From an uncultured bacterium (GTDB taxonomy: Bacteria; Verrucomicrobiota; Lentisphaeria; Victivallales; UBA1829): DNA of 64,000 nucleotides. Made by a program: the position numbers and the translations under genes. The stretch is from assembly GCA_902774245.1 (NCBI GenBank), contig CACYHQ010000008.1, forward strand, positions 1-64,000. The letters are read 5' to 3'. Shown piece after piece: positions 1-64,000 of the stretch. The notes below the pieces were generated by a model. That model did no database searches. It was not told the origin of the DNA and saw only the letters and a list, made by a program, of their open reading frames with translations. Within the stretch, counting starts at the first letter, position 1. Every line of letters starts with the position of its first letter.

Positions 1-1
1 G

Positions 2-322
2 CCATCGCAAGTGGAAGAGTTTCGTCAAGGCACGGATGCTGACCTGTTTCCGGAGCTCAAGGATCATCCGCTCGAACTCTGCACAGAGGCTGGCTTTCGA
101 ATGCGACAGAAACGGAATCACCTCAACAGAATGTTCATGGCAATGGTGACAGTAGATTCGATGAACCGTGTAAATCAGGTGAACCTCGCGAATCCGCCCC
201 ACAGGTAAACCGCGAACATCCCGTTCGTAGAGGTCTTCCAGTGTAACCTTCCATCTGCCGCACTTCGGACATCGCTGCTTCTTCCGGACAAGACGAATTA
301 CCGCCTTTTCCTCAAAGTTGGG
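2..322 (-). pseudogene. ISL3-family transposase, N-terminal part (start lost, continues off the left edge)
   Basis: The minus strand is open from about 345 down to the window edge and encodes the N-terminal part of an ISL3-type transposase. A CPKCG zinc knuckle is followed after about 35 residues by YCHHCH, a second Cys/His knuckle. Then come the SxxAxxxLxxLRxQVSIRALTKLF-type helix and HLRW, where the family normally has its helix-turn-helix and the VSWxTV motif. ISL3 transposases bind the element ends through this zinc/HTH region and cut with a C-terminal DDE domain, which would lie outside the window. No ATG, GTG or TTG lies in frame at a sensible position: the reading frame runs straight into sequence homologous to a tape-measure gene on the other strand. 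The 5' end and left terminal repeat therefore seem to be deleted. The family assignment is by motif only. Confidence 0.68.
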
Positions 323-325
323 ATC

Positions 326-1382
326 ATGGCGGCTCCACTGGCGTTTGCCACAAAAGGTTTCGCCGACTTTGACGACGCCATGCGCATGGTCAAAGCCATC
401 TCCGGCGCGACCGATGCCGAGTTCAAGAAACTGACGGAGACTGCTGAGAAGCTCGGACGTGAAACGTCCTACACGGCGAAGCAGGTCGCCGAAGCCATGA
501 CGGCAATGGGGCGCATGGGGTTCAAGCCGGACGAAATCCTATCGGCTGTTCCCGCCGTGCTGAACCTTGCCCGTGCGACCGGAATCGAGCTTGGCGAAGC
601 CGTCGAAATCGCCGCCAACAATATGCGGGTGTTCGGTATTGAGACCTCGAAGATGTCGAATGTCGCCGACATCCTGACAGCCACGGCGAATGGTTCGGCA
701 CAGACGCTGTCTGACCTCGCTGAGGGATTGAAAATGGCGGGACCGCAGGCGGCGGCCGCGAAGGACAACATCGTGAATGTCTCTGGTGCTTTGGGGGTCT
801 TGGCGAATATGGGCATCAAGGGGGCGCTTGCCGGAACCGCTCTCCGCAAGGCGTATTCGCAATTCGCGAAAACCAAAGTTCAGGACAAACGGAAGAGCAT
901 CGGTGTCGCCACCACGGATGCGAACGGGAATCTCCGAGCCATGCCGGACATCATCGCCGATATCGCCAAATACATGAATGCCCTGCCAACAGCCCAACGC
1001 TTGGGTTTCGCCGAGGAAAATCTTCGATCTCCGAGACTCCCTTGCAGGACTTCAGCTCGGAGGGAACGTGGAACAACTGAACGCTTTTATCGCACGTCTG
1101 AAAAATGTGGATGACGCCGCCGCCGACACGGCGCATGAAATGGATGCCGGGCTCGGCGGCGCGATGCGAATCTTCATGAGCGCGGTGGAGGGTTGCCAGC
1201 TCGCCATCAGACGCATCATCGGCGAGGCGCTGACGCCCTACATTAACAGGATATCGGGTGTTCTGAATCAGGGCGCCGAGTGGATTGCCGCGCACAAAGA
1301 GGTGGTGATCATGGCCGTCAAGGTCATCGCGGGAATCATCAGACAAGGTAGAACGTCTCCGGCAGGTTGGTCGAGAAAATGA
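326..1382 (+). pseudogene. Phage tail tape-measure protein (TP901 type), truncated and frameshifted
   Basis: Residues from FADFDDAMRMVKAISGAT onward match the conserved core of TP901-type tape-measure proteins: FDDAM, then LGRETSYTAKQVAEAMTAMG, LNLARATG and NMRVFGIE. These long proteins set tail length and help DNA ejection. The first frame (326-1114) loses homology at the run aaaa at 1017-1020. If one A is removed, the next frame continues as AEEIFDLRDSLAGLQLGGN and then LGGAMRIFMSAVEG, so a single-base insertion splits the gene. Homology stops near 1345 (VKVIAGII), and the last codons to 1382 look unrelated. Both ends are missing: the start is fused to an ISL3 transposase remnant and the several-hundred-residue C-terminus is absent. 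It is a relic of a degraded prophage, and no other phage gene is visible nearby. Confidence 0.8.
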
Positions 1383-1678
1383 TTTGGGGTTTTGGATAAT
1401 ATAACGTCTCTGGCAAAAAAGTCAATGGAAGAAAGGTTTTTTGTCTAGGGTTTCTTTCGGGCAGTCAGCCATGTCTATGCGGAATTTCTTGAAGGCAAGT
1501 ATCGGCACATATTGGCAAGAAGAGGATGCCATGACTCCTTTTTTAACAAAAAGATGCAGGGACCAGTCGTTCTTTGCTTGATTTTTATATGGATAAGGGA
1601 TATATTATTATTTGGAATTGATTTCCGCTCCCTGCGGGATTCTGTTCCAAGCTCTTTACATCGGTTATTTCAGCAAAA

Positions 1679-1820
1679 GACGATGAAAACCGGCCAAGTT
1701 TGATTTAATATCTTTTGCTACTGAGTTTGAAAAACCAGCAAGGGACTATAGTGTCTTTGTATCTTGCTGGGCGTTTTTTCGTCGTCTCAGTAGCAGGTTC
1801 TTGGCCGGACCTTCATCGTC
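1679..1820. repeat. 142-nt nested inverted repeat (four stacked helices), possible structured RNA or bidirectional terminator
   Basis: Four perfect helices are nested in register: GACGATGA 1679-1686 with 1813-1820; CCGGCCAAG 1690-1698 with 1800-1808; GCTACTGAG 1717-1725 with 1786-1794; CCAGCAAG 1735-1742 with 1763-1770. That is 34 paired bases separated by internal loops. The 3' side of the innermost helix runs into GCGTTTTTTC, and the opposite strand into GGTTTTTC, so the core could terminate transcription both ways. Even the unpaired spacers look related when the second arm is reverse-complemented, as if the two arms were diverged inverted copies. Confidence 0.7.
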
Positions 1821-1997
1821 GCGTATGGGGAAGCGTCCGGCTTTTTTTGTGTCCAGACGTTGCCTCGTGCGTAAAGTGTTATCCCTTCCGAGGCCAGAAT
1901 GTCTGTTCGTCCCGTCAATCATCACATGTCATCTTTAGCCGGTAATCTTTTGACCCGGCAGACTACTTGTATCCTCGATCAGCACAGTCTATTTCCT

Positions 1998-2041
1998 TCC
2001 CGGAATGGAGGTCTGACTTCTCATTCCGGGATTTTTGTTTT
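1998..2041 (+). terminator. Rho-independent terminator-like hairpin
   Basis: A perfect 10-bp stem (TCCCGGAATG 1998-2007 with CATTCCGGGA 2022-2031) is followed by ATTTTTGTTTTT. It sits directly before the next gene's ribosome binding site. It may end transcription arriving from the relic region or act as a leader hairpin. Confidence 0.7.
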
Positions 2042-2065
2042 TAAATATCCGAGGATTATTGATAA

Positions 2066-4351
2066 ATGAAACAACTAATTGCTCCTATTGCCATAATTGT
2101 TGCCTTGATTGCCTTCTTCGTCATCATTGACCGCAAGGATTTCTATTCCGGCGACAATTTGACAGTTCAAAAAGAAACCGTAACGGAAAAGAAGCCGGCC
2201 ACAGTGACAACGCTCAAGCCTGTCGAACAGACAACGGGGGAGCCTATCGAAACGAAGCCTGTAGTCGATACAAAGCCGACAGAGAAGGACACTGTGGCGG
2301 AGGAGCCCTCTGAAACAAAGCCTGCGGCCGAGACGAAGCCTGTAGAAATGAAATCTGTTACCGAGACGAAGCCGATCAAGACGAAACTTGTCACGGAAGA
2401 AACGCTCGCTCCTGCCGCCATCCCCGTTGTCACAGCGGAAGAGGCAGAAAAACTGAATGAAGCGGCCAAGGAATTTGCTTTGGCAGAAAAAGAAAGAAGA
2501 GAGCCATTTTTCAGGCTTTATCAAGACAGTAATATCGAAACTCTTTGTTTCGAGGGGACGATCCGGGCGACCTCAACGATTCCAGACCCGACAAAAAATG
2601 ATTATGACAACTGTTTATATGCTCTTTTTATTGAGTTAGATTCTCTTCTGTCCGACGTTCCAGGTGAAACAAAAATACCCTATGAAGTGATTGTTAATAC
2701 TCCAATCATGAAAGAAAAGAAAATCCTTCAGGATAACAAGTTCTTTCCCGGTGACAAGGTGTGGTGTACTTGTGCCGAGTATGATGCTATGCCACAGAAT
2801 ATTCAGGAAATTCAGTTGTCCGATGATATCCAATCTTATGAACATCAGCAATATTATTCAATGACAATCCATAAAATTACCGCATTCCAAAAAGGAGGAA
2901 ATCGCAATTTTGCAAAGAGAGAAATAACAGTTCTTCCACTTCAAATCTTACCCAAAGAAGAAAAAGCTGTAATTGCACGCAAAAAACGTATTCAGAGTGA
3001 AATACAACGAATTGAGGAAGAATTGAAAAAGCATGGCGGCACATTTGAATCCTGGAAGGAAGAGTATAAGCCTATCATTGAAAAATACAACAAACTTTCT
3101 TCAGAAGAATATAAAGTTTGGATTAACGATTCGTATTTTGCATGCGGAAAGGGTGAACCATCCTACAAAACTAAAGAATTCATTGAAGGACTGCAACCAT
3201 ATAAAAAATATCTTGAAGATAATAATATTGATTTCATTATGGTTCGTATTCCAAATAAATGGGAATTTTCTCGATGTGTTCTTACCTCTGACGTTTTTCA
3301 GGAAAACCCAGCCTGGGTTGAACACTACTACGAATGCTTAAAGAATGATATTGAAATTGTAGATCCTATGCCTGAAATGTGGGAACATAGATTTGATTTT
3401 CCATTGTTCTATTACTATAACGTTCAATCGGAAACACATCCGTTTGAGGGACAAGCTTTCATGTCTGCAAAAGTGCTTTCCAATGTTCTAAAAAGATACT
3501 CATATTCTACTTCCGAGACACCACTCGAATTAGAGGATTGCGCGTTAAGTGCTAACATCCCACGAAACTTTTGGCCTGAAGGAAACAGCCATTTTAATCC
3601 AGTGGAACATGTTAGGGTGAAGCGTGTTATTCAAGACGGAAAGACAATTGGCGGACTTACAGTCAATACTGGATCACCATTTCTTTTTCTTAGTCATTCT
3701 TTCTTTGCGCACCCAAACCGAGAACAAGGCGCATCTGTTCCCGCATATACCGCTTACTTTATAAAACATATTCCTGACTGGTTCTATCAAGATGGAATAA
3801 GTACCCCCATGATTAGAAACCTCGTTTCTGATTCACAGGCACTCTCTAACAGGAAAGTCGTAATTATGGTGGGACACCCAAGTTTTTGGAGCAGTTCTTT
3901 CCCCTCATTTCCTAAATATATTACGGATAAGGCAAAATGTATTTCTTTGGAGAATTCTTTGGATTTCCAATCTTCTGACATAACAAATCTTGACAACGGT
4001 TCCTTTCTCTTTGAAAAAGACGAGGATAACGTAACAAGTTTTACCCAGAACACGGAAATGGAAAAACCCAACAAATACTTTGATGTTCAATTGTCGGTTC
4101 CAAGTGTTAAAGATAAAGGGACATGCATGCTGAGAGTCAACTTTGGAACAAATTCGTATATCAAAACGGTTATTTCAGACACTGAAACAAAAACTAGAAT
4201 TGATACAACAACATTATCTCCTGGCAAAAATCTGCATACTGATTTTTATATTCCAATTGCGGATGAAGCTCGAAAAATATCGATTCGGTTTGCTCCGTCA
4301 TATCCGGACAAGCAATTTTCCATCAAAAACATTGAGCTCTGGTATTACTAA
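2066..4351 (+). CDS. Membrane-anchored AlgX/AlgJ-like (SGNH-type) protein of the O-acetylation locus
   Basis: The 761-residue protein has an N-terminal anchor (about residues 4-22). A Lys/Pro/Thr/Glu-rich spacer with repeated ETKPV-like units follows (about 35-115), then a large outer domain. The outer domain resembles AlgX/AlgJ acetyltransferases: ETHPFEG near residue 456 lies where those have D-x-H-W, and FLFLSHSFF near 540-548 lies where they have GDSF. The Ser and His of the triad are kept, but Asp is replaced by Glu and the Gly by Ser. Activity is therefore uncertain and the fold assignment is an inference. The gene is clearly AT-richer than its neighbours, which points to recent transfer. 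It starts after GAGGA with 10 nt to the ATG. Its stop overlaps the ATG of a broken MBOAT copy (TAATG), so it probably once preceded a full MBOAT gene. Confidence 0.6.
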   Translation: MKQLIAPIAIIVALIAFFVIIDRKDFYSGDNLTVQKETVTEKKPATVTTLKPVEQTTGEPIETKPVVDTKPTEKDTVAEEPSETKPAAETKPVEMKSVTETKPIKTKLVTEETLAPAAIPVVTAEEAEKLNEAAKEFALAEKERREPFFRLYQDSNIETLCFEGTIRATSTIPDPTKNDYDNCLYALFIELDSLLSDVPGETKIPYEVIVNTPIMKEKKILQDNKFFPGDKVWCTCAEYDAMPQNIQEIQLSDDIQSYEHQQYYSMTIHKITAFQKGGNRNFAKREITVLPLQILPKEEKAVIARKKRIQSEIQRIEEELKKHGGTFESWKEEYKPIIEKYNKLSSEEYKVWINDSYFACGKGEPSYKTKEFIEGLQPYKKYLEDNNIDFIMVRIPNKWEFSRCVLTSDVFQENPAWVEHYYECLKNDIEIVDPMPEMWEHRFDFPLFYYYNVQSETHPFEGQAFMSAKVLSNVLKRYSYSTSETPLELEDCALSANIPRNFWPEGNSHFNPVEHVRVKRVIQDGKTIGGLTVNTGSPFLFLSHSFFAHPNREQGASVPAYTAYFIKHIPDWFYQDGISTPMIRNLVSDSQALSNRKVVIMVGHPSFWSSSFPSFPKYITDKAKCISLENSLDFQSSDITNLDNGSFLFEKDEDNVTSFTQNTEMEKPNKYFDVQLSVPSVKDKGTCMLRVNFGTNSYIKTVISDTETKTRIDTTTLSPGKNLHTDFYIPIADEARKISIRFAPSYPDKQFSIKNIELWYY

Positions 4352-4460
4352 TGGTCTTTTCATCCTACCTCTTCATCCTTGTCTTCCTGCCTCTTGCTCT
4401 GCTGGGGTATTACGCCCTCTCAAGAAATTCCGTCACCTCACGCTGACGATTTTTCTTCAA
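4351..4460 (+). pseudogene. Truncated 5' fragment of an MBOAT acyltransferase gene
   Basis: This stretch is a near copy of the first 100 or so bases of the intact MBOAT gene at 4559. It encodes MVFSSYLFI, then FLPLALLGYY, then loses one base relative to the intact gene and stops at 4444-4446. The following RHLTLTIF is still recognisable in another frame. The copy starts inside the stop codon of the preceding gene (TAATG), a translational-coupling arrangement. It is probably the scar of a duplication or recombination between two AlgJ-like/MBOAT modules. Confidence 0.85.
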
Positions 4461-4488
4461 CAATGATTAGCCATCAACACAAAAACAT

Positions 4489-4516
4489 TTGCAATTGCTA
4501 AAAACTAAGATATATT
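4489..4516 (+). promoter_or_regulatory. Promoter for the MBOAT operon
   Basis: TTGCAA (4489-4494), a 16-bp spacer and TATATT (4511-4516) lie about 43 bp before the MBOAT start, within AT-rich DNA. Confidence 0.55.
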
Positions 4517-4558
4517 ATTCATCTAATTTTTTTTATCGATCTTGAGCAATAGTTCCGT

Positions 4559-5959
4559 ATGGTCTTCTCCTCCTACCTTTTCATCTTTTTCTTCCTGCCT
4601 TTGGCGCTGCTGGGGTACTACGTCGCCCCCCAAAAGCTCCGCCACCTCACGCTGACGATCTTCAGCTACATCTTTTACGGATGGGCGAACCCGTGGTTCT
4701 GCCTGCTGATGCTGTTCAACACGAGCGTGGACTACACGAACGGCCGCCTGATGCAGGCGTATCCTGCGCGGAAAAAGCTGTTCGTGACGCTGTCGATCGT
4801 GTGCGACCTGGCGATCCTCGGGTTTTTCAAGTATTTCAACTTCGGGCTGGACAACTACAACGCAACAATGGCCGCACTTGGTATCCCGGAGGCGCAGTAC
4901 CTCGGCTTCTTCCGCGTGGTTCTGCCGCTCGGCATCAGCTTCTACACGTTCCAGAGCATGAGCTACGTGATCGACGTGTATCGCGGCGACGCGAAGATCG
5001 TGACGAACTTCATCGATTATGCCTGCTACGTTTCGATGTTCCCGCAGCTCGTCGCCGGCCCGATCATCCGATTCCAGGACGTCGCCGACCAGCTCCGTGA
5101 ACGCACGCTTACCTGGGAGAAATTCGCGCGTGGCGTCTCGTTCTTCATGCTCGGCATGGCGAAGAAAGTCCTGCTCGCCAATCCCTGCGGCAAGATTGCG
5201 GACACTACGTTCAACACGGGCGATCTGAGCTGTTTCGACGCATGGTATGGCGCAGTCGCGTATGCGTTTCAGATTTACTTCGACTTCAGCGGCTACTCGG
5301 ACATGGCGATCGGTCTCGGCCTGATGCTCGGATTCGTGTTCGCGAAGAACTTCGATTCGCCGTACCGCTCGAAATCCATCACGGAATTCTGGCGGCGGTG
5401 GCATCTGTCGCTGTCCACCTGGCTTCGCGACTACCTGTACATCCCGCTCGGCGGCAACCGCAAGGGCAGCGTCCGCACGTATATCAACCTGGCGCTCGTC
5501 ATGCTCCTCGGCGGTCTGTGGCACGGCGCGAGCTGGAACTTCCTGATTTGGGGCGGCATCCACGGCGGCTATCTGGCGTTCGAACGCGCACAGGGCAAGG
5601 AAAGCATCTACCACAAGCTCCCGGCGCTGCTGCAGGTCCTCATCACATTCTTCATCGTGCTGATCGCGTGGGTATTCTTCCGTGCCGACACGCTGCCGGA
5701 CGCCGCCCAGTACCTCAAGTGCATGTTCGGCGGCGCGACGCCGGGACAGGGCGAAGCGGTGCGCGGTCTGATATACAATCCGTACTATGTGGTGAACTTC
5801 ATCCTCGCGGGCGTCACGATCTGGGCGCTGCCGCAGACATGGGACTTCACGCGGCGGCTTACCTGGCCGAAGATCGCATGGTGCATCCTGCTGTTCTTCG
5901 TCGCGCTGACCGCACTCACCACGCAGAGCTACAACCCCTTCATCTACTTCATCTTCTAA
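4559..5959 (+). CDS. MBOAT-family O-acyltransferase (AlgI/PatA type)
   Basis: This multipass inner-membrane acyltransferase is expected to move acetyl groups from a cytoplasmic donor to the periplasmic side for O-acetylation of a polysaccharide or peptidoglycan. The 466-residue length is normal for AlgI/PatA. Signature blocks are the N-terminal MVFSSYLFIFFFLPL, the central FWRRWHLSLSTWLRDYLY with IPLGGNRKG, and LLGGLWHGASWNFLIWG, which carries the invariant membrane His. It has its own promoter and stands 12 bp before the first of two AlgX/AlgJ-like genes, so the three should be co-transcribed. The acceptor glycan cannot be read from the sequence; no alginate or cellulose synthase gene is in the window. 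Confidence 0.92.
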   Translation: MVFSSYLFIFFFLPLALLGYYVAPQKLRHLTLTIFSYIFYGWANPWFCLLMLFNTSVDYTNGRLMQAYPARKKLFVTLSIVCDLAILGFFKYFNFGLDNYNATMAALGIPEAQYLGFFRVVLPLGISFYTFQSMSYVIDVYRGDAKIVTNFIDYACYVSMFPQLVAGPIIRFQDVADQLRERTLTWEKFARGVSFFMLGMAKKVLLANPCGKIADTTFNTGDLSCFDAWYGAVAYAFQIYFDFSGYSDMAIGLGLMLGFVFAKNFDSPYRSKSITEFWRRWHLSLSTWLRDYLYIPLGGNRKGSVRTYINLALVMLLGGLWHGASWNFLIWGGIHGGYLAFERAQGKESIYHKLPALLQVLITFFIVLIAWVFFRADTLPDAAQYLKCMFGGATPGQGEAVRGLIYNPYYVVNFILAGVTIWALPQTWDFTRRLTWPKIAWCILLFFVALTALTTQSYNPFIYFIF

Positions 5960-5971
5960 GGAGGCGCGAAT

Positions 5972-7495
5972 ATGTCTGAAGTGAAAAAAGTCAAGCTCTC
6001 CCGTGAAGAAATCGCAAAACGGGAAATCGGGGTCACGGAAGTTTCCAAAGCGCAGAAGCTGTTCCTATCAATCTTCTTCTTGCTCATCATCGGCATTTAT
6101 CCGTGCATCCAATTTGTCTATTCTTCACCGCTGAAGGAGATCCGTCCGGCGGCGACCGCGCAGAAGGCGTTCAAGCAGTATGAAACGGCCATTGAGGATA
6201 CATCGCTCCTGCGGGCTGTCCTGCTCACGCCTGCACAGGAGTTCCTGACGAAGTGTTTCCGTACCGGCAATGAAAAGGTCATCGTCGGTCGTGACGGCTG
6301 GCTGTTCTATTCCGGCGACTACGATTACCTTGTGAATCCGGGATTTTTACAAGCTGGCCGCATGCATAAACGCGACCTCGCAGGAGCTCATCCGGATGCA
6401 GTCGCGGCGATCAAGAAGTTCGCGGACGACCTCAAAAAACGCGACATCCGTCTGATCCTGATCCCCGTCCCCGGCAAGCCGCTAGTCTATGGCGACAAGC
6501 TTGGCGCGAGCGACAAACTCGGCAACAACAAATCGTTCGCCGATTTCAAGGAGATGATGGAACGATTCGGCGTGACCGTACTGGATTTCACGGAGGATTT
6601 CATCGCCATGCGGAAAGACGGCTTGGAATCCTACCTCAAGACCGATACGCACTGGACGCCTGCCGCTATGCAGCTCGCTGCGAAGAAGACAGCCGAAGCA
6701 ATCGGCGATGCCGAGGGCAATGGTGAGGATGGCGCAAAAACCACGATCACCGCGCGCGGCGACATCGCGAACATGCTGAAACTCCCGGACGTGGACGACA
6801 TCTTCCCGAAGCAGACGGTCGAGGTCGTGCAGTACGACATCATTCAGGACCGCACCTCGGACGTGCTGCTGCTCGGCGACAGTTTCACGAACATCTTCTC
6901 GCTCGACGTCATGGGCTGGGGGACGCGCGCTGGCTTCGCCGAAACGCTCGCCCATGAGCTCGGACGCCCCATTGATGTGATTGCCCGCAACGACGCCGGA
7001 GCCCACGCTACGCGCGATGTGCTGTCCACGGAATTCCTTCGTGGTCGCGACCGCCTCGAGGGTAAGAAGGTCGTCGTGTGGGAGTTCGCCATCCGCGAGC
7101 TTGCAGTCGGAGACTGGACCGATTCCCCGCTCGAACTGAAGGAGCGCGGCGAAAGCGATTTCCTGACCATCGAAGAACCGAAGACGGTCACGGCGACCGT
7201 GCTGGCGGTCACCTCCGTTCCTCGCCCGAACTCCGCCCCGTACAAGGACCACGTGATGAGCCTGCACCTAGGCGACATCGACGGTAACGCCGAAGCGCTG
7301 GTGTACATCGCCAGTATGCGGGATAACGTCTGGACGGACGCCGCACGGCTCCGCATCGGCGATACCGTTTCTATCACGCTCAAGCCGTGGTCCGACTTCG
7401 AGGAGGAATACGGTTCCTGGAACCGGAGCGAATTCGAGGACGGCGATCTCATCCTTCAGGAGCCGTGCTGGGGCGAACTCGTAACCGACAAATAA
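5972..7495 (+). CDS. AlgX/AlgJ-like SGNH acetyltransferase, membrane-anchored
   Basis: The 507-residue protein has a short cytoplasmic tail and one N-terminal membrane segment (about residues 30-50), then a periplasmic SGNH-like domain. DGWLFYSGDYDYL is the typical AlgX/AlgJ entry motif. The catalytic pair is DTHWTP near residue 225 and LLLGDSFTNIF near 300. These proteins receive acetyl groups from the MBOAT partner and attach them to the exported glycan. An extra C-terminal beta-rich stretch of about 100 residues (from about 400) is not typical of AlgJ; its role is unknown and it may bind the substrate. The start follows AAGGAGG, and the gene lies 12 bp after the MBOAT gene. Confidence 0.85.
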   Translation: MSEVKKVKLSREEIAKREIGVTEVSKAQKLFLSIFFLLIIGIYPCIQFVYSSPLKEIRPAATAQKAFKQYETAIEDTSLLRAVLLTPAQEFLTKCFRTGNEKVIVGRDGWLFYSGDYDYLVNPGFLQAGRMHKRDLAGAHPDAVAAIKKFADDLKKRDIRLILIPVPGKPLVYGDKLGASDKLGNNKSFADFKEMMERFGVTVLDFTEDFIAMRKDGLESYLKTDTHWTPAAMQLAAKKTAEAIGDAEGNGEDGAKTTITARGDIANMLKLPDVDDIFPKQTVEVVQYDIIQDRTSDVLLLGDSFTNIFSLDVMGWGTRAGFAETLAHELGRPIDVIARNDAGAHATRDVLSTEFLRGRDRLEGKKVVVWEFAIRELAVGDWTDSPLELKERGESDFLTIEEPKTVTATVLAVTSVPRPNSAPYKDHVMSLHLGDIDGNAEALVYIASMRDNVWTDAARLRIGDTVSITLKPWSDFEEEYGSWNRSEFEDGDLILQEPCWGELVTDK

Positions 7496-7526
7496 CAACC
7501 TGAACGCAAAAGAAAGGTTTCCGAAT

Positions 7527-8495
7527 ATGAAAAAGACTCTGCTTGCTCTGTTCACCGCCGCAGTCGCGACCATGGCTTATGCCGCCGACGTCGCGGACGT
7601 CGCGAAGAAGACCATGGAAAAGGTCACGCCGAACACGATCACGTTCAAGGGTCAGGACGGCTGGCTGTACAGCAAGAACGAACTCGCGCATCTCTCCGCG
7701 GGCGAACTCGCCGGAGGCAAGATCGTTGAGCATTCCAAGTCCTCGAAGAAGGACAATGCCAACCCGATCCCCGCGATGGAGGCGTTCAATAACGAGCTGA
7801 AAGCACTCGGGGCCAAGCTCATTGTTGTGCCCGTGCCGCCGAAGTGCGCCGTCGTGCCGTTCGAGGGGCTGAAACAGGGTGACGCCATGATGTATCTGAA
7901 GCCGTTCTATGAAGAACTCCGGGCAAAGGGCATTGAGGTGTTGGACTTGTACGATGTCTTTGTCGCCTCGAAGGACCCTGTCTACTGCAAGCAGGATGCT
8001 CACTGGAACCAGACCGGAATCAAGCTCGCTGCGAAGAAACTCGCCGAGCTTGCCAAGCTCGAACCGGGCAAAGAGACATTTGAGGGTAAAGACGAAAAGA
8101 TCAAGATCGTCGGCGACCTCATGCTCTCCCTCGACAAGAGCGCCCAGCCAAGCGAGGAGCTCGCTATCACGAAATATTCCGGCAAACTCATCGATGAATC
8201 TTCACCGGTGCTTCTGCTTGGCGACAGTCACACGCTGTTCCTGTCGTCCGGCGGCGATATGCTCGCGGAGAATGCCGGTCTTGCCGAATGCCTCGCAGCC
8301 GAACTCAAGATGCCCGTCGACCGTATCGGCGTGAAGGGCAGTGCATCCACCGTCGTCCGCACGAACCTCTACCGCAAGGCCGCCAAGGATGCCGCCTGGA
8401 TCAAGGGCAAGAAGGTCGTCATCTGGTGCTTCTCCGCCCGCGAGTTCACGGAATCCACCGCCGGCTGGGTCATCGTCCCGGTGACGAAAAAGTAA
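7527..8495 (+). CDS. Secreted AlgX/AlgJ-like SGNH acetyltransferase
   Basis: The 322-residue protein starts with a clear signal peptide (MKKTLLALFTAAVATMAYAA, cleavage after AYA). One SGNH-like domain follows: DGWLYSKNELAHLS, then DAHWNQTG near residue 157 (Asp/His of the triad) and LLLGDSHTLFLS near 231 (nucleophile Ser). It is the smallest of the three AlgX/AlgJ-like proteins here and, unlike the other two, seems free in the periplasm rather than anchored. AAAGAAAGG precedes the start by about 10 nt and the gene is 31 bp after the previous one, followed by a terminator. The division of labour with the anchored partner resembles AlgJ and AlgX acting with AlgI. The substrate is unknown. Confidence 0.85.
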   Translation: MKKTLLALFTAAVATMAYAADVADVAKKTMEKVTPNTITFKGQDGWLYSKNELAHLSAGELAGGKIVEHSKSSKKDNANPIPAMEAFNNELKALGAKLIVVPVPPKCAVVPFEGLKQGDAMMYLKPFYEELRAKGIEVLDLYDVFVASKDPVYCKQDAHWNQTGIKLAAKKLAELAKLEPGKETFEGKDEKIKIVGDLMLSLDKSAQPSEELAITKYSGKLIDESSPVLLLGDSHTLFLSSGGDMLAENAGLAECLAAELKMPVDRIGVKGSASTVVRTNLYRKAAKDAAWIKGKKVVIWCFSAREFTESTAGWVIVPVTKK

Positions 8496-8530
8496 CAGTT
8501 TCCACAGCTCATTCATAATTCATCATCCGC

Positions 8531-8568
8531 CCTCGGAGCCCTAACGGTTCCGGGGGCTGTTTGTTTTG
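8531..8568 (+). terminator. Terminator of the O-acetylation operon
   Basis: A 10-bp GC-rich stem with two G-U pairs (CCTCGGAGCC 8531-8540 with GGTTCCGGGG 8546-8555) and a 5-nt loop leads into CTGTTTGTTTT. Confidence 0.75.
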
Positions 8569-9063
8569 AGATTGAATACAAAACAACTATCTAATGTTTG
8601 TATGCTCGGCTTCTTCAACTGCTTTCATATAATTCCGCAGTCGTGGCTTCCGCAAACCCCACTGTGATGCACCAAGACTTCGTGTCCAAGATATGTGTTT
8701 TGCGTTTATGGTATCCTTCCTTCTGAGAGAACCGAGCGAGTCCTCATTGTTTTTGAGGTCAAAGTCGATTTGTTATCCACAAAAAGAGGGGATGAGGACA
8801 AATTGAAAAGGTTGCGCTATTCAATTTGGCTTGCTTTGCCTTGGAATATGCTATACAGAAAAACATCGACCTCATCATGATTTGCGAGCCATTGTTTTTG
8901 TGCCGTGAATTGAGCACAGAAGCACTTGTGAGCTCAACATAATCGAAGCAAAACTTATACTCTATACAAATTATTGATAACCATAAGCTTGCACTAAATC
9001 CTTTTTTCGCAACCTCCAAGTTTTTTGTACATCGTCCGCTCCTTTGTGAACTTGAGGGGAAAC
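8569..9063. other. Gene-free AT-rich interval
   Basis: No supportable gene: the frames here are short, lack domains and have no proper start context. A single perfect DnaA-box consensus (TTATCCACA, 8773-8781) is present but isolated. The AT content resembles 1383-4351, so this may be the right edge of the same imported or decayed segment. Confidence 0.4.
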
Positions 9064-10161
9064 TCAGCGCAGTTTCATCGTCGCCGCGCCGGCGAGCGCG
9101 AAGAGCCCGGCGAGGATCCAGAACCGCGTCACGATCTGCGTTTCCGTCCAGCCGAGCTGTTCGAAATGGTGATGGATCGGGGTGCATTTGAAGACGCGCT
9201 TCCCGGTCAGCCTGAAAATGGGGACCTGGATCATGACGGATGCGATCTCCATCACGAAGACGCCGCCCACGAGGAGCAGGAGAAGTTCCTGATTCACGAG
9301 GATGGAGATGAACCCGATGATGCCGCCGAGCGCGAGGCTGCCGGTGTCGCCCATGAACATGGACGCGGGCTTGCAGTTGTGCCACAGGAATCCGACGCAT
9401 GCCCCGATGATTGCGGCGGCGAACACGACGATTTCGGCGCCGTTGCGGATGAACGGCAGGTCCAGGTGCGAGGCGAAGATCGAGTTCGTGCACAGATACG
9501 CGATCAGCGCGTACGTCATCATGCACCAGATCGTGCATCCCGTCGCGAGGCCGTCCTTGCCGTCCGTCAGGTTCACGGCGTTGGACGTGCCGACCAGCAC
9601 GAACACGGCGAACGCGACCGCCACGGGGTAGGGCATGGTCCAGACCGGCTCCTTGACGAACGGCACGTAGAGCTGGCAGAAGGTCTTCGCGATCTCGGGC
9701 GTAAGGTGGGAATAGACGAGGATCGCCATGACGGAGACGGCGAACTGGCACACGAGCTTGTACTTGGCGGACACGCCGTCCTTCTTGCTTTTGATCTTCG
9801 TGAAGTCGTCGATGAACCCGATGGCGCTGAACGCCGTGAGCGTGCACAGGAAGAGCAGGAGCAGGCGGTTCGTGAGGTCGCCCCACAGAAGCGTCGCCAG
9901 GATGATGCTCGTCACCACCAGCAGTCCGCCCATGCTCGGCGTCTTGTCCTTCGAGTGGTCCACGAACTTTTCGGCCACGATCCCTTCCAGACGCGGCGGC
10001 GCGACGGCTTTCTTCAGCAGGCGGACCGTCAGCGGCCCGAGCAGGATGCCCAGCAGCGTGGCGGTGACGAGCGCGGCGGCGGCGCGGAAGGTGAAGTAGT
10101 TGAACAGGCGGAGGGGGGTCTTTTCGAAGTCTGGGACGAGGGAGACGAGATAATAGAGCAT
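9064..10161 (-). CDS. mraY: Phospho-N-acetylmuramoyl-pentapeptide transferase
   Basis: MraY moves phospho-MurNAc-pentapeptide from UDP to undecaprenyl phosphate, giving lipid I, the first membrane step of peptidoglycan synthesis. The 365-residue multipass protein carries the family blocks: TPSMGGLL, the IGFIDDFTK aspartates, NLTDGKDGLATG (the usual Leu before DGLA is Lys here), MFMGDTGSLALGG and PIHHHFE. I chose the ATG at 10161 (MLYYLVSLVPDF), the usual beginning of MraY; the longer open frame upstream crosses the promoter. The gene stands alone rather than inside a mur/fts cluster, which is unusual for most bacteria. Confidence 0.95.
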   Translation of the reverse strand: MLYYLVSLVPDFEKTPLRLFNYFTFRAAAALVTATLLGILLGPLTVRLLKKAVAPPRLEGIVAEKFVDHSKDKTPSMGGLLVVTSIILATLLWGDLTNRLLLLFLCTLTAFSAIGFIDDFTKIKSKKDGVSAKYKLVCQFAVSVMAILVYSHLTPEIAKTFCQLYVPFVKEPVWTMPYPVAVAFAVFVLVGTSNAVNLTDGKDGLATGCTIWCMMTYALIAYLCTNSIFASHLDLPFIRNGAEIVVFAAAIIGACVGFLWHNCKPASMFMGDTGSLALGGIIGFISILVNQELLLLLVGGVFVMEIASVMIQVPIFRLTGKRVFKCTPIHHHFEQLGWTETQIVTRFWILAGLFALAGAATMKLR

Positions 10162-10230
10162 GGCGGCGTCTGGGGATGGGTGGAAAGTGGTTTTTTTGAA
10201 AAAAACAGGGTGCTTGATTTTCTGCGGATT

Positions 10231-10258
10231 ATTATACATCATCTTCGGCAAAAAGCAA
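10231..10258 (-). promoter_or_regulatory. mraY promoter
   Basis: On the minus strand TTGCTT (10258-10253), 16 bp and TATAAT (10236-10231), with TG just before the -10 hexamer. It lies about 70 bp before the mraY ATG. Confidence 0.65.
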
Positions 10259-10315
10259 GCGCATTTTCCCGTCATTCCGGCCTTTTTTTCGGGTTCCGCC
10301 GGACCTTTTCGCCAT

Positions 10316-10343
10316 TTGCTTTTCCGCCAAGCGGTGCTATGTT
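10316..10343 (+). promoter_or_regulatory. Promoter of the antiporter/decarboxylase pair
   Basis: TTGCTT (10316-10321), 16 bp, TATGTT (10338-10343) with an extended TGC before the hexamer. The leader to the start codon is about 95 nt. Confidence 0.55.
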
Positions 10344-10442
10344 AATCCAGCAACGGACTTCCGGGGAGGGGGCGTCCGCAATCGACTGCGTCCGCATGTC
10401 CTTTCCCGGCCTAAAAAACAAATACAACCGGGAGGGTATCTC

Positions 10443-11921
10443 ATGGGAGAACAATCGAAGAAACTTGGCGTGATGATGCTGGCGGCGCTGGTCGTCAGCG
10501 CCATGGTGGGCGGCGGCATATTCAGTCTGCCGCAGAACATGTCGCAGGGGGCGGGGGCCGGAGCCGTGCTGATCGCGTGGATCATCACCGGCGTCGGCAT
10601 CTTTTTCCTCGCCAACACGTTCCGGATCCTCGCCGACGCGCGTCCGGACGCCACGACCGGCATCTACGCCTACGCCCGCCTCGGGTTCGGCAGGTTCGCC
10701 GGATTCCAGATGGCGTGGTGCTACTGGCTCTGCAACGTCTTCGGGAACGTGGCGTACGCCGTGCTGCTGATGGACGCGCTCGACTATTTCTTTCCGGGCA
10801 CGTTCACGCACGGCAACAACATCCCGTCGATCATCGGCGGCTCGTGCGTGATCTGGCTCATGAACTTCCTCGTGCTGCGCGGCGTGAAGCAGGCGGCGTT
10901 CCTGAACGTGGTCGGCACGGTCTGCAAGCTCGTCCCGATCGTGCTGTTCATCGTCGTGATGCTCTTCGTCTTCCGGTTCGACACGTTCAAATTCGACTTC
11001 TGGGGACATGCGGCCTCGAAGGCGCTCGCGGACAAGCCGCTGGGCGGCATCCTGCCCCAGATCAAGTCGACCATGCTTGTCACGCTGTGGGCGTTCATCG
11101 GCATCGAGGGCGCCGTGGTGATCTCCGGCCGCGCGAAAAGCCAGAGCGACGTCGGCAAGGCGACCGTGCTCGGGTTCTTCGCCTGCCTCACAATCTATTT
11201 CCTGCTCTCCATGCTGCCGTTCGGGTACATGTCGCAGGGACACCTCGCCGCGCTTCAGAACCCGTCGACCGCGCCGATCCTGTCGAAGGTCGTCGGGTCG
11301 TGGGGCGGCTGGGTGATGAACCTCGGCGTGATCGTCGCGCTCCTGACGAGCTGGCTGGCGTTCACGATCATGATCGCGCAAATCCCGTACGCCGCCGCGC
11401 TCGACGGCACGTTTCCGCGGTTCTTCCGCCGCGAAAATGCGCACGAAAGCCCGTCCGCCTCGCTCTGGGTCACCAGCGGCCTCATGCAGCTCACCATGAT
11501 CTTCGTCTACTTCGAGAACAACGCCTGGAACACGATGCTTTCGGTCACGTCCGTGATGATCCTGCCGCCGTACCTTGCATGCACTGCGTATCTGTGGAAA
11601 CTCTGCATGAGCGGGGAATACCCCTCGAATCTGCCCGTGAAACGACCCTTCGCGATGCTCTGCGGCGTCGCCGGCACGCTGTACGCGCTCTGGATGATCT
11701 ACGCCGCCGGGCTCACCTACCTGCTGATGGCGTTCTGCTTCCTCGTGATCGGCATCCCCGTGTACATCCGCGCCTGCGCCCAGGCCCGCGAGGACGCTTC
11801 GGACCGCGCGCTGAAGGAAAAGCCGTCGTTCACGCCCGTCGAGGCCATGTGCGCGATCGCCATGGTCGTCGTCGCGATCATCGCCGTCGTGCTCGCCGCG
11901 ACCGGAAAGATCAAGCTCTAA
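10443..11921 (+). CDS. APC-family basic amino acid/amine antiporter (arginine-type)
   Basis: The 492-residue inner-membrane protein has about 12 hydrophobic segments and the APC signature SAMVGGGIFSLPQNMS in its first helix. It continues as in the ArcD/AdiC-like branch (GVGIFFLANTFRILA, DATTGIYAYARLGFGRFAGF). Such carriers swap an external basic amino acid for its product, either ornithine or the decarboxylated amine. The next gene is an arginine-type decarboxylase 39 bp downstream, so arginine/agmatine exchange is the simplest reading. Together the pair would consume cytoplasmic protons, as in acid resistance. Lysine/cadaverine or arginine/ornithine exchange cannot be excluded by sequence alone. 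GGGAGG lies 7 nt before the ATG. Confidence 0.85.
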   Translation: MGEQSKKLGVMMLAALVVSAMVGGGIFSLPQNMSQGAGAGAVLIAWIITGVGIFFLANTFRILADARPDATTGIYAYARLGFGRFAGFQMAWCYWLCNVFGNVAYAVLLMDALDYFFPGTFTHGNNIPSIIGGSCVIWLMNFLVLRGVKQAAFLNVVGTVCKLVPIVLFIVVMLFVFRFDTFKFDFWGHAASKALADKPLGGILPQIKSTMLVTLWAFIGIEGAVVISGRAKSQSDVGKATVLGFFACLTIYFLLSMLPFGYMSQGHLAALQNPSTAPILSKVVGSWGGWVMNLGVIVALLTSWLAFTIMIAQIPYAAALDGTFPRFFRRENAHESPSASLWVTSGLMQLTMIFVYFENNAWNTMLSVTSVMILPPYLACTAYLWKLCMSGEYPSNLPVKRPFAMLCGVAGTLYALWMIYAAGLTYLLMAFCFLVIGIPVYIRACAQAREDASDRALKEKPSFTPVEAMCAIAMVVVAIIAVVLAATGKIKL

Positions 11922-11960
11922 AAAACATGTTCATCCAAGCCGAAAAAGGAGGGAGCCGAT

Positions 11961-14255
11961 ATGAACAATACCGAACTGCAACTCAGACAGGTCCTCATCG
12001 TCGAGGACATTATTTCCGAAAACGATTCCACGCTGCACAACGCCGTCATGCGCCTCGCCGACGCGCTCGCCGACCGGAGCATCGCCGTCCAGTTCGCGCA
12101 GAGCGTGTGCGAGGCGTTCCCGATCGCCGCCACGAACATGGACCTCGACGCGTTTCTCGTCGCCACCGACATGGAGTTCGAGAAGACCGCCGAACGCCGC
12201 ACGCTCGATTTCCTGAAGCTCGTCCGCGAACGCCAGGCGGGCGTCCCGGTCTTCCTGCTCGCCGACCGCGCCGCGACCAGCCGCAACCTCAGCGAATCCC
12301 TGATGGCGCTCGCCAACGAGTTCGTCTGGATCTTCGAGGACAGTCCGCGGTTCATCGCCGGGCGCATCGAAGCGGCCGTCCGCCGCTGGCGCGACGATCT
12401 GCTCCCTCCGCTCATGCGGGCGATCTGGGACTACAACGAATCCAGCCACGAATACTCCTGGGCCGCGCCCGGTCATCAGGGCGGCGTCGGCTTCACCAAG
12501 TCGCCCGAGGGCAAGAAGTTCTTCGATTTCTACGGCGAAAACCTCTTCCGCACGGATACCGGGATCGAACGCGGCAGCATCGGGTCCCTGCTCGACCACG
12601 AGGGCGCGTTCGAGAAGAGCGAGGCGCTCGCCGCGAAGACGTTCGGCGCGCACCGCTCGTACTCCGTGGTCGTCGGCACCTCCGGCAGCAACCGGACCGT
12701 AATCCAGGGCGTGCTGACCGACGTCGACGTGGCCGTCTGCGACCGCAACTGCCACAAGTCGATCGAACAGGGCCTCATCCTCACCGGAGCCGCCCCGGTC
12801 TACATGGTGCCGACCCGCAACCGCTACGGCATCATCGGCCCGATCCGCCGTTCGGAGATGACGCCCAACTCGATCTGCGCGAAGATCGCCGCGAGTCCGG
12901 TCGTGCCGAAAGGCGCGCGTCCCGCCTACGCGGTCGTCACGAACTGCACCTACGACGGGTTGTGCTACAACAGCGCGAAGGTCGAAGCCGAGCTCGACAA
13001 GTCGGTCGACGTGATCCACATGGACGAGGCGTGGTACGGCTATGCGCGCTTCAATCCCATGTACGCGGACCATTTCGCCATGCGCGGCGATCCCGCCGGA
13101 CACAAGGGCGCGACCGTGTTCGCCACGCACTCCACGCACAAGCTCCTGAACGCCCTTTCGCAGGCGTCCTACATCCACGTTCGCGAGGGACGCCGCCCCG
13201 TCCCGTTCGAGCGCTTCAACCAGGCGTACATGCTCCACGCCACCACCTCGCCGCTCTACGCCATCTGCGCCTCGAACGACATTTCCGCGGCCATGATGGC
13301 GCGCTGCGGGCGCTCCCTCACGCAGGAGGTGATCGAGGAGGCGATCGACTTTCGGCAGGCGCTCGCACGCATCTGCCGCCAGGCGGAAAAGGACGGGAGC
13401 TGGTTCTTCAAACCGTGGAACGCCGATACGGTCACGGACTTCAAAAACGGGCATTCCTTCGCCTTCGCCGACGCGCCGCGTGCGCTCCTCGCGACCGATC
13501 AGCGCTGCTGGCGCATTGAGGATGGCGCGGCGTGGCACGGGTTCACCGGGCTGGAGGAAAACTGGGTCATGCTCGACCCGATCAAGGTCAGCATCCTCAC
13601 GCCCGGCATGGGCGACGACGGCGCAGTCATGGAACGCGGCGTCCCCGCGGCGCTCGTGTCGTACTACCTGTACCGCGAGGGCATCGTCCCCACGCGCACC
13701 ACGGATTTCCAGATCATGTTCCTCTTCTCCATGGGCATCACGAAGGGCAAATGGGGCACGCTGCTCAACACGCTCCTGAACTTCAAACGGCTCTATGAGG
13801 CGAACGCGCCCGTCGCCGAGGTCTTCCCCGAGCTTGCCGCCGCACATCCCGAACATTACGGAAAGGACGGCGTCCGCACCCTCTCCGAACGCATGTTCCG
13901 CTATATCCGCGAGAAGACGCCGGAAGCCATGCTCGACCGCGCGTTCAACGAACTCCCGCGTCAGAAACTCACCCCGCGCGAAGCGTACCGCCATATCGTG
14001 ACCGGAAACGTGGAGATGGTCCCGTCGCACAGCCTCGCGGGACGCGTCGCCGCGAACGCCGTGATCCCGTATCCGCCGGGGATCCCGATGCTGATGTCAG
14101 GCGAGGTCTTCGGCGACGAGAACTGCCCGCAGATCCGGTATCTGCGCCAGCTCGAAACGTGGGACGCGGAGTTCCCCGGATTCGAACACGTCACCGAGGG
14201 TTCCGAAAGCGTCGGCGGCGTGTACCACGTGATGTGCGTGAAGGAGAAAAACTAA
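11961..14255 (+). CDS. adiA: Biodegradative arginine decarboxylase (AdiA-like, PLP fold type I)
   Basis: This PLP enzyme probably converts arginine to agmatine and CO2, using a proton. The 764 residues match AdiA (about 755) better than LdcC or SpeF (710-730). The N-terminal 130 residues form the wing/receiver-like domain typical of this family. The PLP domain has SWAAPGHQGGVGF, TDTGIERGSIGSLLDHEG, GTSGSNRTV, HMDEAWYGYARF (cofactor-binding Asp) and FATHSTHKLLNALSQASYI, whose Lys394 should form the Schiff base. ALSQASYIHVREG and FNQAYMLHATTSPLYAI are characteristic of AdiA. The preceding antiporter gene supports an arginine-dependent acid-resistance module. AAAGGAGGG precedes the ATG. Substrate specificity (arginine rather than lysine) is inferred from similarity and length. 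Confidence 0.85.
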   Translation: MNNTELQLRQVLIVEDIISENDSTLHNAVMRLADALADRSIAVQFAQSVCEAFPIAATNMDLDAFLVATDMEFEKTAERRTLDFLKLVRERQAGVPVFLLADRAATSRNLSESLMALANEFVWIFEDSPRFIAGRIEAAVRRWRDDLLPPLMRAIWDYNESSHEYSWAAPGHQGGVGFTKSPEGKKFFDFYGENLFRTDTGIERGSIGSLLDHEGAFEKSEALAAKTFGAHRSYSVVVGTSGSNRTVIQGVLTDVDVAVCDRNCHKSIEQGLILTGAAPVYMVPTRNRYGIIGPIRRSEMTPNSICAKIAASPVVPKGARPAYAVVTNCTYDGLCYNSAKVEAELDKSVDVIHMDEAWYGYARFNPMYADHFAMRGDPAGHKGATVFATHSTHKLLNALSQASYIHVREGRRPVPFERFNQAYMLHATTSPLYAICASNDISAAMMARCGRSLTQEVIEEAIDFRQALARICRQAEKDGSWFFKPWNADTVTDFKNGHSFAFADAPRALLATDQRCWRIEDGAAWHGFTGLEENWVMLDPIKVSILTPGMGDDGAVMERGVPAALVSYYLYREGIVPTRTTDFQIMFLFSMGITKGKWGTLLNTLLNFKRLYEANAPVAEVFPELAAAHPEHYGKDGVRTLSERMFRYIREKTPEAMLDRAFNELPRQKLTPREAYRHIVTGNVEMVPSHSLAGRVAANAVIPYPPGIPMLMSGEVFGDENCPQIRYLRQLETWDAEFPGFEHVTEGSESVGGVYHVMCVKEKN

Positions 14256-14266
14256 ACGGGCAATTA

Positions 14267-16189
14267 TCAGGGGGCGTCGCTGGAGCCCGATTCCGGCGGC
14301 GCATCCTTTTCGAGTTCCAGGCGCACGACGGCCTCCGCGGGGAAGACTTCCCCCTGATAGGTCGTGCGTCCGTAGTCGCGGTGGAAATCGACCGCCAGCC
14401 CGACCTGGTCCGGCGCAAGCCCGGGGAACGAGAATGTGAACGTCAGGTCTTCCGGCACGGGGAACGGTCCGAGCCGGACCGGGATGAGCGGCAGTCGGTA
14501 CAGATCGTGCGGCGCGAGAGAAACGGTTTCCCGTTTGCCGTTGCAGACGACCTCGACCGCACGTGATTCCAGTGTATAAAACGTGACCGTTACGTATGCT
14601 TTCGCGTATTTGCTCAGGTCCATGCCATGCGCGGAGAATGTCTTGGAGAACGTTATGCCGCTGTCGAGATTTGCCGCCATCCAGCCGTCGAGATAGTTCG
14701 GGCCGTTGTCGTGCGCCATGAGCATTGACGCCGTTTCCAGCCGCACGCCGTCCGGCCGCGTCAGCTTCGTCAGACCGGGTTCGTACGCTTTTCGGTACGA
14801 CGGATAGATGCCCCACACAAAATACACGCCCGCGAGCCACGCCAGACAGTATTTCAGCGGGATCCATAGGGGATTCTTGGTCCGGGGATAGAAGACGAGC
14901 CCGACGAGCCATCTCATCCCGAGGAAGTCCGTGACGAACAGCGCCGCGCCGATCGCGAAGAACGGGATGGCGGGGACGCGGAACCGCGCCAGCATGTAAA
15001 ACGCCACGGTGGCAAGCGCGTACAGGAAGATGAACAGATATAGCAGAAGGCGTCCGGGATGATTTTTCAGGCGGCGGAAAAACAGGAAGAACCCGGCCAG
15101 CGCAAAGGCGATGAGGATTCCCGTGCTGCGGTGGCCGCACACCCGGAAGATTTTGCTTCCTGTCGCGTTCACGCCCAGCTGGATGTTGTTCGGGATCTCG
15201 TGCGAATCGAAGAACAGGAAAAACTTCTCCGCCTGGAGCTGAAGGAACGCCATCGGCTCCGCGCGGAACCAGTCGAAAATACGGCGCGGAACGGAATATT
15301 CGGACTCGTGTTCCATCCATTCGTCGTAGGTCGGCGGATACGGGATCGGAAGGCCGCCGGGAGGGGATTCCGGATTGTTGCCGAGCGTGAGGACCGCGGG
15401 GCCCGCCGTCGAGGGACCGGACAGGGAATGCGTCGCAAGGGTGTTTCTGACGGCGAAAGGCAGCTGGGGCAACAGAATCGCGGACAGGCAGAGAACCGCC
15501 GCCAGAACGGCCTTGCGGCGCGTGGAAAAGCGTTTCCGGCGCAGAGCCGTCCAGTACGCGAATCCCAGCGCGGGCAGGAAACACCAGGCGTTGCCGCGCG
15601 ACAGGATCGCGAACGACAGGATCAGCCCCGCCGCCGCGAAGAATCCGGCGCGTCCGGTCTTCATCGCCCGCAGCGTAAAATACAGCAGCAGCGTGAACCA
15701 CATCGCCTGCTGGATCTCGATCAGCGCGTACGGCACGTAGAAAAACAGCATCGTGGAGACCGCGCACAGGGCCGCTGCCACGAGTCCGGTCATGCGCGAC
15801 CGCAGCATCGCGCCGGTCAGCCCCGCGAACCACACGATGACGCCGACGCAGACGGACTGCGCGATGCCCACGCTCAGGTATTCGGAGCGGAACAGGAATT
15901 TCACCGCCGGGAGAAAGACCGCGTAATAAAACGGCTGGTAGACGAACTCCGACGGGAAAACGCCGTTCAGGATGCCGCGGGACAGCGCGTGATATGTAGC
16001 CATGTCCGTGACGTCCGGCGGATTGTACGCGAAGGGATCGGTATGGACGACCTCGACCGACATGATGATGCGGAGTACGACGGCGGTCAGGGCAAGCAGT
16101 GCCAGGACGACCAGAAAATACAGATGTTTCCGGCGGTGCGGGATTGCTTTGCCGGATGCGTGAGAGGCGGCTTTTGCCTTCGGCTTCAT
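14267..16189 (-). CDS. GT39/ArnT-like membrane glycosyltransferase
   Basis: The 640-residue protein has a basic N-terminus, about 10-12 membrane helices over residues 20-430 and a soluble C-terminal domain of about 170 residues. The first loop carries the acidic motif of the polyprenyl-phosphate-dependent GT39/GT83 superfamily (NPPDVTDMATYH, then QPFYYAVF), and SRGNAWCFLPALG follows in a later helix. Such enzymes transfer one sugar from an undecaprenyl-phosphate donor to a lipid, glycan or protein on the periplasmic side. The acceptor cannot be told. The start overlaps the ispD stop by 4 nt (ATGA), so it is the last gene of the topA-sanA-ispD operon. It ends 11 bp from the convergent arginine decarboxylase gene. 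Confidence 0.75.
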   Translation of the reverse strand: MKPKAKAASHASGKAIPHRRKHLYFLVVLALLALTAVVLRIIMSVEVVHTDPFAYNPPDVTDMATYHALSRGILNGVFPSEFVYQPFYYAVFLPAVKFLFRSEYLSVGIAQSVCVGVIVWFAGLTGAMLRSRMTGLVAAALCAVSTMLFFYVPYALIEIQQAMWFTLLLYFTLRAMKTGRAGFFAAAGLILSFAILSRGNAWCFLPALGFAYWTALRRKRFSTRRKAVLAAVLCLSAILLPQLPFAVRNTLATHSLSGPSTAGPAVLTLGNNPESPPGGLPIPYPPTYDEWMEHESEYSVPRRIFDWFRAEPMAFLQLQAEKFFLFFDSHEIPNNIQLGVNATGSKIFRVCGHRSTGILIAFALAGFFLFFRRLKNHPGRLLLYLFIFLYALATVAFYMLARFRVPAIPFFAIGAALFVTDFLGMRWLVGLVFYPRTKNPLWIPLKYCLAWLAGVYFVWGIYPSYRKAYEPGLTKLTRPDGVRLETASMLMAHDNGPNYLDGWMAANLDSGITFSKTFSAHGMDLSKYAKAYVTVTFYTLESRAVEVVCNGKRETVSLAPHDLYRLPLIPVRLGPFPVPEDLTFTFSFPGLAPDQVGLAVDFHRDYGRTTYQGEVFPAEAVVRLELEKDAPPESGSSDAP

Positions 16190-16911
16190 GCGCCGGTTCC
16201 CTCGCGGCGGAGACGCAGCAGCGTGCGGCAGAGCTCCAGGTCGGGACGGTACGTGATCTTCGGATTCGGGAAATCGTGTTCGACGGGGAACACGCGGACC
16301 GGGGCGAACCGTTCCATGACCTGTGCATCGTCGGTGAAGATTTCACCGGACGCGGCTGCGCGGCGGTAGGCGTTCAGAAGAGGTTCGAAATGAAACACCT
16401 GTGGCGTTTCGGCGGTGCGGAGTTCATCGCGCGGGACGGTTTCGCCGAGGAATCCCTCCGGGGTGATGCGCTTCACCGTTTCGGCGACTTTGCGGCACGC
16501 CATCGCGCCGCCGTGCGTACGCGCGGCGTCCAGACATGCCAGAAGGAGTTCCGGCGTGAGCATCGGGCGTCCGGCGTCGTGGACCGCGGCGAGCTTGAAC
16601 CTCGATTCGCCGAGTTTCGCGGCGGCTTCGAGGGCGTTCAGGACAGACAGGGTACGGGTCGCTCCGCCGTGCGTGAAATGAAGCTGAATATCAGGAAGGT
16701 ATTGTTCGGCGGCGGCGCGGAATTCCGCTTCGGCATCGGCGGGGACGGACAGGATGATCGAACCGGGCGCGAGCACGGACGCGGCCGTGCGGACGGCGTG
16801 GAGGAAAACGGGGATGCCGTCGAGTTCCGCGAAAAGCTTTGAGCCGCCGCCGAACCGGGTGGACGCTCCGCCCGCGGCCATCACAAAAACAGTGTCTGAA
16901 ACCGGATTCAT
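16186..16911 (-). CDS. ispD: 2-C-methyl-D-erythritol 4-phosphate cytidylyltransferase
   Basis: IspD joins CTP and methylerythritol phosphate, the third step of the non-mevalonate isoprenoid pathway that supplies undecaprenyl phosphate and quinones. The 241-residue length is normal. Recognisable are the N-terminal nucleotide loop AAGGASTRFGGGSKLF, the central AAVHDAGRPMLTPELL with the CTP-binding Asp, the TDDAQVMERF motif and the C-terminal NPKITYRPDLELC. It sits between sanA (30 bp upstream) and a polyprenyl-phosphate-dependent glycosyltransferase with which it overlaps by 4 nt. This is a sensible pairing, since both depend on isoprenoid carriers. No ispF is fused or adjacent. Confidence 0.93.
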   Translation of the reverse strand: MNPVSDTVFVMAAGGASTRFGGGSKLFAELDGIPVFLHAVRTAASVLAPGSIILSVPADAEAEFRAAAEQYLPDIQLHFTHGGATRTLSVLNALEAAAKLGESRFKLAAVHDAGRPMLTPELLLACLDAARTHGGAMACRKVAETVKRITPEGFLGETVPRDELRTAETPQVFHFEPLLNAYRRAAASGEIFTDDAQVMERFAPVRVFPVEHDFPNPKITYRPDLELCRTLLRLRREGTGA

Positions 16912-16941
16912 ACTTCTTCGCTCCTTGTCCGTTTTTGGAGT

Positions 16942-17601
16942 TTAGCGTTCGGTCGGGTATTTCGCGCTGTGATTGATTGCGATGTCCAGAATAGCTTTTA
17001 CATTGGACAGTTCCCCGTAAAGCTCGGATGCAAGCAATTCGTCAGGATAACACCCCGGCGGCTGGATTCCCGCCTCGAATCCGATTGTCGAAATGCCATG
17101 ATGATCTGCCAGATAAAGCGCGCGTTCGACATGATCCCGCTGGGAGATCGTGATGAAGTCGTCGCAGCCGAAAACGTCGCGCATACGGAGAATGGAGTCA
17201 AGCGTGCGAACCCCTTTCCCGTCACCGATGATGTCGTCTTCCGGGACGCCCAGCGCGACCAGCCCCTTTATCATGGCGGGAATTTCGTTGTAAAACTTTT
17301 TTGGAGAATCTGCTCCTGACACAACTAGGGTTTGCACCTTGCCCGCGTGGTAAAGCTCTGCCGCAGCCTGAAGCCGTCCCTCAAGTACAGGACTGGGGCG
17401 ACCGCCGGAATACTCGGGACAACCTAGGACCATCCCGACCTTGTGTGACGGGATGTCGTTCACGGAAGAATAAATACGTGCCGAAGTCCTGCCGACCAGC
17501 CAGTTCGCGGTCAGAACGGCTTCCAGCGCGGCGATCAGGGCCGCCGCCGCCCAGAAGAGAACGATCCTCCTGGTGCGGCTGATGCGGCGGACATGGCTCA
17601 T
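16942..17601 (-). CDS. sanA: SanA/YdcF-like DUF218 membrane protein
   Basis: The 219-residue protein has one N-terminal membrane helix (about residues 12-32) after an Arg-rich tail, then a DUF218 domain: MVLGCPEYSGGRPSPVLEGR, LVVSGADSPK, a DGKGVRTLDSILRMRDVF helix and TISQRDHVERALYLAD. E. coli SanA is an inner-membrane protein that affects envelope permeability and vancomycin sensitivity; its biochemical role is not known. The start codon overlaps the topA stop by 4 nt (ATGA), so translation is probably coupled to TopA. The symbol is given by family resemblance. Confidence 0.8.
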   Translation of the reverse strand: MSHVRRISRTRRIVLFWAAAALIAALEAVLTANWLVGRTSARIYSSVNDIPSHKVGMVLGCPEYSGGRPSPVLEGRLQAAAELYHAGKVQTLVVSGADSPKKFYNEIPAMIKGLVALGVPEDDIIGDGKGVRTLDSILRMRDVFGCDDFITISQRDHVERALYLADHHGISTIGFEAGIQPPGCYPDELLASELYGELSNVKAILDIAINHSAKYPTER

Positions 17602-20147
17602 ACCGGTTTCAGGTTGTACTTGGCGGCCATGCGTTCGAGCGCGGCGACCTGCTTTTCGCTGAGGACCTTGCCGGAAGCGTGCTGCTTGGCGAGCGAGGCG
17701 ATGAAGTCGCGGTCGCTGAACGTGCGTCCGCGGCGGACCGTGGGCTCGTTCCAGCTTTCAAACGACTTGAACGCGTTCAGCAGGGAGTCGATCTGCGCTT
17801 TCGCGGCGGGGTTCTGTTCGGGAGCGGGCGCGGCGGCGGCGAGGTCGCCATCGGGGAACTGTCCGGGGTATTTGCGGATGACGCGGGTGAGCGCGGCGAT
17901 CTGCTTGGCGCTGAGCGTCTTGCCCGCCTTGTACTGCTTGCGGAGGGATTCCACGAACGCGGCGTCGTCGTACACGCGGCCGCGGATGCGTTCGGCCTTG
18001 TTCCATTTGACCTTTTCCGCCGCCTGGAAAACGGCTTCCAGTTTCGGATCGGCCTCGAACTTCGGTTCTTCGACTTGGACGGCCTGACGTTCTTTGATCG
18101 CCTGCAGATGGGCGTTCAGTTTCGCCTGTGCCTCGTTGAGTTCGGCTGTGAACCCGTACTTCGCGGCGGCTTCCTCCAGGCCGGGGAGTTTGTCGCGGTA
18201 TTTCGCCGCGATGGAGAGGAGGGCGTTCCACTGCTTGACCGTGACCGGGACGCCGGACTGCTTCTTGGAGACGACCGAGTTGAAGAAGGTCTTTTCGTTG
18301 AACGGGCGTTTCGCGCCGGGCTGCGCGACGGGCTTTTCCCAGCCCTGGAATCCGGAGAGGATGCCGATGAGCGCGGCGGCCTTTCCGTCGTCCGGGGCGT
18401 CGGCGAACTTCGCATCCTTGAGCCATTCGGAGAAGACGCCGTAGAAATCGCGGAGCATGGCGGTCCATTCGACTTCGCCGTCCTCGACGTTGTCGAGCTT
18501 CTTTTCCATGTCGGCGGTGAATCCGACCTGGAAGAGTTCGGGGAGCGATTTCACGAGGTAGTCGTTCACGCGGAATCCGAGTTCGGTCGGGATGAGTTTG
18601 CCTTTTTCGCGGTTCACGTACTTGCGGACCTGGATGGTGTTCACGATCGTGGCGTACGTGGACGGACGGCCGATGCCGTTGGATTCGAGTTCCTTGATGA
18701 GCGTGGCTTCGGAGTAGCGAGGGGCAGGCTCGGTGAATTTCTGTTCGGGCTTGCATCCGGCGAGTTCGCACTTCGTGCCGGTGCGGAGCATGCCGAGGAG
18801 TTCGGGATCGGGCGCGGACTCGTCCTGGTCGTCTTCCGCCGTGTGCGTTTCATCCTTGACGTTGTAGACGGCGAGGAATCCGGGGAATTTGGTCACGGTC
18901 GCAGAGGAGCGGAACGAGAAGACGTGCGCCGCGGGCGCGGCGTTCTCCACGGTGACGGTGGTCGTTTCGAGCATGGCCGGATTCATCTGGCACGCCACGA
19001 AACGCCGCCAGATCAGCGTGTAGAGCTTCAGCTGCGCCGGATTCAGGAACGGACGGAGCTTGTCCGGTGTCAGGTTGACGTCGGTCGGACGGATCGCTTC
19101 GTGCGCGGCCTGCGCGTTCGCCTTGGACTTGTAGATGTTGGGTTTCTGCGGGACGTAGTCCGGGCCGAACGTCGCCTCGATGTAGGCACGGCAGGCGGCC
19201 TGCGCCTCAATCGCGATGTTCACGGCGTCGGTTCTCATGTAGGTGATGAGGCCGACGGGGCCGTTGTCGAGCGTGATGCCTTCATAGAGCTGCTGCGCGG
19301 TCTGCATGGTCTGGTTCGCAGTGAACCCCATGGCGGAGCTGGCGGCCTGCTGAAGCGTGCTGGTGATGAACGGCGGCGGAGCGAACTTGCGGCGGGGCGA
19401 AGTCTCCAGGTCGGCGATCTTCCACACGGAGGCGTCGTCGATGAGCTTGCGCAAGGCTTCCGCCTGTTCCTTGTCCGGCACGTCGGCGTTCCTGCCGTCG
19501 ACCTTCGCGAGTTTCGCGCGGAAGGAACGGCCCGGGGCGGTTTCCGGATGGAACAGCGCCTCGAAGATCCAGTATTCCTTCGGGATGAACGCCAGGATTT
19601 CGCGTTCGCGTTCGCAGACCAGGCGGAGTGCCACGGACTGCACGCGCCCGGCGCTGATGCCGCGTTCGATGCGCGACCACAGCAGCGGGCTGATCTGGTA
19701 GCCGACGATACGGTCGAGCACGCGGCGCGCCTGCTGGGCGTCCACACGGTTCATATCGATCTCACCGGGCGCCTGGAACGCGCGGTTGATGGCGCTGCGG
19801 GTGATCTCATGGAAGGAGACGCGGTGGAAACGCGCCTTCTTGTTGATCTTGCGCAGGACTTCCTGCAGGTGCCATGCGATGGCTTCCCCTTCGCGGTCAG
19901 GGTCCGATGCCAGATAGATGTCGACCGCGTTCTTCGCGGCGGTCTTGAGTTCGCCGAGGTTGTGGCCGCGCGCCTTGCTCTCCTCGTACTGCGGCGCGAA
20001 GTTGTGTTCGATGTCCACGCCGAACGAGTTTTCGGGCAGGTCGCGGATATGGCCCATTGAGGCTTTGATGATGTATTCGGACGGCAGGATGCGTCCGATC
20101 GTACGCGCTTTCGCGGGGGATTCCACGATAACCAGTTGTTTGCTCAT
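17598..20147 (-). CDS. topA: DNA topoisomerase I with a non-zinc C-terminal repeat region
   Basis: This type IA topoisomerase relaxes negative supercoils. The 849-residue protein has a TOPRIM domain at 1-120 (VIVESPAKARTI, DPDREGEAIAWHL at 82-94). The core follows with catalytic Tyr303 in GLITYMRTDA, SAGRVQSVALRL and NGIGRPSTYATI near 490-501. The core ends near 595. The usual C-terminal CxxC zinc fingers are absent. In their place are three repeats of about 46 residues (603-650, 715-760, 799-845) with pattern W...R.F.D..F..SL.KQ...GK.LS.KQ..AL....KY. A similar repeat pattern is familiar to me from single modules in phage-type nucleic-acid proteins, but I cannot name the family. GGAG stands 8 nt before the ATG, and topA leads a four-gene operon. 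Confidence 0.95.
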   Translation of the reverse strand: MSKQLVIVESPAKARTIGRILPSEYIIKASMGHIRDLPENSFGVDIEHNFAPQYEESKARGHNLGELKTAAKNAVDIYLASDPDREGEAIAWHLQEVLRKINKKARFHRVSFHEITRSAINRAFQAPGEIDMNRVDAQQARRVLDRIVGYQISPLLWSRIERGISAGRVQSVALRLVCEREREILAFIPKEYWIFEALFHPETAPGRSFRAKLAKVDGRNADVPDKEQAEALRKLIDDASVWKIADLETSPRRKFAPPPFITSTLQQAASSAMGFTANQTMQTAQQLYEGITLDNGPVGLITYMRTDAVNIAIEAQAACRAYIEATFGPDYVPQKPNIYKSKANAQAAHEAIRPTDVNLTPDKLRPFLNPAQLKLYTLIWRRFVACQMNPAMLETTTVTVENAAPAAHVFSFRSSATVTKFPGFLAVYNVKDETHTAEDDQDESAPDPELLGMLRTGTKCELAGCKPEQKFTEPAPRYSEATLIKELESNGIGRPSTYATIVNTIQVRKYVNREKGKLIPTELGFRVNDYLVKSLPELFQVGFTADMEKKLDNVEDGEVEWTAMLRDFYGVFSEWLKDAKFADAPDDGKAAALIGILSGFQGWEKPVAQPGAKRPFNEKTFFNSVVSKKQSGVPVTVKQWNALLSIAAKYRDKLPGLEEAAAKYGFTAELNEAQAKLNAHLQAIKERQAVQVEEPKFEADPKLEAVFQAAEKVKWNKAERIRGRVYDDAAFVESLRKQYKAGKTLSAKQIAALTRVIRKYPGQFPDGDLAAAAPAPEQNPAAKAQIDSLLNAFKSFESWNEPTVRRGRTFSDRDFIASLAKQHASGKVLSEKQVAALERMAAKYNLKPV

Positions 20148-20234
20148 GCTGTATACTCCGGGAAATGCCGGAAATCCGCGCGGTTTTCCATATTCCGCTC
20201 CGGTCCCGGCAGGGTTGCTTTTACTTATTCTATT

Positions 20235-20263
20235 AATATAGCGACAGTCCCTGCGAATGTCAA
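20235..20263 (-). promoter_or_regulatory. topA promoter with inverted repeat
   Basis: On the minus strand a consensus-like TTGACA (20263-20258), 17 bp and TATATT (20240-20235). The spacer carries half of an inverted repeat, GCGACAGT at 20241-20248, whose partner ACTGTCGC is at 20281-20288 upstream of the -35. On the plus strand the second half is followed by TTTTT, so the pair could also act as a terminator hairpin with a long loop. Confidence 0.75.
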
Positions 20264-20308
20264 GCGCAAAAAGAAAAAGAACTGTCGCTTTTTAAATAAG
20301 AAAGCGGA

Positions 20309-20415
20309 CGGAGCTAAAGCTCCGGGAGGACAAGTCCACCACTGCGGAAATGCCGGGCTAACGCTCCGGCACACACGTAGTATGACGAGTAGTGCGCGGC
20401 TATCGCTCGCGCACA
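20309..20415. repeat. REP/BIME-like cluster of hairpins
   Basis: Three palindromes stand in a row: GGAGCTAAAGCTCC (20310-20323), GCCGGGCTAACGCTCCGGC (20352-20370) and GTGCGCGGCTATCGCTC followed by GCGCAC (20392-20414). A small GGAC/GTCC hairpin lies between the first two. Two of them share a GGCTA-(A/T)CGCTC loop. A related block occurs on the other strand at 41059-41137. It lies between the topA promoter and the end of the Bat-like operon. Confidence 0.75.
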
Positions 20416-20438
20416 GGAAGATTCGGAACAAATACTGA

Positions 20439-21479
20439 TTAGGGCAGACGCAGGCAGACAGTCTGGCGGAGGCAGAATCCGAGCAGGATCACGACGAGTC
20501 CGAACCAGCAGAAATACGGGTAGAGTTCGCGCCAGTTGACCACGACGGGCTGTTCCACGCTCGTTTTTTCGAGCTTGTTGATCTCGTCCATGGCCTGCGC
20601 CATGCCTTTTGCGTCGGCGGCGCGGTAATAACGCCCGCCCGTCATGTCCGCGAGGTCGCGCAGAAGCGGCTCGTCAAATTCGTCCGGGTAGTTCTGGAGG
20701 ATGACGCCCCCGAGAAGGCTCTGCATGGGGATGCGTGCGCGGCGGGACCCGATGCCGACCGTGTAGATGGTGATGTCGAACGTATCGGCGAGCTTGCCCG
20801 CGTCGCGCGGCGAGATCTGCCCGTTGACCGTGTTCGAACCATCGGTGAAGAGCACCATGATGCGGCTTTTCGCGTCGGAGCTCTTCAGGCGTTTCACCGC
20901 GCTTGCGATCGGGGCCGCGATCCCGGTCCCGTCGCCGATCTGCCGCGAGGAAAGACGTTCCAAATTTGCGAGCAGGAACGCGTGGTCGAGCGTGGGCGGG
21001 CACACCACGTAGGGCATGCTGGCGAAGACGATGAGACCGATGCGGTCGTTCGGGCGTTCCTCTATGAACCGGGCGATCTCCTCCTTTGCGGTCTCGACGC
21101 GGTTTTTGAGCGTGCCGCGCTGGATCAGGTTGATGATCTGCGTGTCGGTGAGATGGTCCGCGGGCGGGTCGTACGCCTCCATGCTGGGCGACAGGTCGAA
21201 CGCGATCATGATGTCGATGCCGTCCGCCTTCGAGCGGATCTCCTCGATGCCCTCGCGGGGCTGTGCCAGCGCCACGATCATGGCCGCGCCGCCGAGCGCG
21301 AAGAGCGCGAACGGGATCAGCTTGCGCCAGTTCACGCGGCGTCCTTTTCTGCCCGCGGCGCGACGGAACGGCGCCAGTCCGGGGACGCGGATCGACGGCG
21401 CATGAAGAGTCCAGGCGAACCACAGCACGGCCGCGTACGGGATGAACAGCAGAAGCAGCCAGGGATATTCGAGTTTCAT
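20439..21479 (-). CDS. VWA-domain membrane protein (BatA-like)
   Basis: The 346-residue protein has two N-terminal membrane helices (about 5-25 and 55-75), a von Willebrand A domain (about 90-300) and a C-terminal helix (about 320-340), the BatA/BatB layout. The metal-site residues are present: FDLSPSM (DxSxS), a later Thr and LFTDGSNT. BatA-type proteins work with MoxR ATPases and DUF58 proteins. They are linked to oxygen tolerance or envelope stress in Bacteroides and Leptospira, but the molecular role is not established. It is the last gene of the moxR-DUF58-membrane protein-VWA operon and overlaps the preceding gene by 4 nt. Confidence 0.85.
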   Translation of the reverse strand: MKLEYPWLLLLFIPYAAVLWFAWTLHAPSIRVPGLAPFRRAAGRKGRRVNWRKLIPFALFALGGAAMIVALAQPREGIEEIRSKADGIDIMIAFDLSPSMEAYDPPADHLTDTQIINLIQRGTLKNRVETAKEEIARFIEERPNDRIGLIVFASMPYVVCPPTLDHAFLLANLERLSSRQIGDGTGIAAPIASAVKRLKSSDAKSRIMVLFTDGSNTVNGQISPRDAGKLADTFDITIYTVGIGSRRARIPMQSLLGGVILQNYPDEFDEPLLRDLADMTGGRYYRAADAKGMAQAMDEINKLEKTSVEQPVVVNWRELYPYFCWFGLVVILLGFCLRQTVCLRLP

Positions 21480-22492
21480 TTACGGCCTCCCTCCTGATTG
21501 CCCGGCAGGTCGTCCTCACGCGGGATCGTGCCGGAGACGAGTTCCTCCGCCTTCCCGGACGCCTGTTCGAAGAGGTGCGGATCGGCGGGCATCCGGGCGA
21601 ATTTCACCATGTCCGCGGACTCCAGGAACGAGCGCAGGAACTTGCGGTCCTTGTCCTCCAGCAGGCGGTCGCTGCGTTCCAGGTCCGCCAGAAATTCCGC
21701 CGTGGTCTGGCGTTCGGCACGCAGACGAAACCGCGCTTCGAGATAATGCCGGACGACGTCGGTGAGTCCTGCGATGGCGAGTTCGGGCGAGGCCGTGCCG
21801 CCGCGCACCTGTTCTCGGAGCGCCTGGATGGCGTCCAGTGCGAGTTCCCAGGCGGTCCTGATGTGTTTGGCGGCCTCGCGTTTCCTGTGCGCCAGAAGCG
21901 CCCAGACTGCCAGCGAAACGAGGATGATGATTGCCGCGACGATGCCCGCAGTCAGCCAGGACATTTTACTGTCGTGGGTTTCGATGCGCGGCGCGAGCGA
22001 AAGCTCCGTGCCGTTGTCGTCCAGCGGCAACGCCAGATCGGCGACCTTCAGTTCGGGCAGGGGCGTTTCGATGCTCTTCCCGGCGAAAAACTCGGCCAGG
22101 ACCGAGCCGCCGCCGGATTCCCCGCCGCGGTACGCCTGAAGCGGGATCACGAGCGTCCAGTCATTGTATCCCCAGCGGATGCGCGAACGGTGAAACGCCG
22201 GATCCGAGGTGAGCTGAAGGTTCTTGCCGGGTTCGGCGGCGGCGGGCTTGAACGAATCGGACCACGGCAGACGGTATTTCAGGACCGCGTTGAAGCGCAT
22301 CCCGATGGCGGGTTCCTTCTCCTCAAATTCATAGACCGGTTCGCCGAGCAGGACCGGATCGGCGGCCTCCTTCGAGGACATGTGCCAGCGGACCGCGACC
22401 GCCGTGCCCGCGGCGATCAGGATCAGCAGGACGCCGCCAAGGATGGCGGGGAGCATCCGGAACCAGGTTTTTTCAATCAATCTTGACTTCAT
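21476..22492 (-). CDS. Bitopic membrane protein of the MoxR/VWA operon (DUF4381-like tail)
   Basis: The 338-residue protein has an N-terminal helix (about 12-34), an extracytoplasmic beta-rich part (about 40-180), a second helix (about 185-207) and a cytoplasmic helical tail. The tail contains LEARFRLRAERQTTAEFLAD and SADMVKFARMP, which resemble the tails of DUF4381-type proteins commonly found between DUF58 and VWA genes. Its probable role is as an accessory or adaptor of the MoxR complex in the membrane. It sits 9 bp after the DUF58 gene and overlaps the VWA gene. I assign it mainly by position and topology. Confidence 0.65.
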   Translation of the reverse strand: MKSRLIEKTWFRMLPAILGGVLLILIAAGTAVAVRWHMSSKEAADPVLLGEPVYEFEEKEPAIGMRFNAVLKYRLPWSDSFKPAAAEPGKNLQLTSDPAFHRSRIRWGYNDWTLVIPLQAYRGGESGGGSVLAEFFAGKSIETPLPELKVADLALPLDDNGTELSLAPRIETHDSKMSWLTAGIVAAIIILVSLAVWALLAHRKREAAKHIRTAWELALDAIQALREQVRGGTASPELAIAGLTDVVRHYLEARFRLRAERQTTAEFLADLERSDRLLEDKDRKFLRSFLESADMVKFARMPADPHLFEQASGKAEELVSGTIPREDDLPGNQEGGRK

Positions 22493-22501
22493 AATCGGGT
22501 A

Positions 22502-23386
22502 TCAGCCTCTGGATTTGCGTTTGCCGCGCTTCTGGAAGAATCCCATCAGCGGCTTTACGATGTCGCCCGTGCACGGCAGTTCGATCAGGTCGACTTTCGC
22601 CTGGCGACAGTTCTCCTCCAGCTGACGATCGAAGAGTTCCTGCGCGGCGGCGTAGCGCGTGGCGGCCATTCTGCCGCCGGGAAACGCGAAGGTTGCGCCG
22701 GTCTCGGCGTCTTCGAGTTCGAGCGCGGCGGCGGCCGGCAGGGCGGTCTCCAGCTGATCCACCACGCGGATGGCCGCCAGGTCGTGCCTGCGGTTCAGGA
22801 TCCGCAGCGGCTTCCAGAAATCCCCCTCGTCCATGAAGTCGCTGATGAGGAAGATCACGGTCTTCTTTTTCAGTGTGCGGCTGAGCGATTCGAGCGCGGC
22901 GGCGATGTTCGTGCCGCGACCGCGCGGACGCGTCGCCACCAGGTCGCGGATCACGCGCATCACGTGGGCGCGCCCCGAACGCGGCGGAATATAAGATTCC
23001 ACGCGGTCGGAGAAGAGCAGCAGCCCGACCTTGTCGTTGTTACGGATGGCGCTGAACGCGAGGAGCGCGGCGGTCTCCGCCATCTTGTCGCGCTTGTCGT
23101 CCTCGGCGGACCCGAAGAGCGTGGAGGACGAGATGTCGACCGCGATAATCACGGTCAGCTCGCGTTCCTCGACATATTTTTTGATATGCGCGACGCCCGT
23201 GCGTGCGGTGACGTTCCAGTCGATGTCGCGGACGTCGTCTCCCTCGGTGTACGTGCGGACCTCGCTGAATTCGATGCCGCGTCCGCGGTATACGCTGCGG
23301 TACGCGCCGCCGGTCATCTCCTCGACGACTTTGCGCGTTTTGATTTCGATTTTCCGGATCCTGGCGAGCAGGTCTCTGGTCAACAT
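22502..23386 (-). CDS. DUF58 protein (VWA-like fold) of the MoxR operon
   Basis: The 294-residue protein is a typical short DUF58 member without membrane helices. The diagnostic motif is EGDDVRDIDWNVTARTG near residues 50-66, preceded by YRSVYRGRGIEFSEVR. A VWA-like core follows with IIAVDISSSTLFG and VIFLISDFMDEGD. DUF58 proteins are encoded beside MoxR ATPases and VWA proteins and are presumed to be part of a chaperone-like assembly or metal-insertion complex. The C-terminus ends with a basic GKRKSRG tail. It lies 64 bp after moxR. Confidence 0.88.
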   Translation of the reverse strand: MLTRDLLARIRKIEIKTRKVVEEMTGGAYRSVYRGRGIEFSEVRTYTEGDDVRDIDWNVTARTGVAHIKKYVEERELTVIIAVDISSSTLFGSAEDDKRDKMAETAALLAFSAIRNNDKVGLLLFSDRVESYIPPRSGRAHVMRVIRDLVATRPRGRGTNIAAALESLSRTLKKKTVIFLISDFMDEGDFWKPLRILNRRHDLAAIRVVDQLETALPAAAALELEDAETGATFAFPGGRMAATRYAAAQELFDRQLEENCRQAKVDLIELPCTGDIVKPLMGFFQKRGKRKSRG

Positions 23387-23450
23387 GGGGTGAACCTCGC
23401 TGAATTGCTGTGAATCTGCGATGGGAAAAAGTACTGCGGTGAGGCGCGGA

Positions 23451-24473
23451 CTACGGCGTGCGGAGTTCGTTCAGGATGCGTTCGATGATGTTGTCGGCGT
23501 CGAGCCCTTCCGCCTCGGCCTCGTAGCTGAGGATCAGACGGTGACGCAGCACGTCCGGCGCGAGCGCCTTCACGTCCTGCGGGATCACGTAGGCGCGTCC
23601 TTCCAGGAACGCCGCCCCCTTCGCCGCGAGGGCCAGTGCGATGCCGGCACGCGGAGATGCGCCGAACTGCACCAGCTCGGCGAGCTCGCCCAGCTTCACT
23701 CCGTTCTGGCGGCTGGAAAGCTCGGCGTGGTGTTTCGGACGCGTCGCGATCACGATGTCGAGGATGTATTCGAGGATCTTTTCGTCCATGTAGACCTTGT
23801 CGACCCATTTGCGGGCGTTTTCGATGTCGGAGAGTTTCGCCACTGCCATCGCGCGCAGGCCGGCCTCCGGGTGCGCCATGCGGTCGATCACGGAGCGTTC
23901 CGCCTCGCGGGTCGGGTAATTCACCTTCAGTTTGAACATGAAACGGTCGACCTGGGCTTCCGGCAGCGGATACGTGCCTTCCTGCTCGATCGGGTTCTGC
24001 GTGGCGAGGACCAGGAACGGCGACGGCATGGGGATGGTTTCCCCGGAGATGGTCGCCTGGCGTTCCTGCATGCATTCCAGCAACGCGCTCTGCACTTTCG
24101 AGGGAGCGCGGTTGATCTCGTCGGCGAGCACCAGGTTTGCAAAGACCGGGCCCTTCTTGACCGAGAACGTGTGGTCGTTCTGGTTGTAGATCGTCGTGCC
24201 GACCACGTCCGAGGGCAACAGGTCCGGCGTGAACTGGATACGGGAGAACGCGCCGTCCATGGCCTGCGCCACCGTCTTCACCAGCAGCGTCTTCGCGAGT
24301 CCCGGGACGCCTTCCAGCAGAAGATGCCCGTTCGCGATCAGCGACAGCAGCACGCGGTCGACCAGCTGTTCCTGGCCCGCCACGATGCGGCCGATTTCGG
24401 TGCGGAGCGGGCGGATGAACGCGGATGCGTCCGAGATTTTACTTTGGAGTTCCTGAAGTTCTTCCTGTCTCAT
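23451..24473 (-). CDS. MoxR-family AAA+ ATPase
   Basis: The 340-residue ATPase has the MoxR layout: Walker A EGVPGLAKTLLVKT, a DLLPSDVVGTTIYN segment, Walker B LVLADEINRAPSKVQ, sensor-1 LATQNPIEQEGTYPLPEAQVDRF, and a lid with GASPRAGIALALAAK. MoxR ATPases remodel or activate client proteins encoded beside them, here the DUF58 and VWA genes downstream. AGGAGATAA precedes the ATG by 7 nt. It is the first gene of its operon and diverges from an XRE/S24-like regulator whose promoter region it shares. Confidence 0.93.
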   Translation of the reverse strand: MRQEELQELQSKISDASAFIRPLRTEIGRIVAGQEQLVDRVLLSLIANGHLLLEGVPGLAKTLLVKTVAQAMDGAFSRIQFTPDLLPSDVVGTTIYNQNDHTFSVKKGPVFANLVLADEINRAPSKVQSALLECMQERQATISGETIPMPSPFLVLATQNPIEQEGTYPLPEAQVDRFMFKLKVNYPTREAERSVIDRMAHPEAGLRAMAVAKLSDIENARKWVDKVYMDEKILEYILDIVIATRPKHHAELSSRQNGVKLGELAELVQFGASPRAGIALALAAKGAAFLEGRAYVIPQDVKALAPDVLRHRLILSYEAEAEGLDADNIIERILNELRTP

Positions 24474-24809
24474 GCCAAATTATCTCCTCAAAATAGGTCG
24501 TGTTGATGATCTGTATCGGAATCCGTGCCGGAAATCCGCCGGCCGATTTATGGCCCTGCGGAATACGTTCCGACATCGCATATAGACACCGCTTTTCAAA
24601 AAAAGTTCCCGTTTTTTCCACGCTTCCTTAATAAAAAAAGACCGCTTGATCGGTTTTGTCGATTTTGAACATGAATTGAAAGTTTTTGATTTCTTTTTTG
24701 AAAGATACTTGAAACTTTTTTCAAACGGTGTATAGTGATATGTGTCTTTTTTTCTCCGCCAGCACCGTTCTTTTTCCCTGCTTACATGCAGCAACAATGG
24801 GAGCTTACC
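24474..24809. other. Divergent control region between moxR and the XRE/S24-like regulator
   Basis: The stretch holds no gene. It is AT-rich and contains several TTGAAA/TTTCAA units around 24675-24726, including the imperfect palindrome CTTGAAACTTTTTTCAAAC (24708-24726) over the regulator's -35 box. A clear moxR -10/-35 pair on the minus strand could not be fixed. Confidence 0.5.
24709..24736 (+). promoter_or_regulatory. Promoter of the XRE/S24-like regulator, with operator-like palindrome
   Basis: TTGAAA (24709-24714), 16 bp, TATAGT (24731-24736) with TG before the hexamer. The -35 lies inside a TTGAAA-TTTCAA palindrome, a plausible self-control site. The predicted transcription start near 24743 rules out the upstream ATG at 24735. 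Confidence 0.65.
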
Positions 24810-25508
24810 GTGGTCATCACCGAATCCATTCAAAAAGCCATTCAGTCCGCGATCGCCAAATGCGGAAGCCTGCTCAGTTTTTCCCGTTCGGTCGGGGTCT
24901 CGCATACGACCGTTGCCTTCTGGCTCAACGGGCGTACGCGCAAGATCAATTCCACCGTGTGGGACAACCTGCACCCCCTGATTCAAGAGTATTTGGAGCC
25001 GGGATCCGGGGAATCCGCCTACCCCTCCGAACCGAGAGCGGCCGGAAGTCCGGCCTATGTCCTGCACGAAAAGCATGCCGGACGGTACGGCGCGTCGCAG
25101 AATGTTCCCGCGCCGCTGCTTCAGCTGGACGACCTGAAAGACTTTGATCCGCAGATCGACTCAATCGAGGAGATCATCCGGAAGAAATCCAAACGCGTCG
25201 TCCCGTTCACTTCGCCGGTCCAGGCCGGTTTCTTCGCTGTCGAGATCGACAAAAAGCGCAGCGGTTTTTTTCCCGTGGGAACACGTCTGATGCTCCGCGG
25301 ACTGGATGCGCCCGGCGACGGTGACACGGTGCTTGTGAAACTCCGGAACAAAAAGGAGTATCTCTTCGCCGTTTATACCCGCAGGAACGATGAGGTTGTA
25401 TTGAAACCGCTTCAGAACGCCGCCGAGGAACGCCGCATTCCGCGGGCCGAATTCCACAACGTCTGCTGCTGGATCGTCCCGATCCGTGAGGCCGTGCAGG
25501 TTTTCTGA
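24810..25508 (+). CDS. XRE-type repressor with degenerate S24/LexA-like C-terminal domain
   Basis: I chose the GTG at 24810: GGGAG ends 6 nt before it and it lies downstream of the promoter, giving 232 residues. The N-terminal 65 residues form a Cro/C1-type helix-turn-helix (SLLSFSRSVGVSHTTVAFWL). A variable linker follows. The C-terminal 90 residues (VQAGFFAVEIDKKRSGFFPVG, then LDAPGDGDTVLVKLRN and YLFAVYTRR) look like the beta-fold of S24 peptidase-like repressors. No Ser-Ala-Met segment and no clear catalytic Ser/Lys are visible, so self-cleavage is doubtful. It could sense a signal by another route. It diverges from moxR and may control that operon as well as itself. A phage origin is possible but there are no phage genes around it. 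Confidence 0.7.
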   Translation: MVITESIQKAIQSAIAKCGSLLSFSRSVGVSHTTVAFWLNGRTRKINSTVWDNLHPLIQEYLEPGSGESAYPSEPRAAGSPAYVLHEKHAGRYGASQNVPAPLLQLDDLKDFDPQIDSIEEIIRKKSKRVVPFTSPVQAGFFAVEIDKKRSGFFPVGTRLMLRGLDAPGDGDTVLVKLRNKKEYLFAVYTRRNDEVVLKPLQNAAEERRIPRAEFHNVCCWIVPIREAVQVF

Positions 25509-25565
25509 CGCCTGGCCGCTCTCCGGAGAAGTGCCGGAATATGTCGGGGAATCATGCGTTTCCAC

Positions 25566-25594
25566 TTGTATTTTTCACCGTTTTCAGATATATT
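25566..25594 (+). promoter_or_regulatory. uxaC promoter
   Basis: TTGTAT (25566-25571), 17 bp, TATATT (25589-25594), about 45 bp before the start codon. Confidence 0.55.
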
Positions 25595-25640
25595 ATTTCC
25601 CTGAAAACAACGAAACAATCATAAGATGAAAGGATTCGCC

Positions 25641-27002
25641 ATGTTCCTCGGTCAGGACTACCTTATCGGAAACGAAACCGGAAAACGCATTTTCGCCTCG
25701 GTCAAAGACCTTCCCATCCTCGATCCGCACAACCACGCCGACGTCGCCGCTATTGCGCGTAACGAGAACTTCAAGGACGCGTGGGAGCTTTTCGCCGCCA
25801 CGGACCATTATGTGTGGGAAGTCCTGCGGAAAGCAGGCGTGCCGGAGGAGAAGATTACCGGCAAGGCTTCGCCGCATGACAAGTTCATCGCCATGGCGGA
25901 GATATTCGATCAAATCGCCGGAAACCCCGTGTACGAATGGATTCATCTTGATCTCCGGTTCCTCGGCGTCACGGAGCTGCTGAGTGCGGAAACGGGCGAG
26001 CTGATCTGGAAAAAGGTCAACGAGATCCTCGCGAAGGAGGAAAGCCGTCCGCAGGCGCTCCTGAAACGCATGAACGTCGGCGTGATGTGCTCGACCGACG
26101 ATCCCGCCGATACGCTCGAATATCATAAGATCGTCAACGAAAGCATCGGCCGGACCATCGTGCGTCCGACCTGGCGTCCCGACGCAATCATGAAGGCCGG
26201 AAAACCGGGATTCCCCGCGTATATCGAACGTCTCGGCAAACGCTGGGGCGTCAGGATCACCACGCTCGCCGAACTGCTGGATGTCCTTCAGAAGTCCCAC
26301 GATTTCTTTGCCGAAAACGGCTGCCGCGCCAGCGACCACGGGCTTGAACTCGCGTCCAGCGGGACCGGTGACGCCGAGATAGCCGCGGAGACGTTCAGAA
26401 AAGCCCTCGCGGGCGAATCCGTCTCCACCGAGGAAGCAGCGAACTATGCTGACTATCTGCTCGGCGAATGCGGCGAGATGAACAGCCGGAGCGGCTGGGT
26501 GATGCAGCTCCACATGGGCGCCGTCCGCGACGTCCGCGATTTCCTGTTCCGCACGATCGGACCGGACTCCGGCGGCGACGTCAGCGATCTTTTCCAGTCG
26601 CACGAGGCGAAGCTCATCCGGTTCCTGAACCGGTTCGACGGCCGTCTGAAGGTCGTGCTCTACTGCCTGGACCAGGTTCATCAGGCCACGCTTGCCGCGC
26701 TCTCCCGCGCGTTCGGCAGCACGGTCCGCCTCGGGTCCGCCTGGTGGCTTTGCGACACGCCCATCGGCATGAAGCGTCAGCTGGAATACATCGGCAGCGT
26801 CGATCTCCTGAGCGCGTTCGCCGGCATGGTCTCGGATTCCCGCAAGCTCCTGAGCTACGGTTCCCGTTTCGAGATGTTCCGCAGGATCCTGTCCTCCACG
26901 CTCGGCGGCATGGTCGAGGCCGGACAGATTCCGGAGCCCGTCGCCATGAAGCTCGCGAAGACCATGTGCTACGACGGACCGCTGGGTTTCTTCGGTCTGT
27001 AA
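25641..27002 (+). CDS. uxaC: Uronate isomerase
   Basis: UxaC interconverts glucuronate/fructuronate and galacturonate/tagaturonate, the entry step of uronic acid use. The 453-residue protein belongs to the amidohydrolase-like TIM barrels. Seen are the metal-binding DPHNHAD near the N-terminus, TWRPDAIM, CRASDHGLE (metal His/Asp), QLHMGAVRD, SAWWLCDTPIGM and GMVSDSRKLLSYGSRFEMFRRIL, all characteristic of the family. I chose the ATG at 25641 because AGGA stands 6 nt before it; an ATG at 25626 is also possible. No other uronate genes are adjacent, so it may act with genes elsewhere. Its presence suggests use of plant or host glycans. Confidence 0.95.
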   Translation: MFLGQDYLIGNETGKRIFASVKDLPILDPHNHADVAAIARNENFKDAWELFAATDHYVWEVLRKAGVPEEKITGKASPHDKFIAMAEIFDQIAGNPVYEWIHLDLRFLGVTELLSAETGELIWKKVNEILAKEESRPQALLKRMNVGVMCSTDDPADTLEYHKIVNESIGRTIVRPTWRPDAIMKAGKPGFPAYIERLGKRWGVRITTLAELLDVLQKSHDFFAENGCRASDHGLELASSGTGDAEIAAETFRKALAGESVSTEEAANYADYLLGECGEMNSRSGWVMQLHMGAVRDVRDFLFRTIGPDSGGDVSDLFQSHEAKLIRFLNRFDGRLKVVLYCLDQVHQATLAALSRAFGSTVRLGSAWWLCDTPIGMKRQLEYIGSVDLLSAFAGMVSDSRKLLSYGSRFEMFRRILSSTLGGMVEAGQIPEPVAMKLAKTMCYDGPLGFFGL

Positions 27003-27040
27003 TCCCCTCTTCCGGCAGAAGTCCCATCCCCCCGATCCTT

Positions 27041-28222
27041 ATGCCGTCCGACCGGAAATCCGAGCTCGAGCGCGAGCTTGAAGCCAGTCAGCTCGAGAAC
27101 GCCGACCTGAAAAAGACGATTGATCTTCTTTCACGTCAGGTCTACGGCCGCGTCATGCCGGGACTGTATGCGATACCGGCCGGGAAAGAGGATGTTCCGC
27201 CGGATGTTTGTGTCGAACGGAGCAATCGTGTTTCGGAAACGAAGACCGGTGTACTGCACGAATCCGCCGCGTCGTACCACGTCTCCGAACCGGTGCATGT
27301 TCCGTCCGATCTTCCGTCGGACGAGGTGAAACTCGAACTTCCGCCCTCCAAGTCCGCAGGGCTGTCGGTGATCGCATACGAATCGGCGGAGGTGGTCGCG
27401 GTGCGTTCTCCCGTTGTCCGGCGTACGATCCGCCGCGCCATGTATGTTTCCGACGACGGTTCAGGAATGGCTTCCGCCGCGCCCGTTCCGGCGCTGTTTC
27501 CCGACCCGTCCGGCGGCGGACTGCTGTTCGACGCCTCGTTCGTCGCTTATGTGACGGACTTTCATCTGGCGGGCATGTCATTCCGCACGATCTCCGAACG
27601 TCTGAACCTGGAATCCGGCCTCGTGATCTCAGAAACCGCCTTGCGCGAACTGGTCCTGTCCGCGGCGGAAACGATCGCTCCGGTCTGTGCGGCGTTGGTC
27701 GTGCGGACGCTTCCCGACTGGTCGAATCTGCGCCGCATGTTCGATGGCGCGAAAGCCGGAGGCGACTGGCTCACCGATGAGTTTCTGAAAGGGATCCACG
27801 CACTGAGCGAACTGGAGGAACACGCCCGGATTCGCGCGGAGCGCCTCGGCGGTGCGCCGGAGGACCTGTACCGCGAACGCCGCGCCGTTCGCCTCGAATC
27901 TGCACGGATCGCGAAGAGGTTCTTTGAACGCTGCCGGGAATTGCTTCCCGCTCAGAATCCGCAGTCTCCGCTTGGCGAAGCGCTCCGCCATGCCGTCGAA
28001 CACGAAAAGACGCTTTCGGAATTCCTGTACGATCCGAGGCTGGAACTGTCCCGTGCGAACCCGGAAACGCCTGTCGCCGATCCGTTTGCCATGCTCGCGG
28101 TCTGCGCGGATGAATGCCGTTTGCGCGGCGTCTTCTTCCGCACGTGGCTGGATGATACGCTCGCCAAGCTCAAACAGCCGAATCCGCCGCCGCCTGAATT
28201 GTTGTTTCCCCCGCTGAACTGA
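27041..28222 (+). CDS. IS66 TnpC-derived protein lacking the DDE catalytic core
   Basis: The 393-residue frame is intact but resembles an IS66 transposase from which the middle has been removed. The N-terminus has the IS66 coiled coil (ENADLKKTIDLLSRQVYGR). Next comes a weak version of the DNA-binding part (FVAYVTDFHLAGMSFRTISE, then SGLVISETALRELV). The text then passes within about 40 residues to the IS66 C-terminal helical part (FLKGIHALSELEEHARI, SPLGEALRHAVEHEKTLSEFL). The roughly 150 residues carrying the catalytic acids, CWAHxRRxF and the glycine-rich segment are absent. It follows uxaC by 38 bp and I see no terminal inverted repeats or IS66 accessory genes. Either it is a domesticated DNA-binding protein or a slowly decaying relic; the long open frame favours the former. 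Confidence 0.6.
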   Translation: MPSDRKSELERELEASQLENADLKKTIDLLSRQVYGRVMPGLYAIPAGKEDVPPDVCVERSNRVSETKTGVLHESAASYHVSEPVHVPSDLPSDEVKLELPPSKSAGLSVIAYESAEVVAVRSPVVRRTIRRAMYVSDDGSGMASAAPVPALFPDPSGGGLLFDASFVAYVTDFHLAGMSFRTISERLNLESGLVISETALRELVLSAAETIAPVCAALVVRTLPDWSNLRRMFDGAKAGGDWLTDEFLKGIHALSELEEHARIRAERLGGAPEDLYRERRAVRLESARIAKRFFERCRELLPAQNPQSPLGEALRHAVEHEKTLSEFLYDPRLELSRANPETPVADPFAMLAVCADECRLRGVFFRTWLDDTLAKLKQPNPPPPELLFPPLN

Positions 28223-28239
28223 ATTTGAAGCGGAATTGA

Positions 28240-29481
28240 TTACAGCGCGCCCGCCGCGGCGAGCCCCGCGAGACGTCCGCTGGACAGCGCGAACTGAATG
28301 TTGAAGCCGCCGGTCGGCCCGGTCAGGTCAAGTATCTCCCCGGCGAAATGCACGCCTTTGACCAGGCGGCTTTCCATCGTGCGCGGGTCGACCTCTTTCA
28401 GCAGCACGCCGCCGTCCATCGCCATCGCCTCGTCCATGGTCGCGGATTTCGACACCGTGAACGGCATCCTGTCCAGCAGATGCGTGAGCTCGTGCGCTCC
28501 GGCGTTCGTGAGGCGTTTCGAGTGGAAATCCTCGCCGAAGAGACGTTCGCAGACGAGCGACGCCAGCGAACGCGGCATGATGCGCGCGAGGGAGTTTTTC
28601 AGCAGATGGTCCGGCACTTTTTCCCGTTCGTCGACCAGGTAGTCGTACAGGTTCTGTTCCTTTTTGTCCGGCAGGACGCGCAGAAAAACCTGAGCGGGTT
28701 CTCCTTCAAGAAGGACTCGGTTCACCGTGCCGGAGAGGTTCAGCGCCGCCGGGCCGGAGAATCCGGTGTGCGTGAAGAGCAGGCTGCCACGCATGGAAAC
28801 GCGGCGGGTTCCGACCATAACACCGAGTTCGGCGTCGGGCACGGTCAGCCCGGCAAGTTCGGAAATCCATGGATCATCGACATGAATCGGCGCAAGGGTC
28901 GCGACTGGTTCGCGGATGCCGTGTCCGAGTGCTTTCGCAAGTTCCAGCCCGGAGGCCGTACCGCCGAGCGAGGGCGCGGCCGTTCCGCCGCAGGCCAGGA
29001 TCACATGCTTCGCCTGAATATCTTCGCCGCCGTCCGTTTCGACGCCGACACACACGCCGTCTTCCACGAGGATGCGCCGCGCGGACACGGACAGGCGCGT
29101 TTCCGCTCCGGCGCGTTTCGCCGCACGCAGGAACGCGTCGCGGACATCGGACGCTCTGCCGTTCATCGGGAAATAGTGGATCTCGTTTTCGACAGTCGGA
29201 CGAATCCCCTCTTTCTGAAGCAGTTCCAGAAAGAACTCGCGCGGCGCGGCGCGCAGGGCGTCCGTCATGAAACGTCCGTGCCGTCCGAATTCCGCCATGA
29301 ACTTGAGCGGCGGCAGCGTGTTGGAGAAGTTGCAGCGTCCGTTTCCCGTGGCGCACAGCTTGCGCCCGATGACGTAGTTCGGATCCAGGATGACCGTGGA
29401 AGCGCCGTGCGAGGCGGAGGCAAGCCCGGCCGCAAGTCCGGCGGGACCGCTTCCGCAGATGATGACGTCGAATGATTCCAT
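28240..29481 (-). CDS. YhiN/HI0933-type FAD-dependent oxidoreductase
   Basis: The 413-residue flavoprotein starts with an FAD-binding Rossmann motif (VIICGSGPAGLAAGLASASHGA), followed by the family hallmark GRKLCATGNGRCNFSN. It ends with GEILDLTGPTGGFNIQFALSSG, which closes the FAD site. Members of this BaiN/YhiN family are widespread flavoproteins; gut homologues include BaiN, proposed in bile acid reduction, but for most members the substrate is unknown. I chose the ATG at 29481, with GGAG 9 nt before it; an upstream extension would overlap the promoter at 29540-29567. Confidence 0.85.
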   Translation of the reverse strand: MESFDVIICGSGPAGLAAGLASASHGASTVILDPNYVIGRKLCATGNGRCNFSNTLPPLKFMAEFGRHGRFMTDALRAAPREFFLELLQKEGIRPTVENEIHYFPMNGRASDVRDAFLRAAKRAGAETRLSVSARRILVEDGVCVGVETDGGEDIQAKHVILACGGTAAPSLGGTASGLELAKALGHGIREPVATLAPIHVDDPWISELAGLTVPDAELGVMVGTRRVSMRGSLLFTHTGFSGPAALNLSGTVNRVLLEGEPAQVFLRVLPDKKEQNLYDYLVDEREKVPDHLLKNSLARIMPRSLASLVCERLFGEDFHSKRLTNAGAHELTHLLDRMPFTVSKSATMDEAMAMDGGVLLKEVDPRTMESRLVKGVHFAGEILDLTGPTGGFNIQFALSSGRLAGLAAAGAL

Positions 29482-29539
29482 GGCGCAGGACTCCGGATTG
29501 TGCTGAAAAAAGGCCGTTGAAAACGGGAGACAAACAATA

Positions 29540-29567
29540 AACATAGTTCTTTCCGGGAAAAAATCAA
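29540..29567 (-). promoter_or_regulatory. Promoter of the YhiN-type flavoprotein gene
   Basis: On the minus strand TTGATT (29567-29562), 16 bp, TATGTT (29545-29540). Confidence 0.5.
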
Positions 29568-29608
29568 ATCAAAATACGGGAAAAATCGCTTCCGGTTCCG
29601 AAAAAAAC

Positions 29609-29637
29609 TTGAAAAAAAGCCGAATCGGGTGTACATT
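29609..29637 (+). promoter_or_regulatory. greA promoter
   Basis: TTGAAA (29609-29614), 17 bp, TACATT (29632-29637) with GTG before the hexamer. Confidence 0.55.
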
Positions 29638-29699
29638 AATTAGTTATATAAAATCGCAAATGCTATTTGACTAAACGATGTCGAAGGAGACGACTCACT

Positions 29700-31880
29700 A
29701 TGAGCATCAATGACTTTTCTCTGCCGGACCTGATCCTGTACGCCCAACTGGAACAGCACGACGATGCTGTCAACGTCCTGCTTGACCGCGTCAACCGTCT
29801 GGGAACCGGGGACGGCATTCAGGAACTCCGCGCCGCCGCTCCTCAGTTCGAAGCTTTGTTCGAGGCGTGGGACGACCAGATTTCCGCCTCCGTCGACAAG
29901 GCAAAATTCTGCGTCCGCATCGCCGAACTCTCCATCCTGGATTCCGCGGCGTTCCGCGCTTCCCTGAACTACGCGGTCCGCAAGCTGCTCCCGCCCTATC
30001 TGGTGAGCGGCGCGGTCGTGAAGGCCCTCGGCGCGAAGGACGCGAACGTCGGCGTCCGTGAGGTCGCACTCCGTCTCAAAAAGCTCCAGCGCCTGCGTTC
30101 CACCGCGATCATGTATCAGGCGGAGACTGGGCTGTGCGGCCGCATCACCGGCATCGACCGCGTGACCGGCACCATCGCAGTCACTCCGATCGATGGCTCC
30201 AGCTCCTCTTCCATTCCGATCGCCTCGGCCGTCGTGTCCGCCTATTTCTTCGAGACGACCCCCGATCTCATGGACCTGATCTCCCCGCTTCGTTCTTCGA
30301 TCCGTCCTTCGTCCGAATACCGCCGCATCCTGAACCGTCTGGCGCTGGTCGAAGTGCCGGAACAGAAGATCCAGGAGTTCGTGCAGCGTCTTCTGGTCCC
30401 GCAGGTCTTCGCCGCTTCGGATTTCACGGCCTGGTGGGACGCCGCTCCCGCGGCCGCCGCGTCAGCCGGAAAGCGCCATTTCAGCGATTCCCGCAGCGTC
30501 CTCGAGCTGTATACGCTCCTGAAGGGTGTCGTGGATGCCGGCGGCGCCGTGACCGTTGATGAGACCGCCGCTGAAAAGCTCGGCAAGCTGTTCGTCCGCG
30601 TGAGCTCCAGACTCCTCCCGAAGGACGTCCAGATGCTCGCCGAATCCATCTCCTGGCTTTCCCTCGACGCCACACCCGAACTCCTTAAGTCCATGTTCAC
30701 TCCACTTCGCGGTCAGGTTCCGTTCTGGCCTGCCTCGATCCCGGCCGACGTCAAGCTCGCGAACCTCGCGATCTGGGCGAAGGTCTCCGTGAAGGACCTC
30801 GACGGTCTTCTGGCCGCCACGCGCGCCATTTACACGCAGGACGAGTTCGTCTCCCTCGGTCTGATGCTCCCGCTTCGCTGTATGACCGTCTTCTTCGAGC
30901 CGCAGAAAAAAGCCGCGGTCGAATCCAAGGAAGAAGCCGCCGCGCGTGAAGCCGCGGACGCCGGCCTCGTTCAGAACATCATCACCAAGATCGCCGCGAT
31001 GGACACCCTGTCCGCCGACGTCTGCCTTTGGATTTGGAAGAACAAAGCCCGCATCAAATCAAAGATCATCACCTCGCTGGTCGATATGGAGACCGTCGTC
31101 GCCGCCCTGAACCGTTCGGATCTCCCGAAGGAATGGGGCGCGGCGCAGCGCGAACTCAAACGCATTCTGCTCGGCGAAAAGGCCGACTTCCGCAAATACC
31201 TCATCGAGAACGCTGACGGCGACATCCCGTCCATCGTCGGCAGCCTTCAGAAATTCCGTACGCAGGCCAGCGAGCTTCAGAGCGTCATGGTCAAGATGGG
31301 CCGCATTTCTCCCGAATTCATGGAATACATCGAAAGCGGCGAGGGCAGCAAGCTCCTCGGCATCGGCGCGGCCAGCACCACCGAGCAGCCTCCGGTCGCG
31401 TCCGTGGCCTCGCAGAAGCGCATGCAGGCGGAACTCAAGCACCTCGTCGAGGTCCTGATCCCGCAGAACGCCGAGGCCGTCGCGTATGCCAGAAGCTTCG
31501 GCGACCTTCGCGAAAATGCGGAATACGATGCGGCCAAGGAACAGCGCCGCTTCCTCCAGAGACGCCGCTCCGAGCTCGAAAAATCGCTTGGCTTCATGGA
31601 CGTCACGAACTTCGCCGATGTCGAGGTCACCGACACCGTCGTGCCGGGCTGCCGCGTCTTCCTGAAGGACGCCAAGGGCAAGGAAGTCTCCTACTACATC
31701 CTCGGCGCCTGGGACGGCGACGTCGACCGCGGCCGTATCGCCTACAAGGCTCCGCTCGGACAGGCTCTCGTGGAACACAAGGTCGGCGAAAAGGTCAAGC
31801 TGCCTGAACTCGGCGAATGCCTGATCGCAAAGCTCGAACCCCTGCCCGCCGACATGATCAAAGAACTCTCCGGCGAATAA
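29700..31880 (+). CDS. greA: Transcript cleavage factor GreA, long form with ~565-residue N-terminal extension
   Basis: The last 155 residues are a GreA/GreB factor: the coiled-coil hairpin begins near 570 and its tip GDLRENAEYDAAKEQRRF keeps the acidic Asp and Glu that enter the RNA polymerase channel. The FKBP-like domain follows with GCRVFLKDAKGKEVSYYILG and KVGEKVKLPE. GreA rescues backtracked polymerase by stimulating RNA cleavage. Ordinary GreA has about 158 residues; this one has 726. A similarly long GreA (about 715 residues) is known from Chlamydia, which supports a PVC relationship. The N-terminal part is helical with no motif I can name and may bind another partner. The start at 29700 follows AAGGAGA by 9 nt. 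Confidence 0.9.
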   Translation: MSINDFSLPDLILYAQLEQHDDAVNVLLDRVNRLGTGDGIQELRAAAPQFEALFEAWDDQISASVDKAKFCVRIAELSILDSAAFRASLNYAVRKLLPPYLVSGAVVKALGAKDANVGVREVALRLKKLQRLRSTAIMYQAETGLCGRITGIDRVTGTIAVTPIDGSSSSSIPIASAVVSAYFFETTPDLMDLISPLRSSIRPSSEYRRILNRLALVEVPEQKIQEFVQRLLVPQVFAASDFTAWWDAAPAAAASAGKRHFSDSRSVLELYTLLKGVVDAGGAVTVDETAAEKLGKLFVRVSSRLLPKDVQMLAESISWLSLDATPELLKSMFTPLRGQVPFWPASIPADVKLANLAIWAKVSVKDLDGLLAATRAIYTQDEFVSLGLMLPLRCMTVFFEPQKKAAVESKEEAAAREAADAGLVQNIITKIAAMDTLSADVCLWIWKNKARIKSKIITSLVDMETVVAALNRSDLPKEWGAAQRELKRILLGEKADFRKYLIENADGDIPSIVGSLQKFRTQASELQSVMVKMGRISPEFMEYIESGEGSKLLGIGAASTTEQPPVASVASQKRMQAELKHLVEVLIPQNAEAVAYARSFGDLRENAEYDAAKEQRRFLQRRRSELEKSLGFMDVTNFADVEVTDTVVPGCRVFLKDAKGKEVSYYILGAWDGDVDRGRIAYKAPLGQALVEHKVGEKVKLPELGECLIAKLEPLPADMIKELSGE

Positions 31881-31906
31881 TTCCACGCTCCGCCCGCGCA
31901 CCGGCC

Positions 31907-32812
31907 ATGTCGGACGTTTCCTCCTCCAAATCCCGGATTTACGTCCGGAGACAGAAAACGAAGCTGACGCCTGAGCAGCGCGCGGGCGCTTTGCTCTGGC
32001 AACCAGCTCCGTCGCTTGTCCGGGAGACGCGCGTTCTTCCGTCCGGCTTACATGTCCGTTTCCTGCGCGTTTCCAGGCAGAAACTGGCCGGACGCACCCT
32101 GCTGTTTTTTTCCGACACGCATATCCGGACTGCGGGCGTATGCGGTTTTTTCCCCCGTGTTCGGCAGAGCGGCGGAACGGAGTGGCTGACAAAGTCTTTT
32201 CAGGAGCTTTTTGAGGTAATCCCGATGCCGGACTGCATTGCGTTTGGCGGGGACCTCGCCGGGGATGCTGCCTGGATCGGCAAATCGCTTGATTTCCTGC
32301 GTACCATCCCGTCCGGGCCGCGGAAGTTCGCGGTCTGCGGCAACTGGGAACTCCGCCGCCGCTGGCTCCCCGCGGAACGCTGGCGCAAGATTTTTGACGA
32401 GGCGGGATTTCAGTTGCTGATGAACGAGACCGCCGAGGCGTGCGGGATCCAGTTCCACGGTCTCGACGACGCGAAGGAAGGCGACGGACTTTCCAGAGAG
32501 GCGGCGATCCCTCGTTCCGAGAACGTCTGCATCCTTTCGCACAATCCCGATACGGCGGCGGCCATGCTTCTCACGGACAAGCTGAAAGGCGCGCCGCTGA
32601 TCCTCTGCGGCCACACGCACGGCGGCCAGTTCCGGATCCCCGGGTTCGGCGCGGTCGTCACGTCTTCGCGGTACCGCAAACGCCTGGAATACGGCGCGTA
32701 CCGGCATAGTTCGACCGGCGCGACGATGTACGTGTCCGCCGGGATCGGCGCGACCTGGTTCAACGCCCGCATCTGCTGTCCGCCGGAGGTCCTCTTCGTC
32801 AACTTTTGCTGA
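31907..32812 (+). CDS. Calcineurin-like metallophosphoesterase (YaeI type)
   Basis: The 301-residue protein has the five metallophosphoesterase blocks in order: LLFFSDTH (D-x-H), AFGGDLAGD (GD), AVCGNWELR (GNHE, with Trp replacing His), CILSHNPD and LILCGHTHGGQF. The two-metal site is therefore present, though the GNHE change, which replaces the usual catalytic or metal-assisting His, is worth noting. YaeI-type enzymes are peripheral membrane phosphodiesterases with unclear natural substrates; some act on UDP-diacylglucosamine-like lipids. It has no membrane helix. The ATG at 31907, 26 bp after greA, has no strong ribosome binding site, so an alternative start is possible. Confidence 0.82.
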   Translation: MSDVSSSKSRIYVRRQKTKLTPEQRAGALLWQPAPSLVRETRVLPSGLHVRFLRVSRQKLAGRTLLFFSDTHIRTAGVCGFFPRVRQSGGTEWLTKSFQELFEVIPMPDCIAFGGDLAGDAAWIGKSLDFLRTIPSGPRKFAVCGNWELRRRWLPAERWRKIFDEAGFQLLMNETAEACGIQFHGLDDAKEGDGLSREAAIPRSENVCILSHNPDTAAAMLLTDKLKGAPLILCGHTHGGQFRIPGFGAVVTSSRYRKRLEYGAYRHSSTGATMYVSAGIGATWFNARICCPPEVLFVNFC

Positions 32813-32828
32813 ACTTTCGGATTCCGGC

Positions 32829-32857
32829 TTGAAAGCCGGGTTAAATCGTGCTATACT
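32829..32857 (+). promoter_or_regulatory. glnS promoter
   Basis: TTGAAA (32829-32834), 17 bp, TATACT (32852-32857) with an extended TGC before the hexamer. Confidence 0.7.
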
Positions 32858-32903
32858 AATAGATTATTCTGTTTTTGACTGAATCCCATACGGAGCTACT
32901 AAA

Positions 32904-34592
32904 ATGAGCGAAACCGAGATCAATCTCCCCGACAACTTCATCCACGAGATCATCCGCAAGGACCTCGAAGCCGGCAAGAACGGCGGCGCGGTCAAGACGC
33001 GTTTCCCGCCGGAGCCGAACGGCTACCTCCACATCGGCCACGCGAAGAGCATATGCCTGAACTTCGGCACCGCGCAGAAGTTCGGCGGCAAGTTCAATCT
33101 CCGCCTCGACGACACGAATCCCGTCAAGGAGGACACCGAGTACGTCGAATCCATCATGGAAGACGTGAAATGGCTCGGCGCCGACTGGGAGGACCGTTTC
33201 TTTCACGCGTCCGACTACTTCGACCAGATGTACGAATACGCGGTCCAGCTCATCAAAATGGGCAAGGCATACGTCTGCGAACTTTCCGAGGAGGAATTCA
33301 AGGAATACCGCGGTACGCTGACCGAGCCCGGCAAGGAGCCGCCCGGACGCAAACGCACGGTCGAGGAGAACCTCGACCTCTTCGAACGCATGAAGGCCGG
33401 CGAGTTCCCGGACGGCAGCAAAGTGCTCCGCGCCCGCATCGACATGGCGTCGCCGAACATCCACATGCGCGACCCGGCGATCTACCGCATCCGCCACGCC
33501 GACCACCACAACACCGGCTCGAAGTGGTGCATCTATCCGCTCTACGACTTCGCGCACTGCCTGGAGGACGCCATCGAGGGCATCACGCACTCCATCTGCA
33601 CGCTCGAGTTCGAGATCCACCGTCCGCTGTACGACTGGATCCTGAACACGCTCGACACCCCGTGCAAGCCCCAGCAGATCGAGTTCGCGCGCCTCAACCT
33701 GACCTATACGGTCATGAGCAAGCGCAAACTCCTCGAGCTCGTGAAGACCAATCTCGTGAACGGCTGGGACGACCCCCGCATGCCCACCATCTGCGGCATG
33801 CGCCGCCGCGGCATCCCCGCCTCCGCCATCCGCGACTTCTGCGAGACCATCGGCGTCACCAAGTTCAACAGCCTCACCGAGATCGAACTCCTCGACCACT
33901 GCGTCCGCGACGACCTGAACAAGTCCGCCCGCCGCGCCATGGCGGTCATGAACCCGCTGAAGCTCGTGATCGACAACTACCCCGAAGGCCAGGTCGAAGA
34001 GGTCGAGACCGTGAACAATCCCGAAGACCCCGCCGCCGGCACCCGCAAGGTCCCGTTCACGAAGACGCTCTACATCGAACGCGACGACTTCATGGAGAAC
34101 CCCGTGAAGCAGTTCCACCGCCTCGCGGTCGGCAAGGAAGTCCGTCTCCGCAGCGCCTATTTCGTGACCTGCACCTCGTTCGTGAAGGACGAAAACGGCG
34201 AGATCGTGGAGCTGCACGCCACGTACGATCCCGCCACGAAGGGCGGCAACGCCCCCGACGGCCGCAAGGTCAAAGGCACCATCCACTGGGTCTCCGCCGA
34301 CAAGTCCCTTGAGGCCGAGGTCCGGCTTTATGACAAGCTCTTCACGATCCCCGATCTCTCCGCCATCCCGGAGGACGCCGACTGGAAGAGCTACCTGAAC
34401 CCGGAATCCCTGAAAGTCGCGAAATGCCGCATCGAACCCGGCCTGGCCGAGCTTCCGCCCGGCACGCACGTCCAGTTCGAGCGCATCGGCTATTTCTTCT
34501 CCGATCCGAAGGACCACTCCAAGGAGCATCCGGTGTTCAACCGCACGGTCGCCCTGAAGGATTCCTGGTCCAAGATTGCGAAGAAAGTTTGA
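32904..34592 (+). CDS. glnS: Glutaminyl-tRNA synthetase
   Basis: GlnRS charges tRNA-Gln directly with glutamine. The 562-residue class I enzyme has [18 protein letters not shown] (HIGH motif), the LRLDDTNP segment, [14 protein letters not shown] and VMSKRKL (KMSKS equivalent). Two C-terminal beta-barrel domains for anticodon recognition follow, with RDDFMENP and [36 protein letters not shown] is characteristic of GlnRS rather than GluRS. Many bacteria lack GlnRS and use the GatCAB route, so its presence means that glutamine is charged directly here. The gene has its own promoter and is followed by a strong terminator, so it appears monocistronic. Confidence 0.97.
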
Positions 34593-34622
34593 TTCCGCAT
34601 TCGGCGGGAAAACTATCGGCAT

Positions 34623-34681
34623 GGCGGTTCCGTGCTTCCGACGCCGGAGCCGCCTGTCCGTTTCCGGACGGCTTCGTTTTT
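34623..34681 (+). terminator. glnS terminator, double hairpin
   Basis: A 10-bp stem with one G-U pair (GGCGGTTCCG 34623-34632 with CGGAGCCGCC 34645-34654) is followed by a GTCCG/CGGAC hairpin (34656-34669) and TTCGTTTTT. Confidence 0.75.
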
Positions 34682-34733
34682 CGCGTTCAAAAGCGATTTT
34701 TCGTAAATCCTGAACGTTTTCCGCGGAAACGAT

Positions 34734-34762
34734 TTGACAAAACGGGTTCCAGCGTGTAAAAT
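34734..34762 (+). promoter_or_regulatory. hcp promoter
   Basis: Consensus TTGACA (34734-34739), 17 bp, TAAAAT (34757-34762) with GTG before the hexamer. No FNR- or NorR-like site is evident. Confidence 0.65.
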
Positions 34763-34823
34763 ACATCCGGGATTTCCTATTTTCCGAAACAACACATCAA
34801 TTTTTATAAAGGAGAAAAACCAG

Positions 34824-36395
34824 ATGGAAGGATCCATGTTCTGCAACCAGTGCCAGGAGGCTTTCGGCAACAAAGGCTGCACGACCGGCGGCCGCTGCGG
34901 CGAAACGTCCGAGACCGCCAATCTTCAGGACCGCCTCATCGCCGAGCTCAAGGCCGTCGCTCTGACCCTTGAAGGCCGCACCAACGTCACGCGCGAGTTC
35001 AGCCGGTTCATCGTGCGCGCCATGTCCGCCACGCTTACCGATACCAATTTCAACCCCGACCGCATCTATTCCCTCATCGACGAGGCGAAACGCGCCCTCC
35101 GCACGCTCGATTCCAACATTCAGGTGGATCCTTCCAGTCTCTCCGTCGAGGATGCCGAGGAGCGCAGCTACCGCGACCTGCTCATGTGCGGCCTGAAAGG
35201 CGTCTGCGCCTTCGCGTTCCACGCGCTCGCCCTTGGGTACGAGGACAACGCCATCTACAACTTCATCATCAAGGTGCTGTCCGCCACGGCCAAGCCCGAT
35301 ACTCCGCACGAACGTCTCGCCCTGCTGATCGTCGAATGCGGACGCATCGCCGGCATCGCCATGGCGCTGCTGGACGAAGCCAACACCGAGACCTACGGTT
35401 CCCCGACTATCTGCCACGTCTCCTGGAAAGCCGGCCAGAACCCCGGCATCCTGATGTCCGGCCAGGACCTGAAGGATCTCGAAGAACTCCTGATCCAGAC
35501 CGAGCACGCCGACATCGACGTCTACACGCACGGCGACATGCTTCCCGCGAACACCTACCCCGGCTTCCGCAAGTTCCCGCACCTGAAGGGCAACTACGGC
35601 GGTTCCTGGTGGACACAGGCGGAGGATTTCGCCTCGTTCAACGGCCCGATCATCGTCAACTCGAACTGCATCGCTCCGGTGCAGGACGCCTACCGCGGCC
35701 GCATCTTCACCACCGGCATGGTCGGCTGCAAGGGCACGCCGCATATCACGCACCGCCACATCGGCATGCAGAAGGACTTCTCCGAGGTCATCCGCCTCGC
35801 CAAGAGTCTCCCCGCTCCCACGCCGCTCGACACCGATTCCGTCGTGCTTACCGGCGGCTTCGGACACCATCAGGTCTGCTCCGTGATCAACCAGATCGCA
35901 CACTACATCGAAAACGGCACCATCCGCCGCTTCATCGTGATCGCGGGCGAGGACGGACGCGACGAACGCCGCGAGTATTACACTGAGCTGACCAAGGCGC
36001 TCCCGCCCGATACGGTCATCCTGACCGCCGGCGGCGTCAAGTACCGTTTCCTGAACCTCGACCTCGGCAAGATCACCGGCATCCCGCGCATCATGGACAT
36101 CGGCCAGATCAACGACGCCTACTCCATCGTCCGCATCGCGCTCGAACTTCAGAACGCCCTCGGCATCCGCACGCTCGACAAGCTCCCCGTCTCGTTCGTC
36201 CTTTCCTGGTATGAACAGAAGACGATCGCGGTCTTCCTGGCGCTGCTCACGCTTGGCTTCAAGAACATCCGCCTCGGCCCGACGTTCCCCGCGTTCTTCT
36301 CGCCCGGCATCATCGACGTCCTGACGAACGACTACGGCGTGAAGCCCATCACCGCTGCCGAGGCCGACGCCGCGGACATGATGGCGGGCAACTGA
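34824..36395 (+). CDS. hcp: Hybrid cluster protein (hydroxylamine reductase)
   Basis: Hcp is a cytoplasmic iron-sulfur-oxygen protein of anaerobes that reduces hydroxylamine and, in E. coli, nitric oxide. The 523-residue protein starts with the [4Fe-4S] ligand pattern CNQCQ...C...C (C-x2-C-x8-C-x5-C, as in strict anaerobes). The hybrid cluster ligands lie in NSNCIAPVQDAYRGRIFTTG, GCKGTPHITH and later in FGHHQVC. LSWYEQKTIAVFLALLTLG with IRLGPTFPAFFSP closes the C-terminus. The start follows AAGGAGAAAAACCAG. No Hcr reductase is adjacent. It probably protects oxygen-sensitive metabolism, such as the hydrogenase encoded further on, against nitrosative stress. Confidence 0.95.
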   Translation: MEGSMFCNQCQEAFGNKGCTTGGRCGETSETANLQDRLIAELKAVALTLEGRTNVTREFSRFIVRAMSATLTDTNFNPDRIYSLIDEAKRALRTLDSNIQVDPSSLSVEDAEERSYRDLLMCGLKGVCAFAFHALALGYEDNAIYNFIIKVLSATAKPDTPHERLALLIVECGRIAGIAMALLDEANTETYGSPTICHVSWKAGQNPGILMSGQDLKDLEELLIQTEHADIDVYTHGDMLPANTYPGFRKFPHLKGNYGGSWWTQAEDFASFNGPIIVNSNCIAPVQDAYRGRIFTTGMVGCKGTPHITHRHIGMQKDFSEVIRLAKSLPAPTPLDTDSVVLTGGFGHHQVCSVINQIAHYIENGTIRRFIVIAGEDGRDERREYYTELTKALPPDTVILTAGGVKYRFLNLDLGKITGIPRIMDIGQINDAYSIVRIALELQNALGIRTLDKLPVSFVLSWYEQKTIAVFLALLTLGFKNIRLGPTFPAFFSPGIIDVLTNDYGVKPITAAEADAADMMAGN

Positions 36396-36494
36396 GCCTG
36401 ATCCCGTACGGTTTTCCGCTCCGGCAAAAGCTCTCTTTCCGTCGGAGAGGGTTTCCGCATTTCTTCGTACAACTGAAAACTTCGTATTGCAGCC

Positions 36495-37028
36495 ATGACG
36501 TTTTTCCGGTTAACGGTCAGTCTTTTATTTGCGGTCCTCGCCGCCTGCCTCACGTCCGCCTGCCGTTCCCCCCAGCAGATTCTGCTGACGAACTCGGATT
36601 CCGGCAGGACGCTTGACCTGCGCGTCGGCGACACGATCCTGGTGGCGCTGGCCTCAGAGGGCAGGCCTGGCTACGACTGGTATTCCCGGCACGGCGCGGG
36701 CAGCGTGCGCATCCTTGCCGAGAAGGGCGAGCGCTACGAGTCCGATCCCGACCCGGACGGCACGCGCCGCTTCCGGCCCGTCGAGGGGCGCGAAGGCACG
36801 CATTATTTCGCCTACCGGGTCATCGGTCCGGGCGTCTGCGGCATCGCGATGGAATACAAGACCAGCTGGGAAAAGAAAGCCCCGGAAAAGGTCTTCGAGA
36901 TCATGATCCACGCGACCGGAACGCCGGAGGAGGCCGCCTCCGATCCGGCCGAATTGCCGCCGGAGGAAGAACCCGTCTACATGACGGACTCCAAGGGCAA
37001 TGTGACCGTCCGTCCCGATCGTCTGTAA
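36495..37028 (+). CDS. Chagasin-like (I42) protease inhibitor lipoprotein
   Basis: The 177-residue protein has a signal sequence with lipoprotein cysteines (LAAC at Cys18 or SAC at Cys23), then an immunoglobulin-like chagasin domain. LRVGDTILVALASEGRPGYDWY corresponds to the NPTTGYxW loop, GTHYFAYRV to the central strand and EYKTSWEKKAPEKVFEIMI to the RPWE region. I42 proteins inhibit papain-like cysteine proteases by inserting these loops. As an envelope lipoprotein it could guard against host, predator or own proteases. The loops diverge from the consensus (GRPGY for NPTTGY), so activity is not certain. It stands 15 bp before the WaaP-like gene. Confidence 0.7.
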   Translation: MTFFRLTVSLLFAVLAACLTSACRSPQQILLTNSDSGRTLDLRVGDTILVALASEGRPGYDWYSRHGAGSVRILAEKGERYESDPDPDGTRRFRPVEGREGTHYFAYRVIGPGVCGIAMEYKTSWEKKAPEKVFEIMIHATGTPEEAASDPAELPPEEEPVYMTDSKGNVTVRPDRL

Positions 37029-37043
37029 TCGTGCGAGGTTCCC

Positions 37044-37856
37044 ATGGAAAAGCTCTACTTCAACGACACGTTTCGGAAAGCCTGGGGCAAAGACCCGTTC
37101 GCGAGCGCGTTTGCCGTGACCGGGGAAGTCTTCCGCGACGTCAAGAACCGAAAGACCATGCGGTTCCGCATGGACGGAAAATCCTACTTCATCAAGCTTC
37201 ACGGTCCGGTCGGCTGGCATGAAATATGGAAGAATCTGCTCCAGTTCAAGCTCCCCGTAATCGGGTCGGCCAACGAATACCTCGCGATCTCCCTGCTGAA
37301 CAAGCTCGGCGTGCCGACCATGACCGCTTGCGCGTTTGGCATCCGCGGCGTCAATCCCGCCGCCATGGAGTCGTTCCTGGTGACCGAGGACCTCGTCGGC
37401 ATGATCTCGCTGGAGGATTTCTGCTGTGACTGGAAGACGAATCCGCCGCCCCTCGTGCTCAAGAACCGCATCATCCGTGCCCTGGCCGTGACCATCGCCC
37501 GGATGCACGGCAGCGGTCTGAACCACCGCGACTGCTACATCTGCCATTTCCTGCTGGATCCCGCCTCACTTCAGGAGAAACGCATCAAGCTGCACGTGAT
37601 CGATCTCCACCGGGCGCAGCTGCGTTCGCGCATCCGCCGCCGTTACCGCATCAAGGACCTGGCCGGGATCTTCTTCTCCGCCATGGACCTCGGACTCTCC
37701 CGCCGCGACGCCCTCCGTTTCATCGCCGCGTACACGCCCCGCGCGGGCGCTCTGGACGCAAAGATATGGCCGGACGTCCTCCGGACCGCGGTCCGGCTTT
37801 ACCGCAAGGAATTCGGCCGCGAACCCGATCTTCCCGCCGGGTGTTCCGACAACTGA
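37044..37856 (+). CDS. waaP: WaaP/RfaP-like lipopolysaccharide core kinase
   Basis: The 270-residue protein resembles heptose kinase WaaP, a eukaryotic-type kinase fold that phosphorylates LPS inner-core sugar from ATP. Seen are the N-terminal MRFRMDGKSYFIKLHGPVGWHEIWKNLL, the NEYLAISLLNKLGVPTMTA segment, and the catalytic GLNHRDCYICHFLL (HRD with Asp as base). Later KLHVIDLHRAQLR carries the metal-binding Asp and RYRIKDLAGIFFSAMDLGL closes the domain. It lies between a lipoprotein gene and a nucleotidyltransferase-like gene in an envelope cluster, consistent with modification of a surface glycolipid. Whether the acceptor is heptose or another sugar is unknown. Confidence 0.87.
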   Translation: MEKLYFNDTFRKAWGKDPFASAFAVTGEVFRDVKNRKTMRFRMDGKSYFIKLHGPVGWHEIWKNLLQFKLPVIGSANEYLAISLLNKLGVPTMTACAFGIRGVNPAAMESFLVTEDLVGMISLEDFCCDWKTNPPPLVLKNRIIRALAVTIARMHGSGLNHRDCYICHFLLDPASLQEKRIKLHVIDLHRAQLRSRIRRRYRIKDLAGIFFSAMDLGLSRRDALRFIAAYTPRAGALDAKIWPDVLRTAVRLYRKEFGREPDLPAGCSDN

Positions 37857-37878
37857 TTTCAAACCCATCCTTCTGACC

Positions 37879-38886
37879 ATGTCTTACTCCAAATCCGCTG
37901 ATCCTCGTGTTGAACGTCACGTCCAGGACGCCCTCGACGGCATCCGGGCCTCACTTGCCGCATCGCCGGAATCCTCCGCGATCCGCGCCGTCGCGCTCGG
38001 CGGCGGCTACGGACGGGGCGAGGGCGGCGCGACGCCGGACGGCATGCCGTACAACGACATGGATTTCTTCGTGGTAATGAACGGTCAGGACCCGTCTTCG
38101 GGCCTCCGCGGCCTGCTGGACTCCATCTCGTCGGAATGGCACGCCAAGCTCGCCGTCGACATCGATTTCTGCTGTGTCAAATCCCTGAAGGCGCTGTACA
38201 AGGACGCGCACACGCTGATGATCCAGGAGCTTTTCGCCGGGAAACACATCATCTTCGGCGACGAACATATCTTCGATGACGCGCCACGCCGTCCGTTCTC
38301 CGAACTCCCGTGGACCGAGGCCGCCCGCCTCCTCCTCAACCGCGGCGCGGGTCTTCTCTTCGCCCGGATGCGCGCATCCGACCCGAATGAGACGGATTTC
38401 GTCCGGCGCAACCTCCACAAAGCCGCGCTGGGCTGCGGCGACGCCATTCTGATCGTCCATCACGACTACCGTACGACAGGTTCGGAACGCCTCGAAGCGC
38501 TCCGCAAGTATTACGAGGCGTCCTGGCTGATCCCGGCATACGAGGATGCGCTGGCCTTCAAATACGCGCCGGGCACGGGGAAAGAACCGGACTACGCGTA
38601 TCATCTGGACTGCTGGGAACGCACCATCACGCTCGTCGCCACGGAGATCACCCGCCATATTGCCTCCGCCGACGCGCATTTCTCCGCCTGCCGCATCGCG
38701 GACGCCGGACCGCGTTCGCTGAAGTCCATGATCCTCTCGATCCTCAGCGCGCCTGTCCTGCCGGAGCTCCTCTCCCCCATCGCGGTTCATCCGCGCGTGA
38801 AGCTCCTGCGCCTCCTGACGACCTGTCTGGAGGATCCCGAACATGAGACCGATACGTTCATCCGTCTGTGGAAACGGTACAATTAA
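37879..38886 (+). CDS. Nucleotidyltransferase-fold protein
   Basis: The 335-residue protein has a polymerase-beta-like nucleotidyltransferase motif: ALGGGYGRGEGG (the GS/GG-G-R loop) followed by YNDMDFFVVM with two metal-binding acids, and a third acid in LAVDIDFCCV. The C-terminal half is helical (residues 140-330) without a motif I recognise. Such proteins move a nucleotide onto a small molecule, protein or RNA; the target is unknown. The stop of waaP is 22 bp upstream, so it probably belongs to the same transcript and may act in surface glycolipid synthesis. This functional link is inference. Confidence 0.65.
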   Translation: MSYSKSADPRVERHVQDALDGIRASLAASPESSAIRAVALGGGYGRGEGGATPDGMPYNDMDFFVVMNGQDPSSGLRGLLDSISSEWHAKLAVDIDFCCVKSLKALYKDAHTLMIQELFAGKHIIFGDEHIFDDAPRRPFSELPWTEAARLLLNRGAGLLFARMRASDPNETDFVRRNLHKAALGCGDAILIVHHDYRTTGSERLEALRKYYEASWLIPAYEDALAFKYAPGTGKEPDYAYHLDCWERTITLVATEITRHIASADAHFSACRIADAGPRSLKSMILSILSAPVLPELLSPIAVHPRVKLLRLLTTCLEDPEHETDTFIRLWKRYN

Positions 38887-38903
38887 TTGTGAACTGTGCT
38901 TGA

Positions 38904-38932
38904 TTTTTTCTTTTTTTGTGCTAGAGTATAAT
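38904..38932 (+). promoter_or_regulatory. Promoter of the phosphodiesterase gene
   Basis: A perfect TATAAT (38927-38932) in AT-rich DNA after the end of the previous gene. The -35 is poor: TTTTTT at 17 bp, or TTGATT at 38900-38905 with a 21-bp spacer. Confidence 0.45.
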
Positions 38933-38967
38933 GTTTGTTTGATTTATGAATTTCGGGGGATTTTGCA

Positions 38968-40134
38968 TTGAAAGACCGTGTCAAAATATTCATGTTCAGT
39001 GATGCGCTCGGATACGAGATTGTCCAGCGCTACAAATTCATGACGGACGAATTTCCTGTCCGGCTTCCGGTCCGTACGCAGTTCGGCTATTCCTCGACGT
39101 GCGTCCCGACGATCCTGACCGGCGAGCCGCCCACGAAACATGGCCATTTCAGCTTTTTCTACCGTCCGAAAGAAGCGAAATCCCCGTTCGCTTTTTTTCG
39201 GTTCCTGCATCCCTTCCTGCACCCGTCGGTCGTCTTCGACAACCACCGCATCCGTCACCGCGTGAGCGTGTGGCTGGCGCGCCACATGAACTATACGGGC
39301 TATTTCAACCTCTACCGCGTGCCGTATGCCCGCCTGCCGTATTTCGATTACTGCGAGAAAAAGGACATGTATGCGCCGCATGGCCTGGCGCCGGTGAAAA
39401 ACCTGCGTGACGTCCTGACCGAATCCGGAGTACCTTTCCATATCTCGAACTGGCGTCTCAGCGACGATCAGAACATTGCCGTCGCGAAGAAACTGCTGGA
39501 GGAGGAAAAGACGGAGTTTTTCTTCGTTTACACCGCCGGACTGGACAGTATGCTGCATTTCCACGTGCACGAACCCGAGGTCGTGGCGAAGCATCTGGAG
39601 GCGTTCTCCGCCAAGGTGCGCGATCTGCTTGAGACCGCACGGGCGCATTTCCGTCACGTCGATTTCTGCATCTTCTCCGACCACGGCATGACGCCGCTGA
39701 AAGGCGAGACGAACATCAAGTCCATGATCGAGGCGCTCCCGCTCAAATTCGGGCAGGACTACATCGCCGCGTACGATTCTACCATGCTCCGCGTGTGGTT
39801 CCTGAAACCGGAAGCGCGCAAGCCCATCATGGACGCCGTGAACGGTGCGCCCGGTCACTGGCTCACTCCGGAGGAGAAGACCTTGCTCCACGTCGATTTC
39901 GCCGACTCCAGCTACGGCGACGAGATCTTCCTGCTCAATCCCGGCATCCAGCTGGTCCCGAGCGACATGGGCGCGAAGCCCATCCCCGGCATGCACGGGT
40001 TCTCGCCCGACGACCGCGATTCCACGGCCTGCATCCTTTCTGTGAACGAGCTCATGGAACACCCGCGCGAGATCGCCGATTTCTTCCGCCTGATGAAACA
40101 GGGCGCGTTCGACCTGAAGACCGCCGGAGCGTGA
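38968..40134 (+). CDS. Alkaline phosphatase-superfamily phosphodiesterase/phosphotransferase
   Basis: The 388-residue protein starts at TTG 38968 with GGGGGA 7 nt before it. The N-terminal block IFMFSDALGYEIV supplies the first metal acid. YSSTCVPTILTGEPPTKHG contains the Thr nucleophile region of nucleotide pyrophosphatase/phosphodiesterases. Further acids and His appear in YTAGLDSMLHFH, CIFSDHGMTPLKG (DHGM, the diagnostic motif) and IPGMHGFSPDDRDS. These enzymes cut or transfer phosphodiesters. It has no signal peptide, so it probably acts in the cytoplasm. The following glycosyltransferase gene starts 6 bp downstream, suggesting joint action in making or recycling an activated sugar or glycolipid. 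Confidence 0.82.
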   Translation: MKDRVKIFMFSDALGYEIVQRYKFMTDEFPVRLPVRTQFGYSSTCVPTILTGEPPTKHGHFSFFYRPKEAKSPFAFFRFLHPFLHPSVVFDNHRIRHRVSVWLARHMNYTGYFNLYRVPYARLPYFDYCEKKDMYAPHGLAPVKNLRDVLTESGVPFHISNWRLSDDQNIAVAKKLLEEEKTEFFFVYTAGLDSMLHFHVHEPEVVAKHLEAFSAKVRDLLETARAHFRHVDFCIFSDHGMTPLKGETNIKSMIEALPLKFGQDYIAAYDSTMLRVWFLKPEARKPIMDAVNGAPGHWLTPEEKTLLHVDFADSSYGDEIFLLNPGIQLVPSDMGAKPIPGMHGFSPDDRDSTACILSVNELMEHPREIADFFRLMKQGAFDLKTAGA

Positions 40135-40140
40135 CCTCTC

Positions 40141-41058
40141 ATGCCCGCGGAAACACAATCCAGTTATCCGCCCGAGATCACCGTCGTGGTGCGTTCCCAC
40201 AACGACCGCGACCTTATTTGCGATACGCTCTCCATGCTCTGCGACCAGACCGTCGCGGACCGCATGGAGATCCTGCTCTTCGACGACAATTCCACCGACG
40301 GCACGCTGGAGGCCGCCGCGTCGTTTCCGTCCGTCACGGTCGTCCCGTGGGATGGCCAGACGTACAATCCGCCCCGCGTGCTGAACCGCGCGATCGGCGC
40401 CGCACACGGTAAATACATCGTCTTCAACAACTCCGACGCCGTCCCGTGCAGCCGCGACGCGGTGGAACGTATCGTCGCCCGTCTTCAGGACCCCACCGTC
40501 GGCGCGGTCTACGGCAACCAGCTCCCGCGCGCCGATGCCCTGCCGCTGGTGCGGAAGGACTACGAACGCGCCTTTGGCGACGGTACGGTCGCGGCCACCT
40601 GGGGCTTCATGTTCTCGCTGGTCTTCTCCGCGGTCCGCACGGACGTCGCGCGCCGAATCCGGTTCAATCCGGCATTCCAGTATTCGGAGGACATCGACTG
40701 GGCGCTCCGCATCCGCGAATCCGGGCTCAAGGTCGTCTACGAAAAGGATGCCGCCGTGGTGCATTCGCACAATTATACGCCGGAAATCCTTCGCAAGCGG
40801 TTCTACAACGAGGGGATCGCGAACGGCATGCTCTACGGCACGAAGCCGTGTTTTTTCCGCGCGTTCGTGGGGTTTGCCGCCGAAGCAGCCCGCGATTTCC
40901 TCTATCTCTGCCGCCATCACGAACTCGGCTACTGTTTCAAGGGGCTCCGTTACCGCTGGACCCAGCGCATGAGCTGTTATCGTGGCGAGAAGTACGCCTT
41001 CCGGCAGGATTTCTTCCACAAAAAAGATTCTTCGGTTCCGCTTGTGCCGAAATCCTGA
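40141..41058 (+). CDS. Family 2 glycosyltransferase
   Basis: The 305-residue GT-A enzyme has EITVVVRSHNDRDLI at the start, LFDDNSTDGTLEAA (nucleotide Asp) near residue 45, and YIVFNNSDAVPCSRDAV as the DxD equivalent. The catalytic FQYSEDIDWALRIRESG follows. It lacks membrane helices. Such enzymes add a sugar from a nucleotide donor to a growing glycan or lipid. Its position after the phosphodiesterase and the WaaP/nucleotidyltransferase genes supports a surface-glycan role. The final codons lie in a 15-bp direct repeat (41044-41058, copied at 41123-41137), so a repeat element was inserted at or beside its stop. Confidence 0.88.
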   Translation: MPAETQSSYPPEITVVVRSHNDRDLICDTLSMLCDQTVADRMEILLFDDNSTDGTLEAAASFPSVTVVPWDGQTYNPPRVLNRAIGAAHGKYIVFNNSDAVPCSRDAVERIVARLQDPTVGAVYGNQLPRADALPLVRKDYERAFGDGTVAATWGFMFSLVFSAVRTDVARRIRFNPAFQYSEDIDWALRIRESGLKVVYEKDAAVVHSHNYTPEILRKRFYNEGIANGMLYGTKPCFFRAFVGFAAEAARDFLYLCRHHELGYCFKGLRYRWTQRMSCYRGEKYAFRQDFFHKKDSSVPLVPKS

Positions 41059-41137
41059 TCTCTAAGCATCGTGCCGGAGCGTAGCCCGGCACAACCTGGG
41101 TGGAGTCTTTGTCTCCCCGCTCGTGCCGAAATCCTGA
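41044..41137 (-). repeat. REP-like element flanked by a 15-bp direct repeat
   Basis: GTGCCGAAATCCTGA occurs at 41044-41058 and again at 41123-41137. Between them lies a block whose reverse strand reads GGGGAGACAAAGACTCCACC and then GTGCCGGGCTACGCTCCGGC plus AC, a 22-nt palindrome (41071-41092). The same order and spacing appear at 20324-20372. The direct repeat looks like a target duplication or the unit of a tandem duplication, and includes the stop codon of the GT2 gene. Confidence 0.7.
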
Positions 41138-41194
41138 GATTTTCGTATTTGAGCGGCAAATCTGTGTTTTTTCCGCTTTTTTCGTGTTCCGGAC

Positions 41195-41222
41195 TTGAAT
41201 TCTCCGGCAAAAGATGTATAGT
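41195..41222 (+). promoter_or_regulatory. tRNA operon promoter
   Basis: TTGAAT (41195-41200), 16 bp, TATAGT (41217-41222) with TG before the hexamer, 24 bp before tRNA-Gly. Confidence 0.65.
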
Positions 41223-41246
41223 AATAAATCCTCTTTTGAAACACCC

Positions 41247-41320
41247 GCGGGTATAGTTCAACGGTAGAACATTAGCCTTCCAAGCTAATTGTGAGGGTTC
41301 GATTCCCTCTACCCGCTCCA
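41247..41320 (+). tRNA. tRNA-Gly (UCC)
   Basis: A 74-nt cloverleaf including an encoded CCA: acceptor GCGGGTA pairs with TACCCGC, the anticodon loop CTTCCAA gives UCC, and the T-arm is GAGGGTTCGATTCCCTC. It decodes GGA and probably GGG. Confidence 0.95.
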
Positions 41321-41333
41321 AGTGCTGTTTCCT

Positions 41334-41418
41334 GGTGGGGTTGCAGAGCGGTCAAATGCAGTAGACTGTAAATCTACCGGCCATGCCTTCGATGGTTCGA
41401 ATCCATCCCCCACCACCA
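41334..41418 (+). tRNA. tRNA-Tyr (GUA)
   Basis: An 85-nt class II tRNA with a long variable arm and encoded CCA: acceptor GGTGGGG pairs with CCCCACC, the anticodon loop CTGTAAA gives GUA, and the T-arm contains GGTTCGAATCC. It follows tRNA-Gly by 13 nt in the same transcript. Confidence 0.95.
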
Positions 41419-41430
41419 TTTGATCTTTAC

Positions 41431-41462
41431 GGGTTTGCATCTTGTGTGCGAACCCTTTTTTT
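41431..41462 (+). terminator. Terminator of the tRNA operon
   Basis: GGGTTTGCA (41431-41439) pairs with TGCGAACCC (41447-41455, one G-U) around a 7-nt loop, then seven T. Confidence 0.85.
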
Positions 41463-41655
41463 CGATTCTGGTGTATTGTTTTGTTACGGGCGGAAAATCA
41501 TCTGTGCGAGTGTCAGGGCTGGAGTAACCGGAGCGATATCTCCTTCTACAGGCCTCGCGTCCCGGCGCTCCATTTTTCCTCAAATCAATTCCATGAATTA
41601 CGTCTGAATAGACGGAAATCAGACGAGTAATGAAGTTAAATAGTTGGAAAACATC

Positions 41656-41695
41656 CAAGTTTCAGTTAAAAGGAGTTTGTTTTAACTGAAACTTG
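41656..41695. repeat. 40-bp hairpin repeat, copy 1
   Basis: Perfect inverted repeat CAAGTTTCAGTTAAAA (41656-41671) and its complement (41680-41695) around an 8-nt loop, followed by CGCGTATGCGCG. Closely related copies are at 54096-54135 and 58357-58396. Confidence 0.85.
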
Positions 41696-41810
41696 CGCGT
41701 ATGCGCGGGAGACTGCGGATTTGCTTTCCCGTCCGTCCTCTATTCGGGCTTTCTCATCGGTTTTTTTCGAAAAAAACGCAAATTTTCCTCGCGCGTATAC
41801 GCGTACGCGT

Positions 41811-41838
41811 TTGAAAAAGAAGCTTGGCGGTGTATATT
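41811..41838 (+). promoter_or_regulatory. gyrB operon promoter
   Basis: TTGAAA (41811-41816), 16 bp, TATATT (41833-41838) with GTG before the hexamer. It directly follows an alternating GCGCGTATACGCG tract that could respond to supercoiling. Confidence 0.65.
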
Positions 41839-41867
41839 ATAGTGAAAGACTATCAAGAAAACAATAA

Positions 41868-44567
<2,700 letters not shown>

Positions 44568-44596
44568 CATCTTCACCCGAAAGGAATCCACCAGCC

Positions 44597-45697
44597 ATGG
44601 CGGACAAAGAATCCAAAAAAGCCGCAGCGGCGGCAGCCGCCGCGCCCGACCGCGATAAAAACCTGAACGTGACGCTCGCGCAGATCGAGAAGGAGTTCGG
44701 CAAGGGCTCCATCATGCGCCTCGGCGACAACCACACCGTCGACGTCCCCGTCATCAGCACCGGCGCGCTCTCGCTCGACATCGCGCTCGGCATCATGGGC
44801 CTGCCCCGCGGCCGAATCATCGAGATCTTCGGCCCTGAATCCTCCGGTAAGACCACGCTGTGCATGCACGTGATCGCGAACGCCCAGAAGGCGGGCGGCA
44901 CCGCGGCGTTCATCGACGCCGAACACGCCGTCGATCCGGCCTACGCCAAGCGCATCGGCGTGAACATCGACAATCTGCTGATCTCCCAGCCGGACTGCGG
45001 CGAAGACGCCCTGAACATCGCCGAGATGCTCGTGCGCAGCAACGCCGTCGACGTGCTCGTCATCGACTCCGTCGCCGCCCTCGTGCCGAAGAGCGAACTC
45101 GAAGGCAACATCGGCGACTCCTTCATGGGCCTCCAGGCCAGACTGATGTCCCAGGCGCTCCGCAAGCTCACGCCCGCGATCAGCCGCAGCCGCACATGCT
45201 GCATCTTCACCAACCAGATCCGCGAGAAGATCGGCGTGATGTTCGGCAATCCCGAGACGACCACCGGCGGCAACGCCATGAAGTTCTACTGCTCCATCCG
45301 CCTCGACATCCGCCGCATCCAGGCGATCAAGAACGCCAACGGCGAATCCGTCGGCGCCCGCACGAAGGTCAAGGTCGTGAAGAACAAGCTCGCCGCGCCG
45401 TTCCGCGTCGCCGAGTTCGACATCAACTGGAACGAAGGCATTTCCCGCATCGGCTCCATCCTCGATGTCGCCCTCGACATGGGCATCATCGAGAAGCGCG
45501 GCTCCTGGTTCTCCTTCGGCAGCGAACAGCTCGCGCAGGGCCGCGACGCCGTGAAGGCGCTCCTCACCGAGAAGCCTGAACTTGCCGATCAGATTTATCA
45601 GAAGATCAAGGACGTCCTCGCCGCGCAGAAGGCGGGCGTCGCGGCCGAAGACGCCGCCGAAGCTCCGGCGGAACCATCCGGCGAGGCGAATGCGTAA
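44597..45697 (+). CDS. recA: Recombinase RecA
   Basis: RecA forms filaments on single-stranded DNA for homologous recombination and LexA cleavage. The 366-residue protein shows an Ala-rich N-terminus, [11 protein letters not shown], Walker [14 protein letters not shown], the Walker B region [19 protein letters not shown], loop L1 and L2 ([34 protein letters not shown]), and [12 protein letters not shown]. The usual acidic tail is replaced by an Ala/Glu/Pro-rich one from about 345. AAAGGA precedes the ATG. It lies 29 bp after gyrB and overlaps the start of the TPR gene, so it is probably part of a long transcript. No LexA box is evident upstream. Confidence 0.98.
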
Positions 45698-48548
45698 CCG
45701 TTTCCCATACATCCGCCGGACCATGAATCCGGCGGGATCTCTTCCTGGCGTCCGCGCCGGGAGGACGTTATTTGTCTATGCGGCCGCCGGAACGCTTCTT
45801 CTTTGTTCCGGCATGACGCGGGCGGTCGCGCAGGATGCGCCTGCCGCTGCCGCCGAGGAACAGAAGCTTTCGTATCCGGACCGGGAGTCCGGCGAACGCG
45901 CCCGTGCCGCGGGCGAATACGGCACGGCGGCGAGCTTCTACCGTCAGTACCGCGCGAAGGCGGAACAGAACGGCGACCAGGTGGCGCGCAAGGACGCGTA
46001 CGCCCGCGAACTGGACGCGCTGATCCTCGCGAACCTCGCCGATTCCGCGAACAAGCTCCTGGACGAATACCGTGCCGCGTTTCCGCAGCTGAACGCGAAT
46101 TCCGTCAGTCTGTGGCAGGCGGAGATCTGTCTGCTCCAGCGCCGCGCCGACGACGCGGACAAGATACTTCAGAAACTGATCCCCGGCCTCGAAAAGCTCG
46201 ACCCGAGCTATCTCCGGGCGCTCTCCTGCGCGGCGTTCGTCGCCGAGCTCAGGGGCGACCATGCCGCCGCCGCGAAGTATTACGGCGAGATCGCGGGCAA
46301 CAAGACCTCGTTCGGGCGCAGGGCGGCGGAACGTCAGGCGCTGTCGCTTGCCGCACTCGGCAAGTACACGGATGCCTACGATATCCTCAAATCCCTGCCC
46401 GAGGCCGAGAACAAGCGCGACGTCGACGCGCTCAAACTCCTGTTGTTCTACCTGAAACTTTCGGAGAAAGGCGACGAGGCCGTCGCGGACGACTGGAGCG
46501 GGATCAAATCCGTCTCCACCCCGCGCAAGGACAATTTCTTCTTCCTCGCGGCATGCCGCATCGGCGAGGAGTTCTCCAAACACGAGGACTATGTGCGCGC
46601 CGCCGAGGCGTTCCACCTCGCGTATTCCTTCGCTTCCGTCCGCGAGGACGCGTTCGACGCCATGACGCGCCTGATCGGGGCGTTCCAGCGCCTGAAGGAC
46701 AAAAAGACTGCCGCCGACCTGGCCTCGCGCATGCTGTCGCTCTTCAAGGACAGCAAACTTTCCCCCGATTTCAAGCTCCAGATCGCGTCGGTCCTGTTCC
46801 AGGCGGGACGCCCCGACGGCGCGCTGGATATCTGCCTCACCTGTCTTTCTGACACGGCCATCCCCGCCGCCGAACGCGAATCCGTCTACCGCAAGCTCCT
46901 CGACATGATGCTTGCGGAAAAGGCGTTCCCGTCCGCCCGCAAGTTCGTGGAGGCGTTCGACACGGACCCGGCGAAGCAATCCGCCCGTTCGATGGACCTG
47001 GCGGAGATCACGTGGCGCGAAGGCAAGCCCGTCGAGGCCGCGAAGCTCTACCGCGCCGTCGGCGATTCCTCCCCCGGACTCCGATCCGAGGCCATGCTGA
47101 ACGCCATGCGCTGTTCGCTGGAGGCCGGTCTCTACGCCGACCTGCTGGATGCCGCCGCCGCGCTCCGCAAGGCGGATCCTGATCATCTTGATCCGGAAGC
47201 GGTTTATCTTTCGGCCGTCGCGCAGGACAGGACCGGCGATGCCGCGGCCGCCGCGCAGAGTTATCTGGACTATGAAAAGGCCGCTCCGAAGACCGCCGCG
47301 ACGCAGGAACGCCGCGCCGCCGCTCTCTATGCCGCCGGACGTCTCCAGATCCGTCTCGGCGAGCCCGGCAAAGCAGTGGAAAGTCTCCGCAGGCTCCGTC
47401 AGGATTACAGTTCTCTTCCGGTCTCCGAACCGGGCCGCTACTGGCTGATCCATGCGCTGTACGCGTCCGGCGACGAAGTCGGCGCGGAACGCGAATCCTG
47501 GCGCTTCATCGAGGACGATCCAGAATCCGAATATGCAGGAGCGGCCCTGTTGCGCCTCGCGGAACACTACCGCGGCACCGGCTCGGTCCAGCACGCGGAA
47601 AGCACGGTCGACCAGCTCCTGAACCAGGAGAAATACCCGAAGATCCGCGCCCGCGCCTCCTACGAAAAGGCTCTGATCGCCTACCAGCGCGACGACCTCA
47701 CTTCCGCGATTTCCGCCTTGAACGCCGTCGACGCGCTTTCCCCCGACGATGCGCTGAAGGGCGACGTCCACTATCTGCGCGGCGACATCGCCCGCGCTTT
47801 CAACGATTTCATGAAGGCCCGTGCGGAATACGAGGCCGCCGCTGAAGCGGTGCCCGGTTCTCTGCTCGAACAGGCCGCGCTCGGTTCCGCAGCGGACTGC
47901 GTTTATGCGCTCGCCACGGGCTCGGCCGTCGCGACGAAGCCGAAGGAAACGGCCTCCGCGGCCTCCCAGACGGCGGTGAAGCCCGCGACCGCAACGCAGA
48001 CCGGCACGAAGCCTTCCGCCGCCACACAGGCCGCCGGAACGCCGAAAACCTCCGACGCCGCCAAATCCGCCGATGCGCCCAAAGCGACCGCGCCGGAAGT
48101 CGTCTTCCCGTCCGCCGACGCATGCCGTCTGGCCGCCGAACAGTATCAGGCGCTCCTGAAACTCAAGAATCTGCGTCCCGAATACGAGGCCATGGCCTAC
48201 TATAAAGCCGGCCAGTCCCTCTGGAAGGCGGGCGACGAGAAGGAGGCGTTCGGCCTCTTCAATAAGACAATCTACCTGGTCCCGGCGCAGGATGCCGCGT
48301 CCAGGCCCGTCGAGGCGTTCTGGATCTTCCGCGCGGTCGACGCCCTCGAATCCCTCGCGCACAAGGATCCGTCCGTTTCCAACGTGGAATCCGCCGTCGG
48401 CGCGCTCCGCTGGCTGGAACAGACCGGCACGGTCGACCAGGCCTCGGTCCGTCAGCGGGTCCGCGCCCTCCGCAAGAAACAATATCAGCCGCCCGTTCCG
48501 GCGGCCCCCAATACATCCACCACCAGTCCGGAGTCAACCAAATCATGA
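45690..48548 (+). CDS. Exported tetratricopeptide-repeat protein of the Tol-like operon
   Basis: The ATG at 45690 overlaps the recA stop and gives 952 residues; an ATG at 45723 would skip the Arg-rich head. A signal peptide follows ([16 protein letters not shown], cleavage near AVAQ-DA). The rest is helical TPR/Sel1-like repeats: for example [27 protein letters not shown]-type blocks, [20 protein letters not shown] and [21 protein letters not shown] low-complexity Thr/Lys/Ala/Pro linker lies near 750-800. It is immediately followed, with overlap, by TolQ and TolR homologues. In Proteobacteria the TPR protein CpoB accompanies Tol-Pal, but it is only about 260 residues. A scaffold role in a periplasmic machine is likely but inferred. 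Confidence 0.75.
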
Positions 48549-49189
48549 AATATCTGTCCATGCTTCAGCAGGGCGGTCCCGTGCTTGCGCTGATCGCCCT
48601 CTGCGCTCTGATCGCCGCGTTCATCTTCATCTGGAAATGGTTCGAGTTCTACCGCGCCCAGATGGACGTCAACGAGATCGTCACCGGCCTCACCAACGTG
48701 CTCCGGCGCGACGGCATGATCGAGGCGATCACGCTGTGCGACAATTCGCCCGGCCCGGTGCCACGCGTGCTTTCCAGCGCCATCCGCGCCTACAAGGAGG
48801 GCGACGACATCCGCGACTCCCTCGCGACCCAGACCCTGATCGAGGTGCCGCGCCTGGAATCGCGCCTCAACATCCTCGCCACGCTCGCCTACATCACGCC
48901 TCTGCTCGGCCTCCTCGGCACCGTGCTCGGCCTCGTGGATTCCTTCCAGACCATCACGGCCAACCCGGATGCCGCCATCACGACGCTCCCCGAGCTCTCC
49001 AAGGGCGTCTACAAGGCGCTCCTCTGCACGGCCGCCGGACTCTCCGTCGCGATCCCGTGCCACATCGCCTACAACTACCTGGTCTCCCGCGTGCAGGATT
49101 TCTGCACGGACATGGAGAAGGCCTCCGCCGAGATCATGTATTTCTTCCGCCACCACAAAAAAGAGAACGGCGCCGACCATGCCGAATGA
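48545..49189 (+). CDS. tolQ: TolQ/ExbB/MotA-type proton channel subunit
   Basis: The 214-residue inner-membrane protein has three helices (about 10-32, 108-135 and 158-182) and the family signature ILATLAYITPLLGLLGTVLGLVDSF, with GVYKALLCTAAGLSVAIPCHIAYNYL in the third helix. With a TolR/ExbD partner it converts the proton gradient into mechanical force across the periplasm. Its start overlaps the TPR gene stop (ATGA), and the partner gene overlaps its end by 11 nt. TolQ versus ExbB cannot be decided by sequence alone; the symbol is given for the family. Confidence 0.9.
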   Translation: MKYLSMLQQGGPVLALIALCALIAAFIFIWKWFEFYRAQMDVNEIVTGLTNVLRRDGMIEAITLCDNSPGPVPRVLSSAIRAYKEGDDIRDSLATQTLIEVPRLESRLNILATLAYITPLLGLLGTVLGLVDSFQTITANPDAAITTLPELSKGVYKALLCTAAGLSVAIPCHIAYNYLVSRVQDFCTDMEKASAEIMYFFRHHKKENGADHAE

Positions 49190-49649
49190 AGCCCCGATCC
49201 AGGTAAAGACCAAGCTCAAAATATTCAGCGGCCTGCCCAGTCTGGTCCTGTATTTCTGCGTCTTTTTCATCCTGCTGGTCTTCTTCATGCTCAGCTCGAA
49301 CTTCGTCCCGCTCCGCGGCGTCGAGGTCGAACTCCCCAGGACCGGCGGCAGGTTCCTCTACACCTCCCGCAACTACGTCGTGACCATCGACAAGGACAGC
49401 CGCATCTACTTCAACGATGCCGCCGTCTCAGGCGCGGCCGAGCTCAAGCGCCAGCTTTCCGAGTCCCTGAACGCGCGCGGATTCCAGCCGGACAAGGAAC
49501 GCGTGATCATCCGCTGCGACGTCCGTACGCCGCTCACCGTCGTCGCCGAGGTCCTCGCCGTCGCGGAGGAGCTGAACGTGAACGCCCTCTTCATGTCCGC
49601 CGGGCCCGCGCGCGGCCGGACGACCAGTTTCACCGAGCCTGAATCATGA
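49179..49649 (+). CDS. tolR: TolR/ExbD-type protein
   Basis: The 156-residue protein has a short cytoplasmic head, one membrane helix (about 21-43: LVLYFCVFFILLVFFMLSS) and a periplasmic domain typical of ExbD/TolR: VEVELPRTGG, VVTIDKDSRIYFNDAAVS and RVIIRCDVRTPLTVVAEVLAVAEE. The conserved membrane Asp of the family, expected in the first half of the helix, is not present, since the helix contains only hydrophobic residues. That is odd for a proton-coupled subunit; Asp/Glu may be supplied by another protein or the system may be uncoupled. It overlaps both neighbours. Confidence 0.82.
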   Translation: MPNEAPIQVKTKLKIFSGLPSLVLYFCVFFILLVFFMLSSNFVPLRGVEVELPRTGGRFLYTSRNYVVTIDKDSRIYFNDAAVSGAAELKRQLSESLNARGFQPDKERVIIRCDVRTPLTVVAEVLAVAEELNVNALFMSAGPARGRTTSFTEPES

Positions 49650-50440
49650 CGGACGCCCTCGGACAATTTCTGCTGCCCGTCGACGAGTCGCCCCCGAAAG
49701 AACGGCTCCGCCGGTCCATGCTTCTGCTTGTGGGGGTGGCGGTCGTCCTGATCCATCTGCTTCTGGTCACGGTCTTTACGCCGCTGAAACCTGATCCGGC
49801 GGCGGGCGCGGTCCAGCGTGCCGACCGGACCACGCTGTACGTCTCTCAACGCGTCACGGATTCGGATCCGCTTTTCCTGAAGATGGTCGACACGTTCGAT
49901 CCGGTTTCGTTCCTGCATCCGCCGGAGGAATTCGGGTTCTCCTTTTTCCGCACGTCCCAGGCCGAGACCGGGCCGGACGCGTCGTTCGAGCTTCCGCTTC
50001 CGGTGAAACTTTTTCCAGTTGCTGAAGCGTCTCAGATTTCGCTGGCGGCTGTCAGCCGTCCGCTTCTCCCGGATGTCCCGGACTACGATCCGGAAGCCGC
50101 CGCTGTCGCGGCTTCCGCCTATCCGTACTGGGCGGCGGACACCGCTTCCGGCGTGGTCTTCCCGTCGTTCCGGCTCGGCGCTTCGGAGGAACGCACCCTG
50201 CAGCGGCAACGTCCCTCGGAACAGTCCGTTTTCCTGATCAAGACACCGGTCCTGTCCGATCTTCCTTACGAGGCTGTGCTGGAGCGGTCATGCGGCGTCG
50301 CCGAGCTTGACCTGACGGCGCGCGCCTGGCTCGATACGCTTCTGAACTCGTCCGACTGTCCCGTCGGACTGAAAAACGGCGGTTTCTGCCGGGTCGTCTG
50401 GTCCGCCGAATCCCTGCGGAGGGAGGCGTCAGTCCGATGA
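49646..50440 (+). CDS. Single-span membrane protein in the TonB position
   Basis: The 264-residue protein has a cytoplasmic head, one membrane helix (about 25-46: MLLLVGVAVVLIHLLLVTVF) and a periplasmic part rich in Pro, Phe and Asp without recognisable domain. Its place directly after tolR, with 4-nt overlap, is where TonB or TolA genes stand, and its C-terminal 70 residues (LPYEAVLERSCGVAELDLTA, LDTLLNSSDCPVG) might be a small globular domain as in TonB. I see no TonB motif such as YP or the Pro-Glu/Pro-Lys rod, so this is only a positional suggestion. Two Cys in the C-terminal part could form a disulfide. Confidence 0.6.
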   Translation: MTDALGQFLLPVDESPPKERLRRSMLLLVGVAVVLIHLLLVTVFTPLKPDPAAGAVQRADRTTLYVSQRVTDSDPLFLKMVDTFDPVSFLHPPEEFGFSFFRTSQAETGPDASFELPLPVKLFPVAEASQISLAAVSRPLLPDVPDYDPEAAAVAASAYPYWAADTASGVVFPSFRLGASEERTLQRQRPSEQSVFLIKTPVLSDLPYEAVLERSCGVAELDLTARAWLDTLLNSSDCPVGLKNGGFCRVVWSAESLRREASVR

Positions 50441-50685
50441 TCCCGATCCCCCTCGACCGTATTTTCGTGTGGTATTTCGCCACGTGGTTTTTCGTGATCG
50501 CCCTGCTGTGGATCTGCGACGAGCTCCGCAAACGCAAGAACACGAGCGATTCCGTCGTGAAGGACCGCCTGTATCTCTGCGGCAAGTGCAACCTCACGTT
50601 CCTCGCGCGCGACGACCGCGAACACATCGTCCGCTGTCCGCGCTGCCACGAGATGTGCTTCTTCCGTCAGAGCAAGCGTTTCTGA
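50437..50685 (+). CDS. Small membrane protein with rubredoxin-like zinc ribbon
   Basis: The 82-residue protein has one helix (about 8-27) followed by charged residues and a compact zinc ribbon: YLCGKCNLTFL and VRCPRCHEMCFF, two CxxC knuckles 20 residues apart. It overlaps the preceding gene by 4 nt and is the last gene of the operon. The ribbon is expected on the cytoplasmic side, since the acidic DELRKRKN follows the helix. It might report on metal or bind RNA or protein. It is short and specific to this operon type as far as I can tell. Confidence 0.6.
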   Translation: MIPIPLDRIFVWYFATWFFVIALLWICDELRKRKNTSDSVVKDRLYLCGKCNLTFLARDDREHIVRCPRCHEMCFFRQSKRF

Positions 50686-50692
50686 AACCGGT

Positions 50693-52195
50693 TTATTCCT
50701 CGTCCGGGTCGGGGAACTGCACCAGATAGAACCGCATGTTGTGCAGGAAGTCCGGCGCGACCGTGATCCCCATGTGCGCTCCGCTCACGTGAATGACGCC
50801 CTTCCAGCGCACCGGAGATTCCATCCTCGGGCCCCAGGCGCCCGGACCGTCGGGATTCCGCAGGTCGGCACGCGCGCTCACGGCAGATACTTTCCCGTCG
50901 CCGGAATCGTACCGCACCACGCGCAGACCGCCTTCTTCATCGACCAGCGCGAGCGAGGACGTCGGCACGGAGTCCCCGATGAAGATCATCTGGAAGACGT
51001 CGGAATCCTTCGGATCGGGCGTCGAGAGCATGGACGCGATGCGCTTCGCCGAGTTCAGGCATTTCTGAAGGTGTTCCAGCGCGATATAACGGCGTTCCGT
51101 CACCGTCTTCACGTCCGGCAGCAGCCATTGCAGATCGGCGTCGAGGTCCGGATTTGCGAGTCCCCATTTGTACTTGATCCACGTGTTCAGGTCGTACAGG
51201 TCGACCGCCTCCCCGCGGGCGATGGATTCCTCCTCCGTTTTGCCCGGAACGGCTTTTCGAACTGCGGCGAACTGGGGGAACGGCATCATTTCGTAGAAGG
51301 ACGGGAAGGTGCCGATCACGGCGGCGGGATAGAGCGGCGCGCCCGGCTGAAGCCGCAGGCCGTTTACCAGTTCGACCACGGTGTCCAGGTATCCGGCGTT
51401 CGGCGTTCCGATCTGAATGAGCTTGCCGACGTTTTTCGCGCCAGTCCAGGTGATCGCCGGATCCGGTGCGCCTTCGGCGGGCAGGGGCGTTTCCCCGTAC
51501 CGCATGTAATACCTCGCGATCAGGCCGCCCATGCTGTGCCCCATGAGGTCGAACCGGACGGGATCCGGCGAAGCGCCGTAGCGGACGCGGTATTCCCCGC
51601 TCAATCTGGCCTGTTTGGCGCGGATGAACTTCCCGAGCTCGATGGCGTTTTCCGCGATGCTACGCCGCCAGTCGTAGTAAAATACGAAAAACGTCGGGCA
51701 GCGGCCGTCTTCCATGTGTTCCTTCGAGCCTTCCTGCACGTAGCCTGCCTGCCGGATCGTGTCGACCAGCGGCCCGTAGGCGGACATGGAGAACTCCAGC
51801 GCGCCCACCCGGACGGATACGGAATCCAGCAGAAACGACGCCCGCGTGTTGTTGGAGAGGCCGCGCAGTGGTTTCCCCCAGCCCATCGGCACGGACAGCA
51901 GTTTCAGGCTGTCGCGGCCTGGCAGCGTTGGCGAAAACGTTCCCCAGAATTCCTTTCCGGTCGCCGGGTCCTCCAGCCGCGCGCCGAGCAACCCGTGGAT
52001 CAGGATCACGGGATTCCGACGGACGCCCTCGTACGCCAGGGAACGTTTTGTCGCCTGGCTGAAGATCGTTTCCGTGGGCGTCAGCGCCGACTGGTACGAC
52101 CCGACCGCGTCCGGCTGGCATGCGTTCAGTACAAGCATCACAAGCAATCCCGTCGCCGCAGTCAGGATCATTCCGAATAAACGTGCTCGTTTCAT
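50693..52195 (-). CDS. LCAT/PGAP1-like lipase lipoprotein
   Basis: The 500-residue alpha/beta-hydrolase begins with a lipoprotein signal (LNAC, Cys26). The oxyanion loop is VILIHGLLGARLED (62-75), the nucleophile elbow DLMGHSMGGLIARYYMRYG with Ser221, and IGTPNAGYLD follows the elbow as in LCAT-like lipases. The catalytic His is probably in VSGAHMGIT near 480 and the Asp in SGDGK or DSVP regions. Such enzymes act on phospholipid or acyl-glycerol esters. It overlaps by 4 nt the stop of an HHxxxDG acyltransferase, so the two probably work on the same acyl substrate, one esterifying and one cleaving or transferring. Confidence 0.8.
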   Translation of the reverse strand: MKRARLFGMILTAATGLLVMLVLNACQPDAVGSYQSALTPTETIFSQATKRSLAYEGVRRNPVILIHGLLGARLEDPATGKEFWGTFSPTLPGRDSLKLLSVPMGWGKPLRGLSNNTRASFLLDSVSVRVGALEFSMSAYGPLVDTIRQAGYVQEGSKEHMEDGRCPTFFVFYYDWRRSIAENAIELGKFIRAKQARLSGEYRVRYGASPDPVRFDLMGHSMGGLIARYYMRYGETPLPAEGAPDPAITWTGAKNVGKLIQIGTPNAGYLDTVVELVNGLRLQPGAPLYPAAVIGTFPSFYEMMPFPQFAAVRKAVPGKTEEESIARGEAVDLYDLNTWIKYKWGLANPDLDADLQWLLPDVKTVTERRYIALEHLQKCLNSAKRIASMLSTPDPKDSDVFQMIFIGDSVPTSSLALVDEEGGLRVVRYDSGDGKVSAVSARADLRNPDGPGAWGPRMESPVRWKGVIHVSGAHMGITVAPDFLHNMRFYLVQFPDPDEE

Positions 52196-53880
52196 GGTCT
52201 TTCACCTTCCATTGTTTGTTTCTGCTTGCCCAGCAAGCTCTGGTAATCGCCGGAAATCCGCTCCAGCGCGGTCAGATACGCCTCGATCTGTTCCCGCGTG
52301 CCGCAGATGCTCACGCAGCCCGCCGTCCCGCCGCCTTCACACGGCATGTCCATCCGCCCGAACGCCAGAAACCCGCGTATCTGCAGTTCGGTCACGGGCG
52401 CGATGAAGACTTCCGCATGGCGCAGCACGGAGAGCCCGAACGTGCCGACGACGTCGTGGAATTCCTTCGGCATGAGATATTTCGCGTAGTAGTAGAAAAG
52501 CGGATGGATCATCGAGAGCAGCTCGATCATCTCGTAGGTCTCGCTGCAGCGGTAGCGCGTTTTTTTCAGCCTGCGGTTGAACTCGCGCTGGAACAGGATG
52601 AACCCGCCCATCTTGTCAAGGGGCGTCATATAGTCGGAGGGGCGGATGAACACCAGGCTCAGCTCGCGTTCGAACCGCTGCGGCGGCTTCCCTTCCGCGG
52701 TCTGCCCCGGCTCCACGTCGACCGGAAACAGCATCTTTGCGTCGTGCAGCTGAGGCGATTTCGCGAGTCCCCACAAGATCATGCCGGCGATCGTCGCCGG
52801 GCCGCGCATTTCCGCTGTATAGGCCAGGTTGATCCGGCGGCGCAGCTCCAGCAGGCCGTCGAACCGGAAGAACGCCCGGGCGCGGAACAGCCCTTTGTGA
52901 GGCGTTTCCCGGATTTCGACCTCGGCCGCAGGGCTTCCCGGCGTGGGGAACGTCATCTTTCCGGCCTCGCCCCATTCCGTTTTCAGTTCGGTCAGGACTT
53001 CCTGCATCGCCATCCCGTCCACCGGGACATGATGGTACTGGATCCACAGATCCGCCTCGCCGAGCCGCGGATGGATGCGCACGAAGACGTTCAGCAGGCC
53101 CCAGCCCGGATGACGGTACGTCGTCACGTCCGGCGTTTTCAGGCGTTCCGCATGGATTTCCTCCTCGGTCCCGTGTTCCGGCAACTGCAGGAACGTCACG
53201 CAGGACGCGTTCATCATGCGACGGAGCAGACGCACGGCCTCCATGCGCTTCGCGAGGTTGGCCGCGTTCAAATACAGCACGCGCCGCTTGACGATCCGGT
53301 ACAGTTTCCGGGCGCGCGTCGGATCGGTCCCGCCGTTCAGACGGTTGTGCGTCCGCACGAGTAGCGAAAGGAGCATGTTGATTTCTTTTTCGGACAGCAC
53401 CGACGGCGGATACCGCGGGTCGAGCACGATCCGCGCGTTTTCCAGTGTGCCGTCAGGCCGGAATTCCACTTCCAGCAGATCGGTCTCCGTCAGGCGTTTG
53501 CGGTGCAGGCGGAACGTCTTCTGCATGATGGCCCAGTGAAGCTCCCCGTGCGCCCGTAGGAATCCGGCGAACCGCGAGAGGAAACGCTCCTTCGCCCCGT
53601 CCATGTCGCGCGGCGGCGCATCGGCCGGATACGGGGTCACGCGGAAGAGGCCGAGCATGAATTTGGAGATGTCGCCCTTCAGGAAGATCCCGGTGGCCTT
53701 CCGCCAGCCGTTTTCGGTCGGCTTCGCGCCCAGCAGTTTGCACAGCTGCAGCAGCTTCAGGAAGATCAGAAAGAAGATCGCGTTGAGCGACCACTGGTCG
53801 AACAGACGCGTCATGTGGAACGACACCCACCGACGGATCCGCGATCCGCTGTCTTTTCTGGTCTCCGGTGTCTTTTTCAT
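52192..53880 (-). CDS. HHxxxDG-type acyltransferase (condensation/wax-ester-synthase superfamily)
   Basis: The 562-residue protein has the catalytic motif HHVPVDG at 283-289, preceded by IHPRLGEADLWIQY, as in the CoA-dependent acyltransferase/condensation-domain superfamily (chloramphenicol acetyltransferase, WS/DGAT, polyketide-associated PapA). A second family-like segment is DVVGTFGLSVL near 490, corresponding to the DFGWG-type structural motif. The N-terminal 130 residues are basic and helical with a possible membrane-interacting segment (AIFFLIFLKLLQLCKLL). I chose the ATG at 53880, downstream of the promoter at 53978-54005, with GGAG 11 nt before it. It is coupled to a lipoprotein lipase gene. 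The acyl donor and acceptor are not visible. Confidence 0.72.
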   Translation of the reverse strand: MKKTPETRKDSGSRIRRWVSFHMTRLFDQWSLNAIFFLIFLKLLQLCKLLGAKPTENGWRKATGIFLKGDISKFMLGLFRVTPYPADAPPRDMDGAKERFLSRFAGFLRAHGELHWAIMQKTFRLHRKRLTETDLLEVEFRPDGTLENARIVLDPRYPPSVLSEKEINMLLSLLVRTHNRLNGGTDPTRARKLYRIVKRRVLYLNAANLAKRMEAVRLLRRMMNASCVTFLQLPEHGTEEEIHAERLKTPDVTTYRHPGWGLLNVFVRIHPRLGEADLWIQYHHVPVDGMAMQEVLTELKTEWGEAGKMTFPTPGSPAAEVEIRETPHKGLFRARAFFRFDGLLELRRRINLAYTAEMRGPATIAGMILWGLAKSPQLHDAKMLFPVDVEPGQTAEGKPPQRFERELSLVFIRPSDYMTPLDKMGGFILFQREFNRRLKKTRYRCSETYEMIELLSMIHPLFYYYAKYLMPKEFHDVVGTFGLSVLRHAEVFIAPVTELQIRGFLAFGRMDMPCEGGGTAGCVSICGTREQIEAYLTALERISGDYQSLLGKQKQTMEGERP

Positions 53881-53977
53881 GCTGGAGGGTTCTCCCCGAC
53901 GCTGTCTGATCCTTCGTTTGCGTCCGCCGCCGGAAACCAGGTCCCGGCGGTCCGTCTCCGAACACAATTCCAACATT

Positions 53978-54005
53978 AATATACTGCCTTTTTTGCTTTG
54001 TTCAA
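53978..54005 (-). promoter_or_regulatory. Promoter of the acyltransferase/lipase operon
   Basis: On the minus strand TTGAAC (54005-54000), 16 bp, TATATT (53983-53978). It places the first usable start at 53880. Confidence 0.6.
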
Positions 54006-54095
54006 GCCGTCTCCGGCTTTTTGTTGCGGACATGTTTTCCATAAATTGTTTTTTGCATGATGAAATAAGAAGAAATGAATGTTCTAAATCCAACT

Positions 54096-54135
54096 CAAGT
54101 TTCCGTTAAAAAGAGTTTGTTTTAACTGAAACTTG
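54096..54135. repeat. 40-bp hairpin repeat, copy 2
   Basis: CAAGTTTCCGTTAAAA (54096-54111) pairs with the arm at 54120-54135, one mismatch; the loop AGAGTTTG resembles that of copy 1 (GGAGTTTG). A TGCGTGTGCGCGTGAG tract follows. Confidence 0.85.
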
Positions 54136-54334
54136 TGCGTGTGCGCGTGAGATGGTTTTCTGTCTGGTTTCCGGAGAAGTCTGGAAGTCGAAACATGCAG
54201 GCATGCCAGCCGGAACACTGTAGTATCCGTATGTTCTTTCAGAAAAAAAACGGTTTTCGGCTTTTTCCGTTCGCATTTTTCCGTCCGTGCGTTATATTAA
54301 AATATTCTCATACGTTGGAACCTTCTGTTTTACG

Positions 54335-55237
54335 GTGACGCCAGTGAAACCTTCTCCGCCAGTCTCTGATGAATTGAAATCCTCTCCCCGTCCGGGCCTT
54401 TCCAAAAAGGCCAAGTTCTGGATCGGGCTTTCCCTCGCCGTGTGCATCCCCGTGATCGTCTGCGTCCTCCTGTGGCTCGCCTACCTCGCGCTTTTCCCGA
54501 ACAATCCGCGCCTCATCGTGCACAGCATCCGCCTCGCCGGAAACTCCGGCTACTGGAGTCCGGCCGATCCTGACGAACGCCAGGCGCGCATGGACCGCGT
54601 CCTTTCGATCCTGCGTGTCCGTCCCGGTGAAACCCCGATGTTTTCCGGCAGGGAGGAATACGACCTCGCCGCGATGGCTGCGAAACTTCGCTCGGAGATC
54701 CCCGAACTGGAACGCGCCGACATCCGCCGCGTCCTGCCGGACCAGCTGATCTTCGAACTGCACGAGCGCATCCCCGTCGCGAACCTCGGCGCGAATTTCT
54801 ATATCGACGATTCCGCGACCGTCCTCGACAAGACCTCCTACTACGACGTTTCCGGTTCGCTGCCGGCGCTCTCCTGTAAGCCGTCCGCCGTCCGCGCCTC
54901 GCATGAAGCCGATCCCTTCAAACGCGGCGAAGTTCTCAACGATTCCTCCATCCGCACCGTGCTTGATTTCCTACGCCTCACGCGTCTGGAGTTCACCGAC
55001 GTGCATCCGAAGCTCGTTTACATCTCCCAGGATTTCATCCAGTGCGACCTCCTTTACAGGAACGATCCGGGGCCGTTCACCATCCTGATCCCGCTTCGCG
55101 TCCGCGAGGAACAGCTCCGCGACGATATTTTCGGGCGGCTTCTCCCCAAACTGGAGTCCTCCGTCCGGAATCACGAGGAGGAGCGATCCCTGGACCTCCG
55201 GTTCAAGGACCGCATCATCGCGAAGAAACGCGGCTGA
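54335..55237 (+). CDS. ftsQ: FtsQ/DivIB-like cell division protein
   Basis: The 300-residue protein (GTG start at 54335, placed by the TATATT -10 at 54293) has a cytoplasmic Pro/Ser tail, one membrane helix (about 35-60) and a POTRA-like domain: RLIVHSIRLAGNSGYWS, ILRVRPGETPMFSG, YDLAAMAAKLRSEIPELE and ADIRRVLPDQLIFELHERIPVANLG. That order (helix, POTRA with LxVRPG, then RRxxPDxLxxxxxERxPVA) is the FtsQ pattern. FtsQ links early and late divisome proteins. The C-terminal part is divergent. It is not in a dcw cluster here, just as mraY is not, so the symbol is given at moderate confidence. An alternative GTG is at 54344. Confidence 0.72.
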   Translation: MTPVKPSPPVSDELKSSPRPGLSKKAKFWIGLSLAVCIPVIVCVLLWLAYLALFPNNPRLIVHSIRLAGNSGYWSPADPDERQARMDRVLSILRVRPGETPMFSGREEYDLAAMAAKLRSEIPELERADIRRVLPDQLIFELHERIPVANLGANFYIDDSATVLDKTSYYDVSGSLPALSCKPSAVRASHEADPFKRGEVLNDSSIRTVLDFLRLTRLEFTDVHPKLVYISQDFIQCDLLYRNDPGPFTILIPLRVREEQLRDDIFGRLLPKLESSVRNHEEERSLDLRFKDRIIAKKRG

Positions 55238-55269
55238 CAGCCGTTCTTTGAAGAATTTCCCTTTCCTCT

Positions 55270-56319
55270 TCAGCCGATCCCCGGATTCCTGAACTGGAGC
55301 AGGTGGAATTCGCATGGCAGATCGGCTTCCGGTTTTTCCCTTTTCGACGCCGCCGTCCGCAGAAGCGCTCCCGCGAGTTCGTCCAGCTTCAGGTCCAGAT
55401 ACGGAAACACCATGGACCGTTCGTTGAACGCCGTGCCGAAAAACGAACACCACGACGGCAGAGAGTACGCGCCGACGCGGATTTCGCCGGACAGGTAATC
55501 GGACAGATACGGATCGTCGATCAGGACCGCGACGGGCGCGTGGTCCGGCGCTGCGAAGGCTGGAACCGATTCGGTCAAATACTCTGGGAACATCTCAAGC
55601 TCGCCGTCGAATACGACGGACGTCGTTTCGCATTCCGGGATGTATTCCTCCAGCTTCCCCGGCGTATAAGTGTGTTTGAACCACGGAAACACTGAATGCC
55701 GGGACGTCACATGGACAACCGACGCGATGTTGTGCCGGATCAGATGCAGCGTGCAGTCCAGCCCGGCCTTCCGCGTGAATACGGACACGGCGTTGTTTTC
55801 CGTCTGGTCGATGATCAGGTCAATCCGCGCGGTCGCCGGACGGATCATGGGGTGGCCCGGCGCTGCTTTCTCCGTGGCTGGCGTGGGAAACACGACCGCG
55901 ATGTCTCCGGCGGACAGCTCCGCATGGCCTCCGAAATCCGGTATGTCGGAATCGTATTCGCGCAGGCCGGTCTTCCGGCGCATCAGGAGGTTTCGAACGC
56001 AGTATGCGAGGTAGTCGTATTCCGGTGTCTCCGCCGTGAAGGCATCGCGGAAAAAGACCGGTTTGCAGTCCGGCGGCGAATCAAGGTCCGCCATGACATC
56101 CGCCGGAACCGGGCGTTTGCCCTTCCGGCAGGCGATGATTCCGCGGGCCTCCAGGACGCGCACGACCGCGCGGGCGGTTCCGGGTGAGATGTTGTACGCT
56201 CGCGCTAGTTCATCCCGGCTGTAAAAGGGTTCTCCGTCCTGAAACTCTCCTGCACGAAGCCTTCGGGCAACATGCTCCGCTATTGTCATATACTTGGCAT
56301 TGGTATAGCGGCATGACAT
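55270..56319 (-). CDS. GntR-type regulator with a C-terminal sugar-binding-like domain
   Basis: The 349-residue protein has an N-terminal GntR winged helix (TIAEHVARRLRAGEFQDGEPFYSRDELARAYNIS...GTARAVVRVLEARGIIACRKGKR, residues about 10-70). A domain of about 250 residues without obvious homology follows and has the size of LacI/PurR-type periplasmic-binding folds (for example ARIDLIIDQTEN, APVAVLIDDPYLSD). I chose the ATG at 56319, after AGGGGGTACTT. It is convergent with the FtsQ-like gene and its own promoter is at 56412-56440. Ligand and target genes are unknown. Confidence 0.7.
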   Translation of the reverse strand: MSCRYTNAKYMTIAEHVARRLRAGEFQDGEPFYSRDELARAYNISPGTARAVVRVLEARGIIACRKGKRPVPADVMADLDSPPDCKPVFFRDAFTAETPEYDYLAYCVRNLLMRRKTGLREYDSDIPDFGGHAELSAGDIAVVFPTPATEKAAPGHPMIRPATARIDLIIDQTENNAVSVFTRKAGLDCTLHLIRHNIASVVHVTSRHSVFPWFKHTYTPGKLEEYIPECETTSVVFDGELEMFPEYLTESVPAFAAPDHAPVAVLIDDPYLSDYLSGEIRVGAYSLPSWCSFFGTAFNERSMVFPYLDLKLDELAGALLRTAASKREKPEADLPCEFHLLQFRNPGIG

Positions 56320-56780
56320 AAGTACCCCCTCTGATCGGTTGTTAAGGATAAATGATGTTACGTTGCAATCGGGGGGAATGACACGGGGCCGAAAAACGCG
56401 GAACATGTTATACTATACCGTTTTTTCAGTTCAAAAGCAAGAATAATTCAATGAATTTATGGAAGAAATATCTAAAGGAATCGACATTTGTAAGGTAACG
56501 CAAAACCACAGAAAAAGACGGCGGTTCGAGGCGTTTTTTCCGGCTAAATGTCAGGCGCAAATATCATCATCCCGGTCATCGCGGACAAAAGCGGCACAAA
56601 TCGTTCGAACTCTCTCCCTTTTGCAGTCATTTTCCTTTTTTTTCGTCTTGCGGTCTTTAAAAACCGCGTTTGAAATGCTATATTGATGCATGTTGACGCC
56701 GTTGACGTCGAAACGCGGCTTCGACCGAACATGATCCCGCCTCGAAACAAGCTGACCATCCAACCCGTTGTGAGGTACGT
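56320..56780. other. Divergent intergenic region
   Basis: No gene is supported. Contains the GntR promoter (minus), the 8-bp palindrome AACATGTT at 56402-56409, a GCGGT/ACCGC hairpin (about 56650-56666), and TATATT (56679-56684), a possible -10 for the oxidoreductase gene with a weak TTTAAA -35 at 56656-56661. Confidence 0.45.
56412..56440 (-). promoter_or_regulatory. Promoter of the GntR regulator
   Basis: On the minus strand TTGCTT (56440-56435), 17 bp, TATAGT (56417-56412). The palindrome AACATGTT (56402-56409) lies just downstream and could be an operator. Confidence 0.6.
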
Positions 56781-57737
56781 ATGAAAATTGTTGTCTGCGG
56801 AGCCGGCGCCGCCGGATCCTACGCCGTGAAACGCCTTCGTCTCAACCTCCCCGAAGCCGAAATCCTGCTCTTCGACGCTGCGCCCGTCGGGTTCTACGCG
56901 AAAATGCGTCTTCCCGAGTACCTCGCGGGCACGCTCCCGCGCGAAAAGCTCATCCTCTCCTCGCCCGAACAGATGGCGGACTGGGGCGTGGAGCTTCACC
57001 TCGGCGAATCCGTCACGTCCATCGACCCCGCCTCGCACAAGCTCACGACCGTCGCCGGGGAATATGCCTGGGACACCCTCGTGCTGGCCGTCGGCGCGCA
57101 CGCGTTCGTGCCGCCCGTCCCCGGCCTGGCCGCAAGCTCGCGCGTGCATGTCCTCCGCGAACTCCCGGACGCCGATGCTCTGGTCGCGCTCTGCGAACCC
57201 GGCCTGAACGCCGCGGTCATCGGCGGCGGCCTGCTCGGGCTGGAAGCCGCCTGGTCGCTCCACAAGCGCGGACTTGCCGTCTCTATCATCGAGACCGCGC
57301 CGCGTCTGCTCCCGCTTCAGATGAACGAGGAGGAATCGGCCGTGCTGCTCTCCAACTTCACGAACGCCGGATTCAAGGTCCACACCGGCGCGGCGGTCGA
57401 CCGTTTCGACGAGGCCGCTGCTCAGCTCTTCCTCAAGGACGGCACCGCCGTTCCCGCCTCGCTCGTGCTCGTTTCCGCCGGGATTCGCGCCAACCTCGAT
57501 CTTGCGAAGAACGCCGGACTCGCCTGCAACCGCGGGATCGTCGTGGACGCCGCGCTCCGGACCTCCGCGCCGGACATCTATGCCGTGGGCGATTGTGCCG
57601 AACTGAACGGCGTGATCACCGGCCTCTGGCTTGCCTCGAAAGATCAGGGCGAGGCCGTCGCCGACATCATCGCGGGCAAGGTTTCCGAGATGCCGCCGAA
57701 GACCTACCGCCCCAAGCCCAAACTCCCCGCATTCTGA
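56781..57737 (+). CDS. Short FAD/NAD(P)H oxidoreductase (rubredoxin reductase-like)
   Basis: The 318-residue protein has both Rossmann motifs, VVCGAGAAGSYAVKRL at the start and NAAVIGGGLLGLEAAWSLHKRG near 140. ILAVGDCAELN-type text near 275 (DIYAVGDCAELNGV) closes the FAD site. The C-terminal dimerisation domain of full Pyr_redox enzymes is absent, as in the N-terminal half of nitrite reductase NirB or rubredoxin reductases. There is no CxxC redox pair, so thioredoxin-type activity is unlikely. Electron transfer from NAD(P)H to rubredoxin or another small carrier is the best guess. It is followed 49 bp later by a CYTH gene. Confidence 0.8.
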   Translation: MKIVVCGAGAAGSYAVKRLRLNLPEAEILLFDAAPVGFYAKMRLPEYLAGTLPREKLILSSPEQMADWGVELHLGESVTSIDPASHKLTTVAGEYAWDTLVLAVGAHAFVPPVPGLAASSRVHVLRELPDADALVALCEPGLNAAVIGGGLLGLEAAWSLHKRGLAVSIIETAPRLLPLQMNEEESAVLLSNFTNAGFKVHTGAAVDRFDEAAAQLFLKDGTAVPASLVLVSAGIRANLDLAKNAGLACNRGIVVDAALRTSAPDIYAVGDCAELNGVITGLWLASKDQGEAVADIIAGKVSEMPPKTYRPKPKLPAF

Positions 57738-57786
57738 ACGTAACCCGCAACCGTTATTCTTCCTCATCTCCGCAGAAAGCCTCCCC

Positions 57787-58272
57787 ATGGCCGTTGAAAT
57801 CGAACGCAAATTCCTCGTCAAAGACCTTTCCTGGAAAGATTCCGCAACTTCGTTCAAAGAATTCCAGCAGGGGTATTTCCCCACCGGAGACGGCGTGACC
57901 GTCCGCGCACGCATCGCGGGCGACAAAGCCCGCCTCACGATCAAGGGACCCGTCAACGGCATCTCCCGTGCCGAGTTCGAATATCCCATCCCCGTAGCGG
58001 ACGCGGTCGCGTTCCTTGCTGGTTTTTGCGCCAAGCCCGTCATCATCAAACGCCGCTGGTATGTGCCGTTCGGCGGGTTCACGTGGGAAGTCGACGAGTT
58101 CGCCGGGCAGAACGAGGGCCTGATCGTGGCGGAGATCGAGCTTGATTCCCCCGACCGCGAATTCCCGGTTCCGCCGTGGCTCGGACGCGAGGTGTCGCAC
58201 GAACCCAGATTCCGCAATTCCCGCCTCGTCCGCCATCCGTTCAGCGAATGGACCGACGAGGAAAAGCGCTGA
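57787..58272 (+). CDS. CYTH-domain phosphohydrolase (TTM family)
   Basis: The 161-residue protein opens with the CYTH signature VEIERKFLVKD (ExExK), followed by TVRARIAGDKARLTIKGP (R-x-R and K clusters) and EFEYPIPV. FTWEVDEFAGQNEGLIVAEIEL supplies the acidic metal ligands. Bacterial single-domain CYTH enzymes usually hydrolyse tripolyphosphate; adenylate cyclase or thiamine triphosphatase activity is less likely. The ATG at 57787 gives the standard family start. The operon partner may be the oxidoreductase upstream, but no functional link is evident. Confidence 0.88.
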   Translation: MAVEIERKFLVKDLSWKDSATSFKEFQQGYFPTGDGVTVRARIAGDKARLTIKGPVNGISRAEFEYPIPVADAVAFLAGFCAKPVIIKRRWYVPFGGFTWEVDEFAGQNEGLIVAEIELDSPDREFPVPPWLGREVSHEPRFRNSRLVRHPFSEWTDEEKR

Positions 58273-58356
58273 ACTCCCCTGAATTCAAAAGATTTGGCTC
58301 CTGTCAAGCGCTATCGTTCTCGCGCACGCGCACATATGTGTATGCAAGCACACACG

Positions 58357-58396
58357 CAAGTTTCAGTTAAATCGAATACCTTTTAACTGAAACTTG
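58357..58396. repeat. 40-bp hairpin repeat, copy 3 (inverted orientation)
   Basis: CAAGTTTCAGTTAAA (58357-58371) pairs with the arm at 58382-58396 (TTTAACTGAAACTTG); the loop sequence differs from the other copies. Here the purine-pyrimidine tract precedes rather than follows the hairpin, so the whole unit is reversed. Confidence 0.85.
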
Positions 58397-58565
58397 GGGA
58401 GGAGCCAGCAGAATTCGGCCTAATCCCCGTTTTCAGTCGCTTTCAACCCATTCTGGTAAAGGCAGGGCTTTCCTTCTGTCTCCTCGCCTGTTCCCGTGCT
58501 ACGGGCAGCGATGTCTTCTTTGAGTTGCAAAAACAACTCTTTTCGGAAAAAATGAAACATTCCGT

Positions 58566-58599
58566 TTGACATTGGTGTTTCGGTGTGCTATTTTAATAG
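58566..58599 (+). promoter_or_regulatory. Promoter of the YtrA-type operon with palindrome over the -10
   Basis: TTGACA (58566-58571), 17 bp, TATTTT (58589-58594). The perfect 12-bp palindrome CTATTTTAATAG (58588-58599) covers the -10 and is a likely site for the regulator itself. Confidence 0.65.
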
Positions 58600-58649
58600 T
58601 ACGCTGCGAAACAATCACACCTTAATACCAACGGAGGCTCGTTCATACC

Positions 58650-59057
58650 ATGAATGTTTCCGAACTGACCTTGAATTTCTCTTCGGGGATCCCGATCTAC
58701 CGGCAGATCGTCCAGCTGCTCTCCGGGAAGATCCTCTCCGGGGCGCTTTCCCCGGGGGAAAAGATCCCGTCGATCCGCGACGTAACCGCCGAACTGAATG
58801 TGAACCCGAACACGGTCGCAAAAGCGTACCGCGAACTCGAACTTGCCGGACTGATTGAAACGCGCCGCGGCATGGGGTGTTTCGTCGCCGAGCGCGACGA
58901 TGCCCGCCACACGCTCACCGACGAGGAAAAACAGCACCATCTTGATACCCTGTTCTCCTCGCTGGTCACGTCCGCCGGGATGTTCGGCATTTCGGAACAG
59001 GACGTTACCGACTACCTGGCCGCGAAACACGCCGCCACCACGAAAAACAACAAATGA
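58650..59057 (+). CDS. YtrA-type GntR transcriptional regulator
   Basis: The 135-residue protein is a compact GntR regulator: GIPIYRQIVQLLSGKILSG, ALSPGEKIPSIRDVTAELNVNPNTVAKAYRELELAGLIETRRGMG (winged helix, residues 12-80), then a short helical dimerisation tail. YtrA-type regulators usually repress their own operon, which commonly encodes an ABC transporter or membrane protein. Here the next gene encodes a five-helix membrane protein with a 4-nt overlap, and a palindrome covers the -10, so autoregulation is plausible. Confidence 0.88.
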   Translation: MNVSELTLNFSSGIPIYRQIVQLLSGKILSGALSPGEKIPSIRDVTAELNVNPNTVAKAYRELELAGLIETRRGMGCFVAERDDARHTLTDEEKQHHLDTLFSSLVTSAGMFGISEQDVTDYLAAKHAATTKNNK

Positions 59058-59920
59058 ATGAAAGGTCTCCTTCCATGATTTCTTCCGATACTTTGATCGC
59101 CGACGTGCCCGCGCCCGTCAAGCCCGAATCTACAGTCTCCTCAGTTAGCAGAATGCTGAAAAACGCACTCATGATCTCCGTCCGCGACTCCGTACTGCTC
59201 AACCTGGCCTCCGTGAACCTCCTGCTCCAGGTGTTCTACATCGGACTGTTCCTCGGCAGCTTCTTTCTCTATCCTGCTCTGATGGGGCAGCCGTGCCGTA
59301 CGCATGAGGAATTCAACGCGTTTTACAATCAACAGGAGCACAAGGTCATATTGCTTGCTGTCGCACTGACCATCCAGTTCTTCGGCACTTTCATTTCGAA
59401 TTTCCTGCTGCTCACGCTGGACAGTGAGATCATCCGCGTATGGAACGGGCAGAAAGCCGAGTTCAAACGCGGCTGGCGCACCGCCGCCTCCCACTTCTGG
59501 AGCCTGGTGACCTGGTCCCTGCTGATCACTCCGGTGAACATCATGTGGATCGTCTCCATGTGCATCGTGATCCCGGTGCTGACGCGCGACAAGACCGTCA
59601 ACCCGTTCAAGATGCTTTGGCGCTCGATGTTGCTTCTTCTGAAGATCTGGAAGGAATTCCTGCTCGGGATCGTCGGCATGCTGGTGATCGTGTACTGGGT
59701 TTTCTGCCTCGTTTTCGGCTCCAATGCGATCTTCAGTGCCATCTCCAGCCAGTGTCCGCCGTTCATCGCGTGGATTCTGCTCTCGGTCTGCATATCCCTC
59801 TCCCTGGTCGCACTGTGCTTCTGCTATCTCTTCTGCAACTGCTACCTCTGCGGCCAGTACATCAAGGCCAGCGAGGGCGTGGAGCCTTCCCCGGAGAACG
59901 CCTTCGGCGATCCCGCCTGA
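59054..59920 (+). CDS. Five-helix membrane protein controlled by the YtrA-type regulator
   Basis: The 288-residue protein has about five hydrophobic helices (LASVNLLLQVFYIGLFLGSFF, VALTIQFFGTFISNFLLL, LVTWSLLITPVNIMWIVSMCI, LLGIVGMLVIVYWVFCLVF, FIAWILLSVCISLSLVALCF), with an amphipathic stretch around 140-150. It resembles the DUF6159/YtrC-unknown class of small membrane proteins but I do not recognise a family with certainty. Its start (ATGA overlap) is coupled to the regulator; an internal ATG at 59075 with AAAGG upstream is an alternative. A role in response to a membrane-active stress would fit YtrA regulation but is inferred. Confidence 0.6.
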   Translation: MNERSPSMISSDTLIADVPAPVKPESTVSSVSRMLKNALMISVRDSVLLNLASVNLLLQVFYIGLFLGSFFLYPALMGQPCRTHEEFNAFYNQQEHKVILLAVALTIQFFGTFISNFLLLTLDSEIIRVWNGQKAEFKRGWRTAASHFWSLVTWSLLITPVNIMWIVSMCIVIPVLTRDKTVNPFKMLWRSMLLLLKIWKEFLLGIVGMLVIVYWVFCLVFGSNAIFSAISSQCPPFIAWILLSVCISLSLVALCFCYLFCNCYLCGQYIKASEGVEPSPENAFGDPA

Positions 59921-59972
59921 ACAGAATGCCCCCTCCGACAGGAGTTTTTTTCAGAAAAAAACACAAATCTGC

Positions 59973-60002
59973 TTGACAATGCCGCTTTGATTGTGGTATA
60001 GT
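59973..60002 (+). promoter_or_regulatory. Promoter of the paralogous gene pair
   Basis: TTGACA (59973-59978), 18 bp, TATAGT (59997-60002). A short hairpin CTCC-GACA-GGAG before TTTTTTT (about 59934-59953) probably ends the preceding operon. Confidence 0.7.
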
Positions 60003-60051
60003 AGAGTAGAAAACATAATACATTTGCCTTTAACGAAAAGGAAACCTGAAC

Positions 60052-60636
60052 ATGAACAAGAACGCAGTTGTTCTGCCCGTCGTCCTCATCCTGGCCGCCG
60101 CTCTCGTCGTCGGTGGATTCGTCCTGTTGAAGAATCACAAGGACAAGGTCGCGCCGCCCCCGGTCGCGGTCGTCGAAGAACCCGTCGTCGAAGAACCCGA
60201 ACCCGTCGTCGAGGAACCCGCTCCGCAGCCCCGCCGCCGTCAGAGACGCGACCTCAACTCCAGCATCAACACCATGAACCCGATGCAGGGACAGAACATG
60301 CCCACCCGCGAGGAGGCGGTCAACGCCGCCCGCGACATCCTCGCCTCCTACCGCGAAGCCTCTCCGCAGGAAAAACAGCAGATGGCGATGGGCATGAACA
60401 TCGCCGCGGGAATCCTGAACGGCATCTCGCAGAACGCCGGTCAGTTCATCCAGCAGATGAGCCCGGAACAGCGCGACCGCCTCGTCAACTCCGCCGGGAC
60501 CTCGCTCGAGCTTCTCTCTGCCGTGCAGGAGGAGATGATGAACGACATTACGCCCGAAGAGGCACAGGTGTTCGGCGGCGTCTTCCAGTCCATGCAGAAC
60601 CTCAACGAATCCCTCATGAACGCCGCGCTCTTCTGA
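60052..60636 (+). CDS. Membrane-anchored protein with novel C-terminal domain, paralogue A
   Basis: The 194-residue protein has an N-terminal helix (about 6-26), a Pro/Val/Glu linker with EEPVVEEPEP repeats (about 38-60), an Arg-rich patch (RRRQRR) and a C-terminal helical domain (about 85-194). The domain has TREEAVNAARDILASYREASP, GILNGISQNAGQFIQQM and AQVFGGVFQSMQNLNESL. I recognise no family. The next gene encodes a paralogue with the same layout, so duplication gave a pair that may form a hetero-oligomer in the envelope. AAAGGA stands 9 nt before the ATG. Confidence 0.6.
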   Translation: MNKNAVVLPVVLILAAALVVGGFVLLKNHKDKVAPPPVAVVEEPVVEEPEPVVEEPAPQPRRRQRRDLNSSINTMNPMQGQNMPTREEAVNAARDILASYREASPQEKQQMAMGMNIAAGILNGISQNAGQFIQQMSPEQRDRLVNSAGTSLELLSAVQEEMMNDITPEEAQVFGGVFQSMQNLNESLMNAALF

Positions 60637-60662
60637 GCTGACGAAAAAAGGAAACAAACCTC

Positions 60663-61268
60663 ATGGAAAAGAAAAATACCATCCTCGTCGCCGTCTGCGG
60701 CGTCATCCTCGTCGCGTTCCTCGCCGTCGCCACGATCAAGATCCTCCAGAACACAAGTACGCCCCCGCCCGCGGAAGAAAAGACCGTGGCCGAGGCCGAA
60801 CAGCCCGCTCCCGAACGCCGTCACGGCCCGAGAGTCCGCCGCAAAGTCGACATCGGCTCCACGTTCTCCGGCATGGCGCCCGTTCAGCAGAACAACGCTG
60901 CGAACAATGAAGGCGAGCACAAGGGACTTCACGAGCAGACGCCGGAGGAGGCCGTCGAATCCGCCTGGCAGGCGCTCGACACCTACCGTGAACAGTCCGA
61001 GGAGGACAAGAACAAGACGAAGTTCGCGCTCGGCATCGTGAACGTCATCCTCAACGCCGTCACTGCCAACGCGGGCCAGCTCGCCGCCGGGATGAACGAA
61101 CAGCAGCGCGCCGACGCCGTTATGCGCGCTCAATCTTCCCTGCAGAACATTTATGCGATCGAACAGGAAGTCGTCCCTGACATGAACGACGACGAGCGGC
61201 AGGCGCTCGGCGGTACGATCCAGGCCATCCACAATTTGAGTGCGACGTTCCTGAACGAGCTCCAGTAA
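60663..61268 (+). CDS. Membrane-anchored protein with novel C-terminal domain, paralogue B
   Basis: The 201-residue protein repeats the plan of its neighbour 27 bp upstream: helix (about 6-26), Pro/Glu linker, Arg-rich patch (RRHGPRVRRK) and a helical C-terminal domain with TPEEAVESAWQALDTYREQS, VNVILNAVTANAGQLAAGM, SLQNIYAIEQEVVPDMND and ALGGTIQAIHNLSATFL. Shared positions include EEAV, YREqS, N-A(v/i)..NAGQ..a.M, and GG..Q...NL. The Asn-Ala-Gly-Gln box is the most invariant. A terminator follows, so the two form a bicistronic unit. Function unknown. Confidence 0.6.
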   Translation: MEKKNTILVAVCGVILVAFLAVATIKILQNTSTPPPAEEKTVAEAEQPAPERRHGPRVRRKVDIGSTFSGMAPVQQNNAANNEGEHKGLHEQTPEEAVESAWQALDTYREQSEEDKNKTKFALGIVNVILNAVTANAGQLAAGMNEQQRADAVMRAQSSLQNIYAIEQEVVPDMNDDERQALGGTIQAIHNLSATFLNELQ

Positions 61269-61308
61269 CTCGTCGGAACACAGCACAAAACCCCGTATTT
61301 CCGCACCT

Positions 61309-61358
61309 GGCTCCGGCAACGTTAAAAATGCGTATACCGGAGCCGTTGCATTTTAAAT
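61309..61358 (+). terminator. Terminator of the paralogous pair
   Basis: An 8-bp stem GGCTCCGG (61309-61316) with CCGGAGCC (61337-61344) is followed by GTTGCATTTTAAAT. The loop carries GCAACG, complementary to CGTTGC just downstream, so an alternative or pseudoknotted pairing is possible. Confidence 0.65.
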
Positions 61359-61407
61359 ATTTAATAAAAAAAGTCGAAGAATTCAGTATTTTTTTATCGA
61401 ATCGGAC

Positions 61408-61436
61408 TTGTTTTTTTCTTAAGAATGGAGTATATT
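61408..61436 (+). promoter_or_regulatory. Hydrogenase operon promoter
   Basis: TTGTTT (61408-61413), 17 bp, TATATT (61431-61436), about 79 bp before the first start codon. The leader contains no obvious Rex or Fur site. Confidence 0.55.
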
Positions 61437-61514
61437 ACGGAACGATTTTCCGAAGACCCTTTTCACAACCTTAAACCATATCCCTAACTCTCTACATTGG
61501 AGGCTCATTCAAAC

Positions 61515-62042
61515 ATGGGTGAAATGCATTGCGTGAACGGAGTTTGCGAGATGTCCTCCCGCAAATCCTCCCAGATGGAGGCCCTCGACGCCTACATCAA
61601 AAGTCTGCCTCTGGCCGACAACCCGACCCGTAAGCGCGGATTCCTGATCCAGACGCTTCACAAGGCCCAGTCCCTCTTCGGCTATCTCCCGGTCGAAGTC
61701 CAGTCGTTCGTCGCCGAACGTCTCGGTATCTCCCTCGCGGAAGTCTACGGCGTGATCAGCTTCTACAGCTTCTTCACGGACAAGCCGATCGGCCGCTACG
61801 CCATCAACGTCTGCACCGGCACCGCCTGCTTCGTCAAGGGCGCGGCGCAGGTCGTCGACGAACTCAAGCGCAAGCTTGGCGTCTCCGAAGGCGAGACCAC
61901 GCCCGACGGAAAGTTCTTCCTCGGCGTCCTCCGCTGCCTCGGCGCATGCAGCATGGCTCCCGTCGTCATGGTCAACGGCAAAGTCTACGGCCACATGACC
62001 GCGGAAAAAGTCCAGGGCCTCCTGGACGACTGCAAAGACTGA
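61515..62042 (+). CDS. hydC: [FeFe]-hydrogenase gamma subunit, NuoE-like [2Fe-2S] protein
   Basis: The 175-residue protein is a NuoE/HydC-like [2Fe-2S] subunit of the NAD(P)-linked hydrogenase. Ligands are in NVCTGTACFVKGA and LRCLGACSMAPVVMVNG, with RKRGFLIQTLHKAQSLFGYLP and SLAEVYGVISFYSFF in the helical part. The N-terminal 20 residues (MHCVNGVCEMSSRK) hold two more Cys, unusual for the family, which might bind metal. GGAGG precedes the ATG at 61515 by 11 nt. It is the first gene of a hydCBA (hnd-like) operon and passes electrons between the flavin subunit and the bifurcation centre. Confidence 0.88.
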   Translation: MGEMHCVNGVCEMSSRKSSQMEALDAYIKSLPLADNPTRKRGFLIQTLHKAQSLFGYLPVEVQSFVAERLGISLAEVYGVISFYSFFTDKPIGRYAINVCTGTACFVKGAAQVVDELKRKLGVSEGETTPDGKFFLGVLRCLGACSMAPVVMVNGKVYGHMTAEKVQGLLDDCKD

Positions 62043-62081
62043 TCGACCCCATCCACCGACTAATCTTGGAGATTACCCGAT

Positions 62082-63923
62082 ATGAGAATTGACTCTCCCG
62101 CGGCGCTCGCTGAATACGCGGCCGCCCTCAAGGCGCGCAAGCACGCGCCCGTCAAACTGCTCGTTTCCATGGGAACGTGCGGTATCGCCGCCGGTACCGG
62201 CGAAGTTCTGAAGGCCATCAACGACTACATCGCCGAGCATAAGCTCGACGGCGCGTTCGACGTCATCGAAGTCGGCTGCATGGGCCTCTGCTACGCCGAG
62301 CCCGTCATCATGCTCACCGACGACAAGGGCAAGCGCATCATCTACGGCGACGTGACCCCGCACCAGATCCCCGCCATCATGCAGGCCGGCCTCGAAGCTC
62401 CGGCCACCGGCACCCACACCATCGACCGCTGCTGGTACTATCCCGAAGACGAATCCCCCGCCGAAGGCGAACTTCAGGCGCGCATCGTCCTCCGCAACAC
62501 CGGCCGCATCAATCCTGAAGACATCGACCAGTACGTCGCCGAAGGCGGCTACTCCGCCCTCGCCAAGGTCGTCACCTCCATGAAGCCCCAGGACGTCATC
62601 GACGTGATCTCCGCCTCCAATCTCCGCGGACGCGGCGGCGCGGGCTTCCCCACCGGCAAGAAATGGTCCTTCGCCGCCGCACAGCCCGAAGGCGAAAAGT
62701 TCATCATCTGCAACGCCGACGAAGGCGACCCGGGCGCGTTCATGGACCGCGCCGTGCTCGAAGGCGACCCGAACGCCGTCCTCGAAGCCATGGCCATCGG
62801 CGGCTACGCGATCGGCGCGCACAACGGCGTCATCTACATCCGCGCGGAATACCCGCTCGCGGTGAAGCGCCTCGAAAACGCCATCGCCCAGGCTGAGGAA
62901 AAAGGCTTCCTCGGCAAGAACATCTTCGGCAGCGGCTTCGATTTCAAGCTTGAGATCAAGTTCGGCGCGGGCGCGTTCGTCTGCGGCGAGGAAACCGCCC
63001 TCATCCACTCCATCGAAGGCCAGCGCGGCGAACCCACGTTCAAGCCCCCGTTCCCCGCCATCCAGGGCCTCTGGAAGCGCCCGACCGTCGTGAACAACGT
63101 CGAGACCTACGCCTGCATCGCGGCGATCATCCGCAAGGGCGCCGACTGGTTCAAGGGCCTCGGCACCGCCGGTTCCCCCGGCACGAAGGTCTTCGCCCTC
63201 GCCGGCAAGATCTCCAAGGTCGGCCTCGCCGAAGTCCCGATGGGCATGACCCTCCGCCAGATCATCTACGAGATCGGCGGCGGCATCAAGGACGGCCGCG
63301 ACTTCAAGGCCGTGCAGACCGGCGGTCCGTCCGGCGGCTGCATCACCAAGAAGAACCTCGACCTCCAGATTGACTACGAAGCCCTCAAATCCATCGGCTC
63401 CATGATGGGATCCGGCGGCATGATCGTCATGGACGAGGACGACTGCATGGTCAACATCGCCAAGTTCTTCCTCGATTTCACCGCCGACGAATCCTGCGGC
63501 AAGTGCACCCCGTGCCGCGTCGGCAACCGCCGCATGCTCGAGCTCCTGAACAAGATCACCTCCGGCGAAGGCAACATGGAAATCCTCGAGAAGCTCAAAA
63601 CGCTCTCCGCCACCATCAAGGACACCGCCCTCTGCGGCCTCGGCCAGACCGCCCCGAACCCGGTTCTCTCCACGCTCGCGAACTTCGAAGACGAATATCT
63701 CGCCCACGTGAAGGACCACCGCTGCCCCGCCGGCGTCTGCGCCAACCTCATCCAGTTCAACGTGACCGACAAGTGCGTCGGCTGCGGTCTCTGCGCCAAG
63801 CGCTGCCCGGTCGGCGCGATTTCCGGCGAGAAGAAGATGAAACATGTCATCAACCAGGCCAAGTGCATCAAGTGCGGCGCGTGCTTCGGCGCCTGCAAGT
63901 TCCATGCCATCGCCAAGATCTGA
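62082..63923 (+). CDS. hydB: [FeFe]-hydrogenase beta subunit, NuoF-like flavoprotein with extra iron-sulfur domains
   Basis: The 613-residue HydB-type subunit contains, in order: an N-terminal thioredoxin-like [2Fe-2S] domain (SMGTCGIAAGTGEVL, VGCMGLCYAEP), then the NuoF flavin/NAD domain (LRGRGGAGFPTGKKW, NADEGDPGAFMDRAVLEGDP, GAGAFVCGEETALIHSIEG), then the [4Fe-4S] site ESCGKCTPCRVGNRR near 470. A C-terminal pair of ferredoxin clusters closes it (CVGCGLCAKRCPVGA and CIKCGACFGACKF). This layout matches HydB of the electron-bifurcating hydrogenase of Thermotoga (about 626 residues), which couples NADH and ferredoxin to H2. HndB and HndC are separate in Desulfovibrio, so this is the fused form. 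Confidence 0.93.
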   Translation: MRIDSPAALAEYAAALKARKHAPVKLLVSMGTCGIAAGTGEVLKAINDYIAEHKLDGAFDVIEVGCMGLCYAEPVIMLTDDKGKRIIYGDVTPHQIPAIMQAGLEAPATGTHTIDRCWYYPEDESPAEGELQARIVLRNTGRINPEDIDQYVAEGGYSALAKVVTSMKPQDVIDVISASNLRGRGGAGFPTGKKWSFAAAQPEGEKFIICNADEGDPGAFMDRAVLEGDPNAVLEAMAIGGYAIGAHNGVIYIRAEYPLAVKRLENAIAQAEEKGFLGKNIFGSGFDFKLEIKFGAGAFVCGEETALIHSIEGQRGEPTFKPPFPAIQGLWKRPTVVNNVETYACIAAIIRKGADWFKGLGTAGSPGTKVFALAGKISKVGLAEVPMGMTLRQIIYEIGGGIKDGRDFKAVQTGGPSGGCITKKNLDLQIDYEALKSIGSMMGSGGMIVMDEDDCMVNIAKFFLDFTADESCGKCTPCRVGNRRMLELLNKITSGEGNMEILEKLKTLSATIKDTALCGLGQTAPNPVLSTLANFEDEYLAHVKDHRCPAGVCANLIQFNVTDKCVGCGLCAKRCPVGAISGEKKMKHVINQAKCIKCGACFGACKFHAIAKI

Positions 63924-63945
63924 CCGAGAGGAGCATTACACTACT

Positions 63946-64000
63946 ATGAGCACAGTCAATCTTACCATCAACAACAAGCCCGTAGCCGTCGAGGCCGGTT
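63946..64000 (+). CDS. hydA: [FeFe]-hydrogenase alpha subunit (start only, truncated by window edge)
   Basis: The visible 18 residues (MSTVNLTINNKPVAVEAG) fit the beginning of the N-terminal plant-type [2Fe-2S] domain of HydA/HndD or NuoG. GAGAGGAG stands about 11 nt before the ATG, 22 bp after hydB. The H-cluster domain would lie beyond the window, so HydA is inferred from operon order. A NuoG-like or formate dehydrogenase subunit cannot be excluded. Confidence 0.7.
   Translation, partial: MSTVNLTINNKPVAVEAG

Follow-up and report, generated by a model that had tools for sequence, protein, structure and literature searches.

A multicopy rod-shaped RNA of the Victivallales and its candidate role as a transcription-attenuating leader

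What is the nested inverted repeat that lies at positions 1679-1820 of a 64,000-nt stretch (the window) of a contig from an uncultured Victivallales bacterium? A preliminary description had reported four helices there and offered three readings, namely a structured non-coding RNA, a bidirectional terminator or the core of a small non-autonomous element. We found the nested arms in place with all four helices: P1 (1679-1687:1812-1820, 9 bp), P2 (1690-1698:1800-1808, 9 bp), P3 (1716-1725:1786-1795, 10 bp) and the apical hairpin P4 (1735-1742:1763-1770, 8 bp). These and all features below are given on the forward (+) strand. The 181-nt region 1660-1840 folds at -71.7 kcal/mol, compared with -46.4 kcal/mol (s.d. 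4.3) for dinucleotide shuffles (z = -5.9), and 0 of 200 shuffles were as good. The helices do occupy the 142 nt originally delimited, but the conserved unit is longer: it opens with a promoter-like site (1578-1606) and closes with a U-run (1842-1848).

Pairing is retained across diverged copies. In an alignment of 81 copies (A2), made from sequence alone without structure, P1-P4 were paired in 87% of cells, with 549 compensatory cells versus 188 when partners were shuffled and 84-155 when helices were slid. In a model-fitted set, 90% of cells were paired and compensatory cells numbered 427 versus 131 in shuffles. On the unfitted alignment, every one of the eight pairs in 1680-1687:1812-1819 of P1 has changed on both sides (95% of cells paired); both-sided changes affect 4 of 9 pairs in P2 (98.4% paired), 10 of 10 in P3 and 3 of 8 in P4 (84% paired). 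P3 is paired in only 73% of unfitted cells, since its region is misaligned between genera, and in 81% of cells of the model-fitted alignment. Such compensatory changes in independent copies, followed with a covariance model, strongly support the reading as a structured non-coding RNA and identify the inverted repeat as one copy of a multicopy RNA family. The spacers between helices, whose loose alignment had been taken as a possible sign of duplicated arms, turn out to be covarying or internal-loop parts of an RNA conserved in about 128 copies.

We then have to ask how far this family extends. The source genome holds three diverged copies, the other two being 77% and 74% identical to the window copy; same-genus genomes carry between one and eight, and other genera show weaker matches. 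Searching a named genome collection with a DNA pattern based on the conserved 3′ part gave 79 loci; nearly all belong to MAGs labelled Lentisphaeria, Lentisphaerae or Victivallales, most of them of rumen or gut origin, with a few under unspecific or divergent names. Matches to covariance model R1 were found in 49 of 80 near relatives, in 57 of 149 genomes from the class and in 30 of 145 from the phylum; one of these 30 (G268) lies outside the class and has a weak E-value. By these searches, the family is confined to Lentisphaeria (Victivallales), where it spans several families. Rfam returned only two tRNAs for the whole window at the gathering threshold, nothing for window positions 1500-2000 at E-values up to 5 and nothing for 15 related loci, and the open-access literature yielded no Lentisphaerae or Victivallis RNA of such a kind. 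The family is thus apparently undescribed and uncatalogued.

The alignments also show conservation of an alternative fold, composed of helices A, H and B, that is mutually exclusive with the full P1-P4 rod. The two folds share strands at 1716-1719, 1766-1770, 1800 and 1807-1808: A draws on the 5′ end of P3, while H and B use strands of P2 and P4, respectively. Helix A (1672-1679:1712-1719, 8 pairs) has 1716-1719 in common with P3. Among 43 same-genus copies, 95.9% of its cells are paired and 3 of its 8 pairs show both-sided changes, including exchanges of G-C to U-A and G-C to A-U; across genera, its longest match averages 7.2 nt versus 6.1 nt with swapped partners. The segment common to A and P3 fits both partners in 61 of 110 copies, a number that exceeds the maximum of 54 in 2,000 shuffles.

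The 3′ part of this second fold has the form of a terminator. Stem B (1766-1780:1827-1841) shares 1766-1770 with the 3′ arm of P4 (1763-1770); its own 3′ arm, GGGGAAGCGUCCGGC, pairs with 1766-1780 over its entire length and is followed by seven U (1842-1848). The stem, 12-15 bp long and directly abutting the U-run, is kept in nearly all copies (92.8% of cells paired), and in 107 of 110 copies the 9 nt that follow it include at least 5 T. In isolation, 1764-1842 folds as the B hairpin at -34.4 kcal/mol (z = -4.0). By composition and predicted folding, B with its U-run is a textbook intrinsic terminator. A terminator had been suggested for this locus before, as a bidirectional one made by the nested helices; the one present is one-directional and arises from a different pairing, B/H (1766-1841 plus U7), that competes with those helices. 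A smaller terminator that would pair the tail CGUCCGG with CCGGAC (1805-1810) was rejected, as in other copies the 1805-1810 segment changes with P2 and not with the tail.

Within the loop of B lies hairpin H (1796-1811, GGYUC-UUGGNN-GRRCC), which competes with P2, whose 3′ arm (1800-1808) doubles as closing pairs and loop of H. In the 117 copies where H was recognised, each of its five pairs is present in 116-117; the third pair is U-A in 88, C-G in 28 and U-G in 1, whereas the shuffled maximum was 101 of 117. B and H together are paired in 94.6% of cells versus 91.6% (s.d. 0.3) in shuffles, with 48 both-sided cells versus 18 (reached in 0 of 500 shuffles); in slid versions, pairing drops to 37-61% of cells. 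Within the genus, A, B and H together show 18 both-sided cells versus 2.8 in shuffles (0 of 500) and 0-3 in slid versions. Relatedness among copies is ignored by the shuffles but not by the slid controls, which agree for both B+H and A+B+H. The covariation signal of B itself is modest because much of the stem is nearly invariant and tolerates G-U. U-G pairs occur often in both H and B (at one pair of H, in 98 of 117 copies); on the opposite strand these would become A-C mismatches, so they mark the + strand as the sense strand.

Features on either side of the fold suggest where a transcript would begin and what it would lead into. A consensus scan found a sigma-70-like promoter, TTGATT-17-TATATT, at 1578-1606 (9 of 12 positions); two sites were found in that scan versus 1.0 expected from shuffles. 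At the corresponding position, copies from the same genus retain TTGATTTTT-N17-TGTAAATTGT, and it is on the same-genus alignment that the promoter assignment rests, a family-wide scan having given scattered positions outside the genus. Transcription would then probably start near 1612, where a 5′ hairpin, P0 (1612-1650, -19.7 kcal/mol, z = -5.5), begins; same-genus copies have a hairpin-forming sequence at the same place, and low energy there extends across the family. Beyond the U-run, lineage-specific conserved blocks run into the ribosome-binding region. In the window, a tentatively coding small ORF (1899-2069, 56 aa, MSVRPVNHHMSSLAGN...) follows a GAGG and overlaps the next start codon by ATGA; other same-genus copies also precede similar small-ORF starts, several of which abut the next gene. 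A different short frame, MRMITATTAFKMPLYG..., stands behind copies in other genera. Leader-peptide attenuation ahead of the terminator was considered and set aside, as the frame MKTGQV* is not kept and other copies read ATG TAA.

The presumed regulated gene in the window (2066-4351) encodes a 761-aa protein for which a Pfam search gave no match; likely relatives with the same N-terminal start stand behind copies at loci L025, L041 and L043. Elsewhere, the genes behind the copies are unrelated and include Sel1 and zinc-ribbon proteins, AIDA-type adhesins, glycosyltransferases, lipoproteins, a BspA-type leucine-rich protein, regulators and many proteins without a family. No common pathway emerged from 84 downstream proteins, which spread over 67 Pfam families of at most 7 members each. 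Orientation is far more regular than content: with one ORF caller applied mechanically to both sides, the next ORF lies on the leader strand at 102 of 112 loci, whereas the upstream ORF is near-random (60:41, or 60 of 101). The prophage relic beside the window copy, which had been part of the original description, is a coincidental neighbour, other copies adjoining unrelated genes; a truncated and frame-shifted phage tape-measure gene (326-1382; PhageMin_Tail, E = 1.6e-42) lies there and is unrelated to the leader RNA.

Taken together, we consider it probable, with moderate confidence, that the RNA (about 1612-1848) is a cis-acting leader that attenuates transcription of the gene behind it. 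It has the general features of such leaders: a same-strand 5′ position, an intrinsic terminator and a conserved fold that excludes the terminator. The P1-P4 rod would act as antiterminator and B/H/U7 as terminator. Energies were compared in 103 copies, all selected for a complete 7-bp core of B: in 100 of them the rod had the lowest energy, and each of the 103 could instead form a terminator stem of 15-22 bp at a mean cost of 15.6 kcal/mol. With the rod about 16 kcal/mol more stable on average, any switch must therefore be kinetic or factor-driven. Growing-chain folds of the window copy formed A first, then P4, after which P3 replaced A and P2 and P1 followed, and the sequence from A to P1 was complete before the 3′ arm of B existed.

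This folding order suggests read-through by default and termination upon hindered exchange. P1-P3 would be complete shortly before the polymerase releases the 3′ arm of B; by default, then, the rod would form and transcription would read through into the gene. A signal that holds helix A, or blocks the A/P4/P2 strand exchange, would leave the rod incomplete; B and H would then form and transcription would stop at 1842-1848. Candidate signals are a small ligand, a second messenger or an RNA-binding protein. The copies precede accessory and surface genes that are unrelated to one another, which favours a global physiological cue over a metabolite of one pathway. The attenuation proposal is least certain about which of the two states the signal would stabilise, and A could coexist with P1/P2 as a pseudoknot rather than exchange with P3. 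More specifically, the RNA may represent a novel class of riboswitch that would probably sense a second messenger or another signal of global reach. Its rod-shaped antiterminator, trading strands with the terminator fold at three points, would then govern a dispersed regulon, made up of accessory and surface genes, in gut Victivallales. We put this forward tentatively and regard it as rather doubtful in full.

Other arrangements would use the same parts differently. Three observations would suit independent small RNAs acting in trans, each with its own promoter, the B/H/U7 terminator and the rod as final structure, while the genes behind have separate promoters: a compact unit, about 240 nt long, is bounded by the promoter-like site and the strong terminator, the rod finally reached is very stable, and several paralogues per genome resemble sibling sRNA families. 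Against that reading, the next ORF shows a same-strand bias and the upstream ORF is near-random; the conserved blocks beyond the terminator run into ribosome-binding sites, and a terminator stem that competes with the rod would be needless for an sRNA 3′ end. We therefore hold it unlikely. The pairing of A bears on another alternative, a static pseudoknotted leader in which A forms beside P1/P2 and which, like HK022 put or Bacillus EAR, would bind a protein or RNA polymerase and act through antitermination or stability. Covariation backs A, its arms could pair alongside P1/P2 (13 nt linker), and an element common to unrelated genes is reminiscent of processive antitermination sites. Yet B/U7 directly adjoins the structure and draws on P4 sequence, as in attenuators, the segment common to A and P3 matches both partners, and an adjoining terminator of their own is not known for put-type elements; a static leader is accordingly improbable in our assessment.

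Copy number raises the further question of whether the unit moves. One to eight copies per genome within the genus would suit a small non-autonomous mobile element or repeat, as would the rod of the window copy, which is 95% identical to that of L108, before a different gene in a sister genome, with flanks only about 50% identical. Against mobility, copies have diverged to about 70% with pairing retained by compensatory change, and they keep a fixed orientation relative to the next gene (102 on its strand, 10 opposite). The copies within the source genome are 74-77% identical and so are not near-identical dispersed repeats; the family is conserved across several families, and searches of viral contigs, plasmids and phages found no copies. 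A recent survey treated multicopy motifs of inconsistent orientation as mobile candidates (PMC11109978), whereas the orientation of the Victivallales RNA is consistent. The mobile-core reading of the preliminary description thus becomes very improbable. The promoter and upstream part of the window leader (compared over 1560-1850) is closest to L103, which stands before a likely relative of the 761-aa gene. Because rod and promoter/upstream part have different closest copies, paralogous leaders appear to be mosaic and to exchange segments by recombination or gene conversion.

We compared the attenuating leader proposed here with known RNAs. Like 6S RNA, it is a single long irregular hairpin of about 180-200 nt; 6S RNA is usually present in one or two copies. 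The Victivallales RNA differs in being multicopy (up to 8), in standing nearly always before genes and in having its own overlapping terminator, and the window gave no Rfam 6S match. Cyclic-dinucleotide riboswitches are leaders with mutually exclusive terminator and antiterminator that are repeated before diverse genes (PMC9262584). GEMM (c-di-GMP-I) riboswitches resemble the present RNA in their 5′ leader position, exclusive terminator and antiterminator, and occurrence at multiple loci before envelope, adhesion and other genes; they differ in having a three-stem junction instead of rod-like nested helices, and the Victivallales RNA is restricted to Lentisphaeria. In the window and at the 15 related loci, neither GEMM/c-di-GMP-I nor any other Rfam family reached its gathering threshold beyond the two tRNAs. 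HK022 put RNA (PMC9378689) and EAR are likewise structured leaders acting on transcription of unrelated following genes, but the present RNA has a much longer rod and a terminator that abuts and overlaps the structure. The Acido-Lenti-1 motif (RF01687), a candidate structured RNA listed for Acidobacteria and Lentisphaerae and marked as not cis-regulatory in the 2010 paper (PMC2864571), is in Rfam, yet did not match the Victivallales RNA.

The RNA family has strong comparative support and comes from a little-studied, mostly uncultured bacterial order. It would join genes of unknown function (adhesin-like, zinc-ribbon/Sel1 and lipoprotein genes) as one putative regulon, and so offers a direct route to asking what signal gut Victivallales sense. 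With both alternative folds supported, the switch hypothesis is testable by single compensatory mutations.

Within the small ORF of the window, a strong inverted repeat at 1998-2040 (TCCCGGAATG/CATTCCGGGA, -21.6 kcal/mol), followed by TTTTTGTTTTT, forms a second terminator-like site immediately 5′ of the 761-aa gene. Ten copies (L190, L200, L209, L212, L218, L221, L225, L228, L229 and L231) make up a distinct subfamily, characterised by TTTTACGGCAAAT..., a longer apical hairpin and a conserved block, TTCACTGAAGAC...TTTGTCCTTTGAATTT, after the terminator.
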